Assembly (NCBI GenBank): GCA_903920435.1
Contig: CAIXMB010000162.1
Coordinates: 1 to 39,359, forward strand
DNA length: 39,359 bases
Origin: an uncultured Actinomycetes bacterium
GTDB taxonomy: Bacteria > Actinomycetota > Actinomycetes > Actinomycetales > Microbacteriaceae
Direction of reading: 5' to 3'
Shown: positions 1-39,359 of the stretch, in pieces
How the letters are laid out: every line of letters begins with the position of its first letter
Position numbering within the stretch: position 1 is the first letter of the stretch
The notes under the pieces: generated by a model
What the model was told of the DNA's origin: nothing
The model's input: only the letters and a program-made list of their open reading frames with translations
The model's database searches: none
Translations under genes and position numbers: made by a program

Positions 1-449
1 CCGGTGCCGGTGAGCACCGCGAGGTCGACCCCGAGGTCGTGCGCGAGCTTGCGCACCGGCGGTGTCGAGAGCGCGGCGCCGCGCGCGGGCACGAACACCG
101 GCTGCTCCTCGGGCAGGGTGCGCGTCTTGCGCTTCGGACGGTCGCCGGATGCCACGGCCGGCCCGTAGCCGACGAGCACGCTCTCGCGCGCGGGTGCTGC
201 CACGGGAGCAGCCTCAGAGCCCTCGAACCCCACGATCGGCGCCCCGACGCGGACGGTGTCCCCCGTCGACGCGTACAGCGCGCCGATCACACCCGCGAAG
301 GGTGACGGCAGCTGCACGATCGCCTTGGCGGTCTCCACGTCGGCGAGCGGCTGGTTGAGCGTGACGGTGTCGCCCACGGCGACGTGCCACTCGACGATCT
401 CCGACTCGGTGAGTCCCTCGCCCAGATCGGGCAGCGCGAAGTCCTTCAT
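1..449 (-). CDS. bkdC: Branched-chain 2-oxoacid dehydrogenase E2 (dihydrolipoyl acyltransferase), partial
   Basis: This is the N-terminal part of an E2 subunit; the gene runs off the left edge, so the catalytic domain is not seen. Residues 1-75 form a lipoyl domain, with the lipoylated lysine at about residue 42 in the motif ETAKA. An Ala/Pro/Glu-rich linker follows, and then the start of the peripheral-subunit-binding domain (motif STPPVRKLA). The ATG overlaps the stop codon of the E1 beta gene (ATGA), so the two are translationally coupled. E2 transfers the acyl group from E1-bound ThDP to CoA. The substrate class (branched-chain rather than pyruvate) is inferred from separate alpha and beta E1 genes next to it; a pyruvate or acetoin complex is not excluded. 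Confidence 0.9.
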   Translation of the reverse strand, partial: MKDFALPDLGEGLTESEIVEWHVAVGDTVTLNQPLADVETAKAIVQLPSPFAGVIGALYASTGDTVRVGAPIVGFEGSEAAPVAAPARESVLVGYGPAVASGDRPKRKTRTLPEEQPVFVPARGAALSTPPVRKLAHDLGVDLAVLTGT

Positions 450-1444
450 GCCGTCCACCCCGTCAGGCTGTTGGTGCGGCCGAGCACGCGGTCGACGGCG
501 TCGAGCATGCGGTCGAGGTCGGGCAGGAAGTGCTCCTCCAACCGGGCGGGCGGGTACGGGATGTCGAATCCCGCCACGCGCTCGGGTGCCGCCTCGAGGT
601 GGAAGAAGCAGCGGTCGGTGATCGCCGCCGCGAGCTCGGCACCCATACCGCCGAACTCGGCGGCCTCGTGGGTGATGACGACGCGGCCGGTCTTGCGCAC
701 GCTCGCCTCGACGGTCTCGTAGTCGACGGGCGAGAGCGAGCGGAGGTCGACGACCTCGATCGAGATCCCCTCGTCGGAAGCGGCAACCGCGGCGTCGAGG
801 GCGGTAGGCACGAGCGGGCCGTAGGTGAGGAGCGTGACATCCGTGCCCTCCCGCGCGACGCGCGCCTTCCCGAGCGGGAAGTCGTAGCCCTCGTCGACCT
901 CGCCCTTCGTCCAATAGCGGCGCTTGGGCTCGAAGAACAGCACGGGGTCGTCGCAGGCGATCGCCTGGCGGATCATGGTGTGCGCGTCCTGCGGCGTGGC
1001 GCACGTCACGACGCGCAGTCCCGCGGTGTGGGCGAAGTAGGCCTCGGGCGATTCGCTGTGGTGCTCCACCGCGCCGATGCCGCCGCCGTACGGGACACGG
1101 ATCGTCAGAGGCATCCGTACCTTGCCGCCCGTGCGGGCATGCAGTTTGGCCACCTGCGCGACGATCTGGTCGAAGCCCGGGTAGATGAAGCCGTCGAACT
1201 GGATCTCGACGACGGGTCGGAAGCCGCGGAACGCGAGCCCGACGGCCATGCCGATGATCCCGGATTCGGCGAGCGGCATGTCCATGACACGATCGGTGCC
1301 GAACTCGGCCTGCAACCCGTCGGTGACGCGGAAGACCCCGCCGAGCGTGCCGATGTCCTCGCCCATGAGCACGACGCGGTCGTCGTCGGCGAGCGCCCGG
1401 CGCAGCCCGGAGCCGAGGGCCTTGGAGAGGGTCAGCTCGCTCAT
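446..1444 (-). CDS. bkdB: 2-oxoacid dehydrogenase E1 component, beta subunit
   Basis: The 332-residue protein is the usual length for an E1 beta subunit. Visible landmarks are the N-terminal MGEDIG segment, the PLAESGIIGMAVGLA stretch that contacts ThDP, the PYGGGIGAVEHHSES loop, and the C-terminal transketolase-like domain beginning near DVTLLTYG. Together with the alpha subunit it decarboxylates a branched 2-oxoacid in the cytosol and passes the acyl group to the lipoyl arm of E2. The ATG at 1444 overlaps the alpha-subunit stop (ATGA). A much longer open frame extends upstream, but it only shadows the alpha gene, and family homology begins at MSELTL. Confidence 0.93.
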   Translation of the reverse strand: MSELTLSKALGSGLRRALADDDRVVLMGEDIGTLGGVFRVTDGLQAEFGTDRVMDMPLAESGIIGMAVGLAFRGFRPVVEIQFDGFIYPGFDQIVAQVAKLHARTGGKVRMPLTIRVPYGGGIGAVEHHSESPEAYFAHTAGLRVVTCATPQDAHTMIRQAIACDDPVLFFEPKRRYWTKGEVDEGYDFPLGKARVAREGTDVTLLTYGPLVPTALDAAVAASDEGISIEVVDLRSLSPVDYETVEASVRKTGRVVITHEAAEFGGMGAELAAAITDRCFFHLEAAPERVAGFDIPYPPARLEEHFLPDLDRMLDAVDRVLGRTNSLTGWTA

Positions 1445-2523
1445 GACTCGAACCCCTCGAGGTAGGCGGCGTACCGGCTGCGCTGGCGGGCGAGGCCCGA
1501 GTGCGGCGTGGCGTAGACGTGGTCGAAGAGGCTGAGCGGCTCTGGGTCGACGAGCGACGTGCACGCCGTGCGGAACTTGTGCGCGGCCTCGTCGGCGCGG
1601 GCAGCGATGCGCTGCTGCTCCGACTCCGAGAGCCCCAGGTAGGCCTCGAGCCGGGCGAGCGGGTCGCGCCCCGCCCACTCCTCGCGCTGCAGCGGGTCGA
1701 CGTAGCGGGTCGGGTCGTCGGAGGTCGTGTGCGGGCCCATGCGGTAGGTCACCGCCTCGATGAACGACGGCCCGCCGCCGGAGCGCGCTCGCTCGACCGC
1801 CTCGCGAGTGACCGCCGTGACGGCGAGCACATCGTTGCCGTCGACGCGCACGCTCGGGATGCCGAATCCCGGCGCCCGGTCGGCGATGGGTCGCACCGCC
1901 TGCAGGCCGACGGGCTCCGAGATCGCCCACTGGTTGTTCTGGCAGAAGAACACCACGGGCGCATGGAAGCTCGCGGCGAACACCATCGCCTCATTCACGT
2001 CGCCCTGGCTCGTCGCGCCGTCACCGAAGTACGCGACCGAGACCGAGTCCACGCCGTCCTTCACGCAGCCCACCGCGTAGCCCGTAGCGTGCAGCGTCTG
2101 CGCGCCGATGATCACCGCGGGCGTCGCCATGTTGACGGAGAACGGATCCCAGCCGGATGCCGCGGTCCCGCGCCAGGCGCGCGCGAGGTCGACCAGCTCG
2201 ACGACCCGGCAGTAGGCGACGCCGTTCTCGCGGTAGCTCGAGAACACGAAGTCGTCGGCGCGGAGTGCCCGGGCGGAGCCGACCTGTGCGGCCTCCTGTC
2301 CGAGTAAGGGCGGCCAGAGCCCGAGTTCGCCCTGCCGCTGCAGCGCGGTGGCCTCGGTGTCGATGCGGCGGACGATCACCATGTCCTCGTAGAGGGCGGT
2401 GAGCCGGGCATCCGTGATGTCGGCGACGAGGGGGTCGTAGTGCTCGTCGCCCTGGCGAACGCCATGGGGATCGATGAGCTGAACGGGGTCGAGCGTCGTG
2501 CGGGCCGTCAGGGTCGTGGACAT
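1441..2523 (-). CDS. bkdA: 2-oxoacid dehydrogenase E1 component, alpha subunit
   Basis: This 360-residue protein carries the thiamine-diphosphate motif, starting GDGATSQGDVNEA near residue 166 and closing with QNNQW about 28 residues later. The upstream LGQEAAQVG and FSSYRENG segments are also typical of E1 alpha. The ATG is preceded by GGAG at a spacing of 5, so unlike many neighbours it has a conventional ribosome binding site. It is the first gene of the leftward alpha-beta-E2 operon. The role is branched-chain amino-acid catabolism and possibly supply of branched primers for the iso/anteiso fatty acids common in this family (inference). No E3 gene is in view. Confidence 0.93.
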   Translation of the reverse strand: MSTTLTARTTLDPVQLIDPHGVRQGDEHYDPLVADITDARLTALYEDMVIVRRIDTEATALQRQGELGLWPPLLGQEAAQVGSARALRADDFVFSSYRENGVAYCRVVELVDLARAWRGTAASGWDPFSVNMATPAVIIGAQTLHATGYAVGCVKDGVDSVSVAYFGDGATSQGDVNEAMVFAASFHAPVVFFCQNNQWAISEPVGLQAVRPIADRAPGFGIPSVRVDGNDVLAVTAVTREAVERARSGGGPSFIEAVTYRMGPHTTSDDPTRYVDPLQREEWAGRDPLARLEAYLGLSESEQQRIAARADEAAHKFRTACTSLVDPEPLSLFDHVYATPHSGLARQRSRYAAYLEGFES

Positions 2524-2600
2524 GCGTGCTCCGATCCGCTCCCCTGCGGCGGGTATGCCCGGCGGAGCGATTCATGACCGGCGGGGGTGGATTGCACCCC

Positions 2601-2620
2601 GGTGCCGGGCCCGGGCGCCG
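2601..2620. promoter_or_regulatory. GC-rich imperfect inverted repeat between the divergent bkdA and FAD dehydrogenase genes
   Basis: The 131-bp divergent spacer holds GGTGCC and GGCGCC arms around a GGGCCC core, with one bulged G. It could be an operator for either gene, but in DNA this GC-rich such a dyad can arise by chance. Confidence 0.25.
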
Positions 2621-2641
2621 TTGCCCGGATGCCCTCGACGC

Positions 2642-2647
2642 TAGCAT
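2642..2647 (+). promoter_or_regulatory. Predicted -10 hexamer TAGCAT for the FAD dehydrogenase
   Basis: The hexamer ends 7 nt before the ATG at 2655, which would place the transcription start on the ATG. No ribosome binding site is seen upstream. Confidence 0.5.
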
Positions 2648-2654
2648 CGCATCC

Positions 2655-4322
2655 ATGAATCCCACCACCTCCCCCGCGCACGCCATCGTTGTCGGCGCCG
2701 GCCTCGCCGGTCTCGTCGCCGCCTCGGAGCTCGTCGCAGCAGGCAAGACAGTGACCATCCTCGAGCAGGAGCCCGAGGCGAGTTTCGGCGGCCAGGCTTG
2801 GTGGTCTTTCGGCGGCCTGTTCCTCATCGACTCGCCCGAGCAGCGCCGGATGGGCATCAAGGACTCGTATGAGCTCGCCCGGCAGGACTGGTTCGGCAGC
2901 GCCGGGTTCGACCGCGATGACGAAGACGCGTGGGGCAGGCAGTGGGCCGAGGCCTACCTCGAGTTCGCGGCGGGCGAGAAGCGCTCGTGGCTGCGGTCGA
3001 AGGGCGTGAGCTTCTTCCCGGTCGTCGGCTGGGCGGAGCGCGGCGGCTACACGGCGACGGGCCACGGCAACTCCGTGCCGCGGTTCCACATCACGTGGGG
3101 CACCGGGCCGGGCATCCTCGAGCCGTTCGTGAAGATCGTGCGCGACGGGGTCGCCGCCGGTCTCGTCACCCTCAAGTTCCGCCACCGCGTCGACGAGCTC
3201 GTCGTCTCGAAGGGCGCGGTGGTCGGCGCTCGCGGCACCGTGCTCGCCGACGACGACGCCGAGCGGGGCGCGCCCAGCAACCGCGACGCCGTGGGCGAGT
3301 TCGACGAGCGCGCCGGCGCGACGATCGTCACGAGCGGGGGCATCGGCGGCAACCACGACCTCGTGCGCAAGCAGTGGCCGACGACGATGGCCCCGCCGCC
3401 GAAGCGCATGCTGAGCGGGGTTCCGGCCCACGTCGACGGCCGGATGCTCGGCATCGCCGAGAAGGCCGGCGCGCGGCTCGTCAACGGCGACCGCATGTGG
3501 CACTACTGCGAGGGCGTCACGAACTACGCACCCGTCTGGGAGCGGCACGGCATCCGCATCCTCCCCGGCCCCTCGAGCATCTGGCTGGATGCCACCGGCA
3601 AGCGGCTGCCCGTGCCCCTGTTCCCGGGCTTCGACACGCTCGGCACGCTCGAGCACATCGTCTCCACCGGCCACGAGCACACCTGGTTCGTGCTCACCCA
3701 GGCGATCATCGAGAAGGAGTTCGCGCTGTCGGGCAGCGAGCAGAATCCGGATCTGACCGGCAAGAGCATCCGTGAGCTCCTCAAGCAACGACTCGGCAAA
3801 GGCGCGACCGGCCCCGTCGAGGCGTTCAAGGAGAAGGGCGAGGACTTCATCGTGGCCGACACCCTCGACGAGCTCGTCGCGCGCATGCAGGAGAAGTCGC
3901 CGGATGTCACGATCGACGCGGCCCTCGTGCGCACCGAGATCGAGGCACGCGACCGCGAGCTCGCCAACGACTTCGCCAAGGACGCGCAGATCAACGCCAT
4001 CCGCCAGGCTCGGCACTACCGCGGCGACAAGCTCATCCGCGTCGCCAAGCCGCACCGCATCCTCGATAGCTCGGCCGGTCCGCTCATCGCGGTCAAGCTG
4101 CACATCCTCACGCGCAAGAGCCTCGGCGGCATCCAGACCGACCTGAGCGGGCGCGCGCTCGACGCCAAGGGCGCACCCGTGCCCGGGCTGTACGCGGCGG
4201 GCGAGGCAAGCGGCTTCGGCGGCGGCGGCGTGCACGGCTACCGGTCGCTCGAGGGAACCTTCCTGGGCGGCTGCCTGTTCACGGGCCGCACGGCAGGCCG
4301 CGCGGTAGCGTTGCAGGCATGA
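2655..4322 (+). CDS. FAD-binding dehydrogenase (3-ketosteroid-dehydrogenase/fumarate-reductase-like flavoprotein)
   Basis: The 555-residue cytosolic flavoprotein opens with a Rossmann FAD motif (VVGAGLAGLVAASEL, about residues 11-25, followed by an acidic LEQE). It ends with the FAD-closing segment YAAGEASGFGGGG and HGYRSLEGTFLGG typical of the succinate dehydrogenase/KstD-like superfamily. The length and internal blocks (GGQAWWSFGGLF, ATGHGNSVPRFHITWG, SGSEQNPDLTGKS) match the widely distributed reviewed family of putative FAD-binding dehydrogenases. The natural substrate is not known to me. The stop overlaps the next ATG, so it is coupled to a deazaflavin-type enzyme. The start was chosen because homology begins here and a -10-like hexamer lies just upstream. 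Confidence 0.88.
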   Translation: MNPTTSPAHAIVVGAGLAGLVAASELVAAGKTVTILEQEPEASFGGQAWWSFGGLFLIDSPEQRRMGIKDSYELARQDWFGSAGFDRDDEDAWGRQWAEAYLEFAAGEKRSWLRSKGVSFFPVVGWAERGGYTATGHGNSVPRFHITWGTGPGILEPFVKIVRDGVAAGLVTLKFRHRVDELVVSKGAVVGARGTVLADDDAERGAPSNRDAVGEFDERAGATIVTSGGIGGNHDLVRKQWPTTMAPPPKRMLSGVPAHVDGRMLGIAEKAGARLVNGDRMWHYCEGVTNYAPVWERHGIRILPGPSSIWLDATGKRLPVPLFPGFDTLGTLEHIVSTGHEHTWFVLTQAIIEKEFALSGSEQNPDLTGKSIRELLKQRLGKGATGPVEAFKEKGEDFIVADTLDELVARMQEKSPDVTIDAALVRTEIEARDRELANDFAKDAQINAIRQARHYRGDKLIRVAKPHRILDSSAGPLIAVKLHILTRKSLGGIQTDLSGRALDAKGAPVPGLYAAGEASGFGGGGVHGYRSLEGTFLGGCLFTGRTAGRAVALQA

Positions 4323-4741
4323 GTTGGAACGACACCGTCATCGAGCAGTTCCGCACGAACGGCGGTGAGGTCGAGCGGTTCGGGCGGCACCTGCTGCTCC
4401 TGCACACGACCGGCGCGAAGACGGGCCTGACCCGGGTCACGCCCATGATGTACTTCGCCGAGCCTGAGGGGCTCTTCGTGATCGCCTCCAAGGCGGGCAC
4501 CCCCGAGAACCCGGCCTGGTACCACAACCTCGTCGCTCACCCCGAGGTGCACGTCGAGCAGGCGACGGATGGGGGCATCCGGGAGTTCGACGCGACGGCG
4601 CAGCCGGTCGAGCGCGGCCTTCGCGACACCCTGTTCGCCCGTTTCTCGGCCCGCAACCCCGGGTTCGCCGGCTACCAGGAGAAGACCGACCGCATCATCC
4701 CCGTGGTGCAGCTGCACCCCGTCGAGAGGACAGCACCATGA
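4319..4741 (+). CDS. Nitroreductase-family deazaflavin (F420)-dependent oxidoreductase
   Basis: This 140-residue split-beta-barrel protein resembles mycobacterial Ddn and other members of the deazaflavin-dependent nitroreductase family. It has the conserved LLLLHTTGAKTGLTRVTPMMY core and the AWYHNLVAHPEVHV segment that lines the cofactor groove. The family uses reduced F420 to reduce quinones or nitro compounds; the substrate here is unknown. It overlaps both neighbours by ATGA junctions, which places it in a three-gene unit with an FAD dehydrogenase and a DUF2510 membrane protein. F420 biosynthesis genes are not in the window. Confidence 0.87.
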   Translation: MSWNDTVIEQFRTNGGEVERFGRHLLLLHTTGAKTGLTRVTPMMYFAEPEGLFVIASKAGTPENPAWYHNLVAHPEVHVEQATDGGIREFDATAQPVERGLRDTLFARFSARNPGFAGYQEKTDRIIPVVQLHPVERTAP

Positions 4742-5346
4742 GCACGACGACACCCGCAGGCTGGTACCCGGACCCCTCGGGCGGACCGAACCAGCGCTGG
4801 TGGGATGGCGCGCAGTGGACCGACCAGCTCAGCAGCCCCTACGCTCCGGCCGAGACCCTGAAGGCCCCCGAGGGCACGGTCACCAACACCGTGTGGATCT
4901 GGCTCATCGTCGTACTCCCCCTCCTGCCCCTGCTCGGCCTGCTCACCATCCCGTGGGGGTCGCTCTTCGACTTCGCCTCGCTTGACCCGACCGACTCGTC
5001 GCAGCTCCTCGCCGCCGAGCTCGGTATCTTCCTCTCGCCGGGCTACATCGGCTCGATCGTGGGTAGCTGGCTCGTGTACGGGCTCAACGCGTTCTTCGCC
5101 TACCGCGATTGGCGCTTCCTGCAGAGGGCCGGGGTACCCAAGCCGTTCCACTTCGCATGGGTGTTCCTGAGCTCGATCGTCTACACGATCGGGCGCGCGG
5201 TGGTCGTGAAGCGCCGCACCGGGTCGGGCAGCGCCGTGCTGTGGGCGTCGATCGCCGCCATCGTCCTGATGATCATCATCACGATCGTCATGAGCGCGCA
5301 GATGATGTCGGCCATGCTCAGCCAGATTCCGACGGACTTCAGCTAG
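4738..5346 (+). CDS. DUF2510-domain membrane protein
   Basis: The protein has 202 residues. Residues 7-29 are a DUF2510 module (GWYPDPSG...RWWDGAQWTDQ), a short Trp-rich motif found at the N-terminus of many actinobacterial membrane proteins. Four hydrophobic segments follow at about 51-69, 101-121, 138-156 and 166-187. No catalytic motif is seen and the function is unknown. It is translationally coupled to the upstream nitroreductase-like gene. Its TAG stop shares the palindrome CTAG with the stop of the convergent gene. Confidence 0.8.
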   Translation: MSTTTPAGWYPDPSGGPNQRWWDGAQWTDQLSSPYAPAETLKAPEGTVTNTVWIWLIVVLPLLPLLGLLTIPWGSLFDFASLDPTDSSQLLAAELGIFLSPGYIGSIVGSWLVYGLNAFFAYRDWRFLQRAGVPKPFHFAWVFLSSIVYTIGRAVVVKRRTGSGSAVLWASIAAIVLMIIITIVMSAQMMSAMLSQIPTDFS

Positions 5347-6023
5347 CGGGCGAGGCTCCAGGCACGGCGCTTGACGAGCACATGGCCGCGCTTCGTGGTC
5401 AGGCGCGTCCAGGGTCCGGACTCGTAGACGGCGACCGGGTCGCCCTCGCCGAGGAAGCCCAGACTCACCGCCGCGAACGCAGCGCCGCCGGGGATATTGT
5501 CGGCGCCGGTGATCGGCCGACCCCAGATCTCCGACCGCACCCGGTGCACGATCTGCTCGCCCGTGCCGGTCGGGATCGCCGTCGCGACCTCGTCGATGCC
5601 TGCGCGCGCTACCGCATCGAGCACCTCGGCGCTGGTCGGCTCGAGCGCGTGCCATCCGCCGCGCGGCGGGGAGATCGCCGCCCACGAGGCCGAGGCGACC
5701 TCGAGCGGCAGGTTCACCGTCACGGGCTCGGCGACCGCGGAGTTAGCGGCCTCGAGCTGACCCTCGACCCGCATGAGCAGCGAGCGCACGGGGACGACGA
5801 CGTCGAACGGCTCCTGACTCGTCACGGCGAACGTGCGCAGACCGAGCACGGTCGGGCTCTCGTCAAGGAGGCCGACCGGATGCAGCACCGCGACGTACAC
5901 CGCGAGCACTCCCGACCCGGCGATGAGCCGCACCGAGCCGTCTTCGACGCGGAGGGCGCGACCGAGGAACACGTGCAGGTCGCCGAGGGCGAGGGAATCC
6001 ACGAGAGTGAATGAGCGGCTCAT
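5343..6023 (-). CDS. Conserved-looking protein of unknown function (226 aa)
   Basis: I do not recognise a family. The protein has no signal peptide and no membrane segment. It is rich in beta-forming stretches in the first half, has a Trp/Pro/Gly segment near residues 113-125 (SWAAISPPRGGWHALEP), and ends with a basic tail. Coding character is good: high third-position GC, a full-length open frame, and short spacing to both neighbours. The ATG lies 21 bp from the divergent tesB start. The tail-to-tail overlap at CTAG with the DUF2510 gene fits real gene ends. Confidence 0.7.
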   Translation of the reverse strand: MSRSFTLVDSLALGDLHVFLGRALRVEDGSVRLIAGSGVLAVYVAVLHPVGLLDESPTVLGLRTFAVTSQEPFDVVVPVRSLLMRVEGQLEAANSAVAEPVTVNLPLEVASASWAAISPPRGGWHALEPTSAEVLDAVARAGIDEVATAIPTGTGEQIVHRVRSEIWGRPITGADNIPGGAAFAAVSLGFLGEGDPVAVYESGPWTRLTTKRGHVLVKRRAWSLAR

Positions 6024-6031
6024 AGGTTCTC

Positions 6032-6037
6032 TAAACT
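6032..6037 (+). promoter_or_regulatory. Predicted -10 hexamer TAAACT for tesB
   Basis: It ends 7 nt before the tesB ATG inside a divergent spacer of only 21 bp. The region before the opposite gene is also A/T-rich. Confidence 0.5.
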
Positions 6038-6044
6038 ACAGGTC

Positions 6045-6929
6045 ATGAGCGCCCCTGCCAGCGACCCCCTCGACGGCCTCCTCGAGACGCTCGACCTTAC
6101 CGACACGGGTGCTCGCACGAGCGAGGACATCTTCACCGGACCCTCTCAGTGGATGCCCCACGGCAGGGTCTTCGGCGGCCAGGTGCTGGCGCAGTCGCTC
6201 GTCGCGGCGCAGCGGACTCTCGAGCCCGGGCGCCACCCGCACTCGATGCACGGCTACTTCCTGCGCCCCGGCGACATCTCGCAGCCGATCACCTTCTCGG
6301 TCGACCGCATCCACGACGGGCGCTCGTTCTCGACCCGTCGCACGCAGGCCTACCAGGACGGCAAGCCGATCCTCTCGATGATCGCCTCGTTCCAGGATGA
6401 CGACACCGGCCTCGACCACCAGATCGACATGCCCGCCGACCTCCCGGACCCCGAGACGCTTCCGACGGCTGCCGACGTGCTCGCCGATTTCGATCATCCG
6501 GTCGCCCGCGGGTGGGCCAGCCGTCCGTTCGATCTGCGCTACGTGACGCACCCGATCTACCTCTCGGTCGAAGGCGGTGCCGTGCCGCACCAGGCAGTGT
6601 GGCTCAGGACCATCCGCCCGATGCCCGACGACCCCGCCCTGCATCGCGCAGCGCTCGTCTACGCGAGCGACTACTCGATCCAGGAGTCGGTGCTACGGGC
6701 CCACGGTCTGCCGTGGGCGACCCCCGGCATCAAGGTCGCGAGCCTCGACCACGCGATGTGGCTGCACCGGTTCGGGCGCGTGGACGAGTGGATGCTCTAC
6801 ATGCAGGAGTCACCGACCGCAGTCGGCGGCCGCGGCCTCTCGCAGGGCCGTATCTACAGCCGCGACGGCGTGCTCATTGCCAGTGTCGCGCAGGAGATCA
6901 CCGTGCGGGTGCCTAACCGCGCTTCGTGA
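6045..6929 (+). CDS. tesB: Acyl-CoA thioesterase II
   Basis: The 294-residue protein has the double-hotdog organisation of TesB. The first half holds RVFGGQVLAQSL and HSMHGYFLRPGD. The second half holds SLDHAMWLHR, which contains the catalytic aspartate, and SVAQEI near the C-terminus, which contains the catalytic glutamine region. TesB hydrolyses medium- and long-chain acyl-CoA to free acid and CoA in the cytosol. The last 17 bp overlap the end of a convergent single-hotdog thioesterase gene, so two unrelated thioesterase types sit side by side. Confidence 0.93.
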   Translation: MSAPASDPLDGLLETLDLTDTGARTSEDIFTGPSQWMPHGRVFGGQVLAQSLVAAQRTLEPGRHPHSMHGYFLRPGDISQPITFSVDRIHDGRSFSTRRTQAYQDGKPILSMIASFQDDDTGLDHQIDMPADLPDPETLPTAADVLADFDHPVARGWASRPFDLRYVTHPIYLSVEGGAVPHQAVWLRTIRPMPDDPALHRAALVYASDYSIQESVLRAHGLPWATPGIKVASLDHAMWLHRFGRVDEWMLYMQESPTAVGGRGLSQGRIYSRDGVLIASVAQEITVRVPNRAS

Positions 6930-7383
6930 ACTGCACTGGCTCCTCCACGTAGGGCGACCACACCTCGCGCAGGCTGTCGGTGATGCGTTCGGGCCGGCCC
7001 GTCGCCGCCGTGACCATCACGAGAGTCGTCGCGGCCTTCGTGAAGAGCACGCGGGGGGTGACTCCCTCGGGCGAGAACATCTCGTAGCAGATCTCGATGC
7101 TCGCGCCCCCGATGCGGCCGATCCACATCTCGATGTCGATCGGCGAGCGCATGTACGGGATCGGCGCGAGGTACTCGACCTCCTGGCGGGCGATGAGACC
7201 GATCGTCTCGGCGCCCGGGCGGGCGTCGAGGATCGCGGTATCCAGGCCGACGCCCTCATCGGGCCGCCAGAACGCCTGGATGCGCGCCTCCTCGAGGAGG
7301 CGCAGCATCTCGGCGTTGTTGACGTGGGCGTACGCGTCGAAGTCGCTCCAGCGGAGCGGAATTGCAACGTGCAGCCTGGTCAC
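6913..7383 (-). CDS. Acyl-CoA thioesterase, single-hotdog (4-hydroxybenzoyl-CoA thioesterase/YbgC-like)
   Basis: The 156-residue protein opens with PLRWSDFDAYAHVNNAEMLRLLEEAR, split here as the catalytic-Asp segment RWSDFD and the HVNN helix start of YbgC-type thioesterases. The GTG start at 7383 lies 2 bp after the TAG of ettA, so it is almost certainly co-transcribed with the translation factor. The open frame continues far upstream only as a shadow of ettA, and homology starts at this GTG. The acyl-CoA substrate cannot be read from sequence. Confidence 0.87.
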   Translation of the reverse strand: MTRLHVAIPLRWSDFDAYAHVNNAEMLRLLEEARIQAFWRPDEGVGLDTAILDARPGAETIGLIARQEVEYLAPIPYMRSPIDIEMWIGRIGGASIEICYEMFSPEGVTPRVLFTKAATTLVMVTAATGRPERITDSLREVWSPYVEEPVQFTKRG

Positions 7384-7385
7384 GG

Positions 7386-9068
7386 CTAGTCCCTGGTGAG
7401 CTTGCGGTAGGCGGAGCGGTTGGGCTTGGCGGCATCCGGACCGAGGCGCTCGATCTTGTTCTCCTCGTACGACTCGAAGTTGCCCTCGAACCAGTACCAC
7501 TGCGCGGGGTTCTCCTCGGTGCCCTCCCACGCCAGGATGTGCGTCGCGATGCGGTCGAGGAACCACCGGTCGTGGGTGATGACCACGGCGCAACCGGGGA
7601 ATTCGAGCAGCGCGTTCTCGAGGCTGCCGAGGGTCTCGACATCCAGGTCGTTCGTGGGCTCGTCGAGCAGCAGCAGGTTGCCGCCCTGCTTGAGGGTGAG
7701 TGCGAGGTTGAGGCGGTTGCGCTCTCCACCGGAGAGCACTCCGGCCTTCTTCTGCTGGTCGGGCCCCTTGAAGCCGAACTGGCTGACATAGCCGCGTGAC
7801 GGGATCTCGGTCTTGCCGACCTTGATGTAGTCCTGGCCCTCCGACACGACCTCCCACAGCGTCTTGTTGGGGTCGATGCCGCCGCGGTTCTGGTCGACGT
7901 ACGAGATGTCGACGGTCTCACCGATCTTGAGGTCTCCGCTGTCGAGCGGCTCGAGGCCCGTGATCGTCTTGAACAGCGTGGTCTTGCCGACGCCGTTGGG
8001 GCCGATGACCCCGACGATGCCGTTGCGCGGGAGCGTGAAGCTGAGACCGTCGATGAGGATGCGGCCGTCGAACCCCTTCTGCAGGTTCTTCGCATCGATC
8101 ACCTGCGAGCCGAGGCGCGGACCGACGGGGATGACCAGCTCCTCGAAGTCGAGAACGCGGGTCTTCTCCGCCTCGTTCACCATCTCCTCGTAGCGTGCGA
8201 GGCGGGCCTTGGACTTGACCTGGCGGCCCTTCGCGTTGCTGCGCACCCACTCGAGCTCGCTCGAGAGTCGCTTGGCGAGCTTGGCGTCCTTCTTGCCCTG
8301 ACCCGTGAGGCGCTCGCCCTTCTTCTCGAGGTAGGTCGAGTAGTTGCCCTCGTACGGGTACAGGTGGCCGCGGTCGACCTCGGCGATCCACTCGGCAACG
8401 TGGTCGAGGAAGTACCGGTCGTGGGTCACGGCGAGAACGGCACCGTGGTACTTGGCCAGGTGCTGCTCGAGCCAGAGCACGCTCTCGGCGTCCAGGTGGT
8501 TGGTGGGCTCGTCGAGCAGAAGCAGGTCGGGATTCTGGAGCAGGAGCTTGGTGAGGGCGACACGGCGCTTCTCGCCACCGGAGAGGTTTGCGACGGTGGC
8601 GTCGCCGGGCGGGGTGCGCAGCGCATCCATCGCCTGTTCGAGCTGCGAGTCGAGATCCCAAGCGTCCGCGGCGTCGATCTCCTCCTGGAGGGTGCCCATC
8701 TCGGCGAGGAGTGCGTCGAAGTCGGCGTCGGGCTCCGCCATCTCGAGGCCGATCGCCGCGTGGCGGTCGACCTTGTCCTTGATCTCGCGAACGCCGTCCT
8801 GCACATTCTCGAGAACCGTCTTGCTCTCGTCGAGCTCGGGCTCCTGCATGAGGATGCCCACGCTGTAGCCGGGGCTGAGGCGCGCCTCACCGTTGCTGGG
8901 GGTGTCGAGGCCGGCCATGATCTTCAGGATTGTGGACTTGCCGGCGCCGTTGGGCCCGACGACCCCGATCTTCGCGCCCGGGTAGAAGGACATGGTCACG
9001 TCGTCGAGGATGAGCTTGTCGCCCACAGCCTTTCGGGCGCGCACCATGGAGTAAATGAATTCGGCCAT
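7386..9068 (-). CDS. ettA: ABC-F energy-dependent translational throttle protein EttA
   Basis: This 560-residue soluble protein has two ATPase domains. The first has Walker A GPNGAGKS at 38-45, LSGGEKRRVAL and LLLLDEPTNHLD. The second has GPNGVGKT, LSGGERNRLNL and LLLLDEPTNDLD. They are joined by the charged linker that reaches the peptidyl-transferase centre. It has no membrane segments, as expected for ABC-F. EttA binds the ribosomal E site and gates entry into elongation according to the ATP/ADP ratio. The full-length match to the EttA subgroup, including the arm insert in domain 1, makes the name secure. Confidence 0.95.
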   Translation of the reverse strand: MAEFIYSMVRARKAVGDKLILDDVTMSFYPGAKIGVVGPNGAGKSTILKIMAGLDTPSNGEARLSPGYSVGILMQEPELDESKTVLENVQDGVREIKDKVDRHAAIGLEMAEPDADFDALLAEMGTLQEEIDAADAWDLDSQLEQAMDALRTPPGDATVANLSGGEKRRVALTKLLLQNPDLLLLDEPTNHLDAESVLWLEQHLAKYHGAVLAVTHDRYFLDHVAEWIAEVDRGHLYPYEGNYSTYLEKKGERLTGQGKKDAKLAKRLSSELEWVRSNAKGRQVKSKARLARYEEMVNEAEKTRVLDFEELVIPVGPRLGSQVIDAKNLQKGFDGRILIDGLSFTLPRNGIVGVIGPNGVGKTTLFKTITGLEPLDSGDLKIGETVDISYVDQNRGGIDPNKTLWEVVSEGQDYIKVGKTEIPSRGYVSQFGFKGPDQQKKAGVLSGGERNRLNLALTLKQGGNLLLLDEPTNDLDVETLGSLENALLEFPGCAVVITHDRWFLDRIATHILAWEGTEENPAQWYWFEGNFESYEENKIERLGPDAAKPNRSAYRKLTRD

Positions 9069-9074
9069 GCCTCG

Positions 9075-9080
9075 ATTCTA
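9075..9080 (-). promoter_or_regulatory. Predicted -10 hexamer TAGAAT for ettA
   Basis: It is a five-of-six match to TATAAT and ends exactly 6 nt before the ettA ATG. Confidence 0.6.
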
Positions 9081-9106
9081 CGAGGGCGCGACTGCGCTGC
9101 CTGCCG

Positions 9107-9577
9107 CTAGGGAATCTGCTGGGTAGTCCCGATGAGGCAGCCGCCCGTGCCGAGCAGAGGCGCGATGATGCTCTTGTACCCGGCGGGCTGGATGTCGCCG
9201 ATGAGGCACTGGCCCTTCAGCCGCACCGAGAACACGCGCGAGTCGACGTCGAGGTCGATCGACGTGCGGTCGGGGGTGACCTCCATGTCCTGCTTGCGGA
9301 ACCCCGCCGCGACGAGGTTGTCGATGATTCCCAGACTCGTGAAGCCGTCGTTCGCGAAGTAGGCGAGGTTCACCTTGTCGAAGTAGGCCTGGTTCTCCTC
9401 GGCTGTTCCGCCCTCGACGAAGACCGGGTCTTCCGGAGCTGCTGACGTCGAGCTCGCACTCGGCTGGGCGACCGGCAACGACGGCACGGGTGTGGGGGTC
9501 GTGGGAACGCACGCGGCGAGCGCCCCGGCGAGAACCACGCCGACGAGCGCCGTCGCGATGACCGTACTCCTGGCCAT
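9107..9577 (-). CDS. Lipoprotein of unknown function
   Basis: The 156-residue protein has a lipoprotein signal peptide: a short basic N-terminus, a hydrophobic core, and the lipobox LAAC with the lipidated Cys at 23. A Pro/Ser/Thr-rich linker follows, then a compact domain from about residue 50 (ENQAYFDKVNLAYF...) with two cysteines near the C-terminus that may pair. I chose the ATG at 9577 because GGGGGAG lies 6 nt upstream. An in-frame start 21 nt further up would add seven residues but has no such site. A Microbacteriaceae-restricted DUF is likely, but I cannot name it securely. Confidence 0.75.
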   Translation of the reverse strand: MARSTVIATALVGVVLAGALAACVPTTPTPVPSLPVAQPSASSTSAAPEDPVFVEGGTAEENQAYFDKVNLAYFANDGFTSLGIIDNLVAAGFRKQDMEVTPDRTSIDLDVDSRVFSVRLKGQCLIGDIQPAGYKSIIAPLLGTGGCLIGTTQQIP

Positions 9578-9598
9578 TCCGCACTCCCCCGTTCCCAC

Positions 9599-9625
9599 CG
9601 CTCACCGATGTCGTGAGCGATTCTA
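9599..9625 (-). promoter_or_regulatory. -10-like TAGAAT followed by a 7-bp inverted repeat upstream of the lipoprotein gene
   Basis: On the minus strand TAGAAT (9620-9625) is followed directly by CGCTCAC, a 7-nt loop and GTGAGCG (9599-9619). The dyad would lie at the start of the lipoprotein transcript as an operator or 5' hairpin. It also lies 25 nt beyond the ssb stop and could act as a terminator, although no T-run follows. Confidence 0.4.
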
Positions 9626-9649
9626 CGATGGGCCGCCGCCCGCGAACGC

Positions 9650-10129
9650 CTAGAAGGGCACGGATTCCTCGACGGCGAGTTGCGCGTCTACCTCCGTGGG
9701 CACGGGCTGGGGGTCGCCCTCCGCCGACTCCTCGTGCTGCTCCGGATCGCTCACTGCCGGAGCAGAGCTCGACATGATGCTGCGCGTGAACCGCGCGGTG
9801 CCCCATGCCAGGTCGTGCCCGATCGAGTCCGCCTCGACGTCGATGGTGGTGCCGACGCGCTCGCCGTTGTCCCACTCCCGGATGCGCAGCCGACCCGTCA
9901 CGAGCACGCGCTGGCCCTTCTCCACCGAGCTCGCGGCGTTGAGGGCGAGCTGGCGGAACGACGTGATCGTGTACCAGTTCGTCTCGCCGTCGATCCAGCG
10001 GTCGGCCGACCGGTCGAACCGGCGCTGGGTGGAGGCGAGGCGGAACGAGGTGATCGAGAGCCCCTCGCTCGTGAGGATGTGGCGGGGAGCCGTGGCGACG
10101 AGCCCCGTGAGCGTGATGATGTCTGGCAT
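9650..10129 (-). CDS. ssb: Single-stranded DNA-binding protein
   Basis: The 159-residue protein has an OB-fold domain (residues 1-110, with ITLTGLVAT, the WYTITSFRQLA strand and RVLVTGRLRIREW). It ends in a low-complexity acidic tail and the C-terminal tip EESVPF, the partner-recruiting end of bacterial SSBs. It is shorter than the replicative SSB usual in actinobacteria and stands alone, without rpsF or rpsR. I therefore read it as a secondary SSB of the type found in Microbacteriaceae. The ATG has a strong GGAGG at a spacing of 4. Confidence 0.88.
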   Translation of the reverse strand: MPDIITLTGLVATAPRHILTSEGLSITSFRLASTQRRFDRSADRWIDGETNWYTITSFRQLALNAASSVEKGQRVLVTGRLRIREWDNGERVGTTIDVEADSIGHDLAWGTARFTRSIMSSSAPAVSDPEQHEESAEGDPQPVPTEVDAQLAVEESVPF

Positions 10130-10303
10130 GAGTCCTCCGCGGATCGGGATGGATGGGAGGCGGACCCCGGGTGCGACACTCGTGCCGGGTTGGTCGCCCC
10201 GGGATCCGCTCGGGCCAGTGTGCGCGGGGCGCTGATACGGCAACGGCGACGATTCCCGATCAGGGGAACCGCCGCCGCTGCGCGCCATGGGGAGAAGCGG
10301 AGC

Positions 10304-10516
10304 TCAGTGCTCCCGGAACTCGGGCCACTCCGAGCCGGGCAGCAGCGCCGCGTAGAGCGCTCCCTGTGCGGCGGTGAGCGTCGGGTAGACGGCCCGGAAG
10401 CCGTCATCCGTCACGAGCTTGAAGGTGAAGCCGCCGTCGACCCCGTGGATGGAACCGAGCGCGCCAGCGGGACCGAAAGCCACCCACGTCGAACCGGTCA
10501 GTGTCATGTCGTTCAT
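10304..10516 (-). CDS. Small protein of unknown function (70 aa), possibly of the tiny LG-I/VE family
   Basis: The 70-residue protein has a strong ribosome binding site (AAAAGGAG, 7 nt before the ATG), which supports translation. It contains WVAFGPAGALGSIHG, then an aromatic GGFTFKLV strand, and ends with a short helix (QGALYAALL). The order of features loosely resembles the two other tiny proteins at 12569 and 36213 (W/Y-x-V..G-x-LG-x-I/V, a beta strand, then a helix). That similarity is weak, and function is unknown. About 170 bp between it and ssb holds nothing I can assign. Confidence 0.6.
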   Translation of the reverse strand: MNDMTLTGSTWVAFGPAGALGSIHGVDGGFTFKLVTDDGFRAVYPTLTAAQGALYAALLPGSEWPEFREH

Positions 10517-10562
10517 CGTTGAACTCCTTTTCCTGTGCCCTTCGACGTTACGCCCCTCCCCC

Positions 10563-10568
10563 TAGGCT
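10563..10568 (+). promoter_or_regulatory. Predicted -10 hexamer TAGGCT for the aldo/keto reductase
   Basis: It ends 6 nt before the ATG at 10575; no ribosome binding site is visible. Confidence 0.5.
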
Positions 10569-10574
10569 TGCACC

Positions 10575-11585
10575 ATGCCCTATGACGCCGCCGCCGATCG
10601 CTACCAGCAACTCGAGTACGTGAGGACCGGCCGGAGCGGCCTGAAGCTGCCGAAGATCTCCCTCGGCATCTGGAACAACTTCGGCTACGACCGCCCGCTC
10701 GACACCCAGCGTGCGATCATCCGACGAGCATTCGACCGCGGTGTGACCCACATCGACATCGCCAACAACTACGGCCCGCCTCCCGGCTCCGCCGAGAGCA
10801 ACTTCGGCACGATCTTCGCGCAGGACCTGGCGCCGTACCGAGACGAGCTCGTCATCTCGTCCAAGGCCGGCTACTCGATGTGGGAGGGCCCGTACCAGGA
10901 CTTCGGCTCGCGCAAGTACCTGCTCTCGTCGCTCGACGCATCGCTGCGCCGCACCGGGCTGAAGTACTTCGACATCTTCTACTCGCACCGCCCCGACCCC
11001 GAGACCCCCATCGAAGAGACCATGGGCGCGCTCGCCAGTGCCGTGCACTCGGGCAAGGCGCTCTACGTGGGCATCTCGAACTACAACGCCGAGCAGACGC
11101 GCGCAGCACATGCCGCGCTCGCCGAGCACAAGGTGCCCCTGCTCATCCACCAGCCCCGCTACAACATGTTCGACCGCCACATCGAAGACGACGGGCTCTT
11201 CCCGGTGCTCGCCGAGCTGGGCATCGGCAGCATCGTCTTCTCGCCGCTCGCCCAGGGCCTGCTCACCAACCGGTACCTCGACGGCATCCCGGATGACTCG
11301 CGCGCAGCGACCACGCAGTGGCTCAGCGAGAGCAACCTCACGCCCGAGTACCTCGATCGCGTGCGGGCCCTGCAGCAGATCGCCGACGACCGCGGCCAGT
11401 CGCTCGCCCAGCTCGCCCTCTCCTGGGTGCTCCGCATGCCCGAGGTCACGTCCGCGCTCATCGGCGCGAGCAGTGTCGCCCAGCTCGACGACAACCTCGC
11501 GGCACTCGACTCCGCTCCCCTCACTGCTGAGGAGATAGCGGCGATCGAGCCGCTCGCGGTGCACGGCACCGGCGCACACCGCTGA
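10575..11585 (+). CDS. Aldo/keto reductase (MgrA/YghZ-type)
   Basis: This 336-residue cytosolic TIM-barrel oxidoreductase has the catalytic tetrad visible in order: Asp and Tyr in HIDIANNYG, Lys in ISSKAGY and His in YSHRPD. The C-terminal SALIGASSVAQLDDN segment binds the NADPH phosphate. It resembles the L-glyceraldehyde-3-phosphate reductase (YghZ) and Kv-beta-like branch, given NNYGPPPGSAE and SPLAQGLLTNRYL. Likely roles are detoxification of methylglyoxal or other aldehydes. An EamA exporter starts 1 bp after its stop and is probably co-transcribed. Confidence 0.92.
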   Translation: MPYDAAADRYQQLEYVRTGRSGLKLPKISLGIWNNFGYDRPLDTQRAIIRRAFDRGVTHIDIANNYGPPPGSAESNFGTIFAQDLAPYRDELVISSKAGYSMWEGPYQDFGSRKYLLSSLDASLRRTGLKYFDIFYSHRPDPETPIEETMGALASAVHSGKALYVGISNYNAEQTRAAHAALAEHKVPLLIHQPRYNMFDRHIEDDGLFPVLAELGIGSIVFSPLAQGLLTNRYLDGIPDDSRAATTQWLSESNLTPEYLDRVRALQQIADDRGQSLAQLALSWVLRMPEVTSALIGASSVAQLDDNLAALDSAPLTAEEIAAIEPLAVHGTGAHR

Positions 11586-11586
11586 C

Positions 11587-12525
11587 GTGGGGTACCTCTT
11601 CGGCTTCATCGCCGCGCTTCTCTTCGGCGCGAACGGGAGCCTCACGAAGGTCATCCTCGACAACGGGTTGAACCCCGCCCAGGTCACCCAATTCCGCACG
11701 CTCGGAACGTGCATCCTCGCCGGGGCCGTTCTGCTGGTCGTCGACCGCTCGGCGTTCCGCCTGAAACCGCGCCAGATCGCCGTCATGGCCGTGCTCGGCA
11801 TTGCCGGAATCGCTGCGCTGCAGGTCACCTACGCCTACGCGATCCAGCTCCTGCCGGTCGGCATCGCGCTGCTGTTCGAGTACCTCGCGGTGCTCATCGT
11901 CGCGGTTGTCGCGTTCTTCTTCCTCAAGGAGAAGGTGCGCCCGCGCCTGTGGATCGCCATCGGACTCGTGCTCGTCGGGCTCGCCGTCGTCGCCCAGGTG
12001 TGGTCGAGCACGCTCGACCCGTTCGGTGTTTTCATGGCCCTCCTCGCCGCGGTGACGCTGGCCATCTACTTCCTCGTGGGCGAACGGCAGGTCACCGCGA
12101 CCTCGCCGCTCGCGGTCGCCTTCTGGACCAGCGGATTCGCCGCGCTCGCGTGGGCGCCGTTCAGCGGGTGGTGGAACGTCGACGCGACGGTGCTCGGGTC
12201 GTCCGTGTCGCTCGGCGGCAACCTCGAGGCGATCGTGCTGCCGCTGTGGCTGCCGCTGCTCTCCCTCATCGTGCTCGGGTCATTCGCACCCTTCCTCTTC
12301 TCCTTCGCTGCGATCGGCCGGCTCAAGGCGACCCCCGCCGGGATCGTCGCCTCGTCAGAGGTGATCTTCGCCTTCGTCGTGGCGTGGCTGTGGCTCGGCG
12401 AGCAACTGGACGCGCTGCAACTGGTGGGCGCCGGGGTCGTGCTCGTGGGCATCATCCTCGCCCAGACGTCGCGCGCGGGTCGCGTGATCGACGCCGACCT
12501 TGCGATTGAGAATCCGCTGCCGTGA
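11587..12525 (+). CDS. EamA/DMT-family transporter
   Basis: The 312-residue membrane protein has about ten hydrophobic segments arranged as two EamA repeats (roughly 1-140 and 150-300). It has the GxxxxxNxxxxK start (FGANGSLTKVILD) and the LLPVGIALLFEYLAVL helix typical of RhtA/YdcZ-like drug/metabolite exporters. The GTG start follows the aldo/keto reductase stop by one base. Substrates in this family include amino acids and metabolites; none can be chosen here. Confidence 0.88.
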   Translation: MGYLFGFIAALLFGANGSLTKVILDNGLNPAQVTQFRTLGTCILAGAVLLVVDRSAFRLKPRQIAVMAVLGIAGIAALQVTYAYAIQLLPVGIALLFEYLAVLIVAVVAFFFLKEKVRPRLWIAIGLVLVGLAVVAQVWSSTLDPFGVFMALLAAVTLAIYFLVGERQVTATSPLAVAFWTSGFAALAWAPFSGWWNVDATVLGSSVSLGGNLEAIVLPLWLPLLSLIVLGSFAPFLFSFAAIGRLKATPAGIVASSEVIFAFVVAWLWLGEQLDALQLVGAGVVLVGIILAQTSRAGRVIDADLAIENPLP

Positions 12526-12549
12526 TGTGGTTGGCCTGAATGTCAGTGG

Positions 12550-12565
12550 TCGAACATAGTTTCGA
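12550..12565. promoter_or_regulatory. LexA-like (SOS) box upstream of a tiny protein
   Basis: TCGAACATAGTTTCGA matches the actinobacterial SOS consensus TCGAAC-N4-GTTCGA at 11 of its 12 specified bases. It lies 3 nt before the ATG at 12569. It encloses the predicted -10 hexamer TAGTTT (12557-12562, ending 6 nt before the ATG), so a bound repressor would block the promoter. A nearly identical box precedes the HNH gene at 32164. Confidence 0.6.
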
Positions 12566-12568
12566 ATC

Positions 12569-12811
12569 ATGACCATTCTCGACTTCGCTCCCGCGACCAC
12601 CACCAAGGCGGGTGTCGCCACCATCCAGCTGCACGAAGACCTGTGGCGCGTCACGCGTGCCGACGGCGAGGTGCTCGGCTACGTCGAGCGCAGCACGAGC
12701 CCGGCAGGCCCGCGGTACCTCGCGAAGCGCATGCTGCAGCGCCAGCGCCGGTTCCTGCCCATCGGGGAGTTCTGGGAATTCGAGGCCGCAATGGAATGCT
12801 TCCGGTTTTAG
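12569..12811 (+). CDS. Tiny protein, HEDLW-GYVER family, possibly SOS-controlled
   Basis: The 80-residue, basic, soluble protein contains HEDLWRVTRADGEVLGYVER (residues 22-41), then a basic stretch with KRMLQRQRRFLPIGEFWEF and a short C-terminal helix. I do not recognise a named domain. The protein at 36213 shares the HEDL(W/Y)-x-V...G(Y/F)VER core. The ATG has no ribosome binding site; a TAGTTT hexamer 6 nt upstream suggests a leaderless transcript. A LexA-like box over that hexamer suggests DNA-damage control. The many Arg and Lys residues would suit nucleic-acid binding (inference). Confidence 0.7.
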   Translation: MTILDFAPATTTKAGVATIQLHEDLWRVTRADGEVLGYVERSTSPAGPRYLAKRMLQRQRRFLPIGEFWEFEAAMECFRF

Positions 12812-12853
12812 CAGAGCCGCCTGTCGCTGCCCCAGCGCCGTGTACCCCGGGGT

Positions 12854-12859
12854 TACAGT
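12854..12859 (+). promoter_or_regulatory. Predicted -10 hexamer TACAGT for the 12866 membrane protein
   Basis: It ends 6 nt before the ATG at 12866, with no ribosome binding site in between. Confidence 0.5.
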
Positions 12860-12865
12860 GCCAGC

Positions 12866-13462
12866 ATGTTAGAGGCCTGGTGGAACAGTGTTATCCGGTG
12901 GTTCAACTCCGAAGCGGGGCAGAACGTCATCACCAACGCGATCCTTCCTGTGCTCGCGATCATCGTGGGCGCGATCGTCGCCACGCTCATCGCGCGCGGC
13001 TCGATCCGTCGGCTCATCGACCAGCAAGACCGTGAGCAGAAGGCGTCGGCCATCGCCGCGCTGATCGCCTCCGGCCGGCGCGCAGCGACGTGGAGCACGC
13101 TCTCTGCTGCCGAGAAGGACCATGTCGACCACCAGATCAGCGAGGCCGAGGTTCGCGTGCGCCTGCTACCGTCGGCAGGCGCGAGCCTCGCGGCCGACTG
13201 GGCCGCGCACCACCTCGCGACGATGAAGACCAACTCGGTCAACTACAGCTTCCAGGCCGAGCAGGACCTCTCCGACCTCGAGGACGGCCTGATCGCCTGG
13301 CACGCCAAACCGAGCCGGGCGCGCAAGCTCTTCGCTCAGGACCTCGCCGCCTGGAAGTACGAGTCCGCCGCCGTTCCCGTCGACGACCTCGCCGCCAAGC
13401 AGCAGGCATGGACGGCCAAGCAGGCCGATGACCAGACGACGACGGTTCTGCCGACCGCCTAA
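12866..13462 (+). CDS. Single-span membrane-anchored protein of unknown function (198 aa)
   Basis: After an aromatic N-terminus (LEAWWNSVIRWF) there is one transmembrane helix at about residues 22-43 (ITNAILPVLAIIVGAIVATLIA). A long, charged, mostly helical cytosolic region follows, with a Gln/Lys/Ala-rich tail. No family is recognised with confidence; proteins of this plan are common in Microbacteriaceae. Its TAA stop overlaps the convergent lipoprotein stop in the sequence CTAA. Confidence 0.72.
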   Translation: MLEAWWNSVIRWFNSEAGQNVITNAILPVLAIIVGAIVATLIARGSIRRLIDQQDREQKASAIAALIASGRRAATWSTLSAAEKDHVDHQISEAEVRVRLLPSAGASLAADWAAHHLATMKTNSVNYSFQAEQDLSDLEDGLIAWHAKPSRARKLFAQDLAAWKYESAAVPVDDLAAKQQAWTAKQADDQTTTVLPTA

Positions 13463-13854
13463 GCGCCGGGTCCCTCCAGCTTGATGGGCACTGCCGACCA
13501 CGGGCAGTAGGTGTTCGACGTCAGCGTGCCATCCTCGACGTACTCGGGCAGCCCGTCGCACACCTCGATGGTCTGGTCGGCGAACTCCAGGGTCGTGGGG
13601 TCGATGTGCCACGACCACGGTGCGTTGACACCGGGGTCGTCGCGCACGATAGTTCCCACCGGGATGCGCCCCTCCTCCGAGCCCGCCATGAGGTCTTTGA
13701 CGTGCTGGATCTGCTCGTCGGTGATGAGCTCGATCTTGTAGGTGCCCTGATCGGCCACCTCGAAGGTCACGACGGTGGGGCCGTACTGCACGCAGCCGGT
13801 GAGGCCGGCAGTCGCAATCGCGGCCGTGAATGCGAACCCCAGAATGCGCTTCAT
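13459..13854 (-). CDS. Lipoprotein with BP74-like domain
   Basis: The 131-residue protein has a lipoprotein signal (lipobox LTGC, Cys at 21). It is followed by a small domain with the pattern TFEVADQGTYKIELITDEQI, then NAPWSWHIDP, FADQTIEVCDG and YCPWSAV. The WSWH-x-DP, EVCDG and CPW signature is the one I associate with the BP74 N-terminal domain, first described in Dictyostelium and found in secreted proteins of bacteria. The two Cys residues could form a disulphide outside the cell. Function in bacteria is not established, and the family call is from memory of the motif. Confidence 0.68.
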   Translation of the reverse strand: MKRILGFAFTAAIATAGLTGCVQYGPTVVTFEVADQGTYKIELITDEQIQHVKDLMAGSEEGRIPVGTIVRDDPGVNAPWSWHIDPTTLEFADQTIEVCDGLPEYVEDGTLTSNTYCPWSAVPIKLEGPGA

Positions 13855-13860
13855 GTGGTC

Positions 13861-13866
13861 ACCTTA
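13861..13866 (-). promoter_or_regulatory. Predicted -10 hexamer TAAGGT for the BP74-like lipoprotein
   Basis: It ends 6 nt before the ATG at 13854. Confidence 0.45.
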
Positions 13867-13911
13867 TCCCCGGCTATCCGCACCGTCGACACCAGCACCC
13901 GGGCAGCTGCC

Positions 13912-13917
13912 TACAGT
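13912..13917 (+). promoter_or_regulatory. Predicted -10 hexamer TACAGT for the zinc-ribbon protein
   Basis: It ends 6 nt before the GTG at 13924, which is the main reason for choosing that codon as the start. Confidence 0.45.
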
Positions 13918-13923
13918 TCCACG

Positions 13924-14082
13924 GTGAAGACCTGCGCTCGCTGCCACGAAGCACTACCTCGTCGTTCGTTCAATCGGTCGCGGCGAAGTCTCGACGGCCG
14001 ACAGGCTTACTGCAGGGAGTGCCAGAAGGCGCACTACGAATACCTGGCGGGCTCGCCGCAGCACGGCTCAGAAATGGCGTGA
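13924..14082 (+). CDS. Very small zinc-ribbon protein (52 aa)
   Basis: Read from the GTG, the protein starts VKTCARCHEALPRRSF and continues with DGRQAYCRECQKAHYEY. Two CxxC knuckles (Cys 4/7 and 31/34) about 24 residues apart form a four-cysteine zinc ribbon of the small type seen beside phage and HNH genes. Basic residues between the knuckles would suit nucleic-acid binding. A long open frame extends upstream, but it lies antisense to the BP74-like gene and is a shadow. It ends 25 bp before tRNA-Arg and may share its transcript. Confidence 0.6.
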   Translation: MKTCARCHEALPRRSFNRSRRSLDGRQAYCRECQKAHYEYLAGSPQHGSEMA

Positions 14083-14107
14083 AGTCGCGCCTCTAGACTT
14101 GGAGCAC

Positions 14108-14180
14108 GCCCCCGTAGCTCAGTGGATAGAGCAGCGGCCTTCTAATCCGTTTGTCACGCGTTCGAATCGCGTCGGGGGCA
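14108..14180 (+). tRNA. tRNA-Arg (anticodon TCT)
   Basis: The full cloverleaf is present: acceptor GCCCCCG/CGGGGGC, D arm GCTC/GAGC, anticodon loop CTTCTAA and T arm ACGCG-TTCGAAT-CGCGT, with discriminator A. The anticodon stem has one non-Watson-Crick closing pair (C-T) and one G-T pair. No CCA is encoded. The TAGACT hexamer at 14094-14099 ends 8 nt upstream and is the probable -10. Confidence 0.95.
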
Positions 14181-14198
14181 CAGATCGCGCACCGGCCC

Positions 14199-14459
14199 TC
14201 ACACCGCCTTCGCGAGCGCCACCAGCACCTGATCGACGGTCGGCACACCCTCGGCGCGGAAGACCTCGCTGCCATCCGCCGTGAGCACGACGACCGTCGG
14301 CGTGACACGGATGCCCGCCCGCTCGGCCTCGTCGGAGTCGCGCACGACATCGAGCTCGGCGATGCGGGCAGCGGGCACGAGCTTCGCGACCTCGCCCAGC
14401 ACCGACCGCGTGATCATGCACGGCTCGCAGAAGTTGGAGGAGAAGAAGAGGAGGTTCAC
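14199..14459 (-). CDS. Thioredoxin-family protein, minimal
   Basis: The 86-residue protein has a redox motif FCEPC (Cys 11 and 14) after strand NLLFFSS, a cis-proline segment RVTPTVVVLTADG and a terminal helix. It lacks the first strand and helix of classical thioredoxin, as glutaredoxin-like and minimal thioredoxins do. The active-site dipeptide Glu-Pro is unusual compared with Gly-Pro. The start is GTG. It probably reduces disulphides in the cytosol; there is no signal peptide. Confidence 0.85.
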   Translation of the reverse strand: MNLLFFSSNFCEPCMITRSVLGEVAKLVPAARIAELDVVRDSDEAERAGIRVTPTVVVLTADGSEVFRAEGVPTVDQVLVALAKAV

Positions 14460-14495
14460 AGCGAACCCAACCGCGGAAGCTGCCCGACGATTCCG

Positions 14496-14771
14496 CTAGT
14501 CGTCGTTGCGCTCGTCGAGGGCCTCGAGCGGGTCGCTGTCCGCGGAGTCCCACGTGTACGTGACCTGCACCTGCCCGCCGACCTCGCGGGCGACCGGGTT
14601 GACGTAGACGAGTTGCGTCTCCTTGCCATCGACGGCCGCGATGACCGTGATCTCGGTCTCCCACGTGCCATCCGTGCTGATACGCGTGTCGTTCTGGCCG
14701 TCGTAGGGGCCGTCGACGTAGAAGACGATGTACTCGTCGCCGCGGCTGACCTGGGGTGCTGAATCGCTCAT
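14496..14771 (-). CDS. Protein of unknown function (91 aa)
   Basis: The acidic, beta-rich 91-residue protein (YIVFYVDGPYDGQ, TWETEITVIAAVDGKETQLVYV) has no signal or membrane segment and no family I recognise. I chose the ATG at 14771 over the in-frame TTG two codons earlier because the -10-like hexamer sits 6 nt upstream of this ATG. It ends 36 bp before the thioredoxin-like gene in the same direction. Confidence 0.65.
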   Translation of the reverse strand: MSDSAPQVSRGDEYIVFYVDGPYDGQNDTRISTDGTWETEITVIAAVDGKETQLVYVNPVAREVGGQVQVTYTWDSADSDPLEALDERNDD

Positions 14772-14777
14772 GGTCAA

Positions 14778-14783
14778 GTTCTA
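14778..14783 (-). promoter_or_regulatory. Predicted -10 hexamer TAGAAC for the 91-aa protein
   Basis: It ends 6 nt before the ATG; the last base is C instead of the usual T, so this is a weaker example. Confidence 0.35.
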
Positions 14784-14981
14784 CCAGACTCCGATGATCG
14801 CTACGACGATCGAGGCGACGGCGAGCAGCAGTGCGATGCCGATGATCACCGCGTGCACGATGAGGAAGCGGGTGGGCCGACCCGCGGCATCCCGCGCCCG
14901 CGGGTCCTTCAGCACGCGGCGGAAGAAGGTCGGCCACACGACGATGTTGAACACGCCGTTGAGGATGAGGAGGAGCGCCAT
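14781..14981 (-). CDS. Small membrane protein, SCO4848-family-like (66 aa)
   Basis: It has two hydrophobic helices (LLLILNGVFNIVVWPTFF and FLIVHAVIIGIALLLAVASIVVAIIG) around a short charged loop with KDPRARD. The NxxxWPTFxxxxxKDxRA and F-x-VH pattern fits the SCO4848 family of actinobacterial membrane proteins, whose role is unknown. The ATG is 6 nt from a TAGGCT hexamer. Confidence 0.72.
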   Translation of the reverse strand: MALLLILNGVFNIVVWPTFFRRVLKDPRARDAAGRPTRFLIVHAVIIGIALLLAVASIVVAIIGVW

Positions 14982-14987
14982 CCGGCC

Positions 14988-14993
14988 AGCCTA
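14988..14993 (-). promoter_or_regulatory. Predicted -10 hexamer TAGGCT for the SCO4848-like gene
   Basis: It ends 6 nt before the ATG at 14981 and is identical to the hexamers before 10575 and 25833. Confidence 0.5.
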
Positions 14994-15005
14994 TTTCATA
15001 GCCTA

Positions 15006-15028
15006 GTTATATAACTTGGTTATACAAT
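15006..15028. promoter_or_regulatory. Operator/promoter of the marR-MFS operon
   Basis: In an unusually A/T-rich stretch, GTTATATAAC (15006-15015) is a perfect 10-bp palindrome. It overlaps the inverted repeat TATAAC-TTG-GTTATA (15010-15024). The predicted -10 TACAAT (15023-15028) ends 6 nt before the marR ATG. MarR proteins bind dyads of this kind, so autorepression over the promoter is likely, and the divergent SCO4848-like gene may be affected too. Confidence 0.65.
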
Positions 15029-15034
15029 TGATGG

Positions 15035-15466
15035 ATGACCGCAACGCACACCCTCGAATCGCTCCTGGTCTCCAGCCACCGCCTTACCCGAATCGCCGCG
15101 CAATCGACCGGCTCCTCGGTGTCGTCCGCTACGTGGTCGGCCCTCTCCGTGCTCTCGACGGACGGCCCGCACCGCGTGGGCGATCTCGCCAAGGCCGCGC
15201 GCATCAGCCAGCCCGGCATGACGAAGCTCGTGCAGAGCCTCGCCGAAGACGAGTGGGTGGTGCGCATCGCCGACGTCGAGGACTCTCGCGCCTGGCTCAT
15301 CGCCATCAGCGACAAGGGCCGGGCGGCACTCGCGGGCTGGCGCGTCGAACTGGCCGGCGCGATGGCGCCGCTGTTCGACGACCTCGATGACGAGGGCTGG
15401 CGGGTGCTGGAGCGCGCCGCGCAGATCATGGGTGAGCGCACCGCGCGCTCTGCGGTGGCGGCATGA
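15035..15466 (+). CDS. MarR-family transcriptional regulator
   Basis: The 143-residue protein is of the usual MarR length. A dimerisation helix is followed by a winged helix-turn-helix (VGDLAKAARISQPGMTKLVQSLAEDEWVVR, about residues 47-76) and the wing DVEDSRAWLIAISDKGRAAL. The stop overlaps the MFS transporter start (ATGA). It is probably a repressor of its own operon that releases when the efflux substrate, often a phenolic or drug-like compound, binds. Confidence 0.92.
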   Translation: MTATHTLESLLVSSHRLTRIAAQSTGSSVSSATWSALSVLSTDGPHRVGDLAKAARISQPGMTKLVQSLAEDEWVVRIADVEDSRAWLIAISDKGRAALAGWRVELAGAMAPLFDDLDDEGWRVLERAAQIMGERTARSAVAA

Positions 15467-16695
15467 GCGGCGCCGCGGGAAGCAGCATCCTCGCCCAACC
15501 GAAGCAGGTGTGGGCGGTCGGCTTCGCCTGCGTCATCGCGTTCATGGGAATCGGCCTCGTCGACCCCATCCTGCCGGTCATCTCGAAAGACCTGCACGCT
15601 ACCGAGACCGAGACCGAGCTGCTCTTCACGAGCTATCTGCTGATCACTGGTCTCGCCATGCTCATCACGAGCTTCATCTCGAGTCGCATCGGCCCCAAAC
15701 GCACCCTCATGATCGGCCTCGGGCTCATCGTCATCTTCGCGCTGGCGGCGGCACTCGGCCAGAACGTGCAGGAGGTCATCGCGTTCCGGGCCGGGTGGGG
15801 GCTCGGCAATGCCCTCTTCATCTCGACGGCGCTCGCCACGATCGTCGGTGCCGCGAGCGGCGGAACGAGCGCGGCGATCATCCTCTACGAAGCGGCGCTG
15901 GGTCTGGGCATCGCGGTGGGGCCGTTGCTCGGCGGGCTGCTGGGTTCCGTCAGCTGGCGGGGCCCGTTCTTCGGCACGGCGACCCTCATGGCCATCGGGT
16001 TCGTCGCCATCACTGTGCTCCTGAAGAAGGAGGACCGCTCCCAGCTCCACCCCACGCGCCTCTCCGCTCCCCTGCGCGCGCTCGGCAACCCGGCCCTCGC
16101 CCTCCTCGCGGGCGCGGCGTTGTTCTACAACATCGGCTTCTTCGTCCTGCTCGCCTACACGCCGTTCCCGCTCGGCTTCGAGGCCATGGGCATCGGGCTG
16201 ACCTTCTTCGGGTGGGGCGTCGCGCTCGCCGTCACGTCCGTCTGGGTTGCCCCGCTGCTGACGGCACGGATGCCCCGCACCACCGTCCTCGGAATCGTGC
16301 TGCCGTTGCTCGCGCTCGACCTCGTTGCCGCGGGTCTCTTCGTCACCTCGCAGGCCGCGCTCGTCACCGCGGTCGTCGTCGGCGGACTCCTGCTCGGGGT
16401 GCTGAACACCGTGCTCACGGAGTCGGTGATGGAGGCCACCGACCTCCCCCGGTCCGTCGCGTCGTCCGCCTACTCCGCGGTGCGGTTCATCGGCGGCGCG
16501 GTCGCCCCACCCCTCGCCGCGGTGCTCGCGGCCGCCTTCACGACCTCGACCCCGTACTACGTGGGTGGGGCATCCGTGGCGGTCGCCGCAGTGCTGATCA
16601 TCGCGGGGCGCAGGGCTCTCGCCCGGGTGGACGGAGCGCGGGCCGAGGCCCCCGCTGTCGAAGCGCAGACCATCACTATCGGTGACGCCGCCTAG
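15463..16695 (+). CDS. MFS efflux transporter
   Basis: The 410-residue protein has about 12 transmembrane helices. The loop after TM2 carries SRIGPKRTLMIGLGL, a variant of the MFS motif A. TM5 has ALGLGIAVGPLLGGLLGSVSWRGPF, the antiporter motif C of drug:H+ exporters. It resembles Bacillus YfmO-type multidrug exporters. Coupling to marR supports inducible efflux of a toxic compound. Confidence 0.9.
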   Translation: MSGAAGSSILAQPKQVWAVGFACVIAFMGIGLVDPILPVISKDLHATETETELLFTSYLLITGLAMLITSFISSRIGPKRTLMIGLGLIVIFALAAALGQNVQEVIAFRAGWGLGNALFISTALATIVGAASGGTSAAIILYEAALGLGIAVGPLLGGLLGSVSWRGPFFGTATLMAIGFVAITVLLKKEDRSQLHPTRLSAPLRALGNPALALLAGAALFYNIGFFVLLAYTPFPLGFEAMGIGLTFFGWGVALAVTSVWVAPLLTARMPRTTVLGIVLPLLALDLVAAGLFVTSQAALVTAVVVGGLLLGVLNTVLTESVMEATDLPRSVASSAYSAVRFIGGAVAPPLAAVLAAAFTTSTPYYVGGASVAVAAVLIIAGRRALARVDGARAEAPAVEAQTITIGDAA

Positions 16696-16698
16696 ACT
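16693..16698 (+). promoter_or_regulatory. Predicted -10 hexamer TAGACT for orn
   Basis: It begins at the MFS stop codon and ends 6 nt before the orn ATG at 16705, so orn can have its own start despite the short gap. Confidence 0.5.
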
Positions 16699-16704
16699 TT
16701 GAGC

Positions 16705-17325
16705 ATGGCTTCGACATCTGACCTGCTCGTCTGGATCGACTGCGAGATGACGGGTCTCGATATCGCGATCGACGAGCTCGTCGAGGTTGCCGTGGTCATC
16801 ACCGACTACGACCTCGTCGCCGTCGATCCGGGGTTCTCCATCGTCATCAAGCCCGATCAGGCCGCGTACGACAACATGGGCGAGTTCGTCACGAACATGC
16901 ACCGCGAGAGCGGGCTGCTCGACGAGATCCCGCACGGCGTCGCCCTCGCCGACGCGGAGTACGCGGTGAACGAGTACATCCTGGGGTTCGTTCCCACGCC
17001 GCAGTCGGCCCCGCTCGCGGGCAACACGATCGGCACCGATCGCACGTTCCTCGCCAAGTACATGCCGCGGGTCGACTCGCACCTGCACTACCGCAGCATC
17101 GACGTGTCGTCGATCAAAGAGCTCTCGCGCCGCTGGTTCCCCCGCGTGTACTTCAACGCGCCGGCGAAAGACGGCGGCCACCGTGCGCTCGCCGACATCC
17201 GCGAGTCGATTCGCGAGCTCGAGTACTACCGCAAAGCAGTGTTCACGCCGGAACCCGGGCTCACCACCGAGCAGGTGCAGGCGATCTCGGCCGAAGTGGT
17301 CGAGGGTTTCGCGGCAAGACTGTAG
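16705..17325 (+). CDS. orn: Oligoribonuclease
   Basis: This 206-residue DEDDh exonuclease has WIDCEMTGLD (first Asp and Glu), the middle Asp in NTIGTDRTFL, and the C-terminal HRALADIRESIREL with His and Asp. It degrades 2- to 5-nt RNA ends, including pGpG from c-di-GMP, and is usually essential. The ATG at 16705 is preferred to the TTG two codons up because of the adjacent -10-like hexamer and family length. It is followed by tRNA-His. Confidence 0.95.
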   Translation: MASTSDLLVWIDCEMTGLDIAIDELVEVAVVITDYDLVAVDPGFSIVIKPDQAAYDNMGEFVTNMHRESGLLDEIPHGVALADAEYAVNEYILGFVPTPQSAPLAGNTIGTDRTFLAKYMPRVDSHLHYRSIDVSSIKELSRRWFPRVYFNAPAKDGGHRALADIRESIRELEYYRKAVFTPEPGLTTEQVQAISAEVVEGFAARL

Positions 17326-17354
17326 TATTGACGGGCTGTGTAGCAGCAATCCAT

Positions 17355-17431
17355 GGTGGTCGTAGCTCAGTTGGCAGAGCGCTGGCTTGTGGAGCCGGAT
17401 GTCGCGGGTTCGAGCCCCGTCGATCACCCCA
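17355..17431 (+). tRNA. tRNA-His (anticodon GTG)
   Basis: The cloverleaf has acceptor GTGGTCG/CGATCAC, anticodon loop TTGTGGA and T arm GCGGG-TTCGAGC-CCCGT. It has the extra G(-1) opposite C73, which is specific to tRNA-His, and an encoded CCA end. It starts 29 bp after the orn stop. Confidence 0.96.
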
Positions 17432-17432
17432 A

Positions 17433-17466
17433 GTGAAACGGCCTGACGAATGTCAGGCCGTTTCGC
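17433..17466 (+). terminator. Perfect 13-bp hairpin after tRNA-His
   Basis: GAAACGGCCTGAC and its exact complement (17435-17447 and 17452-17464) enclose a 4-nt loop, and a G-T and a G-C pair can extend the stem. No T-run follows, so termination would be of the T-less type seen in actinobacteria. It could also protect the tRNA 3' side or attenuate reading into clpS. Confidence 0.65.
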
Positions 17467-17495
17467 ATATCCGGTAGACGCGGGCGGGAGGACGT

Positions 17496-17780
17496 GTGAG
17501 CCAGGTTCTCGAGGAGGTCGACCTCTCGGTCGACGCGCTCAGCGACCATCCGTGGGTCACCATCGTCTGGAACGACCCGGTCAACCTCATGACCTACGTC
17601 TCCTACGTGTTCCGCAGCTACTTCGGCCACACCCGCGAGGAGGCGGAGCGGCTGATGCTCCTCGTGCACAACGAGGGTCGGGCGGTGGTCGCCACCGGCG
17701 GGCGCGAGGAGATGGAGCGCCACGTCGAGGCGATGCACGACTTCGGCCTGTGGGCGACCCTCGCGAAAGACGGCGCATGA
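17496..17780 (+). CDS. clpS: ATP-dependent Clp protease adaptor ClpS
   Basis: The 94-residue protein has the ClpS core: [21 protein letters not shown], the [11 protein letters not shown] strand and the final helix with [10 protein letters not shown]. ClpS delivers N-degron substrates to ClpC/ClpA with ClpP. The GTG has GGGAGG at a spacing of 4. The stop overlaps the DUF2017 start. The clpS-DUF2017-metallopeptidase order is common in actinobacteria. Confidence 0.93.
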
Positions 17781-18286
17781 TCGCCTTCACCCGCGACGAC
17801 GAGGTCGTCACCGCGCGGTTCACGACGGATGAGCGTGCCCTCCTGTCGAGCCTCGCGCACCAGCTGATCGAGCTCCTCGGGGAGCGCGCCGCCGAATCGC
17901 CCGCCGACCTCCTCTACGCCCAGCTCGGCATCGGCGGACAGTCCACCGCACCGCTCGACCCGGCGCTCGCCCGCCTGCTGCCCGACGCCTACCGCGATGA
18001 CGCCGAGGCCGCCTCGGAGCACCGGCGGTTCACCGAGCTCGCGCTGGTGGACAGGAAGGTCGCGAACGCTCGGGCGGTCATCCGGCTGCTCGAGGCGTAC
18101 GAGGTGCGGCTCGACGATGCCGACGTGCAGGCATGGCTTCGCCACCTCACCGACCTTCGGCTGGTCATCGCCGCGCGGCTGCAGATCGAGGAGGACGACG
18201 ACGTGGGTCTCGGCGACGACGCGCTCCTGGACCTCTACGACTGGCTCGGCTACCTCCAGGGCACCCTCGTGGAGTGCATCGAATGA
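17777..18286 (+). CDS. DUF2017 protein
   Basis: The 169-residue, acidic, mainly helical protein follows clpS through an ATGA overlap and runs into the metallopeptidase through another. The [13 protein letters not shown] start, the [22 protein letters not shown] segment and the [12 protein letters not shown] end fit DUF2017. Function is unknown; the constant link with clpS suggests a role in regulated proteolysis (inference). Confidence 0.87.
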
Positions 18287-18639
18287 GGTCGGACGAGGTG
18301 GATGCGGAGGCCTTCGAGAGGCTCGTGATCGACGAGCTCGACCTGCTGCCCGACGAGATGTTCGACGGGCTCGACAACGTCGTGTTCGTCACGGAAGACC
18401 GGCCGGAGGACGGCTCGCTCGACCTGCTCGGGCTTTACGACGGCGTCGCCCTCACCGAGCGCGGCAACTACGGCTTCGGCGAGCTGCCCGACCGCATCAT
18501 CCTGTTCCGGGAGCCGCTGCTCGACATCGCCCAGGACCTCGACGAGCTCAAGGACCAGATCCACGTCACCCTCGTGCACGAGATCGCGCATTTCTACGGG
18601 ATCGACGACGCACAATTGCACGAGCTGGGCTGGGGCTAG
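18283..18639 (+). CDS. Small metallopeptidase-family protein (zincin-like)
   Basis: The 118-residue protein carries the zinc-binding HEIAH motif at residues 99-103, followed by FYGIDD. That matches the small 'possibl zincin' family (PF06262) found next to clpS in actinobacteria. There is no signal peptide, so it acts in the cytosol if active. It is much smaller than a typical protease and its substrate is unknown. Confidence 0.87.
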   Translation: MRSDEVDAEAFERLVIDELDLLPDEMFDGLDNVVFVTEDRPEDGSLDLLGLYDGVALTERGNYGFGELPDRIILFREPLLDIAQDLDELKDQIHVTLVHEIAHFYGIDDAQLHELGWG

Positions 18640-18676
18640 AAGTCGTAGGATGCGAGAAACGACGCGAAAGGGTCTC

Positions 18677-19291
18677 ATGTTCTCCACTCGCTCAACGACA
18701 GTCGCCGCATCCGGAATTCTGCTGCTCGCCCTCGCGGCGTGCACGGGTGGCGGAGGCGGCGGGGGTGGTGGCGGCGAGGAGCCCGCGGACGGGGCATCCG
18801 GTGGCGGTGCGACGGCGTGCGTCGCGGGCAAGACCTGGGTGCTCGATGTCGCCGACGCCGCGAGCCAGCTCGGCGCCCAGCTCGCGTCGAGCGGCATGAA
18901 CGTCATCCAATCCGAGGGTTCGGGCCGCCAGTCGTTCACCTTCGACGAAGGCGGCTCGGCCTCCGCCAGCATCGACCTCACCTACACGGTCACGATCCAG
19001 CAGGACGACCTCACCCTCACCCTCGTGCAGACCCACGGCGGCGACCCGACCGGCGAGTGGGCCTGGCAGGGCGGTTCCGACAGCACCATCGTCTTCTCCA
19101 ACTGGGACAACGCCGGATACTCGGTGCAGAACCAGTTCATCGTCAACGGCACCTCGAGTGAGAACACCATGGACATCCCCTCCGACACCCTCGGCGACGG
19201 GAGCGTCATGACCGTCGACTGCTCGGGCGACACGCTCACCACCCAGGTGACCGGCAGCCCGTACACCCAGCACTGGAACGCCGAGGGCTAG
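18677..19291 (+). CDS. Lipoprotein of unknown function, tandem paralogue 1
   Basis: The 204-residue protein has a lipobox LAAC (Cys at 22), then a run of ten glycines and an acidic linker. A secreted domain follows, beginning TACVAGKTWVLDV and ending VDCSGDTLTTQVTG, with two Cys residues framing it. I chose the ATG at 18677 because AAAGGG lies 4 nt upstream; an in-frame ATG at 18650 is less likely. A short GC-rich hairpin (19301-19313) follows the stop. It is paralogous to the next gene. Confidence 0.78.
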   Translation: MFSTRSTTVAASGILLLALAACTGGGGGGGGGGEEPADGASGGGATACVAGKTWVLDVADAASQLGAQLASSGMNVIQSEGSGRQSFTFDEGGSASASIDLTYTVTIQQDDLTLTLVQTHGGDPTGEWAWQGGSDSTIVFSNWDNAGYSVQNQFIVNGTSSENTMDIPSDTLGDGSVMTVDCSGDTLTTQVTGSPYTQHWNAEG

Positions 19292-19380
19292 CCAGTCCGC
19301 GCCTCACCGAGGCATGCTCACCGGGCTCTCGGGAGTTCGAACTAAGATTCGCTGAAGAGACCGGATCCGGGGAGGCACTC

Positions 19381-19977
19381 TTGTTCACAGCACGGCGTTC
19401 ACCAGCAGCGCGATTGATGGCAGGCGTTGCCGTGACCCTCCTCGCCGGTGTGGGCCTCGCGGGCTGCTCCCTCGTCGAGGTGGCACCGCCCGCGCCGCTC
19501 TCCGGCATCGCCGCGTGCACGCTCGGCAACACGTGGAACCTCGACACCGGCAATCTCGCCGAGGTGCTGACCGCCGAGCTCGCCTCGCGCGGCATCACGG
19601 CCGTCGTCGGCGTCGACGGCAACCAGACACTCGACTGGGATCTCGACAGCAAGATCGTGCTCACCACCGACTACACCGTCACGACCACGTCGGGAGCCGA
19701 GGGCGCGCAGACCGTCATCACGAGCAAGCACTCGGGAACGTCGAAGGGCATCGCGTACATCAACGCCGAGGTCGCCATCCCGCGCGACTGGGACGGCACG
19801 GGCCTCTCGGTCACCACCAAGGCCACGGTCAGTGGCGTCGACACCGACCCGGTGCCCTACGACAACGTGGCGACGGACATCGACGACTCGGTCGGCGTGG
19901 AGCTCACCTGCGACGGCAACACGCTCACCACGCACCAGCGCGGCAGCGACGTCATCCTCACCTGGACTAAGAAGTAG
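19381..19977 (+). CDS. Lipoprotein of unknown function, tandem paralogue 2
   Basis: The 198-residue protein starts at a TTG with GGGGAGG about 5 nt upstream. The lipobox LAGC has its Cys at 29. The domain parallels the previous gene: AACTLGNTWNLDT...LTAELASRGI matches TACVAGKTWVLDV...LGAQLASSGM, and LTCDGNTLTTHQRG matches VDCSGDTLTTQVTG. Both Cys residues are kept, so a disulphide is likely. The poly-Gly linker is missing here. Its end overlaps the convergent sulfurtransferase by 11 bp. Confidence 0.77.
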   Translation: MFTARRSPAARLMAGVAVTLLAGVGLAGCSLVEVAPPAPLSGIAACTLGNTWNLDTGNLAEVLTAELASRGITAVVGVDGNQTLDWDLDSKIVLTTDYTVTTTSGAEGAQTVITSKHSGTSKGIAYINAEVAIPRDWDGTGLSVTTKATVSGVDTDPVPYDNVATDIDDSVGVELTCDGNTLTTHQRGSDVILTWTKK

Positions 19978-20788
19978 GGTCGCCGACCTCGAGCGGCAAC
20001 GACGGGTCGGCTGACCACTCCTCGAGCGAGCCGTCGTAGATGCGCACGGCCTTCTTGCCGATCGCGGCGAGCGTGAGGGCGTTGGCCGCGGCGGAGATGC
20101 CGCCGCCGCAGTAGAGCAGCACTTCCTCGTCGCTACCCTCGGCAACCTCGATGCCGGCCGCGTCGTAGGCGAGGATCAGCTCGACGCGCGTTTTCACGTG
20201 GCCGTCGGAGGTGAACAGGTCACGGCTCGACACGTTCACGCTGCCCGGGATGCGCCCGCGGCGGGAGTACCTCGTGGGGTCGGCCCCGGTGAAGGAACCG
20301 GCGGGAAGTCCGCAGACCAGCGGCCGCGGGTCATCCGGGTCGCGTTCGAGCAGTTCGCTCTTGCTCACCCACGCCTTGCGCACGGCGCTCGCCTGCCAGG
20401 TTGGCACGGGCTCGGGCGCCTCGGACTCCCCCGCCTCAACGCGCTCCCCCGCGGCCTGCCAGGCCGCGAACCCGCCGTCGAGCACGCGCACGGGAACTCC
20501 GATCCAACGCAGGAGGTACCACAAGCGCGCCGCGAACAGGTTGCCCGTCGCGTCGTACACGACCACCGGTCGACCCTCACGGATGCCCAGCCGGGCGAGC
20601 TCGTCGGCGATCGCCTGCGGTTCCGTGTGGGTGTAGTGAAGTGGAGCGCCGGGATCGCTGAACTGGGTCGGGATGTCGACGTGGATCGACCCCGGGATGT
20701 GCCCCTCGAGCCACTTCGGCTGCCCCGACTCGGTGCGGTAGTCGCCGTCTGCCTTCGCGGGGTGGAGCACGAAACTCGCGTCGAGCAC
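19967..20788 (-). CDS. Thiosulfate/3-mercaptopyruvate sulfurtransferase (two rhodanese domains), N-terminus disrupted
   Basis: Read from the only in-frame start (GTG), this is a 273-residue protein with two rhodanese domains. The inactive-type first domain holds HIPGSIHVDIP and VVVYDATGNLFAARLWYLLRWIG. The second holds GRIPGSVNVSSRDLF and the active-site loop YCGGGISAAANA with its catalytic Cys. The usual first strand (ISVGELADAL) lies upstream in the same frame but without any start codon. It is restored to an ATG at 20855 only if one base of a G5 run is removed. The enzyme moves sulfur to a thiophilic acceptor; its place after thiamine-transport genes may be meaningful. Confidence 0.88.
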   Translation of the reverse strand: MLDASFVLHPAKADGDYRTESGQPKWLEGHIPGSIHVDIPTQFSDPGAPLHYTHTEPQAIADELARLGIREGRPVVVYDATGNLFAARLWYLLRWIGVPVRVLDGGFAAWQAAGERVEAGESEAPEPVPTWQASAVRKAWVSKSELLERDPDDPRPLVCGLPAGSFTGADPTRYSRRGRIPGSVNVSSRDLFTSDGHVKTRVELILAYDAAGIEVAEGSDEEVLLYCGGGISAAANALTLAAIGKKAVRIYDGSLEEWSADPSLPLEVGDPTS

Positions 20789-20855
20789 GGCGGGCGGGTT
20801 GGGCGACGAGAGGGCGTCGGCGAGCTCGCCTACGGAGATGAACGGGGGAGGTCAT
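20789..20855 (-). other. Apparent one-base insertion separating the sulfurtransferase from its true start
   Basis: The ATG at 20853-20855 overlaps the stop of the upstream kinase gene (ATGA), as at other junctions here, but reads out of frame. Removing one G from the run 20844-20848 gives MTSPFISVGELADALSSP continuing into LDASFV, the expected rhodanese beginning. In the given frame a TGA at 20852-20854 precedes the homologous residues. This is either a sequencing or assembly error, or a recent mutation. Confidence 0.75.
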
Positions 20856-21331
20856 GGTTCCCACTCTAGGGAGAACGCCTCGACGTCGCGCCCGTCGACC
20901 ATGACGTCGGCGAGGGCGCGCGGATTCTCCCGCGCGAGGAACCGCTCCTCCTGCGCCGCCCACTCGTCCCAGTGCTCGGCGTAGTACTCGTCGCGCGCGA
21001 GTGCCCGCTGCTTGCGCGTCGTGTCATCGAGCTCGACCCAGAGTGCGTGGTCGGCGAGCGGCCGTGACGCCGAGCTGATCGCCCCGACCCCCTCGATGAT
21101 CACGTCGCCCGGCAGCACCTCGTGCCACTCGGCGGGTGCGCCGAGCGCCCAGTCCCAGCGCTGCCACCGGCCCTCGGCGAGGATGCGCGGCACCGCCGCG
21201 CTCCCGGCGTCGAGCCCACCCCACCCGGGGTAGATATCGTCGAGCCGAACGAGCTGGGCGCCGAGCCGGCGCGCGAGGAGCGCAGCGAGCTCGGTCTTCC
21301 CCGACCCCGAGCGCCCGTCGATGAGTGTCAC
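20852..21331 (-). CDS. P-loop kinase, uridine-kinase-like, in the thiamine operon
   Basis: The 159-residue cytosolic protein has Walker A GRSGSGKT at residues 6-13 and the LVRLDDIYPGWGGLD segment (Asp of the substrate pocket). It also has DVIIEGVGAIS, the Walker-B-like strand of the uridine kinase/phosphoribulokinase fold, and a basic lid. It is shorter than true uridine kinases. The GTG overlaps the ATPase gene stop (GTGA) and the stop overlaps the sulfurtransferase ATG, so it belongs to the TPP-riboswitch operon. A vitamin or precursor kinase is possible, but annotation as a generic nucleoside kinase is the safe call. Confidence 0.82.
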   Translation of the reverse strand: MTLIDGRSGSGKTELAALLARRLGAQLVRLDDIYPGWGGLDAGSAAVPRILAEGRWQRWDWALGAPAEWHEVLPGDVIIEGVGAISSASRPLADHALWVELDDTTRKQRALARDEYYAEHWDEWAAQEERFLARENPRALADVMVDGRDVEAFSLEWEP

Positions 21332-22053
21332 CTGCCGAGGAATCTGGCCACCTCCTCCGTGGCGGGCGACTCGAGAACCTCGCTGGCCGGGCCCTCCTGG
21401 ACGAGATGGGTGTCCATCATCACGCCGATGCGGTCGGCGACGAGCACGGCCTCACCCTGGTCGTGCGTCACGAAGATCGCCGTCGTGCCGGTCTCGACGA
21501 GGATGCGCCGCAGGTCGCGCCCGAGCCGCTCGCGCAACTCGCGATCGAGCGAACTGAGCGGCTCGTCGAGCAGGAGGAGCCGCGGGCGCGCGGCGAGGGA
21601 GCGCGCGAGTGCGACCCGCTGCTGCTCACCGCCTGAGAGTTCGGTGACGCGCCGGTCGCCGAATCCGTCGAGCCCGACGAGGTGCAGCAGTTCGGCGACG
21701 CGCACGCGCTGCTCGGGCACGGGCATCCGGGCGATCTGCAGGGCGTAGGCGACGTTGGCGGCGACCGTGCGGTGGGCGAAGAGCTGGCCGTCCTGGAACA
21801 TGAGGGCGAAGCCGCGCTTGTGCACGGGCAGGGCCGTGATGTCGTCGCCCTGCCAGAGCACGCGGCCCGAGTCGAGCACCTCGAGGCCGGCGATCGCCCG
21901 CAGCAGCGTTGACTTGCCGCTGCCCGACGGCCCGAGGATCGCGAGCACCTGCCCCTCATCCAGAGTGACGGAGACGTCGTCGATGGCCAGCGCGGTGTGC
22001 CGGCCGTCACGCAGGTACGAGACCGTCAGGTGCTGTGCTTGGAGGATCGCCAT
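21328..22053 (-). CDS. thiQ: Thiamine ABC transporter, ATP-binding protein
   Basis: The 241-residue ATPase has Walker A GPSGSGKS at 41-48, Q-loop MFQDGQLFAHRTV, signature LSGGEQQRVAL, Walker B LLLLDEPLSSLD and H-loop VTHDQGEA. It is closest in style to the iron/thiamine/sulfate group. Its ATG overlaps the permease stop by one base. Substrate assignment rests on the ThiB-like binding protein and the TPP riboswitch at the head of the operon. Confidence 0.9.
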   Translation of the reverse strand: MAILQAQHLTVSYLRDGRHTALAIDDVSVTLDEGQVLAILGPSGSGKSTLLRAIAGLEVLDSGRVLWQGDDITALPVHKRGFALMFQDGQLFAHRTVAANVAYALQIARMPVPEQRVRVAELLHLVGLDGFGDRRVTELSGGEQQRVALARSLAARPRLLLLDEPLSSLDRELRERLGRDLRRILVETGTTAIFVTHDQGEAVLVADRIGVMMDTHLVQEGPASEVLESPATEEVARFLGR

Positions 22054-23666
22054 CAGAATGCTCCCACCGTATCGACCCGCAGGCGCTCGACGAGGGCGAT
22101 GACCGCCACCGTGACCCCAGCGAGCACGACCGAGGCCGCGAGGGCCATGCCGAAGTTGTCGCCGCCGGGCAGCCCGATCAGCCGGAAGATCACCACCGGC
22201 AGCGTCGGCCGGTCGGGGCGCGCGAGAAAGCTCGTCGCGCCGAACTCCCCCAGCGCGACCGCGAACGCGAAGCCGGATGCCGCGAGCACCGGCCGCGCGA
22301 CCACGGCGAGGTCGACGTCCCGCAGCACGCGCCACGGTGCCGCGCCGAGCACCGCTGCCGACTCGCGCAACCGCGGGTCGATGGACCGCAGTACGGGCAG
22401 CACCGTGCGCACCACGAGCGGCAGCGCGACGAGCGCCTGGGCGATGGGAACGAGCACCGGCGACGACCTCAGGTCGAACGGCGGCTGGTTGAGGGTGATG
22501 AGGAACCCGAAGCCGACGGTGACCGCCGACACCCCGAGCGGCAGCAGCAGGGCGCCGTCGAACGCGGCAAGTGCGCGCCGGGCGATCGGGCGACGCGGTG
22601 ATCTGCTGAGCACGAGGGCCGCCGCGAGCCCGACGACCACGGCGATGAGCGTGGCCTGCACGGCGGTGGTGAGCGAGTTGCCGAGCGCCACCCACACCGG
22701 CACGACGAGCGCGTTGCGCGAGCCGGTGCCCGCGAGGAGGGCGTAGTTGGTGAATCCGTAGCCGGTCGTCGTGCGCAGCGAACGTTCGACGAGGGCGATG
22801 ACGGGCACGGCGAGAGCCGCGGTCACGACGATCGCGGCGACGATGGCCGGGGCATCCGTGCGCCTGGCGCGGCGCGCGATCGCGGCGCGGCGCTGGGTGC
22901 CGCCGCGCACCCGGCCCACCACGGCGAGCAGGGCTACGACGATCACGAGCTGCGTCACACTCAGGACGCTCGCGGCGCGCAGGTCGAGGAACTGCGTGGT
23001 GAGCAGGTAGATCTCGGTCTCGATGGTGCCGAACTTCGTTCCGCCGAGCACGAGCACGACGCCGAAGGCGGTCGCGCAGAATAGGAACACGATCGACGCG
23101 GCTGCCGCGATCGAGGGCCCGAGACGGGGCAGGGTGATCGTGAGGAAGACGCGCGCCGGGCTCGCGCCGAGCACGCGAGCGGCGTCCTCCTGCCGCGGAT
23201 CGAGCCCCTCCCAGGCGCTGCCGACCGTGCGCACGACCACGGCGATGTTGAAGAACACGAGAGCGAGCAGGATGGCGGCGAAGGTGCCGTCGAGGGGCGT
23301 GCCGCGCAGCAGGGTGCGGAAGGCCACGCCCACGACCACGGTCGGCAGCACGAACGGGAGGATGACGAGCGCCCGCACGAGGGCACGGCCGCGGAACGCC
23401 AGGCGGTAGAGCACGTGCGCCACGGGCAGGCCGAGCACGACGCAGATCACCGACGCGAGCGCGGCCTGGGCGAGGGTGAGCCCGATGAGGCGTACGGTGC
23501 GCGGCCGCGCGAAGACCTCAGCGAAACCGCCGAGGCCGTCGGCGAACCCGCGACCGATCATGGCCGCCACGGGCCAGGCGAAGAACACGCCCAGGAACGC
23601 GAGGGGCAGGCCGACGCCGAGCACCGTCGCGATGACGGTGCTCGGCGCCGTGCGGATTCGTGTCAC
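22053..23666 (-). CDS. thiP: Thiamine ABC transporter, fused permease
   Basis: The 537-residue protein is a head-to-tail fusion of two permease domains with about 12 helices, the ThiP/FbpB plan. EAA-type loops are visible in each half: PRQEDAARVLGASPARVFLTITLP in the first and DPRLRESAAVLGAAPWRVLRDVDL in the second. The GTG start at 23666 overlaps the thiB stop (GTGA). Upstream in-frame codons would only read back into thiB. Confidence 0.9.
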   Translation of the reverse strand: MTRIRTAPSTVIATVLGVGLPLAFLGVFFAWPVAAMIGRGFADGLGGFAEVFARPRTVRLIGLTLAQAALASVICVVLGLPVAHVLYRLAFRGRALVRALVILPFVLPTVVVGVAFRTLLRGTPLDGTFAAILLALVFFNIAVVVRTVGSAWEGLDPRQEDAARVLGASPARVFLTITLPRLGPSIAAAASIVFLFCATAFGVVLVLGGTKFGTIETEIYLLTTQFLDLRAASVLSVTQLVIVVALLAVVGRVRGGTQRRAAIARRARRTDAPAIVAAIVVTAALAVPVIALVERSLRTTTGYGFTNYALLAGTGSRNALVVPVWVALGNSLTTAVQATLIAVVVGLAAALVLSRSPRRPIARRALAAFDGALLLPLGVSAVTVGFGFLITLNQPPFDLRSSPVLVPIAQALVALPLVVRTVLPVLRSIDPRLRESAAVLGAAPWRVLRDVDLAVVARPVLAASGFAFAVALGEFGATSFLARPDRPTLPVVIFRLIGLPGGDNFGMALAASVVLAGVTVAVIALVERLRVDTVGAF

Positions 23667-24697
23667 GGGGTCGCGATCGCCGCCCACTCGGCGAGCCAGG
23701 CCTCACGGTTCTCGTCGATGTCGGCGGGGCTCACGACGAAGGGGTCTGGGGCGATCTTCGCGAACTTCACGAACGAGTCGGGCAGAGTCGCCTTCGCATT
23801 CACCGGGTACACGTACATCGTCTCGGGGATGTCGTTCTGCACGGTCGTCGAGAACAGGAAGTCGACGAGCTTCTGCGCGCCGGCCGGATTCTTCGTGCCG
23901 GCGATGACCCCCGCGTACTCGGTCTGCCGGAAGCACGTGTCGAGAAGTGCACCGGTGGGCGCCTCGGTGGCGCCCTCGGGAACCTCGAACGGCGGCGAGG
24001 AGGCGTAGCTCACGACTATCGGGCGGTCCCCCTCGCTCGACGGGCCGGAGAAGTCGACATAGTAAGCATCGCTCCAGCCCGCGTCGACCTTCGTGCCGTT
24101 CGCCATGAGCTTGGTCCAGTAGTCCTGCCAGCCGCCGTCGCCGTACTTGGCGATGGTCGCGAGGAGGAAGGCGAGGCCGGGCGAGCTGGAATTGGCCGCC
24201 TCCGTCACGAAGAGATCCTTGTACTCGGGCTTGATGAGGTCATCGAGCGTCACCGGCTCGGCGATGCCGTGCTCGGCGAACCACTCGTGGTCGACGTTGA
24301 CGCACACGTCGCCGTTGTCGATGGGGGTGAGCTGCTCGCGGCCCTGCCCCTCGGGCAGCAGGTACTGGTCCTCCGCGCTCGTGAGGTCCTTCGACGCGTA
24401 GTCCGCCAGCACGCCGTTGTCGACGGCGCGCGACGCGAACGTGTTGTCGATGCCGAACACGACGTCGCCCAGCGGCGAGTCCTTCGTGAGCACGAGGGTG
24501 TTGACGAGCTGCCCGGCGTCTCCGGCCGACTGCACCTGGACCGGGATGCCCGTCTGCGCAGTGAACTGGTCGAGGATTCCGTCGCTCAGGGCGAACGAGT
24601 CGTGCGTGACGAGCACGAGCGGCTGGGCATCCGTGCTGGGTGCGCTGCACCCGGTGAGTACGAGAGCGACCGCCGCCGCGAGAATTGCGTATTTCAT
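23663..24697 (-). CDS. thiB: Thiamine ABC transporter, substrate-binding lipoprotein
   Basis: The 344-residue protein has a lipoprotein signal (lipobox LTGC, Cys at 17). It is followed by a class II periplasmic-type fold: LVLVTHDSFALSDG, GDVVFGIDNTFASRA, then NSSSPGLAFLLATIAKYG and RPIVVSYASSPP, blocks typical of ThiB. AAGGAAGG lies 7 nt before the ATG. It captures thiamine or a close derivative outside the cell. Translation is probably controlled by the riboswitch whose 3' end is 57 nt upstream. Confidence 0.93.
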   Translation of the reverse strand: MKYAILAAAVALVLTGCSAPSTDAQPLVLVTHDSFALSDGILDQFTAQTGIPVQVQSAGDAGQLVNTLVLTKDSPLGDVVFGIDNTFASRAVDNGVLADYASKDLTSAEDQYLLPEGQGREQLTPIDNGDVCVNVDHEWFAEHGIAEPVTLDDLIKPEYKDLFVTEAANSSSPGLAFLLATIAKYGDGGWQDYWTKLMANGTKVDAGWSDAYYVDFSGPSSEGDRPIVVSYASSPPFEVPEGATEAPTGALLDTCFRQTEYAGVIAGTKNPAGAQKLVDFLFSTTVQNDIPETMYVYPVNAKATLPDSFVKFAKIAPDPFVVSPADIDENREAWLAEWAAIATP

Positions 24698-24753
24698 TGA
24701 CGTGCCTTCCTTGTGCGGAATGTCTCCGCTGGTGGGGCACGGGTTTCGAGAAT

Positions 24754-24845
24754 GCCTCCCTGCGCTGGCATGATCCAGATCAGGTTCGACGGTCGAAGCT
24801 TGGAGAAGCTTCCTCTCAGCCCGGCTCACCGGACTCCCGTGTTCG
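24754..24845 (-). promoter_or_regulatory. TPP riboswitch (THI element)
   Basis: On the minus strand the conserved blocks appear in order. ACACGGGAGTCC and its pairing partner form P1/P2. GGGCTGAGAGGAAG (CTGAGA at 24814-24819) is the pyrimidine-binding loop. ACCTGATCTGGATCATGCC and CGCAGGGA (about 24757-24785) form P4/P5 and close P1. The 92-nt length is normal. No T-run terminator follows, so masking of the thiB ribosome binding site is the likely mechanism (inference). Confidence 0.95.
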
Positions 24846-24850
24846 TCTCC

Positions 24851-24881
24851 ATGCTACTGCGCCGACTTATGTCTGTGTCAG
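24851..24881 (-). promoter_or_regulatory. Predicted promoter of the thiamine operon
   Basis: On the minus strand CTGACA (24876-24881, five of six to TTGACA) and TAGCAT (24851-24856) are separated by 19 bp. Initiation about 7 nt later would begin exactly at the riboswitch 5' end. Confidence 0.5.
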
Positions 24882-24889
24882 ACTAAAGT
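24865..24889. promoter_or_regulatory. Imperfect dyad in the divergent thi/LLM spacer
   Basis: ACTTATGTCTG and CAGACTAAAGT around TGT are complementary at nine of eleven positions. The dyad covers the predicted -35 of the thiamine operon and ends just before the ATG at 24891, so one bound regulator could affect both directions. Confidence 0.4.
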
Positions 24890-24890
24890 C

Positions 24891-25823
24891 ATGGACATCC
24901 GCATCGGGACTCAGCCGCAAATGGGCGCCACCTACGACGACATCCTCGGCGCCGCCCAGGCTGCCGAACGGCTCGGTTTCGACGGCTTCTTCGTGTCGGA
25001 CCACGTGATGGGCTGGCGCGACCCCATGGAATCCCTCCCGGGACCGACGGACGCCTGGACCACCCTCGCCGGACTCGCACGGGAGACCTCGACGATCCGG
25101 CTCGGCACGCTCGTGACCTCGGCCAACTTCCGCTACCCCGGCCTGCTCGCCGTGCAGGTCGCCCAGGTCGACCAGATGTCGGGCGGTCGCATCGACTTCG
25201 GGCTCGGCGCCGGGTGGTCGGAGGCGGAGCACCGCGCGTACGGGCTGCCGTTCCCGGTGCGCCGGTTCGACGTGCTCGAGGAGCAGCTCGACGTGATCAC
25301 CGGCATCTGGAGCACGCCGCTCGGCGAGCGCTTCAGCTACGACGGCGAGTTCTACCAGCTCACCGAGTGCCCCGCGGTGCCCAAGCCCACGCAGAGCAAC
25401 CCGCCGATCATCATCGGCGGCAAGGGGCCGACCCGCACGCCGGCGGTCGCCGCCCGCTACGCCGATGAGTTCAACGGCAGCTACGCCACCCTCGAGGAGA
25501 CGCCACGGATGTTCGCTGCCGCCCGCGCTGCGTGCGAGGCCATCGACCGCGACCCCTCGACGCTCGTGTACTCCGTGATGTCGTCACTCGGCGTCGGCGC
25601 CACGGCCGCGGATCGGCAGCGCCGCGCCGGCTACAGCGGCAAGTCGGTCGACGACCTGGTCGAGACCGGCGTCGGCGGCACCCCGCAGCAGGCCATCGAC
25701 CGGCTCGCGGCACTCGCCGAGGCGGGAGTCCAGCGCATCTACCTGCAGTTCCCCGGGTTCACCGACATCGATCACCTCGAGCTCATCGCGGCGGAGGTGC
25801 TTCCGGCGGCGCGCGCCCTCTAG
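24891..25823 (+). CDS. LLM-class F420-dependent oxidoreductase
   Basis: The 310-residue luciferase-like TIM barrel opens with DIRIGTQPQMGATYDDILGAA and contains AERLGFDGFFVSDHVMGW, STIRLGTLVTSANFRYPGLLA and GLGAGWSEAEHRAYGLPFP. The last is the block shared by F420-type members. NPPIIIGGKGPTRTPAVAARYADEFN binds the cofactor phosphate side. The exact reaction is unknown. There is no ribosome binding site, and the hexamer TAAAGT ends only 1 nt before the ATG, so the promoter lies elsewhere, possibly in the dyad region. Confidence 0.9.
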   Translation: MDIRIGTQPQMGATYDDILGAAQAAERLGFDGFFVSDHVMGWRDPMESLPGPTDAWTTLAGLARETSTIRLGTLVTSANFRYPGLLAVQVAQVDQMSGGRIDFGLGAGWSEAEHRAYGLPFPVRRFDVLEEQLDVITGIWSTPLGERFSYDGEFYQLTECPAVPKPTQSNPPIIIGGKGPTRTPAVAARYADEFNGSYATLEETPRMFAAARAACEAIDRDPSTLVYSVMSSLGVGATAADRQRRAGYSGKSVDDLVETGVGGTPQQAIDRLAALAEAGVQRIYLQFPGFTDIDHLELIAAEVLPAARAL

Positions 25824-25826
25824 GCT
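25821..25826 (+). promoter_or_regulatory. Predicted -10 hexamer TAGGCT for the EXPERA protein
   Basis: It begins at the TAG stop of the LLM gene and ends 6 nt before the GTG at 25833. Confidence 0.45.
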
Positions 25827-25832
25827 GTGGCC

Positions 25833-26333
25833 GTGCATCCGGACAACCTGCCTCTACGCCAGCGACCGATCGACATCGTGTTCGCGGTCTTCTTCACCCT
25901 GTTCATCGTGACCAGCTGCATCGCCGACATGCTGCCGACCGTCGGGATCGACTTCTCGCAGCCCAACGGTCAGTTCCTCGTCGACTCGAACTACTGGTAC
26001 GCGCACGACGCCGACCCGCTGTTCATGAATCCGCCGGTGTGGATGCGCATCGTGACCGGGCTCAGCGCCTTCGTGTACATGATCTTCTACCTGGTGCTCG
26101 TGCCGGCGCTGTTGCGCGGGTGGAACTGGATCCAGCTACCCGCCGTGATCTACGCGACCATGATCGCGGGCGTCACCGGCATCATCGTGTTCGGCGTGGA
26201 GTTCTTCGGCGAGCCGGAGTTCCAAACCCAGAACCCGGTCAAGTTCCTGGCGTTCAACCTGCCGTACGTGCTGGTGCCGCTCCTCCTGCTGATCCGGATG
26301 CGCAAGCCGCTGCCGTTCACGCGGAAGTTCTAG
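25833..26333 (+). CDS. EXPERA (emopamil-binding-like) membrane protein
   Basis: The 166-residue protein has four transmembrane helices. RPIDIVFAVFFTLFIVTSCIADML, YWYAHDADPLFMNPPVWMRI and the final PYVLVPLLLLIRM with a basic tail match the EXPERA plan (relatives of EBP sterol isomerase and TMEM97). Acidic residues in helix 1 and the loop correspond to the usual pocket. No bacterial role is established. Two GTG codons compete (25827 and 25833); I chose the second because the -10-like hexamer stands 6 nt before it. Confidence 0.78.
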   Translation: MHPDNLPLRQRPIDIVFAVFFTLFIVTSCIADMLPTVGIDFSQPNGQFLVDSNYWYAHDADPLFMNPPVWMRIVTGLSAFVYMIFYLVLVPALLRGWNWIQLPAVIYATMIAGVTGIIVFGVEFFGEPEFQTQNPVKFLAFNLPYVLVPLLLLIRMRKPLPFTRKF

Positions 26334-26413
26334 TGAATTCGGCCCTCCAGGTCCAATTCACTATCGGTGTACTCATCCTCGTTGGCGTGGTCGTGATTCG
26401 CGCGGCTCGCTAG
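26333..26413 (+). CDS. Possible 26-residue single-span membrane peptide
   Basis: A GTG overlapping the last base of the EXPERA stop opens a 26-codon frame: NSALQVQFTIGVLILVGVV, then a basic end RAAR. One hydrophobic helix followed by positive charges is the plan of known small membrane proteins, and the overlap suggests coupling. The frame is short enough to be chance. Confidence 0.3.
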   Translation: MNSALQVQFTIGVLILVGVVVIRAAR

Positions 26414-26617
26414 CATGGCCGCCTGCTAGTCGCAGGGATCGCCGGGGTCGCCATTGCTGTCGGGCGGTCATCGCGCTCAACCCATTCGGATAGATCCCTT
26501 GGGCTCCCCGGACGCCCTGAACCCCGATTTCCGGCAACTCGGGACGACGGAGGCGGCGCCCTCAACCAGCACTTTGCGCACTTTCAACACGCGCCGGGCG
26601 CTGCCGCGAGAACGCAA
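26414..26617. other. Intergenic region without a recognised feature
   Basis: About 200 bp of somewhat lower coding character lie between the EXPERA gene and the convergent end of the polyamine operon. A 69-codon frame here has no ribosome binding site and an unlikely composition. A short GC dyad (26591-26601) is too weak to call a terminator. Confidence 0.6.
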
Positions 26618-27418
26618 CTACTTCTGCAGCTGCTCCGCACCCGCGAGTCGCTGGGCGAAGTAGATCGGCACGATCGAGACCAGCACCAGCACCACGGCGA
26701 TGACGTTGACGATGGGCGCCTGGTTCGGCCGGAACAGGTTGTCGAGGATCCAGATCGGCAGGGTCGTGACCCCGGCGCCGGCCGTGAAGGTCGTGACGAT
26801 GATCTCGTCGAACGAGAGGGCGAAGGCCAGCAGGCCACCGGCGAGCAGCGCCGACCGCAGCTGGGGGAAGGTCACGAGCCGGAACGTCGTCCACACCCCC
26901 GCGCCGAGGTCGGCGGAGGCCTCCTCGAGCGACGTGCCCATGCGGCGCAGGCGCGCGATGACGTTGTTGAAGACCGTCACGATGCAGAAGGTCGCGTGCG
27001 CGATGACGATCGTCAGCAGTCCGAGCCGCACGTCGATGATGGTGCGGAAGAAGTTGTTGAGCGCGATACCGGTGACGATACCGGGCAGCGCGATGGGCAG
27101 GATCACCAGCAGCGAGACCGCGTCGCGGCCGAAGAACTTGTGGCGCTGCAGAGCGAGCGACACGAGGGTGCCGAGAACGAGCGAGATCGCGGTCGCGAGC
27201 ACGGCGACCTGGGCGCTCGTCGCGATGGCATCGAGGGCGCCCTGGTTCTGGAACGCCTTGCCCCACCACTCCAGCGTGAAGCCGGGCGGCGGCCACGTGA
27301 GGTTTGTCGAGGTGCTGAACGAGTTCACGAAGACGACGAGCAACGGCAGGTAGATCACGAGGAGGATCAGCCCGGTCACGGTACCGAGGGTGATGCGCGC
27401 GGGGCGGCTCAGTCGCAT
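26618..27418 (-). CDS. potC: Polyamine-type ABC transporter permease (PotC-like)
   Basis: The 266-residue protein has six helices and an EAA loop (LEEASADLGAGVWTTFRLVTFP). The ALSFDEIIVTTFTAG helix is typical of PotC/YdcV permeases. It follows the PotB-like gene by 9 bp and ends the operon. It forms the channel with PotB in the membrane. Spermidine or putrescine is the family expectation; related systems move other amines. Confidence 0.87.
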   Translation of the reverse strand: MRLSRPARITLGTVTGLILLVIYLPLLVVFVNSFSTSTNLTWPPPGFTLEWWGKAFQNQGALDAIATSAQVAVLATAISLVLGTLVSLALQRHKFFGRDAVSLLVILPIALPGIVTGIALNNFFRTIIDVRLGLLTIVIAHATFCIVTVFNNVIARLRRMGTSLEEASADLGAGVWTTFRLVTFPQLRSALLAGGLLAFALSFDEIIVTTFTAGAGVTTLPIWILDNLFRPNQAPIVNVIAVVLVLVSIVPIYFAQRLAGAEQLQK

Positions 27419-27427
27419 CCGTGGCTC

Positions 27428-28345
27428 CTAGAGGTTCTCGAGCGCGCCGGTTCGGCGGGCCGCGGTCAGGTAGACGATCATGATGCCGATCGGGATGAGC
27501 GCGATGGCCGCCGCGAGAGGCAGGTTGTTCGCGGCACCCACGTTCGTGTACACGAGGTTGCCGAGCAACTGGTTGGCCCCACCCACGATGTTGACGGTGA
27601 TGTAGTCGCCCAGCGAGAGCGAGAAGCTGAAGATCGAGCCGGCGATGATGGCGGGCCACAGCATCGGCAGCACGATGGTGCGCAAGGTGCGGCCCGTCTT
27701 CGCACCTAGATCGCTGGATGCCTCGAGCAGCGAGTTGGGCACGCGCTCGAGCCCGGCGTAGATGGGGAGGATGACGTAGGGCAGCCAGAGGTACGCCAGG
27801 GTGATGATCGTCGCAGGGAGCCCGTACCCGGGAGACTCCCCGCCGAAGGGCCTCACGAGCCACTCGAAGATGCCGCCCTGCGACAGCACCGAGCGCCACG
27901 CGTAGGCCTTGACGAGGTAACTCGCCCACAGGGGCATGAGAACGGCGATCACCAGGATGCGCTGCAGGCGCGGGCCCGCGACCTTGGCCATGAAGAACGC
28001 GATGGGCAGCGCGATGACGATGTCGACGATGGTGACGAGCAGCGCGACACCCACCGTACGCAGCGTGACGGCCTGGTAGAGCGAGCCGGTGACGACCGTG
28101 ATGACGTTGTCGAGGGTGAACTGCGTCGAGACCTCGCCCGTGAACGAGTCCACGCTCCAGAAGGCTGTGATGAGCAGCGACACGAGCGCCACGATGTAGA
28201 CCAGGCCGAGCCAGAACAGCGGGGCCGACAGCAGGAAGGCGAGCCGCACGCGGGCGTGCTGGCTCAGGAAAACGGAGATCTTGCGCGCCGTGGTCTCCCG
28301 GGGTCGGGGGACCACGGCGCGCTCGATCGAGGGTGACGAGGCCAT
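27428..28345 (-). CDS. potB: Polyamine-type ABC transporter permease (PotB-like)
   Basis: The 305-residue protein has a cytosolic N-terminal extension of about 30 residues and six helices. The EAA loop reads RVPNSLLEASSDLGAKTGRTLRTIVLP, in the usual place, followed by FSLSLGDYITVNIVGG. Its ATG directly abuts the TAA of the binding-protein gene (TAAATG), so translation is probably coupled. Confidence 0.88.
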   Translation of the reverse strand: MASSPSIERAVVPRPRETTARKISVFLSQHARVRLAFLLSAPLFWLGLVYIVALVSLLITAFWSVDSFTGEVSTQFTLDNVITVVTGSLYQAVTLRTVGVALLVTIVDIVIALPIAFFMAKVAGPRLQRILVIAVLMPLWASYLVKAYAWRSVLSQGGIFEWLVRPFGGESPGYGLPATIITLAYLWLPYVILPIYAGLERVPNSLLEASSDLGAKTGRTLRTIVLPMLWPAIIAGSIFSFSLSLGDYITVNIVGGANQLLGNLVYTNVGAANNLPLAAAIALIPIGIMIVYLTAARRTGALENL

Positions 28346-29512
28346 TTAGCCCTTGATCTCAGACCATGCGGTTGTCCACGCCGAGTAGTCGGTGCACTCG
28401 ACGTCGGTGCGTCCGTCGAGGCAGTCGGCGATGGGGGTGGACCAGTACCAGATCTTCGACGCGTAGTCGGCGTCACCGGCGTGGTACGACTCGCAGTCGT
28501 CACGGAAGTCGCACGCCGCCTGGCTCGAGGGAGCCTCGCCGAAGTACGCGGTCGCCTGGGCGTTGGCCTCGGGGCTCGCGATGTAGTCCAGCCACGCGTA
28601 CGCGCAGTTCGGGCTCTTCGCCTGCGACGAGATCATCCAGGTGTCCGACCATCCGGTGGTCCCCTCCTCGGGGAGCACGACGTCGGTGTTGCCGGTCGTC
28701 ACCGAGTTCTGGATGACCTGCCAGGTCGTGCCGACGACCGAGTCGCCGGTCTCGAACGCCTGGATCTCCTTGAGGTAGTCGCTCCAGTACTCGCCGACGT
28801 TGGCACGCTGCGCCTTGAGCAGGTCGACCGCCGCAGCGAGCTGCGTCTCGTCGAGAGCGTACGGATTCTCGATGCCGAGTTCCGGGTTGTGCGCCATCAG
28901 GTACACGGCCGCGTCGGCGATGTAGATCGGCGAGTCGTAGGCCGTGACCTTGCCCGCGTACTCGGACGACTTGTCGAAGACGACATCCCACGAGGTGGGC
29001 GGCGTGGTGAACACGTCCGTGTTGTACATGAGCAGGTTGGCGCCGTAGCCGTGCGGGATTCCGTACGAGACACCGTCGACGCTGTTCCACGACTTCATCT
29101 TGAGGAAGTCGAAGATGCCGTCGTAGTTCTTGAGCAGGTCGGTGTTGACGGGAGCGACCTCGCCCGACGCGACGAGGCGCAGCGAGGCATCCCCCGACGC
29201 CGCGACGACGTCGTAGTCGCCGGTCTTCATGAGGGTGAAGGCCTCGTCAGAGGTGCCGTAGGTCTTGCTGGTGACCTGGCAACCCGTCTCGTCCTCGAAT
29301 GCGCTCACCCAGTCGACGGTGGGGTCGTTGCTGCCGTCTTCGACGTAGCCGGGCCAGGCGAGGATTGAGACACTGCCCTCGTAGTCGCCGAGCTCGGTCG
29401 CCTCTTCTCCCCCGCCGCCTCCGGCGGAGGTGGTGCCACAGGCGGTGAGGAGTGCGACCGAGGCGATCGCGAGACCGGCGAAGATCGCCGACCTTCCTGT
29501 AGTGCGGTGCAT
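28346..29512 (-). CDS. potD: Polyamine-type ABC transporter substrate-binding lipoprotein (PotD-like)
   Basis: The 388-residue protein has a lipobox LTAC (Cys at 25) and a Gly/Glu-rich linker. A PotD-type fold follows: SVSILAWPGYVEDG, KTYGTSDEAFTLMKTGDYDVV, GIPHGYGANLLMYN and WMISSQAKSPNCAYAWLDYI. It has more Cys residues than Escherichia PotD, including pairs near the C-terminus (ACDFRDDC, DCLDGRTDVEC) that may form extracellular disulphides. AAGGAG lies 6 nt before the ATG. Confidence 0.88.
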   Translation of the reverse strand: MHRTTGRSAIFAGLAIASVALLTACGTTSAGGGGGEEATELGDYEGSVSILAWPGYVEDGSNDPTVDWVSAFEDETGCQVTSKTYGTSDEAFTLMKTGDYDVVAASGDASLRLVASGEVAPVNTDLLKNYDGIFDFLKMKSWNSVDGVSYGIPHGYGANLLMYNTDVFTTPPTSWDVVFDKSSEYAGKVTAYDSPIYIADAAVYLMAHNPELGIENPYALDETQLAAAVDLLKAQRANVGEYWSDYLKEIQAFETGDSVVGTTWQVIQNSVTTGNTDVVLPEEGTTGWSDTWMISSQAKSPNCAYAWLDYIASPEANAQATAYFGEAPSSQAACDFRDDCESYHAGDADYASKIWYWSTPIADCLDGRTDVECTDYSAWTTAWSEIKG

Positions 29513-29540
29513 TGCGTGCTCCTTCTCTTGGTGGATTGGG

Positions 29541-30557
29541 TCAGGCTGGCTGGAGGGCGACGACGTCGGCCTTGGCGAAACTTGCGTGCACGGCATCCCC
29601 GCGGCGGTCGTCTGTCGACCGGGATGACACGTTCTGCTCGAGCACCGTGAGTCGCTTGCCCCCGGCGAGCTCGACGAGCAGCCGCGTGCTCGTGCCGAGG
29701 TAGATCACCTCGGTGATCGTCGCCGGCAGGGAGATGCCGGCAGCCTTCACCCCGAGCGTGATCTTCTCCGGTCGGATGGAGTTCACGCCCGAAAGTCCGA
29801 GGAGCTGCTGCGACTCCGTCTCGTCGAACAGGTTGGAGGTGCCGACGAATGACGCCACGAACGGGGAGGTCGGTGCCTCGTAGATTTCCGCGGGAGTGCC
29901 CAACTGCTCGATGCGCCCGTTGTTGAAGACCGCGATGCGGTCGCTCAGGGTGAGCGCCTCCTCTTGGTCGTGGGTGACGAAGATGAAGGTGATGCCGAGC
30001 GAGCGCTGGAGCTCCTTGAGCTCGACCTGCATCTGCTCGCGCAGCTTGAGGTCGAGGGCCCCGAGCGGCTCGTCGAGCAGGAGCACCTTGGGCTGCACGA
30101 CCGTGGCGCGGGCAAGTGCAACGCGCTGCCGCTGCCCACCCGAGAGTTGGCTGGGCTTGCGGCTGCCAAAGGTGCCGAGCGCCACCGACTCGAGGGCCGC
30201 GGTGGCCCGCTCGAGCCGCTCCTTCTTGGGAACGCCTCTGACACGGAGGCCGTAGGCGACGTTCTCGAGCACCGACATGTGCGGGAACAGCGCGTAGTCC
30301 TGGAAGACGGTGTTCACGTCGCGGTCGAATGGCGCACGGGAGGTGACATCTTGACCGAGCAGTTCGACCGTGCCCGAGGTCGGCAGCTCGAACCCGGCGA
30401 TGAGCCGCAGGACCGTCGTCTTGCCCGAACCCGACGGGCCGAGCATGGAGAAGAACTCGCCCTCGGCGATGTCCAGATCGAGATGGTCTACAGCGTTGAC
30501 CGCACCGAACGTCTTGGTCAGTCCGGTGAGCCGGATCGCAGGCGTAGCTGTTGTCAC
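29541..30557 (-). CDS. potA: Polyamine-type ABC transporter ATP-binding protein (PotA-like)
   Basis: The 338-residue ATPase has Walker A GPSGSGKT at 40-47, Q-loop [12 protein letters not shown], signature [11 protein letters not shown], Walker [13 protein letters not shown] and H-loop [10 protein letters not shown]-terminal TOBE domain follows from about residue 240 ([11 protein letters not shown]). The GTG start has AAGGAGG at a spacing of 6; upstream in-frame ATGs lack such a site. It is the first gene of the potA-D-B-C operon, divergent from a FadR-type regulator. Confidence 0.9.
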
Positions 30558-30585
30558 GCAGGGCCTCCTTGCCTGTCTGTAGTAA

Positions 30586-30591
30586 ATCATA
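30586..30591 (-). promoter_or_regulatory. Predicted -10 hexamer TATGAT for the pot operon
   Basis: It is a five-of-six match to TATAAT in an A/T-rich part of the divergent spacer. The start would leave a leader of about 22 nt that contains the AAGGAGG site. No convincing -35 lies at the right distance. Confidence 0.45.
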
Positions 30592-30638
30592 TGGAAGCAG
30601 ATGTCTAGCACGTCTCGCGGATGTTACGGTCGTGTCAC

Positions 30639-31385
30639 ATGCCTCAATCGATCAGATCGACAACTGCAGCGCGGGCAGCGGTCTTCGCACCCCTCGCCGG
30701 TGGCGGGCGCGCGGAACTCGTCGCCCAGCGACTCACCGACGCCATCGAGCTGGGCCTGCTCACCCACGGCGAGCGCCTGCCCAGCGAGACGGAGATGGCG
30801 CGCCAGTTCGGCGTGGCCACCGTGACGACACGCGAGGCGCTCGAGACCCTCCGCGAACGGGGACTCGTCGAGACCCGGCGCGGCCGCGACGGCGGCTCCT
30901 TCGTCACAGCGGCCTCCCGCACCGAGAGCATCGACCGTCGAGTGCGCGCACTCTCGAGGGTCGAGCTGCGCGACATGGGCGTGTACTACTCCGCCATCGC
31001 GGCGATGGCCGCCGAGCTCGCCGCCGACCGCGCAACGGACGACGACCTCGAGCACCTGCACGACACGATCGAGGCCGTGGATGCCACGAGCGAGACCAGC
31101 ACGCGGCGGGGAGAGGGCACGTTCCGGCTCGAGATCGCGGCCCTCTCGCAGTCGGCGAGACTCGTGCGCGAGGAGCTGAGGCTGCAGGCGGAGTTCGCGC
31201 CACTGCTCTGGCTGTGCTTGCGCGATCAGGCGCACCGCGAGCGCAGCCTCGCCGCCCACCTCGAGGTCGTGGCGGCCATCGCCGCGAACGACGGCCCCGC
31301 CGCCCGCCGCGCCACTGTCGGCCACATCGCGGAAGCCATAGAGTGGCTGCTCGACGCGAAGGCAGACCTCGAAGGGCAGGGATGA
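30639..31385 (+). CDS. FadR-subfamily GntR transcriptional regulator
   Basis: The 248-residue protein has an N-terminal winged helix-turn-helix at about residues 24-95 (LTHGERLPSETEMARQFGVATVTTREALETL). An all-helical FCD ligand domain follows, with His and Asp/Glu residues that could bind metal or acid ligands. It is divergent from potA with an 81-bp spacer. The ATG at 30639 fits domain length; another ATG lies six codons up. It is coupled to the Cache-domain gene by ATGA. It probably regulates the pot operon and itself (inference). Confidence 0.88.
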   Translation: MPQSIRSTTAARAAVFAPLAGGGRAELVAQRLTDAIELGLLTHGERLPSETEMARQFGVATVTTREALETLRERGLVETRRGRDGGSFVTAASRTESIDRRVRALSRVELRDMGVYYSAIAAMAAELAADRATDDDLEHLHDTIEAVDATSETSTRRGEGTFRLEIAALSQSARLVREELRLQAEFAPLLWLCLRDQAHRERSLAAHLEVVAAIAANDGPAARRATVGHIAEAIEWLLDAKADLEGQG

Positions 31386-32101
31386 TGAGCCAGACCCTCA
31401 CCCCTACCGTGCGCGACTGCATCGAGGCCGTCGGCTCGACCTTCGACGCGGTCTTCGCGCGGATCGACTCGTGGCGGTCCGAGATCGAGGGGCTCGCGGC
31501 ATCCGGCGACGGAGTCGTCACCGTGCGCGAGGTGGACGAGCTCACGGAGACCCTCGTGCTGCCGTCGCTGTCGGCCGACGGCGCCCTCACGATCGGCGCG
31601 GGCTATGTCGCGACCCCCGGATTCCTCGCCGACGCCGGCTGGCACCTGGCCTGGTGGCTCGGCCATGCCAACACCTTCGGTGTGGGATCGGCAGACCCGT
31701 CCGTGCGCAGGCTCGAGGCCGAGGAGGATCCTGCCTCCGAGAACTTCCGCGACTACACGACCCTGGAGTGGTGGCGGGTGCCCGCCGCCACGGGTGCCCG
31801 GCACATCACGGGCCCGTACGTCGACTACCTCTGCACGGATGATTACACGCTCACCCTGACGACGCCCGCGCGGTACGGCGACACGATGCTCGGCATGGTC
31901 GGCGCCGACCTCTACGTCAACGACATCGAGCGCACCCTGCTCCCTCACGTGCGCGCGGTCGGCGGGCCCGCGACTGTCGTCAACGCCTCGGGCCGCGTCG
32001 TCGTGTCGACCGACCCGCACCGCCCGACGGGCTCACTGCTGCGCACGGATGCCCCCGCCATCGCCTGCGGAGACACGTCGCTGCGGCTCGTGCTCGGCTA
32101 G
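31382..32101 (+). CDS. Soluble Cache-domain protein
   Basis: The 239-residue protein has a Cache/PDC sensor fold. The helical N-terminal half holds LVLPSLSADGALTIGAGYVA, and the second half holds TLEWWRVPAATG, GPYVDYLCTDDYTLTLTTPA and GMVGADLYVNDIE, the classic strand-loop-strand ligand segment. Cache domains are normally extracellular parts of chemoreceptors or kinases, but this one has no signal peptide, membrane helix or output domain. Coupling to a FadR-type regulator suggests a cytosolic ligand-binding partner. Either ATG (31382 or 31385) could serve as the start. Confidence 0.83.
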   Translation: MMSQTLTPTVRDCIEAVGSTFDAVFARIDSWRSEIEGLAASGDGVVTVREVDELTETLVLPSLSADGALTIGAGYVATPGFLADAGWHLAWWLGHANTFGVGSADPSVRRLEAEEDPASENFRDYTTLEWWRVPAATGARHITGPYVDYLCTDDYTLTLTTPARYGDTMLGMVGADLYVNDIERTLLPHVRAVGGPATVVNASGRVVVSTDPHRPTGSLLRTDAPAIACGDTSLRLVLG

Positions 32102-32125
32102 AAGTTCTCCACAGATCCCACTCGT

Positions 32126-32145
32126 ATTCGAACACAGTTTCGAAT
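32126..32145. promoter_or_regulatory. LexA-like (SOS) box upstream of the HNH/DUF222 gene
   Basis: ATTCGAA and TTCGAAT form 7-bp arms around six bases. The inner TCGAACACAGTTTCGA (32128-32143) matches the actinobacterial SOS consensus at 11 of 12 specified bases and differs from the box at 12550 by one base. It ends 18 nt before the ATG. Confidence 0.6.
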
Positions 32146-32163
32146 GTGTGGCACCATATCTGT

Positions 32164-33495
32164 ATGACCTTCCTCGACGCACTCGCCGCAGTCGCGGATC
32201 TGAGTACGCCGTTCGCTCCCCCGCCCGCTACGGCTCTCGGCGATGCCGATCTGCTCGCCGCGCAGCGGTCCCTCGCCGAGATCCGACGGCGGATCGACGC
32301 GGCCTCCGCGGTCGTCGCGGGCGAGATCGGCGCGCGCTCGCGCCCGGAACTCGGGCACAGCGGGCTCGCTCAGCGACTCGGTGCGCGCACGCCGGAGATA
32401 CTCATCCAGCAGCAGACGGGTGTCTCGAAGCAAGATGCACGAGCGCTCGCCCGCGTCGGCGCCCTGCTCACCGAGCCCGAGCCCTGGCTCGACCCCGTGG
32501 CGGAGGCCGTCGCCGGCGGAACCTCGTCGGTCGCTGCGGCGGATGCGATACGTACCGGCCTGGGAGCACCCGGGGCGGGCGTGGGCGCCGACGAACTCGG
32601 GGCGGCTGCCGCGCAGCTACTGCGTGAGGCTCCCGACCTCACGCTCGAGCGCCTAGCTGCCCGAGCGCGCGAGCTGCGCAGCGAGCTCGACCTCGACGGG
32701 GTCGCCGACCGCGAGGCTCAGCTCCGCTCACGCCGGTACCTGCACCTCACACCCCAGGCAGACGGGATGACGCGGCTATCCGGTCTCCTCGACCCTGAGT
32801 CCGCGGCGACCGTCGTCGCGACCTTCGATGCTGCGACCTCGCCGCGGCGAGGCGGCCCCCGGTTCGTGGACGAGGAGTCCATCGCTCGGGCCGAGCGCCT
32901 CGTGGCCGACGAGCGCACGACTGAGCAGATTGCGCTCGACACCTTCGTCGAGCTCGTACGGCTCGGCACCCTGGCCGACGACGGTGCCCTCCTGGGGTGC
33001 TCGACGCCCAGCGTGCGCATCCTCGTCACGAAGCGTGAGCTCGACACCGGTCGCGGCGCGGGTCACCTGGAGGGCCAGCGCGATCCCGTCAGCCTCGCTA
33101 CGGTGCAGCGACGCGCGTGCGCGGAGGGGTCGATCCCGATTCTGTTCGACGGCACTCAGCCACTCGACCTCGGGCGCACCGAGCGGTTCTTCACGCCACG
33201 CCAGAAGACGGCAATCGCCGCGCGCGACGGCGGCTGCATCTTCCCCGGCTGCGAACGACCGCCCTCGTGGTCGGAGACCCATCACATCGACGAGTGGCAA
33301 CACGGCGGGCGCACAGATATCCGCGACGGTGTGCTGCTGTGTCGGCATCACCATCTGCTGCTGCACAACAACGGCTGGAAATGCCGCCGAGTCGACGATA
33401 CGTACGAGTTCGTGCCACCGGCGTCACTCGATCCTGAGCGCGCACCGATTCCCTGCGAGCAGCGCAGCCCCGCCGCCCGCAAGCTCGCTGGCTAG
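32164..33495 (+). CDS. HNH endonuclease with DUF222 (13E12-repeat family)
   Basis: The 443-residue protein has an N-terminal DUF222 region (helical, LAEIRRRIDAASAVVAGEIG, then GARTPEILIQQQTGVSKQDA). The C-terminal HNH domain spans about residues 357-405: CIFPGCERPPSWSETHHI, then EWQHGGRTDIRDGVLLCRHH. Its four zinc ligands and the catalytic His pair are intact, so it should be active. These genes occur in many copies in actinobacteria, and mycobacterial 13E12 members have been reported among LexA-controlled genes, which fits the box upstream. Its stop shares CTAG with the next gene. Confidence 0.9.
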   Translation: MTFLDALAAVADLSTPFAPPPATALGDADLLAAQRSLAEIRRRIDAASAVVAGEIGARSRPELGHSGLAQRLGARTPEILIQQQTGVSKQDARALARVGALLTEPEPWLDPVAEAVAGGTSSVAAADAIRTGLGAPGAGVGADELGAAAAQLLREAPDLTLERLAARARELRSELDLDGVADREAQLRSRRYLHLTPQADGMTRLSGLLDPESAATVVATFDAATSPRRGGPRFVDEESIARAERLVADERTTEQIALDTFVELVRLGTLADDGALLGCSTPSVRILVTKRELDTGRGAGHLEGQRDPVSLATVQRRACAEGSIPILFDGTQPLDLGRTERFFTPRQKTAIAARDGGCIFPGCERPPSWSETHHIDEWQHGGRTDIRDGVLLCRHHHLLLHNNGWKCRRVDDTYEFVPPASLDPERAPIPCEQRSPAARKLAG

Positions 33496-33989
33496 TCGAG
33501 CAGGGCGAGCACCTTGGTGACCGTGCGCAGGTTGCGGGCGGTCGACTCCGCCGGGAACTGCTTCCAGAACGCGGGCTTGAGTTTGGTGTTCGAGATGCCG
33601 TCGGGGAACGACTGGTACACCGCCTCAGCCCCGACATGGATGAGCTCGGGCTCGATACCGTTCGGGATGTCGACGTGCGCCGGCACGGAGGGCATGAAGG
33701 TGATCGTGAGCCTCGACTCGTCGCCCGCGAAGGGCATGGCCCCGGCAACCCGGCGGAACGTCGCCGCCTCGACGACGAGCAGGTGCGTCTGCACGCCGGT
33801 GGCGGAGCGGATGCGCGCGAGAAGCGCCGGCACGTCGACCGAGCCGGAGAACACGACGTTGCCGCTGTTCAGGAGAGTCGTGACATCCGTCGCGCCCGCC
33901 TCCTCGAAGAGCGACCGCAGAGTCGCCATGGGCACCTTGGTCGTCGGGCCCACGTTGATGCCGCGCAGCAGCCCGACGGAGCGGGTCAC
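33492..33989 (-). CDS. DUF1697 protein
   Basis: The 165-residue protein begins SVGLLRGINVGPTTKVPMATLR and has LLNSGNVVFSG and FRRVAGAMPF, the conserved start of DUF1697. The fold is ferredoxin-like; biochemical function is unknown. The GTG overlaps the stop of the upstream glycosyltransferase gene (GTGA), so the two are coupled, a pairing with no clear functional reason. Confidence 0.87.
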   Translation of the reverse strand: MTRSVGLLRGINVGPTTKVPMATLRSLFEEAGATDVTTLLNSGNVVFSGSVDVPALLARIRSATGVQTHLLVVEAATFRRVAGAMPFAGDESRLTITFMPSVPAHVDIPNGIEPELIHVGAEAVYQSFPDGISNTKLKPAFWKQFPAESTARNLRTVTKVLALLD

Positions 33990-34807
33990 TCGGCCGCCTT
34001 GGCCTCTTTGCGCAGCTCGTTCTGGCGCATCGCCTTGAGCGCGGGGTACGCCGAGAGCAGCACGGCCATGGGCGCGCGCAAGGCGACGCTGCGGATCTTG
34101 TGCTTCTTGTAGGTGCGCTCGAACCGCATGACGGAGTTGTAGTACTGGCGCGGGTTGTCGTCGAGCCGTCGCGCCGACATGCCGGTGACCATCTCTGACG
34201 AGTAGGCGATAGTGAGGCCCTTCTCGTGCAGGTGGATCGAGAGGTCGATGTCTTCGTGCAGCTCGTCGTCCGGGTCGAGGCATGCCTCGGCGCGGATCGC
34301 CTCCCATGCCGACTTGCGCAGCGCCATATTGCTGCCGAACAGCAGGTGGTAGTCGCGCGTGATCACGATCATCGCCCGGCGGATCGCGTCGTCGGCGATG
34401 GCGCCGAAGCGCCGCAGGGGCATGTCGTAGTAGATCACCGGCCCCGTGCACGCGGCGACCTCGGGGTCGTCGAAAGCACGGATGACCTCCTCCACCCAGG
34501 TGGGTTCGAGCACCGAATCCGCGTCGATGCGACCGATGATGTCGCCCCTCGCGCTGTCCAGTCCGAAGTTCCGGGTGGGGATGAGGCCCTGCAACTCGTT
34601 CTGCTGCAGGTAGACGATGGGAGCCTCGGGGTACGCGTGCTGGAGGGCGCGCACGGTGGCGGCCGTGGCATCCGTCGACTTGTTGTCGACCACGATGATC
34701 TCGAACGGCATGACCGTCTGGTCGAGGGCGGCGAGCACGCAGGCCTTGATGGTGTCTTGCTCGTTGTAGGCGGGGATGACTATCGAAACCGTAGGCAACG
34801 GGAGCAT
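33986..34807 (-). CDS. Family 2 glycosyltransferase
   Basis: The 273-residue protein has a GT-A fold: TVSIVIPAYNEQDTIKACVLA, then EIIVVDNKSTDAT, the metal-binding IDADSV (DxD) at about residue 100, and the acceptor-side EDIDLSIHLHEKG. No clear transmembrane helices follow, so it is a cytosolic or peripheral enzyme acting on a cell-envelope glycan or lipid. The ATG is 6 nt from a TACCGT hexamer. Confidence 0.9.
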   Translation of the reverse strand: MLPLPTVSIVIPAYNEQDTIKACVLAALDQTVMPFEIIVVDNKSTDATAATVRALQHAYPEAPIVYLQQNELQGLIPTRNFGLDSARGDIIGRIDADSVLEPTWVEEVIRAFDDPEVAACTGPVIYYDMPLRRFGAIADDAIRRAMIVITRDYHLLFGSNMALRKSAWEAIRAEACLDPDDELHEDIDLSIHLHEKGLTIAYSSEMVTGMSARRLDDNPRQYYNSVMRFERTYKKHKIRSVALRAPMAVLLSAYPALKAMRQNELRKEAKAAE

Positions 34808-34813
34808 GCCACC

Positions 34814-34819
34814 ACGGTA
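34814..34819 (-). promoter_or_regulatory. Predicted -10 hexamer TACCGT for the GT2 gene
   Basis: It ends 6 nt before the ATG at 34807 in a 30-bp divergent spacer. Confidence 0.4.
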
Positions 34820-34824
34820 GCCGC

Positions 34825-34830
34825 TAATGT
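34825..34830 (+). promoter_or_regulatory. Predicted -10 hexamer TAATGT for the band-7 gene
   Basis: It ends 7 nt before the ATG at 34838, only 5 bp from the opposite-facing hexamer of the GT2 gene. Confidence 0.45.
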
Positions 34831-34837
34831 GAGCCGC

Positions 34838-35827
34838 ATGTTCGTCGTCGCCATCATCGCCATCCTGCTCGGCATCATCGCCCTGATCGTCGCGGGGTCC
34901 AACGCGAAGCGCCGAGTGGCCGCCTCGGGCGAGACACCCGTGGGCAGCGCGTTCCGCCGCGGCGGCAACGTCACCATCTCGCGTGCCGCGGGCTGGGCCT
35001 CCGGCGCCCTGCTCGTGCTCGGCGTCGTGCTCGTCATCTTCAGCTCGTTCTTCCGGCAGGACGTCGGGCAGGCGAACGTGCTTCGCGACTGGACCGGCAA
35101 CATCGTCGGCTACGAGACCCAGAGCGGTCTGCACTTCAAGGCGCCGTGGGTCGACGTCGTGACCTTCGACGTGCGCAACCAGCGGGCGGTGTTCGTCACC
35201 GAGCAGGAGACCGGCCAGGGCGACAACATCGGCGGTTCCCCCGACGGCCCGCAGATCACCGTGCAGGATGCGGAGGGTGTGACGGCCAACATCGACATCG
35301 CCATCCGCTACTCGCTCAAGCCCGACTCGGTGATCGACATCTACAGCCAGTACTACAACGAGGAGAACCTGCGCACGCGGCTGATCTTCAACGACATCCG
35401 GTCGGTGGTGCGCTCGATCCCCGGCCAGTTCAGCACCATCGACATGCTCACCGACCGCAACGCGGTTCAGGAGGCGATCCTCGCGGCCCTCGAGAAGCGC
35501 TGGGAGGATGACGGCATCATCGTCGAGGATGTCGCGCTGCAGGAGATCCGCTACGGCGAGAGTGTGACGGCCGCCTACGCGGCAGCCCAGGAGGCGCAGA
35601 TCAACGTGCAGACCGAGCAGGCCAAGCTCGAGGCGGCCAAGGTCTCCGCGCAGCAGAAGGTCGTGCAAGCCCAGGCCGAGGCCGACGCCAACGCGATCCT
35701 CAATGCCTCACTGACTGACGCGATCCTGCAGCAGCGCTACCTCGACACGCTCAAGGAGCTCGCCGCGGCGGGCAACCTGGTGGTGGTACCCGAGGGGTTC
35801 AACGGGCTGGTCAACGTCGCGCGCTAG
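34838..35827 (+). CDS. SPFH/band-7 domain membrane protein
   Basis: The 329-residue protein has transmembrane helices at about 3-20 and 51-69. A prohibitin-like SPFH domain follows (GLHFKAPWVDVVTFDVRNQ, QDAEGVTANIDIAIRYSL, RLIFNDIRSVVRSIPGQFS). An Ala/Gln/Glu-rich coiled coil runs from about residue 245 to 290, and the end resembles stomatin. Such proteins form membrane microdomain rings and may tune proteases. No NfeD partner is next to it; a PspC protein follows on the other strand. Confidence 0.9.
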   Translation: MFVVAIIAILLGIIALIVAGSNAKRRVAASGETPVGSAFRRGGNVTISRAAGWASGALLVLGVVLVIFSSFFRQDVGQANVLRDWTGNIVGYETQSGLHFKAPWVDVVTFDVRNQRAVFVTEQETGQGDNIGGSPDGPQITVQDAEGVTANIDIAIRYSLKPDSVIDIYSQYYNEENLRTRLIFNDIRSVVRSIPGQFSTIDMLTDRNAVQEAILAALEKRWEDDGIIVEDVALQEIRYGESVTAAYAAAQEAQINVQTEQAKLEAAKVSAQQKVVQAQAEADANAILNASLTDAILQQRYLDTLKELAAAGNLVVVPEGFNGLVNVAR

Positions 35828-35839
35828 CTCGCGAAGAGC

Positions 35840-36046
35840 TCAGGCGCCGACGACGCGCACACCCTCCGGCTCGGTGGGGATCACGATCCACGCGACGATG
35901 TAGATGATGAACTGCGGCCCGGGCAGCAGGCACGACAGCAGGAAGAGCAGTCGCACGAGGTTGGCGCTCACGCCGAAGCGGCGCCCGAGCGCTGCGCACA
36001 CCCCCGCGATCACTCGGCCGGTTCGGGGTCTGGTCAGAGTAGCCAT
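35840..36046 (-). CDS. PspC-domain protein, minimal
   Basis: The 68-residue protein is almost entirely a PspC domain: RVIAGVCAALGRRFGVSANLVRLLFLLSC, then a second hydrophobic hairpin FIIYIVAWIVIPTEPEG. PspC proteins sit in the membrane and take part in envelope-stress signalling. No pspA or partner kinase is near. It faces the band-7 gene tail to tail. Confidence 0.9.
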   Translation of the reverse strand: MATLTRPRTGRVIAGVCAALGRRFGVSANLVRLLFLLSCLLPGPQFIIYIVAWIVIPTEPEGVRVVGA

Positions 36047-36212
36047 GCCTCTACGCTGCCACCCCCGTCGTCACGCGGGTATCGGGGTAACCCCCGGAAT
36101 CGGGAACACCAGCAGGGTGCTCGATGCCATGTCAAGCACTGGTCGAAATCGTCTGACGGGTGTCAACTGGTATCCACCCCTTTGGGGGTCATGAACTCGG
36201 TGAGGAGTGAGC
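36047..36212. other. Divergent spacer with two small G/C hairpins
   Basis: CGGGG-TAA-CCCCCG (36083-36096) and CCCC-TTT-GGGG (36177-36187) lie in this 166-bp spacer between pspC and the tiny-protein gene. Either could be an operator arm or a weak hairpin. GAGGAG, 5 nt before the ATG at 36213, is a normal ribosome binding site. Confidence 0.4.
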
Positions 36213-36473
36213 ATGACAGATACCTTGCAGACCGGTGAGCGCCGCAAGCACGCGAGCCATCACGGCACCGACCATGCGGAACCCTCGATCGCGATCATCC
36301 ACGAAGACCTCTACGCCGTGCTCGCCACGCGCGAGACCATGGGCTTCGTCGAGCGGGTGGGCACGGTGTTCGTCGCCCTGTACGGGCCCGATCTGGCCCG
36401 CGCCGTCGAGGTCGGCCAGTCCCTCTCGTGGGACGTCTGCGTGGGGATGATCCGCCGCGAGTACGCGCGCTAG
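36213..36473 (+). CDS. Tiny protein, HEDLY-GFVER family
   Basis: The 86-residue protein has a disordered His/Lys-rich beginning, then IIHEDLYAVLATRETMGFVER (residues 29-49), a strand TVFVALYG and a C-terminal helix ending in basic residues. The core HEDL(W/Y)-x-V...G(Y/F)VER is shared with the protein at 12569. Function is unknown. The start at 36213 is fixed by a TGAGGAG site; the GTG two codons up lies inside that site. The stop shares CTAG with the convergent glycosyltransferase. Confidence 0.75.
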   Translation: MTDTLQTGERRKHASHHGTDHAEPSIAIIHEDLYAVLATRETMGFVERVGTVFVALYGPDLARAVEVGQSLSWDVCVGMIRREYAR

Positions 36474-37939
36474 CCCGCCTGGCGCTGCTCGGCAGCCCAC
36501 GCGGTCGCCTTGCGCGCCGCCGCCGCGCGGAGCTCGCGGTTCCACAGTCGGGTGATCGCGAGGTCTGAGAACTGCTGCGCTTCGCGACGGGCGTGGCGGC
36601 GCATGCGCGCCACCTGGCGCGGCGAGAGCTCGATGAGCCGCTGGATGGCACGGGCAACGCCCTCGGTGTCGCCCCCGGGCACGAGGAATCCGTTGCGTCC
36701 GTCGCGGATCACGTCGGCAGGGCCGTACGGGATGTCGTACGCGATCGGGATGCAGCCCACGGCCATCGCCTCGACGAGCACGAGCGGCAGCCCCTCCGAC
36801 GTGCTGGTGAGGAGCAGGAACGACGCCTGCCCGAGCAGTTCGCGCGCGTCGGGCACGTGCCCCCGCAGTCGCACGGGCGCGTCGAGCTCTGCGATCGTCG
36901 CGGCGACGCGGTCGCGGTCGGGCCCGTCGCCGTAGACATCGAGAGTGACCTCCGGATGCACGGCCGCCGCCCGCGCCACGGCGCGCACGGCGTGGTCGAC
37001 GCGCTTGCGTGTCGTGAGCGACGCGAGCATGATGCCGTCGGCAACCCCACGAGGCTCCTCGCGTCGGATCGAGGGCAGCTCGCGCCCGTTGCCGATCACC
37101 ACGACGTTGTCGCGCACACCGGCGAGCTTCTCGACGTCGGCCTTCTGCCGCTGGGTGAGCAGCACCACCGCGTCGTAGCCGTCGAGGTTCTCGAACACGG
37201 GTCGCCGGCTCGCCTTGAGGCGCGCGCTCTCTGTGTCCTCCTCGGCGAGGTGCGAGCTGTGCACGACGTGCACGACCACGGCCCGCTTGCGCTTGTAGGT
37301 CGCCATGAAGGCGGCAACGGGCTTCGAATCGACGATCATGAACGAGGGCTCGCGCTGGCGCAGCGCGTCGAGCCAGTAGCGGTAGAACGCCCACACCCCG
37401 CTCCACGACCGGATCGGCACGCCCGCCCGGTCGCACAGCACGACGGACCGCTTGCCAGCGGAACCCGGCGCGTCGACGTCACGACGGTCACTCGCGAGCA
37501 GCGAACCGTCCTCTCGGTAGTAGTCGACTTGCAGGGTGGCCGCGCCGTCCATGCGCGCACGGCTCAGCTCGTGGTCACCCCGCCAGGTCGAGACGAACGT
37601 CGTGTCCTCGGCGAGCGGGGTGAACGGGTGCTTCACGAGGTCGAGGGTGCCCGCGGCATCCGTGGCGATGTCGTTCTCGCGGAACCAGTCCCACAGGTTG
37701 ATGAGGCTCACTCCGTCGCTCAGCTCGCCGCGGTCGCGCAGGCCGCGCTCGACGGCCGGGTAGTCCGGGCGGGCATCGAAGGTGAGGAGGTCGACGTGCT
37801 TGCCGGTGAGCCGGGCGATGGCGCGCGAGCGGTGCAGGAGTGCGCTGGTCATGCCCCCGAAGTCATCGGGGATGCCCCACGTGAGGGCGAACTGCCGTCC
37901 GGTGGGGAAGTGAACCTGGGCGGGCGCTGTCGTATCCAT
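36470..37939 (-). CDS. Family 4 glycosyltransferase, TagE/TarM-like
   Basis: The 489-residue protein has a GT-B fold. The N-terminal part contains FALTWGIPDDFGGMTSALLHR and a long beta-rich insert. VHVVHSSHLAE and the donor-site EX7E motif (SEGLPLVLVEAMAVGCIP) lie in the C-terminal half. The extended N-terminus is like that of enzymes that glucosylate poly(glycerol-phosphate) or wall teichoic acid (TagE, TarM, GtfA group). An envelope-polymer role is likely but not proven. The ATG is 7 nt from a TACGGT hexamer. Confidence 0.87.
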   Translation of the reverse strand: MDTTAPAQVHFPTGRQFALTWGIPDDFGGMTSALLHRSRAIARLTGKHVDLLTFDARPDYPAVERGLRDRGELSDGVSLINLWDWFRENDIATDAAGTLDLVKHPFTPLAEDTTFVSTWRGDHELSRARMDGAATLQVDYYREDGSLLASDRRDVDAPGSAGKRSVVLCDRAGVPIRSWSGVWAFYRYWLDALRQREPSFMIVDSKPVAAFMATYKRKRAVVVHVVHSSHLAEEDTESARLKASRRPVFENLDGYDAVVLLTQRQKADVEKLAGVRDNVVVIGNGRELPSIRREEPRGVADGIMLASLTTRKRVDHAVRAVARAAAVHPEVTLDVYGDGPDRDRVAATIAELDAPVRLRGHVPDARELLGQASFLLLTSTSEGLPLVLVEAMAVGCIPIAYDIPYGPADVIRDGRNGFLVPGGDTEGVARAIQRLIELSPRQVARMRRHARREAQQFSDLAITRLWNRELRAAAARKATAWAAEQRQAG

Positions 37940-37946
37940 CACTTCG

Positions 37947-37952
37947 ACCGTA
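37947..37952 (-). promoter_or_regulatory. Predicted -10 hexamer TACGGT for the GT4 gene
   Basis: It ends 7 nt before the ATG at 37939. Confidence 0.4.
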
Positions 37953-38001
37953 CGCTCGGCGTCTGGATGGCAGCCGGGCTTGCGCTGGGAGAACGGTGGG
38001 G

Positions 38002-38835
38002 CTAAGCGGTGACGAAGTCGATGAGCTGCTCGACGCGGCCGAGCAGCGCGGGCTCGAGGTCGGCGTAGCTCTCGACCCGGCCCAAGATGCGCTGCCAGGC
38101 GCGCGCGATGTCGGCTTGGCTCTCGTGCGGCCAACCCAGCGCCGCGCAGATTCCGTGCTTCCACTCGGTGCCGCGCGGAATCACCGGCCACGCCGCGAGG
38201 CCCAGCCGCTGCGGCTTCACCGCCTGCCAGACGTCGATGTACGGATGCCCGACGACGAGCACGTGCTCGCGGTAGCGCCCGACGCCCACGGCGTCGGCGA
38301 TGCGGCTCTCCTTCGACCCCGCGACGAGGTGGTCGACGAGCACGCCGGCCTTGCGCCCCGGACCCGGCCCGAATTCCGCGAGCGATGCCTCGAGGTCGTC
38401 AATGCCACCGAGGTACTCCACGACGACACCCTCGACGCGCAGGTCGTGGCCCCAGACCTTCTCGACGAGCTCGGCGTCATGGCGGCCCTCGACGAAGATG
38501 CGGCTGGGGAGCGCGACGCGCGCGGTGTGGTCGGTGACCGCGACGGAGCCGGAGGCGCTGCGGAGCACGGGTGCCGCGCCGGGGGTGGGCTTCACGAGCG
38601 TGACGGCCTTGCCGTCGACGAGGAATCCGGCGCCGAGCGAGAAGGTGCGAACGGCGCCCTTGCGATCCTCGAGCTCGATGAGCCCGTTGGCGTAGGAGAT
38701 GATGGCGCCCACGAACCCCGTGCCGGTCTCCTCCAGCACCAGCCCCTTCTCGACCACGAGGGCCGGTACGGGCGCGGGGCCGCGCTGCTGGCGGAAGTTC
38801 GCGAGAACGTCGCTGCCGTACCTGTCGTCACTCAC
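38002..38835 (-). CDS. DUF3097 protein
   Basis: The 277-residue cytosolic protein has a small beta-barrel-like N-terminus (GFVGAIISYANGLIELEDR). A Toprim-like core follows with FVEGRHDAELVEKVWGHDLR, VEYLGGIDDL and GVLVDHLVAGSKESRIA. The acidic residues in EGRHD and the VDHL strand match the metal site of Toprim folds, so a nuclease or ligase-like nucleic-acid role is possible. No function is established for DUF3097. The GTG is 6 nt from a TAGCCT hexamer. Confidence 0.87.
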   Translation of the reverse strand: MSDDRYGSDVLANFRQQRGPAPVPALVVEKGLVLEETGTGFVGAIISYANGLIELEDRKGAVRTFSLGAGFLVDGKAVTLVKPTPGAAPVLRSASGSVAVTDHTARVALPSRIFVEGRHDAELVEKVWGHDLRVEGVVVEYLGGIDDLEASLAEFGPGPGRKAGVLVDHLVAGSKESRIADAVGVGRYREHVLVVGHPYIDVWQAVKPQRLGLAAWPVIPRGTEWKHGICAALGWPHESQADIARAWQRILGRVESYADLEPALLGRVEQLIDFVTA

Positions 38836-38841
38836 CGCACG

Positions 38842-38847
38842 AGGCTA
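38842..38847 (-). promoter_or_regulatory. Predicted -10 hexamer TAGCCT for the DUF3097 gene
   Basis: It ends 6 nt before the GTG at 38835. Confidence 0.45.
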
Positions 38848-38857
38848 ACCGGTGGGG

Positions 38858-39359
38858 CTAGAACCCGAAGTCTCCCCCGCCGAAGTCTCCCCCGCCGAAG
38901 TCGCCGAAGGAGTCACCGCCGAAGTCCGCCGAGGCGTCGGTCGAGGTGTCGGCCCCCGCGTCGGCACCGGGGTCGGCGGAGTCCGCGCCAGTCTCTGCCG
39001 AGGCATCCGTCGCGCCGAGGTCGGTCGGCAGGAATGCCGAGACCAGCGCCGAGCCGATCACGTAGCCGGCGACGGTTCCGAGCAGCGAGCTGCCGACCAT
39101 GGCGCCGAAGCTCGGGCCCTGGAACGAGCGCTCGAGGCTGCCCGGCTGCCGCAGCTCGGTGCGGGTCGCGGCCTGCGCGAGCGAGGCGGCATCCGTTCCG
39201 CGGGGCTGCTCGCCCGACTGCGAGAGCTCCTGGTACACCAGCTTGCGCTGGTCGTCGGTGAGCTTGGCGAAGGCTTCGGCGTGCACCTGCTCGAGCGTCT
39301 CGGGCGGCGCGGTGCGCAAGAGGTAGCGGTAGCGCTCGACCGCGATCTCGTCCGTGGAG
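38858..39359 (-). CDS. GGDF-tailed membrane-associated protein, 5' end outside window
   Basis: The visible 166 or so residues begin with DEIAVERYRYLLRTAPPETLEQ and KLTDDQRKLVYQELS, a helical region. One hydrophobic helix follows (GAMVGSSLLGTVAGYVIGSALVSAFL), then an Ala/Asp/Ser/Thr-rich stretch, and the end repeats GGDFGGGDFGGGDFGF. Proteins of this design are common in actinobacteria and are often mislabelled cation-transporting ATPase; no ATPase motif is present. The true start lies beyond the right edge. Confidence 0.8.
   Translation of the reverse strand, partial: STDEIAVERYRYLLRTAPPETLEQVHAEAFAKLTDDQRKLVYQELSQSGEQPRGTDAASLAQAATRTELRQPGSLERSFQGPSFGAMVGSSLLGTVAGYVIGSALVSAFLPTDLGATDASAETGADSADPGADAGADTSTDASADFGGDSFGDFGGGDFGGGDFGF

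Follow-up and report, generated by a model that had tools for sequence, protein, structure and literature searches.

A P-loop kinase of the PRK06547 family as a candidate thiamine kinase behind riboswitch-linked thiamine importers of actinobacteria

What does a small P-loop kinase do at the end of a thiamine importer operon? The question is raised by the window, a 39,359-nucleotide stretch of DNA from an uncultured member of the Microbacteriaceae, where such a kinase and a rhodanese frame lie behind an ABC importer and a TPP riboswitch (Table 1). The most satisfactory answer is that the kinase is quite probably a thiamine kinase with a uridine-kinase-like fold, which would convert thiamine to thiamine monophosphate (TMP) and so feed ThiL.

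Table 1. Features of the TPP-riboswitch operon, in positions of the window
Feature	Position	Strand	Basis
TPP riboswitch (THI element)	24740..24841	-	Rfam RF00059, 54.7 bits, E 3.5e-8
thiB, thiamine-type solute-binding protein	23663..24697	-	TIGR01254; start ATG 24697 by eye
thiP, two-domain permease	22053..23666	-	PF00528, 2 stretches (two-BPD)
thiQ, ABC ATPase	21328..22053	-	PF00005 126.8 bits
P-loop kinase PRK06547, proposed thiamine kinase, 159 residues	20852..21331	-	NF005115 174.9 bits
Walker A motif of kinase (IDGRSGSGKT)	21293..21322	-	
DDxYPGW motif of kinase	21221..21241	-	
Two-domain rhodanese frame, tail gene of doubtful intactness	19967..20851	-	PF00581, 2 stretches

The riboswitch passes the RF00059 gathering score (54.7 versus 54.3 bits) and is the only match to that family at E ≤0.001 in the window's genome (G000), a draft of 204 contigs that is 96.4% complete. 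The thiB protein exceeds the cut-off of the sfuA-subfamily model TIGR01254 (229 versus 93.4 bits). The equivalog cut-offs of the ThiB, ThiP and ThiQ models are missed (96.6 of 317, 114.8 of 395, and 147.2 of 298 bits, respectively); these models may derive from proteobacterial members. From thiB to the kinase, the genes are joined through overlaps of 1-4 nt: GTGA at the thiB/thiP junction, as read in the sequence, TGATG (1 nt) at thiP/thiQ, and GTGA again at thiQ/kinase. The starts of thiB and thiP were chosen from these overlaps, the mechanical list of open reading frames having longer frames. The initial annotation described five genes running end to start behind one THI element; this description stands for thiB-thiP-thiQ-kinase and fails at the kinase/rhodanese junction, which is not a clean overlap. 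A separate promoter before the kinase, which would have spoken against a common unit, did not appear in a σ70 consensus scan of positions 19700-25000 (0 promoter-like sites, 0.2 expected), a scan that is weak evidence for actinobacteria.

The window kinase scores above the cut-off of the NCBIfam family NF005115 (PRK06547; 174.9 versus 173 bits). This family is named "hypothetical protein", carries no assigned function, and is the only NCBIfam family that the protein matches at E 0.001; its name was not found in the literature searched. Among NCBIfam families, the kinase matches neither ThiK (TIGR02721) nor thiamine pyrophosphokinase (TPK, TIGR01378). ThiK (YcfN) catalyzes the very reaction proposed here, thiamine plus ATP to TMP, feeding ThiL. 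However, ThiK has an aminoglycoside-phosphotransferase fold, whereas the window protein is a P-loop kinase. Across 133 kinase sequences (82 from Microbacteriaceae, 23 from families in which the kinase is linked to pnuT, and 28 others), residues G6, G11, K12, W37, W61, E80, and G81 are invariant, the pnuT-linked kinases included. Of these, G6, G11, and K12 belong to the Walker A motif. Within the DDxYPGW motif, W37 is present in 133, Y34 in 129, and G36 in 132 of the 133, and at position 31 a D is found in 123 sequences and an E in 10. Position 10 varies more, with S in 65 sequences and A in 62. The pnuT-linked kinases fall below the NF005115 cut-off (88-125 versus 173 bits among the matches listed), and are thus classed, by sequence, as relatives rather than as proven members. 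The predicted structure (mean pLDDT 96.8) and the profile used against the PDB rest on an alignment, A2, of 61 locus sequences plus the window, selected with a narrow motif pattern that had caught 62; the invariance of S10 and D31 within A2 is a product of that selection.

In Microbacteriaceae, the kinase keeps company with thiamine-type importers of several unrelated kinds. The 82 loci classified comprise the window, 80 loci picked by hand among the best-scoring matches listed, mostly one per genus, so that weak-scoring genomes are under-represented, and one locus (L145) added for its riboswitch. The kinase is preceded by ykoEDC in 62 of the 82, all 62 with a riboswitch upstream; by thiBPQ in seven, of which six have the riboswitch and the seventh meets the end of its contig; by thiB-thiP in one; and by a ThiXYZ-type importer with an NMT1/THI5 binding protein in one. 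Incomplete yko sets are found in five loci. Overall, 71 of the 82 loci have a TPP riboswitch upstream. The concern that the gene might occur mostly outside thiamine operons therefore does not hold for this family, in which only 6 of 82 loci have none of these importers. A quick tree of the kinases requires six or more changes of the yko and thiBPQ states; thus, importers have been exchanged and the kinase retained. Against the proposed role stands one genome, G138, in which riboswitch, ykoEDC, and ThiL are present and the kinase is missing. A search for kinase remnants in the loci of G138, G027, G088, G015, and G070 gave none that was convincing.

Outside the family, small-genome members of two further families have the order riboswitch-pnuT-kinase in 22 of the 23 loci among the matches listed (22 loci from one family, f32, and one from a genome of the other, f43). 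The yko genes precede the kinase in four loci of Mycolicibacterium/Mycobacterium and four of Corynebacterium, and thiB-thiP does so in two Leucobacter. Beyond the Microbacteriaceae and the pnuT families, most sampled loci have the kinase gene by itself: of 32 loci from other actinomycete families, 29 have no riboswitch, and 55 of 79 database loci, some of them from genomes already counted (L203 is G082, L211 is G133), lack one of these importers upstream, with 24 linked to an importer. For most of the other actinomycete families sampled, then, the kinase does lie mostly outside thiamine operons.

The second line of evidence comes from what these genomes lack. In profile searches of the draft genome of the window, ThiL is over its cut-off and there is no match for TPK, ThiC, ThiE, or ThiK; thus, imported thiamine would be left without an assigned first phosphorylation. 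The pattern extends to the 80 Microbacteriaceae genomes. ThiL is over cut-off in 74, and ThiC is present in only three; most of the 80 cannot make thiamine. ThiK is over cut-off in none (weak matches in 20, G000 not among them). TPK is over cut-off in a single genome, G015, which lacks both ThiL and the kinase. It is also over cut-off in none of 296 actinomycete genomes; 115 have weak partial matches, each covering some 40 residues of a longer protein; we take these to be SteA-like, and they were not counted as pyrophosphokinases. A ThiE match at E 0.001 occurs in 31 of the 80, of which 25 were counted as ThiE and six weak partial matches (G016, G041, G058, G072, G073, G088) as lacking it, so that a convincing ThiE is absent from G000 and from 54 of the other 79. 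A class-wide association between absence of ThiE and presence of the kinase, predicted beforehand, failed (Fisher p 0.44): with the kinase counted at E ≤1e-17 and a weak ThiE match in G405 taken as negative, 65 ThiE-negative genomes have the kinase and 31 do not, and 125 ThiE-positive genomes have it and 75 do not. The pathway-gap argument is therefore limited to the Microbacteriaceae and the pnuT families.

In the proposed mechanism, a riboswitch that senses TPP would control a single transcript encoding a thiamine importer (thiBPQ here) and a kinase of a new family, translationally coupled to the importer genes. When TPP is low, thiamine would be imported; the PRK06547 kinase, using ATP, would convert it to TMP and so trap it inside; and ThiL, encoded elsewhere in the genome, would then produce TPP. 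We infer the substrate and reaction of the kinase from its context, and control of the last genes by the riboswitch from their position. A riboswitch upstream need not mean a response, since riboswitch-linked transport operons of B. thetaiotaomicron did not change significantly with thiamine, according to the part of that study available (PMC5613172).

Other activities can be considered for the kinase. The suggestion that it acts on thiamine or on a precursor is, for thiamine, well supported by context: importers of four types precede it under TPP riboswitches, and the searches of the genome gave no other enzyme that would turn thiamine into TMP. Phosphorylation of an imported precursor, HMP or thiazole alcohol, would suit YkoEDC and ThiXYZ, which are also assigned to HMP uptake, but ThiBPQ and PnuT are given as thiamine importers only (both in the available part of PMC6593275). 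Because G000 and 54 more of the 80 genomes have no convincing ThiE to join the two precursors into TMP, this activity is highly improbable here and was dropped. A nucleoside kinase, for uridine or cytidine, carried in the operon by chance would fit the nearest solved folds, uridine-cytidine kinase 2 and the T. thermophilus uridine kinase (TMq 0.60-0.76; for the UCK2 structure, E 3.1e-8 and TMq 0.75, which places the protein in the uridine/cytidine kinase fold), the PDB profile match, and the solitary genes in most sampled loci outside the thiamine-linked lineages. However, the protein shares only 16-23% identity with the listed uridine kinases and is about 50 residues shorter than these solved chains. 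It has the fold and Walker A motif in common with the group of uridine-cytidine kinase, phosphoribulokinase, and nicotinamide riboside kinase, but has kept positions of its own (W37, W61, E80), and NF005115 remains its sole NCBIfam match. Chance also fails to explain several unrelated importers before the kinase under TPP riboswitches, and this reading is quite improbable. The kinase might instead be a pyrophosphokinase that converts thiamine to TPP in a single step, with ThiL retained just for TMP of other origin. The tnr3 gene of the Bacteroides TPP-riboswitch operon pnuT-tnr3 presumably encodes a TPK (ThiN, TIGR01378), and it stands there where the kinase stands here, after a TPP riboswitch and the gene of a thiamine importer. 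In the available part of PMC5613172, the gene in that slot is called thiamine pyrophosphorylase. Genome G005, with the kinase and without ThiL, also fits, and tells against a kinase that feeds ThiL. Yet the widespread retention of ThiL extends to ThiE-lacking genomes such as G000, in which TMP could arise inside the cell only through this kinase, and the closest folds belong to enzymes of the uridine kinase group, which transfer one phosphate; a pyrophosphokinase is thus unlikely.

The rhodanese was initially proposed to supply sulfur for thiazole formation, making the operon a unit for both salvage and synthesis. It matches PF00581 with 102.7 bits in two domain stretches and lies directly behind the kinase. 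Of the seven relatives with the gene that were compared, six have a start codon that shares bases with the stop of the kinase and reads in frame into TSPFI or TPSPFI; the exception is L060, whose rhodanese does not begin at the kinase stop. In the window, however, the ATG that shares bases with the kinase stop (ATGA) is in a frame other than that of the rhodanese. There is one extra base after the start codon, so the frame from the relatives' start is not intact, and the first in-frame start, GTG 20788, would cost the rhodanese domain its first strand. Just 8 of 81 loci have a rhodanese after the kinase, and thiazole would be of no use to a genome that matches neither ThiC nor ThiE. A part for the rhodanese in thiamine synthesis thus merits almost no credence, and it was dropped as a thiamine gene.

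For the kinase, a role as thiamine kinase remains the preferred reading, and it may reach well beyond one operon. It is likely that PRK06547 and its near relatives are P-loop thiamine kinases that trap imported vitamin B1 in much of the actinobacteria, a range that would take in Microbacteriaceae, Mycolicibacterium, Corynebacterium, and the freshwater Nanopelagicales, with four unrelated kinds of importer swapped in front of them under TPP riboswitches. For acI bacteria, four genomes have been described in which a presumed PnuT gene follows a THI element, an arrangement like that of the pnuT families, and nearly all enzymes of de novo thiamine synthesis and salvage are said to be missing; in the available part of that report, no kinase gene after pnuT is mentioned (PMC5301498). 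If true, the present proposal qualifies that statement as far as salvage enzymes are concerned. A thiamine kinase would also close the gap at the first step after uptake in Microbacteriaceae genomes, and PRK06547, "hypothetical" in the databases, would gain a function.

As judged from its sequence and surroundings, the kinase encoded in the window is quite probably a thiamine kinase, which would convert thiamine to TMP behind a TPP-controlled importer. On the minus strand, starting from 24841, a TPP riboswitch is followed by thiB, thiP, thiQ, the kinase (159 residues), and a rhodanese frame. The riboswitch barely exceeds the RF00059 threshold, yet nothing else in the draft genome (3.16 Mb) matches that model. 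ThiB exceeds the TIGR01254 (thiamine-binding subfamily) cut-off; ThiP and ThiQ match their equivalog models with scores under the cut-offs. The initial annotation described five genes overlapping end to start. Overlaps read from the sequence at thiB/thiP (GTGA), thiP/thiQ (TGATG), and thiQ/kinase (GTGA) agree with this for four genes, but the ATG overlapping the kinase stop is in a different frame from that of the rhodanese.

Riboswitch and neighbouring features of the operon in the window
Feature	Position	Strand	Remarks
TPP riboswitch	24740-24841	-	RF00059, 54.7 bits (gathering score 54.3)
Two lipoprotein-like paralogues	18650-19291 and 19381-19977	+	one cluster of 8; convergent to the operon
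F420-dependent LLM oxidoreductase	24891-25823	+	TIGR03560, 261 bits; divergent from the riboswitch

The lipoprotein-like paralogues have no Pfam match at E 0.001, and members of their cluster lie behind the kinase in some relatives. The cluster of the LLM oxidoreductase is present in 26 of 81 loci.

The kinase scores above the cut-off of NF005115 (PRK06547), a family named only "hypothetical protein". Among 199 Microbacteriaceae genomes, 192 match this model at E 0.001 or better, 131 of them above cut-off. Searched against solved structures, a profile of 62 members picks up uridine kinase, phosphoribulokinase, nicotinamide riboside kinase, and a Bacillus protein that has no assigned function. 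PDB 1rz3, from Bacillus stearothermophilus, is the solved sequence closest to this profile; it is itself unassigned and was deposited under the label of a possible uridine kinase. The folds most similar to the AlphaFold model of the window kinase (mean pLDDT 96.8) are those of T. thermophilus uridine kinase and human uridine-cytidine kinase 2, with 16-23% identity. Thus, the initial label "uridine-kinase-like" is correct for the fold, but it says nothing firm about the substrate. Residues G6, G11, K12, W37, W61, E80, and G81 are invariant across all 133 kinase sequences, and R113 has one exception.

In the proposed chain, the kinase would convert thiamine to TMP and ThiL would convert TMP to TPP. 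The window genome has ThiL and no match to ThiC, ThiE, thiamine pyrophosphokinase, or ThiK. Within 80 Microbacteriaceae genomes, ThiL is above cut-off in 74 (G133 and G186 are slightly under; G005, G015, G027, and G088 have weak matches only), ThiC is found in 3, and ThiE passes its cut-off in 23 and is clear in 2 others; counting 6 weak partial matches as absences leaves 55 genomes ThiE-negative. Thiamine pyrophosphokinase occurs in one genome (G015) and ThiK above cut-off in 0 of 80 (weak matches in 20; 73 genomes of the same set plus 7 others). The kinase is present in 51 of the 55 ThiE-negative genomes. G015, ThiE-negative and kinase-less, has the pyrophosphokinase and no ThiL. Two small ThiE-negative genomes, G027 and G088 (loci L143 and L144), carry thiBPQ with a TPP riboswitch and have no kinase, ThiL, or above-cut-off pyrophosphokinase, the pattern expected of direct TPP import, for which we infer that they are candidates. 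G070, the only other genome of the 80 that is kinase-less apart from these and G138, has ThiC, ThiE, and ThiL. The proposed chain fits all of these patterns except two: the ThiE-negative G138 (L142) keeps ThiL and a riboswitch with ykoEDC, with no kinase behind ykoC, and G005 (L145) has riboswitch, ThiXYZ-type importer, and kinase, with no recognisable ThiL.

The importers in front of the kinase were classified in 82 Microbacteriaceae loci: the window, 80 further genomes (mostly one per genus, best-scoring places among those listed), and L145. The kinase lies behind ykoEDC in 62 loci, all with a riboswitch upstream; behind thiBPQ in 7, six with a riboswitch, while the contig of the seventh, L084, breaks off; behind thiB-thiP with a riboswitch in 1; behind incomplete yko sets in 5 (4 at contig ends); and, in L145, behind a riboswitch and the ThiXYZ-type importer, which has an NMT1/THI5-like binding protein. 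Six (L037, L040, L044, L094, L095, and L105) have no listed importer upstream. L032 has PF09819 as its S component and PF02361 as its T component. R1, a riboswitch model that its own 20 source sequences match by construction, finds a same-strand element upstream of the kinase in 71 of the 82. A quick tree of the kinases requires at least six changes between the yko and thiBPQ states and places the window kinase in a group of five, together with L058 and the three other genomes of its genus (all ykoEDC); support for this group is a modest 86, and 37 of the tree's 79 inner branches score under 80. Most loci of both arrangements share the flank behind the kinase, with a zincin and an oligoribonuclease. 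Together, the state changes, the grouping with ykoEDC relatives, and the shared flank are taken to mean that the importer was exchanged while the kinase stayed in place.

The initial annotation asked whether kinase and rhodanese stay with thiBPQ across Microbacteriaceae. In most of the loci sampled the kinase lies behind an importer of thiamine type, but the rhodanese lies behind the kinase in only 8 of 81 loci (window counted), with either importer upstream. Its frame contains two PF00581 stretches. In six of seven relatives compared (L057, L058, L068, L088, L093, and L099), the rhodanese starts at the kinase stop, in frame with TSPFI or TPSPFI; in the seventh, L060, it does not start there. 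Relative to these, the start region of the window's rhodanese (20788-20855) has one extra base after the start codon, which could be a sequencing error in this 204-contig draft or a genuine frameshift. Given its rarity, its occurrence with either importer, and the lack of ThiC and ThiE matches in the window genome, the rhodanese is not counted within the thiamine function suggested for it.

Outside Microbacteriaceae, the 32 loci sampled in other actinomycete families include 3 with a riboswitch near the kinase (R1, 49-53 bits, E 2e-14 or better); a fourth, partial match (12.9 bits, E 0.054) was left uncounted. In all three, a PnuC/PnuT-type transporter gene (PF04973) lies between riboswitch and kinase. 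PnuT works by facilitated diffusion, and hence phosphorylation is needed to keep thiamine inside. The tnr3 gene of Bacteroides presumably encodes thiamine pyrophosphokinase. There tnr3, named thiamine pyrophosphorylase in one report, occupies the kinase slot behind pnuT (PMC5613172). Kang and colleagues describe four acI genomes with a THI element and a probable PnuT, and state that almost no thiamine enzymes are present (PMC5301498). Because RF00059 does not reach its gathering score at the three pnuT places, these riboswitches rest on R1 and the acI report. Among kinase places listed, the order riboswitch, pnuT, kinase recurs in 22 of 23 small-genome loci, and also in L260, a Candidatus Nanopelagicales draft. 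The exception, L178 (genome G310), has neither riboswitch nor pnuT by the kinase. G310 has ThiE and the strongest ThiK-like match of the ThiK search (72.5 bits, under cut-off). The pnuT-linked kinases score 88-125 bits on NF005115, under its cut-off, and those of G410 and G462 have one internal stop each.

An importer is directly upstream of the kinase in 24 of 79 database loci: yko genes in 18 (including 4 Mycolicibacterium/Mycobacterium and 4 Corynebacterium), pnuT in 4, and thiB-thiP in 2 (Leucobacter). All 20 riboswitches found in the 79 are among these 24 (L220 weakly, 18.9 bits). Beyond the linked lineages, the kinase is mostly alone and sometimes beside his genes, as judged by sequence reading; there, PRK06547 either keeps the same role without an operon or has some members with another role. 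Across 296 genomes of the class, NF005115 matches 258 at E 0.001 and 22 above cut-off. Contrary to a prediction set beforehand, that ThiE-negative genomes should have the kinase, its presence is unrelated to that of ThiE: 31 of 96 ThiE-negative genomes have neither the kinase (E 1e-17) nor an above-cut-off pyrophosphokinase, and a further thiamine route of another kind is likely in these 31. Since ThiL is above cut-off in 282 of the 296 and thiamine pyrophosphokinase in none, there is room for an unassigned thiamine kinase.

Somewhat less firmly than for the window protein, PRK06547 and its near relatives are likely P-loop thiamine kinases across much of the actinobacteria, with importers swapped in front. 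Confidence in both assignments is slightly reduced because the pnuT-linked kinases score below the cut-off of the family and because two further residues, S10 and D31, looked invariant only through the choice of sequences. The open-access literature searched returned no mention of PRK06547, and none of the matches listed assigns a function to the family; an earlier assignment, for example in a subsystem database, may exist. Thiamine kinase activity itself is already known, and the new part would be its protein family.
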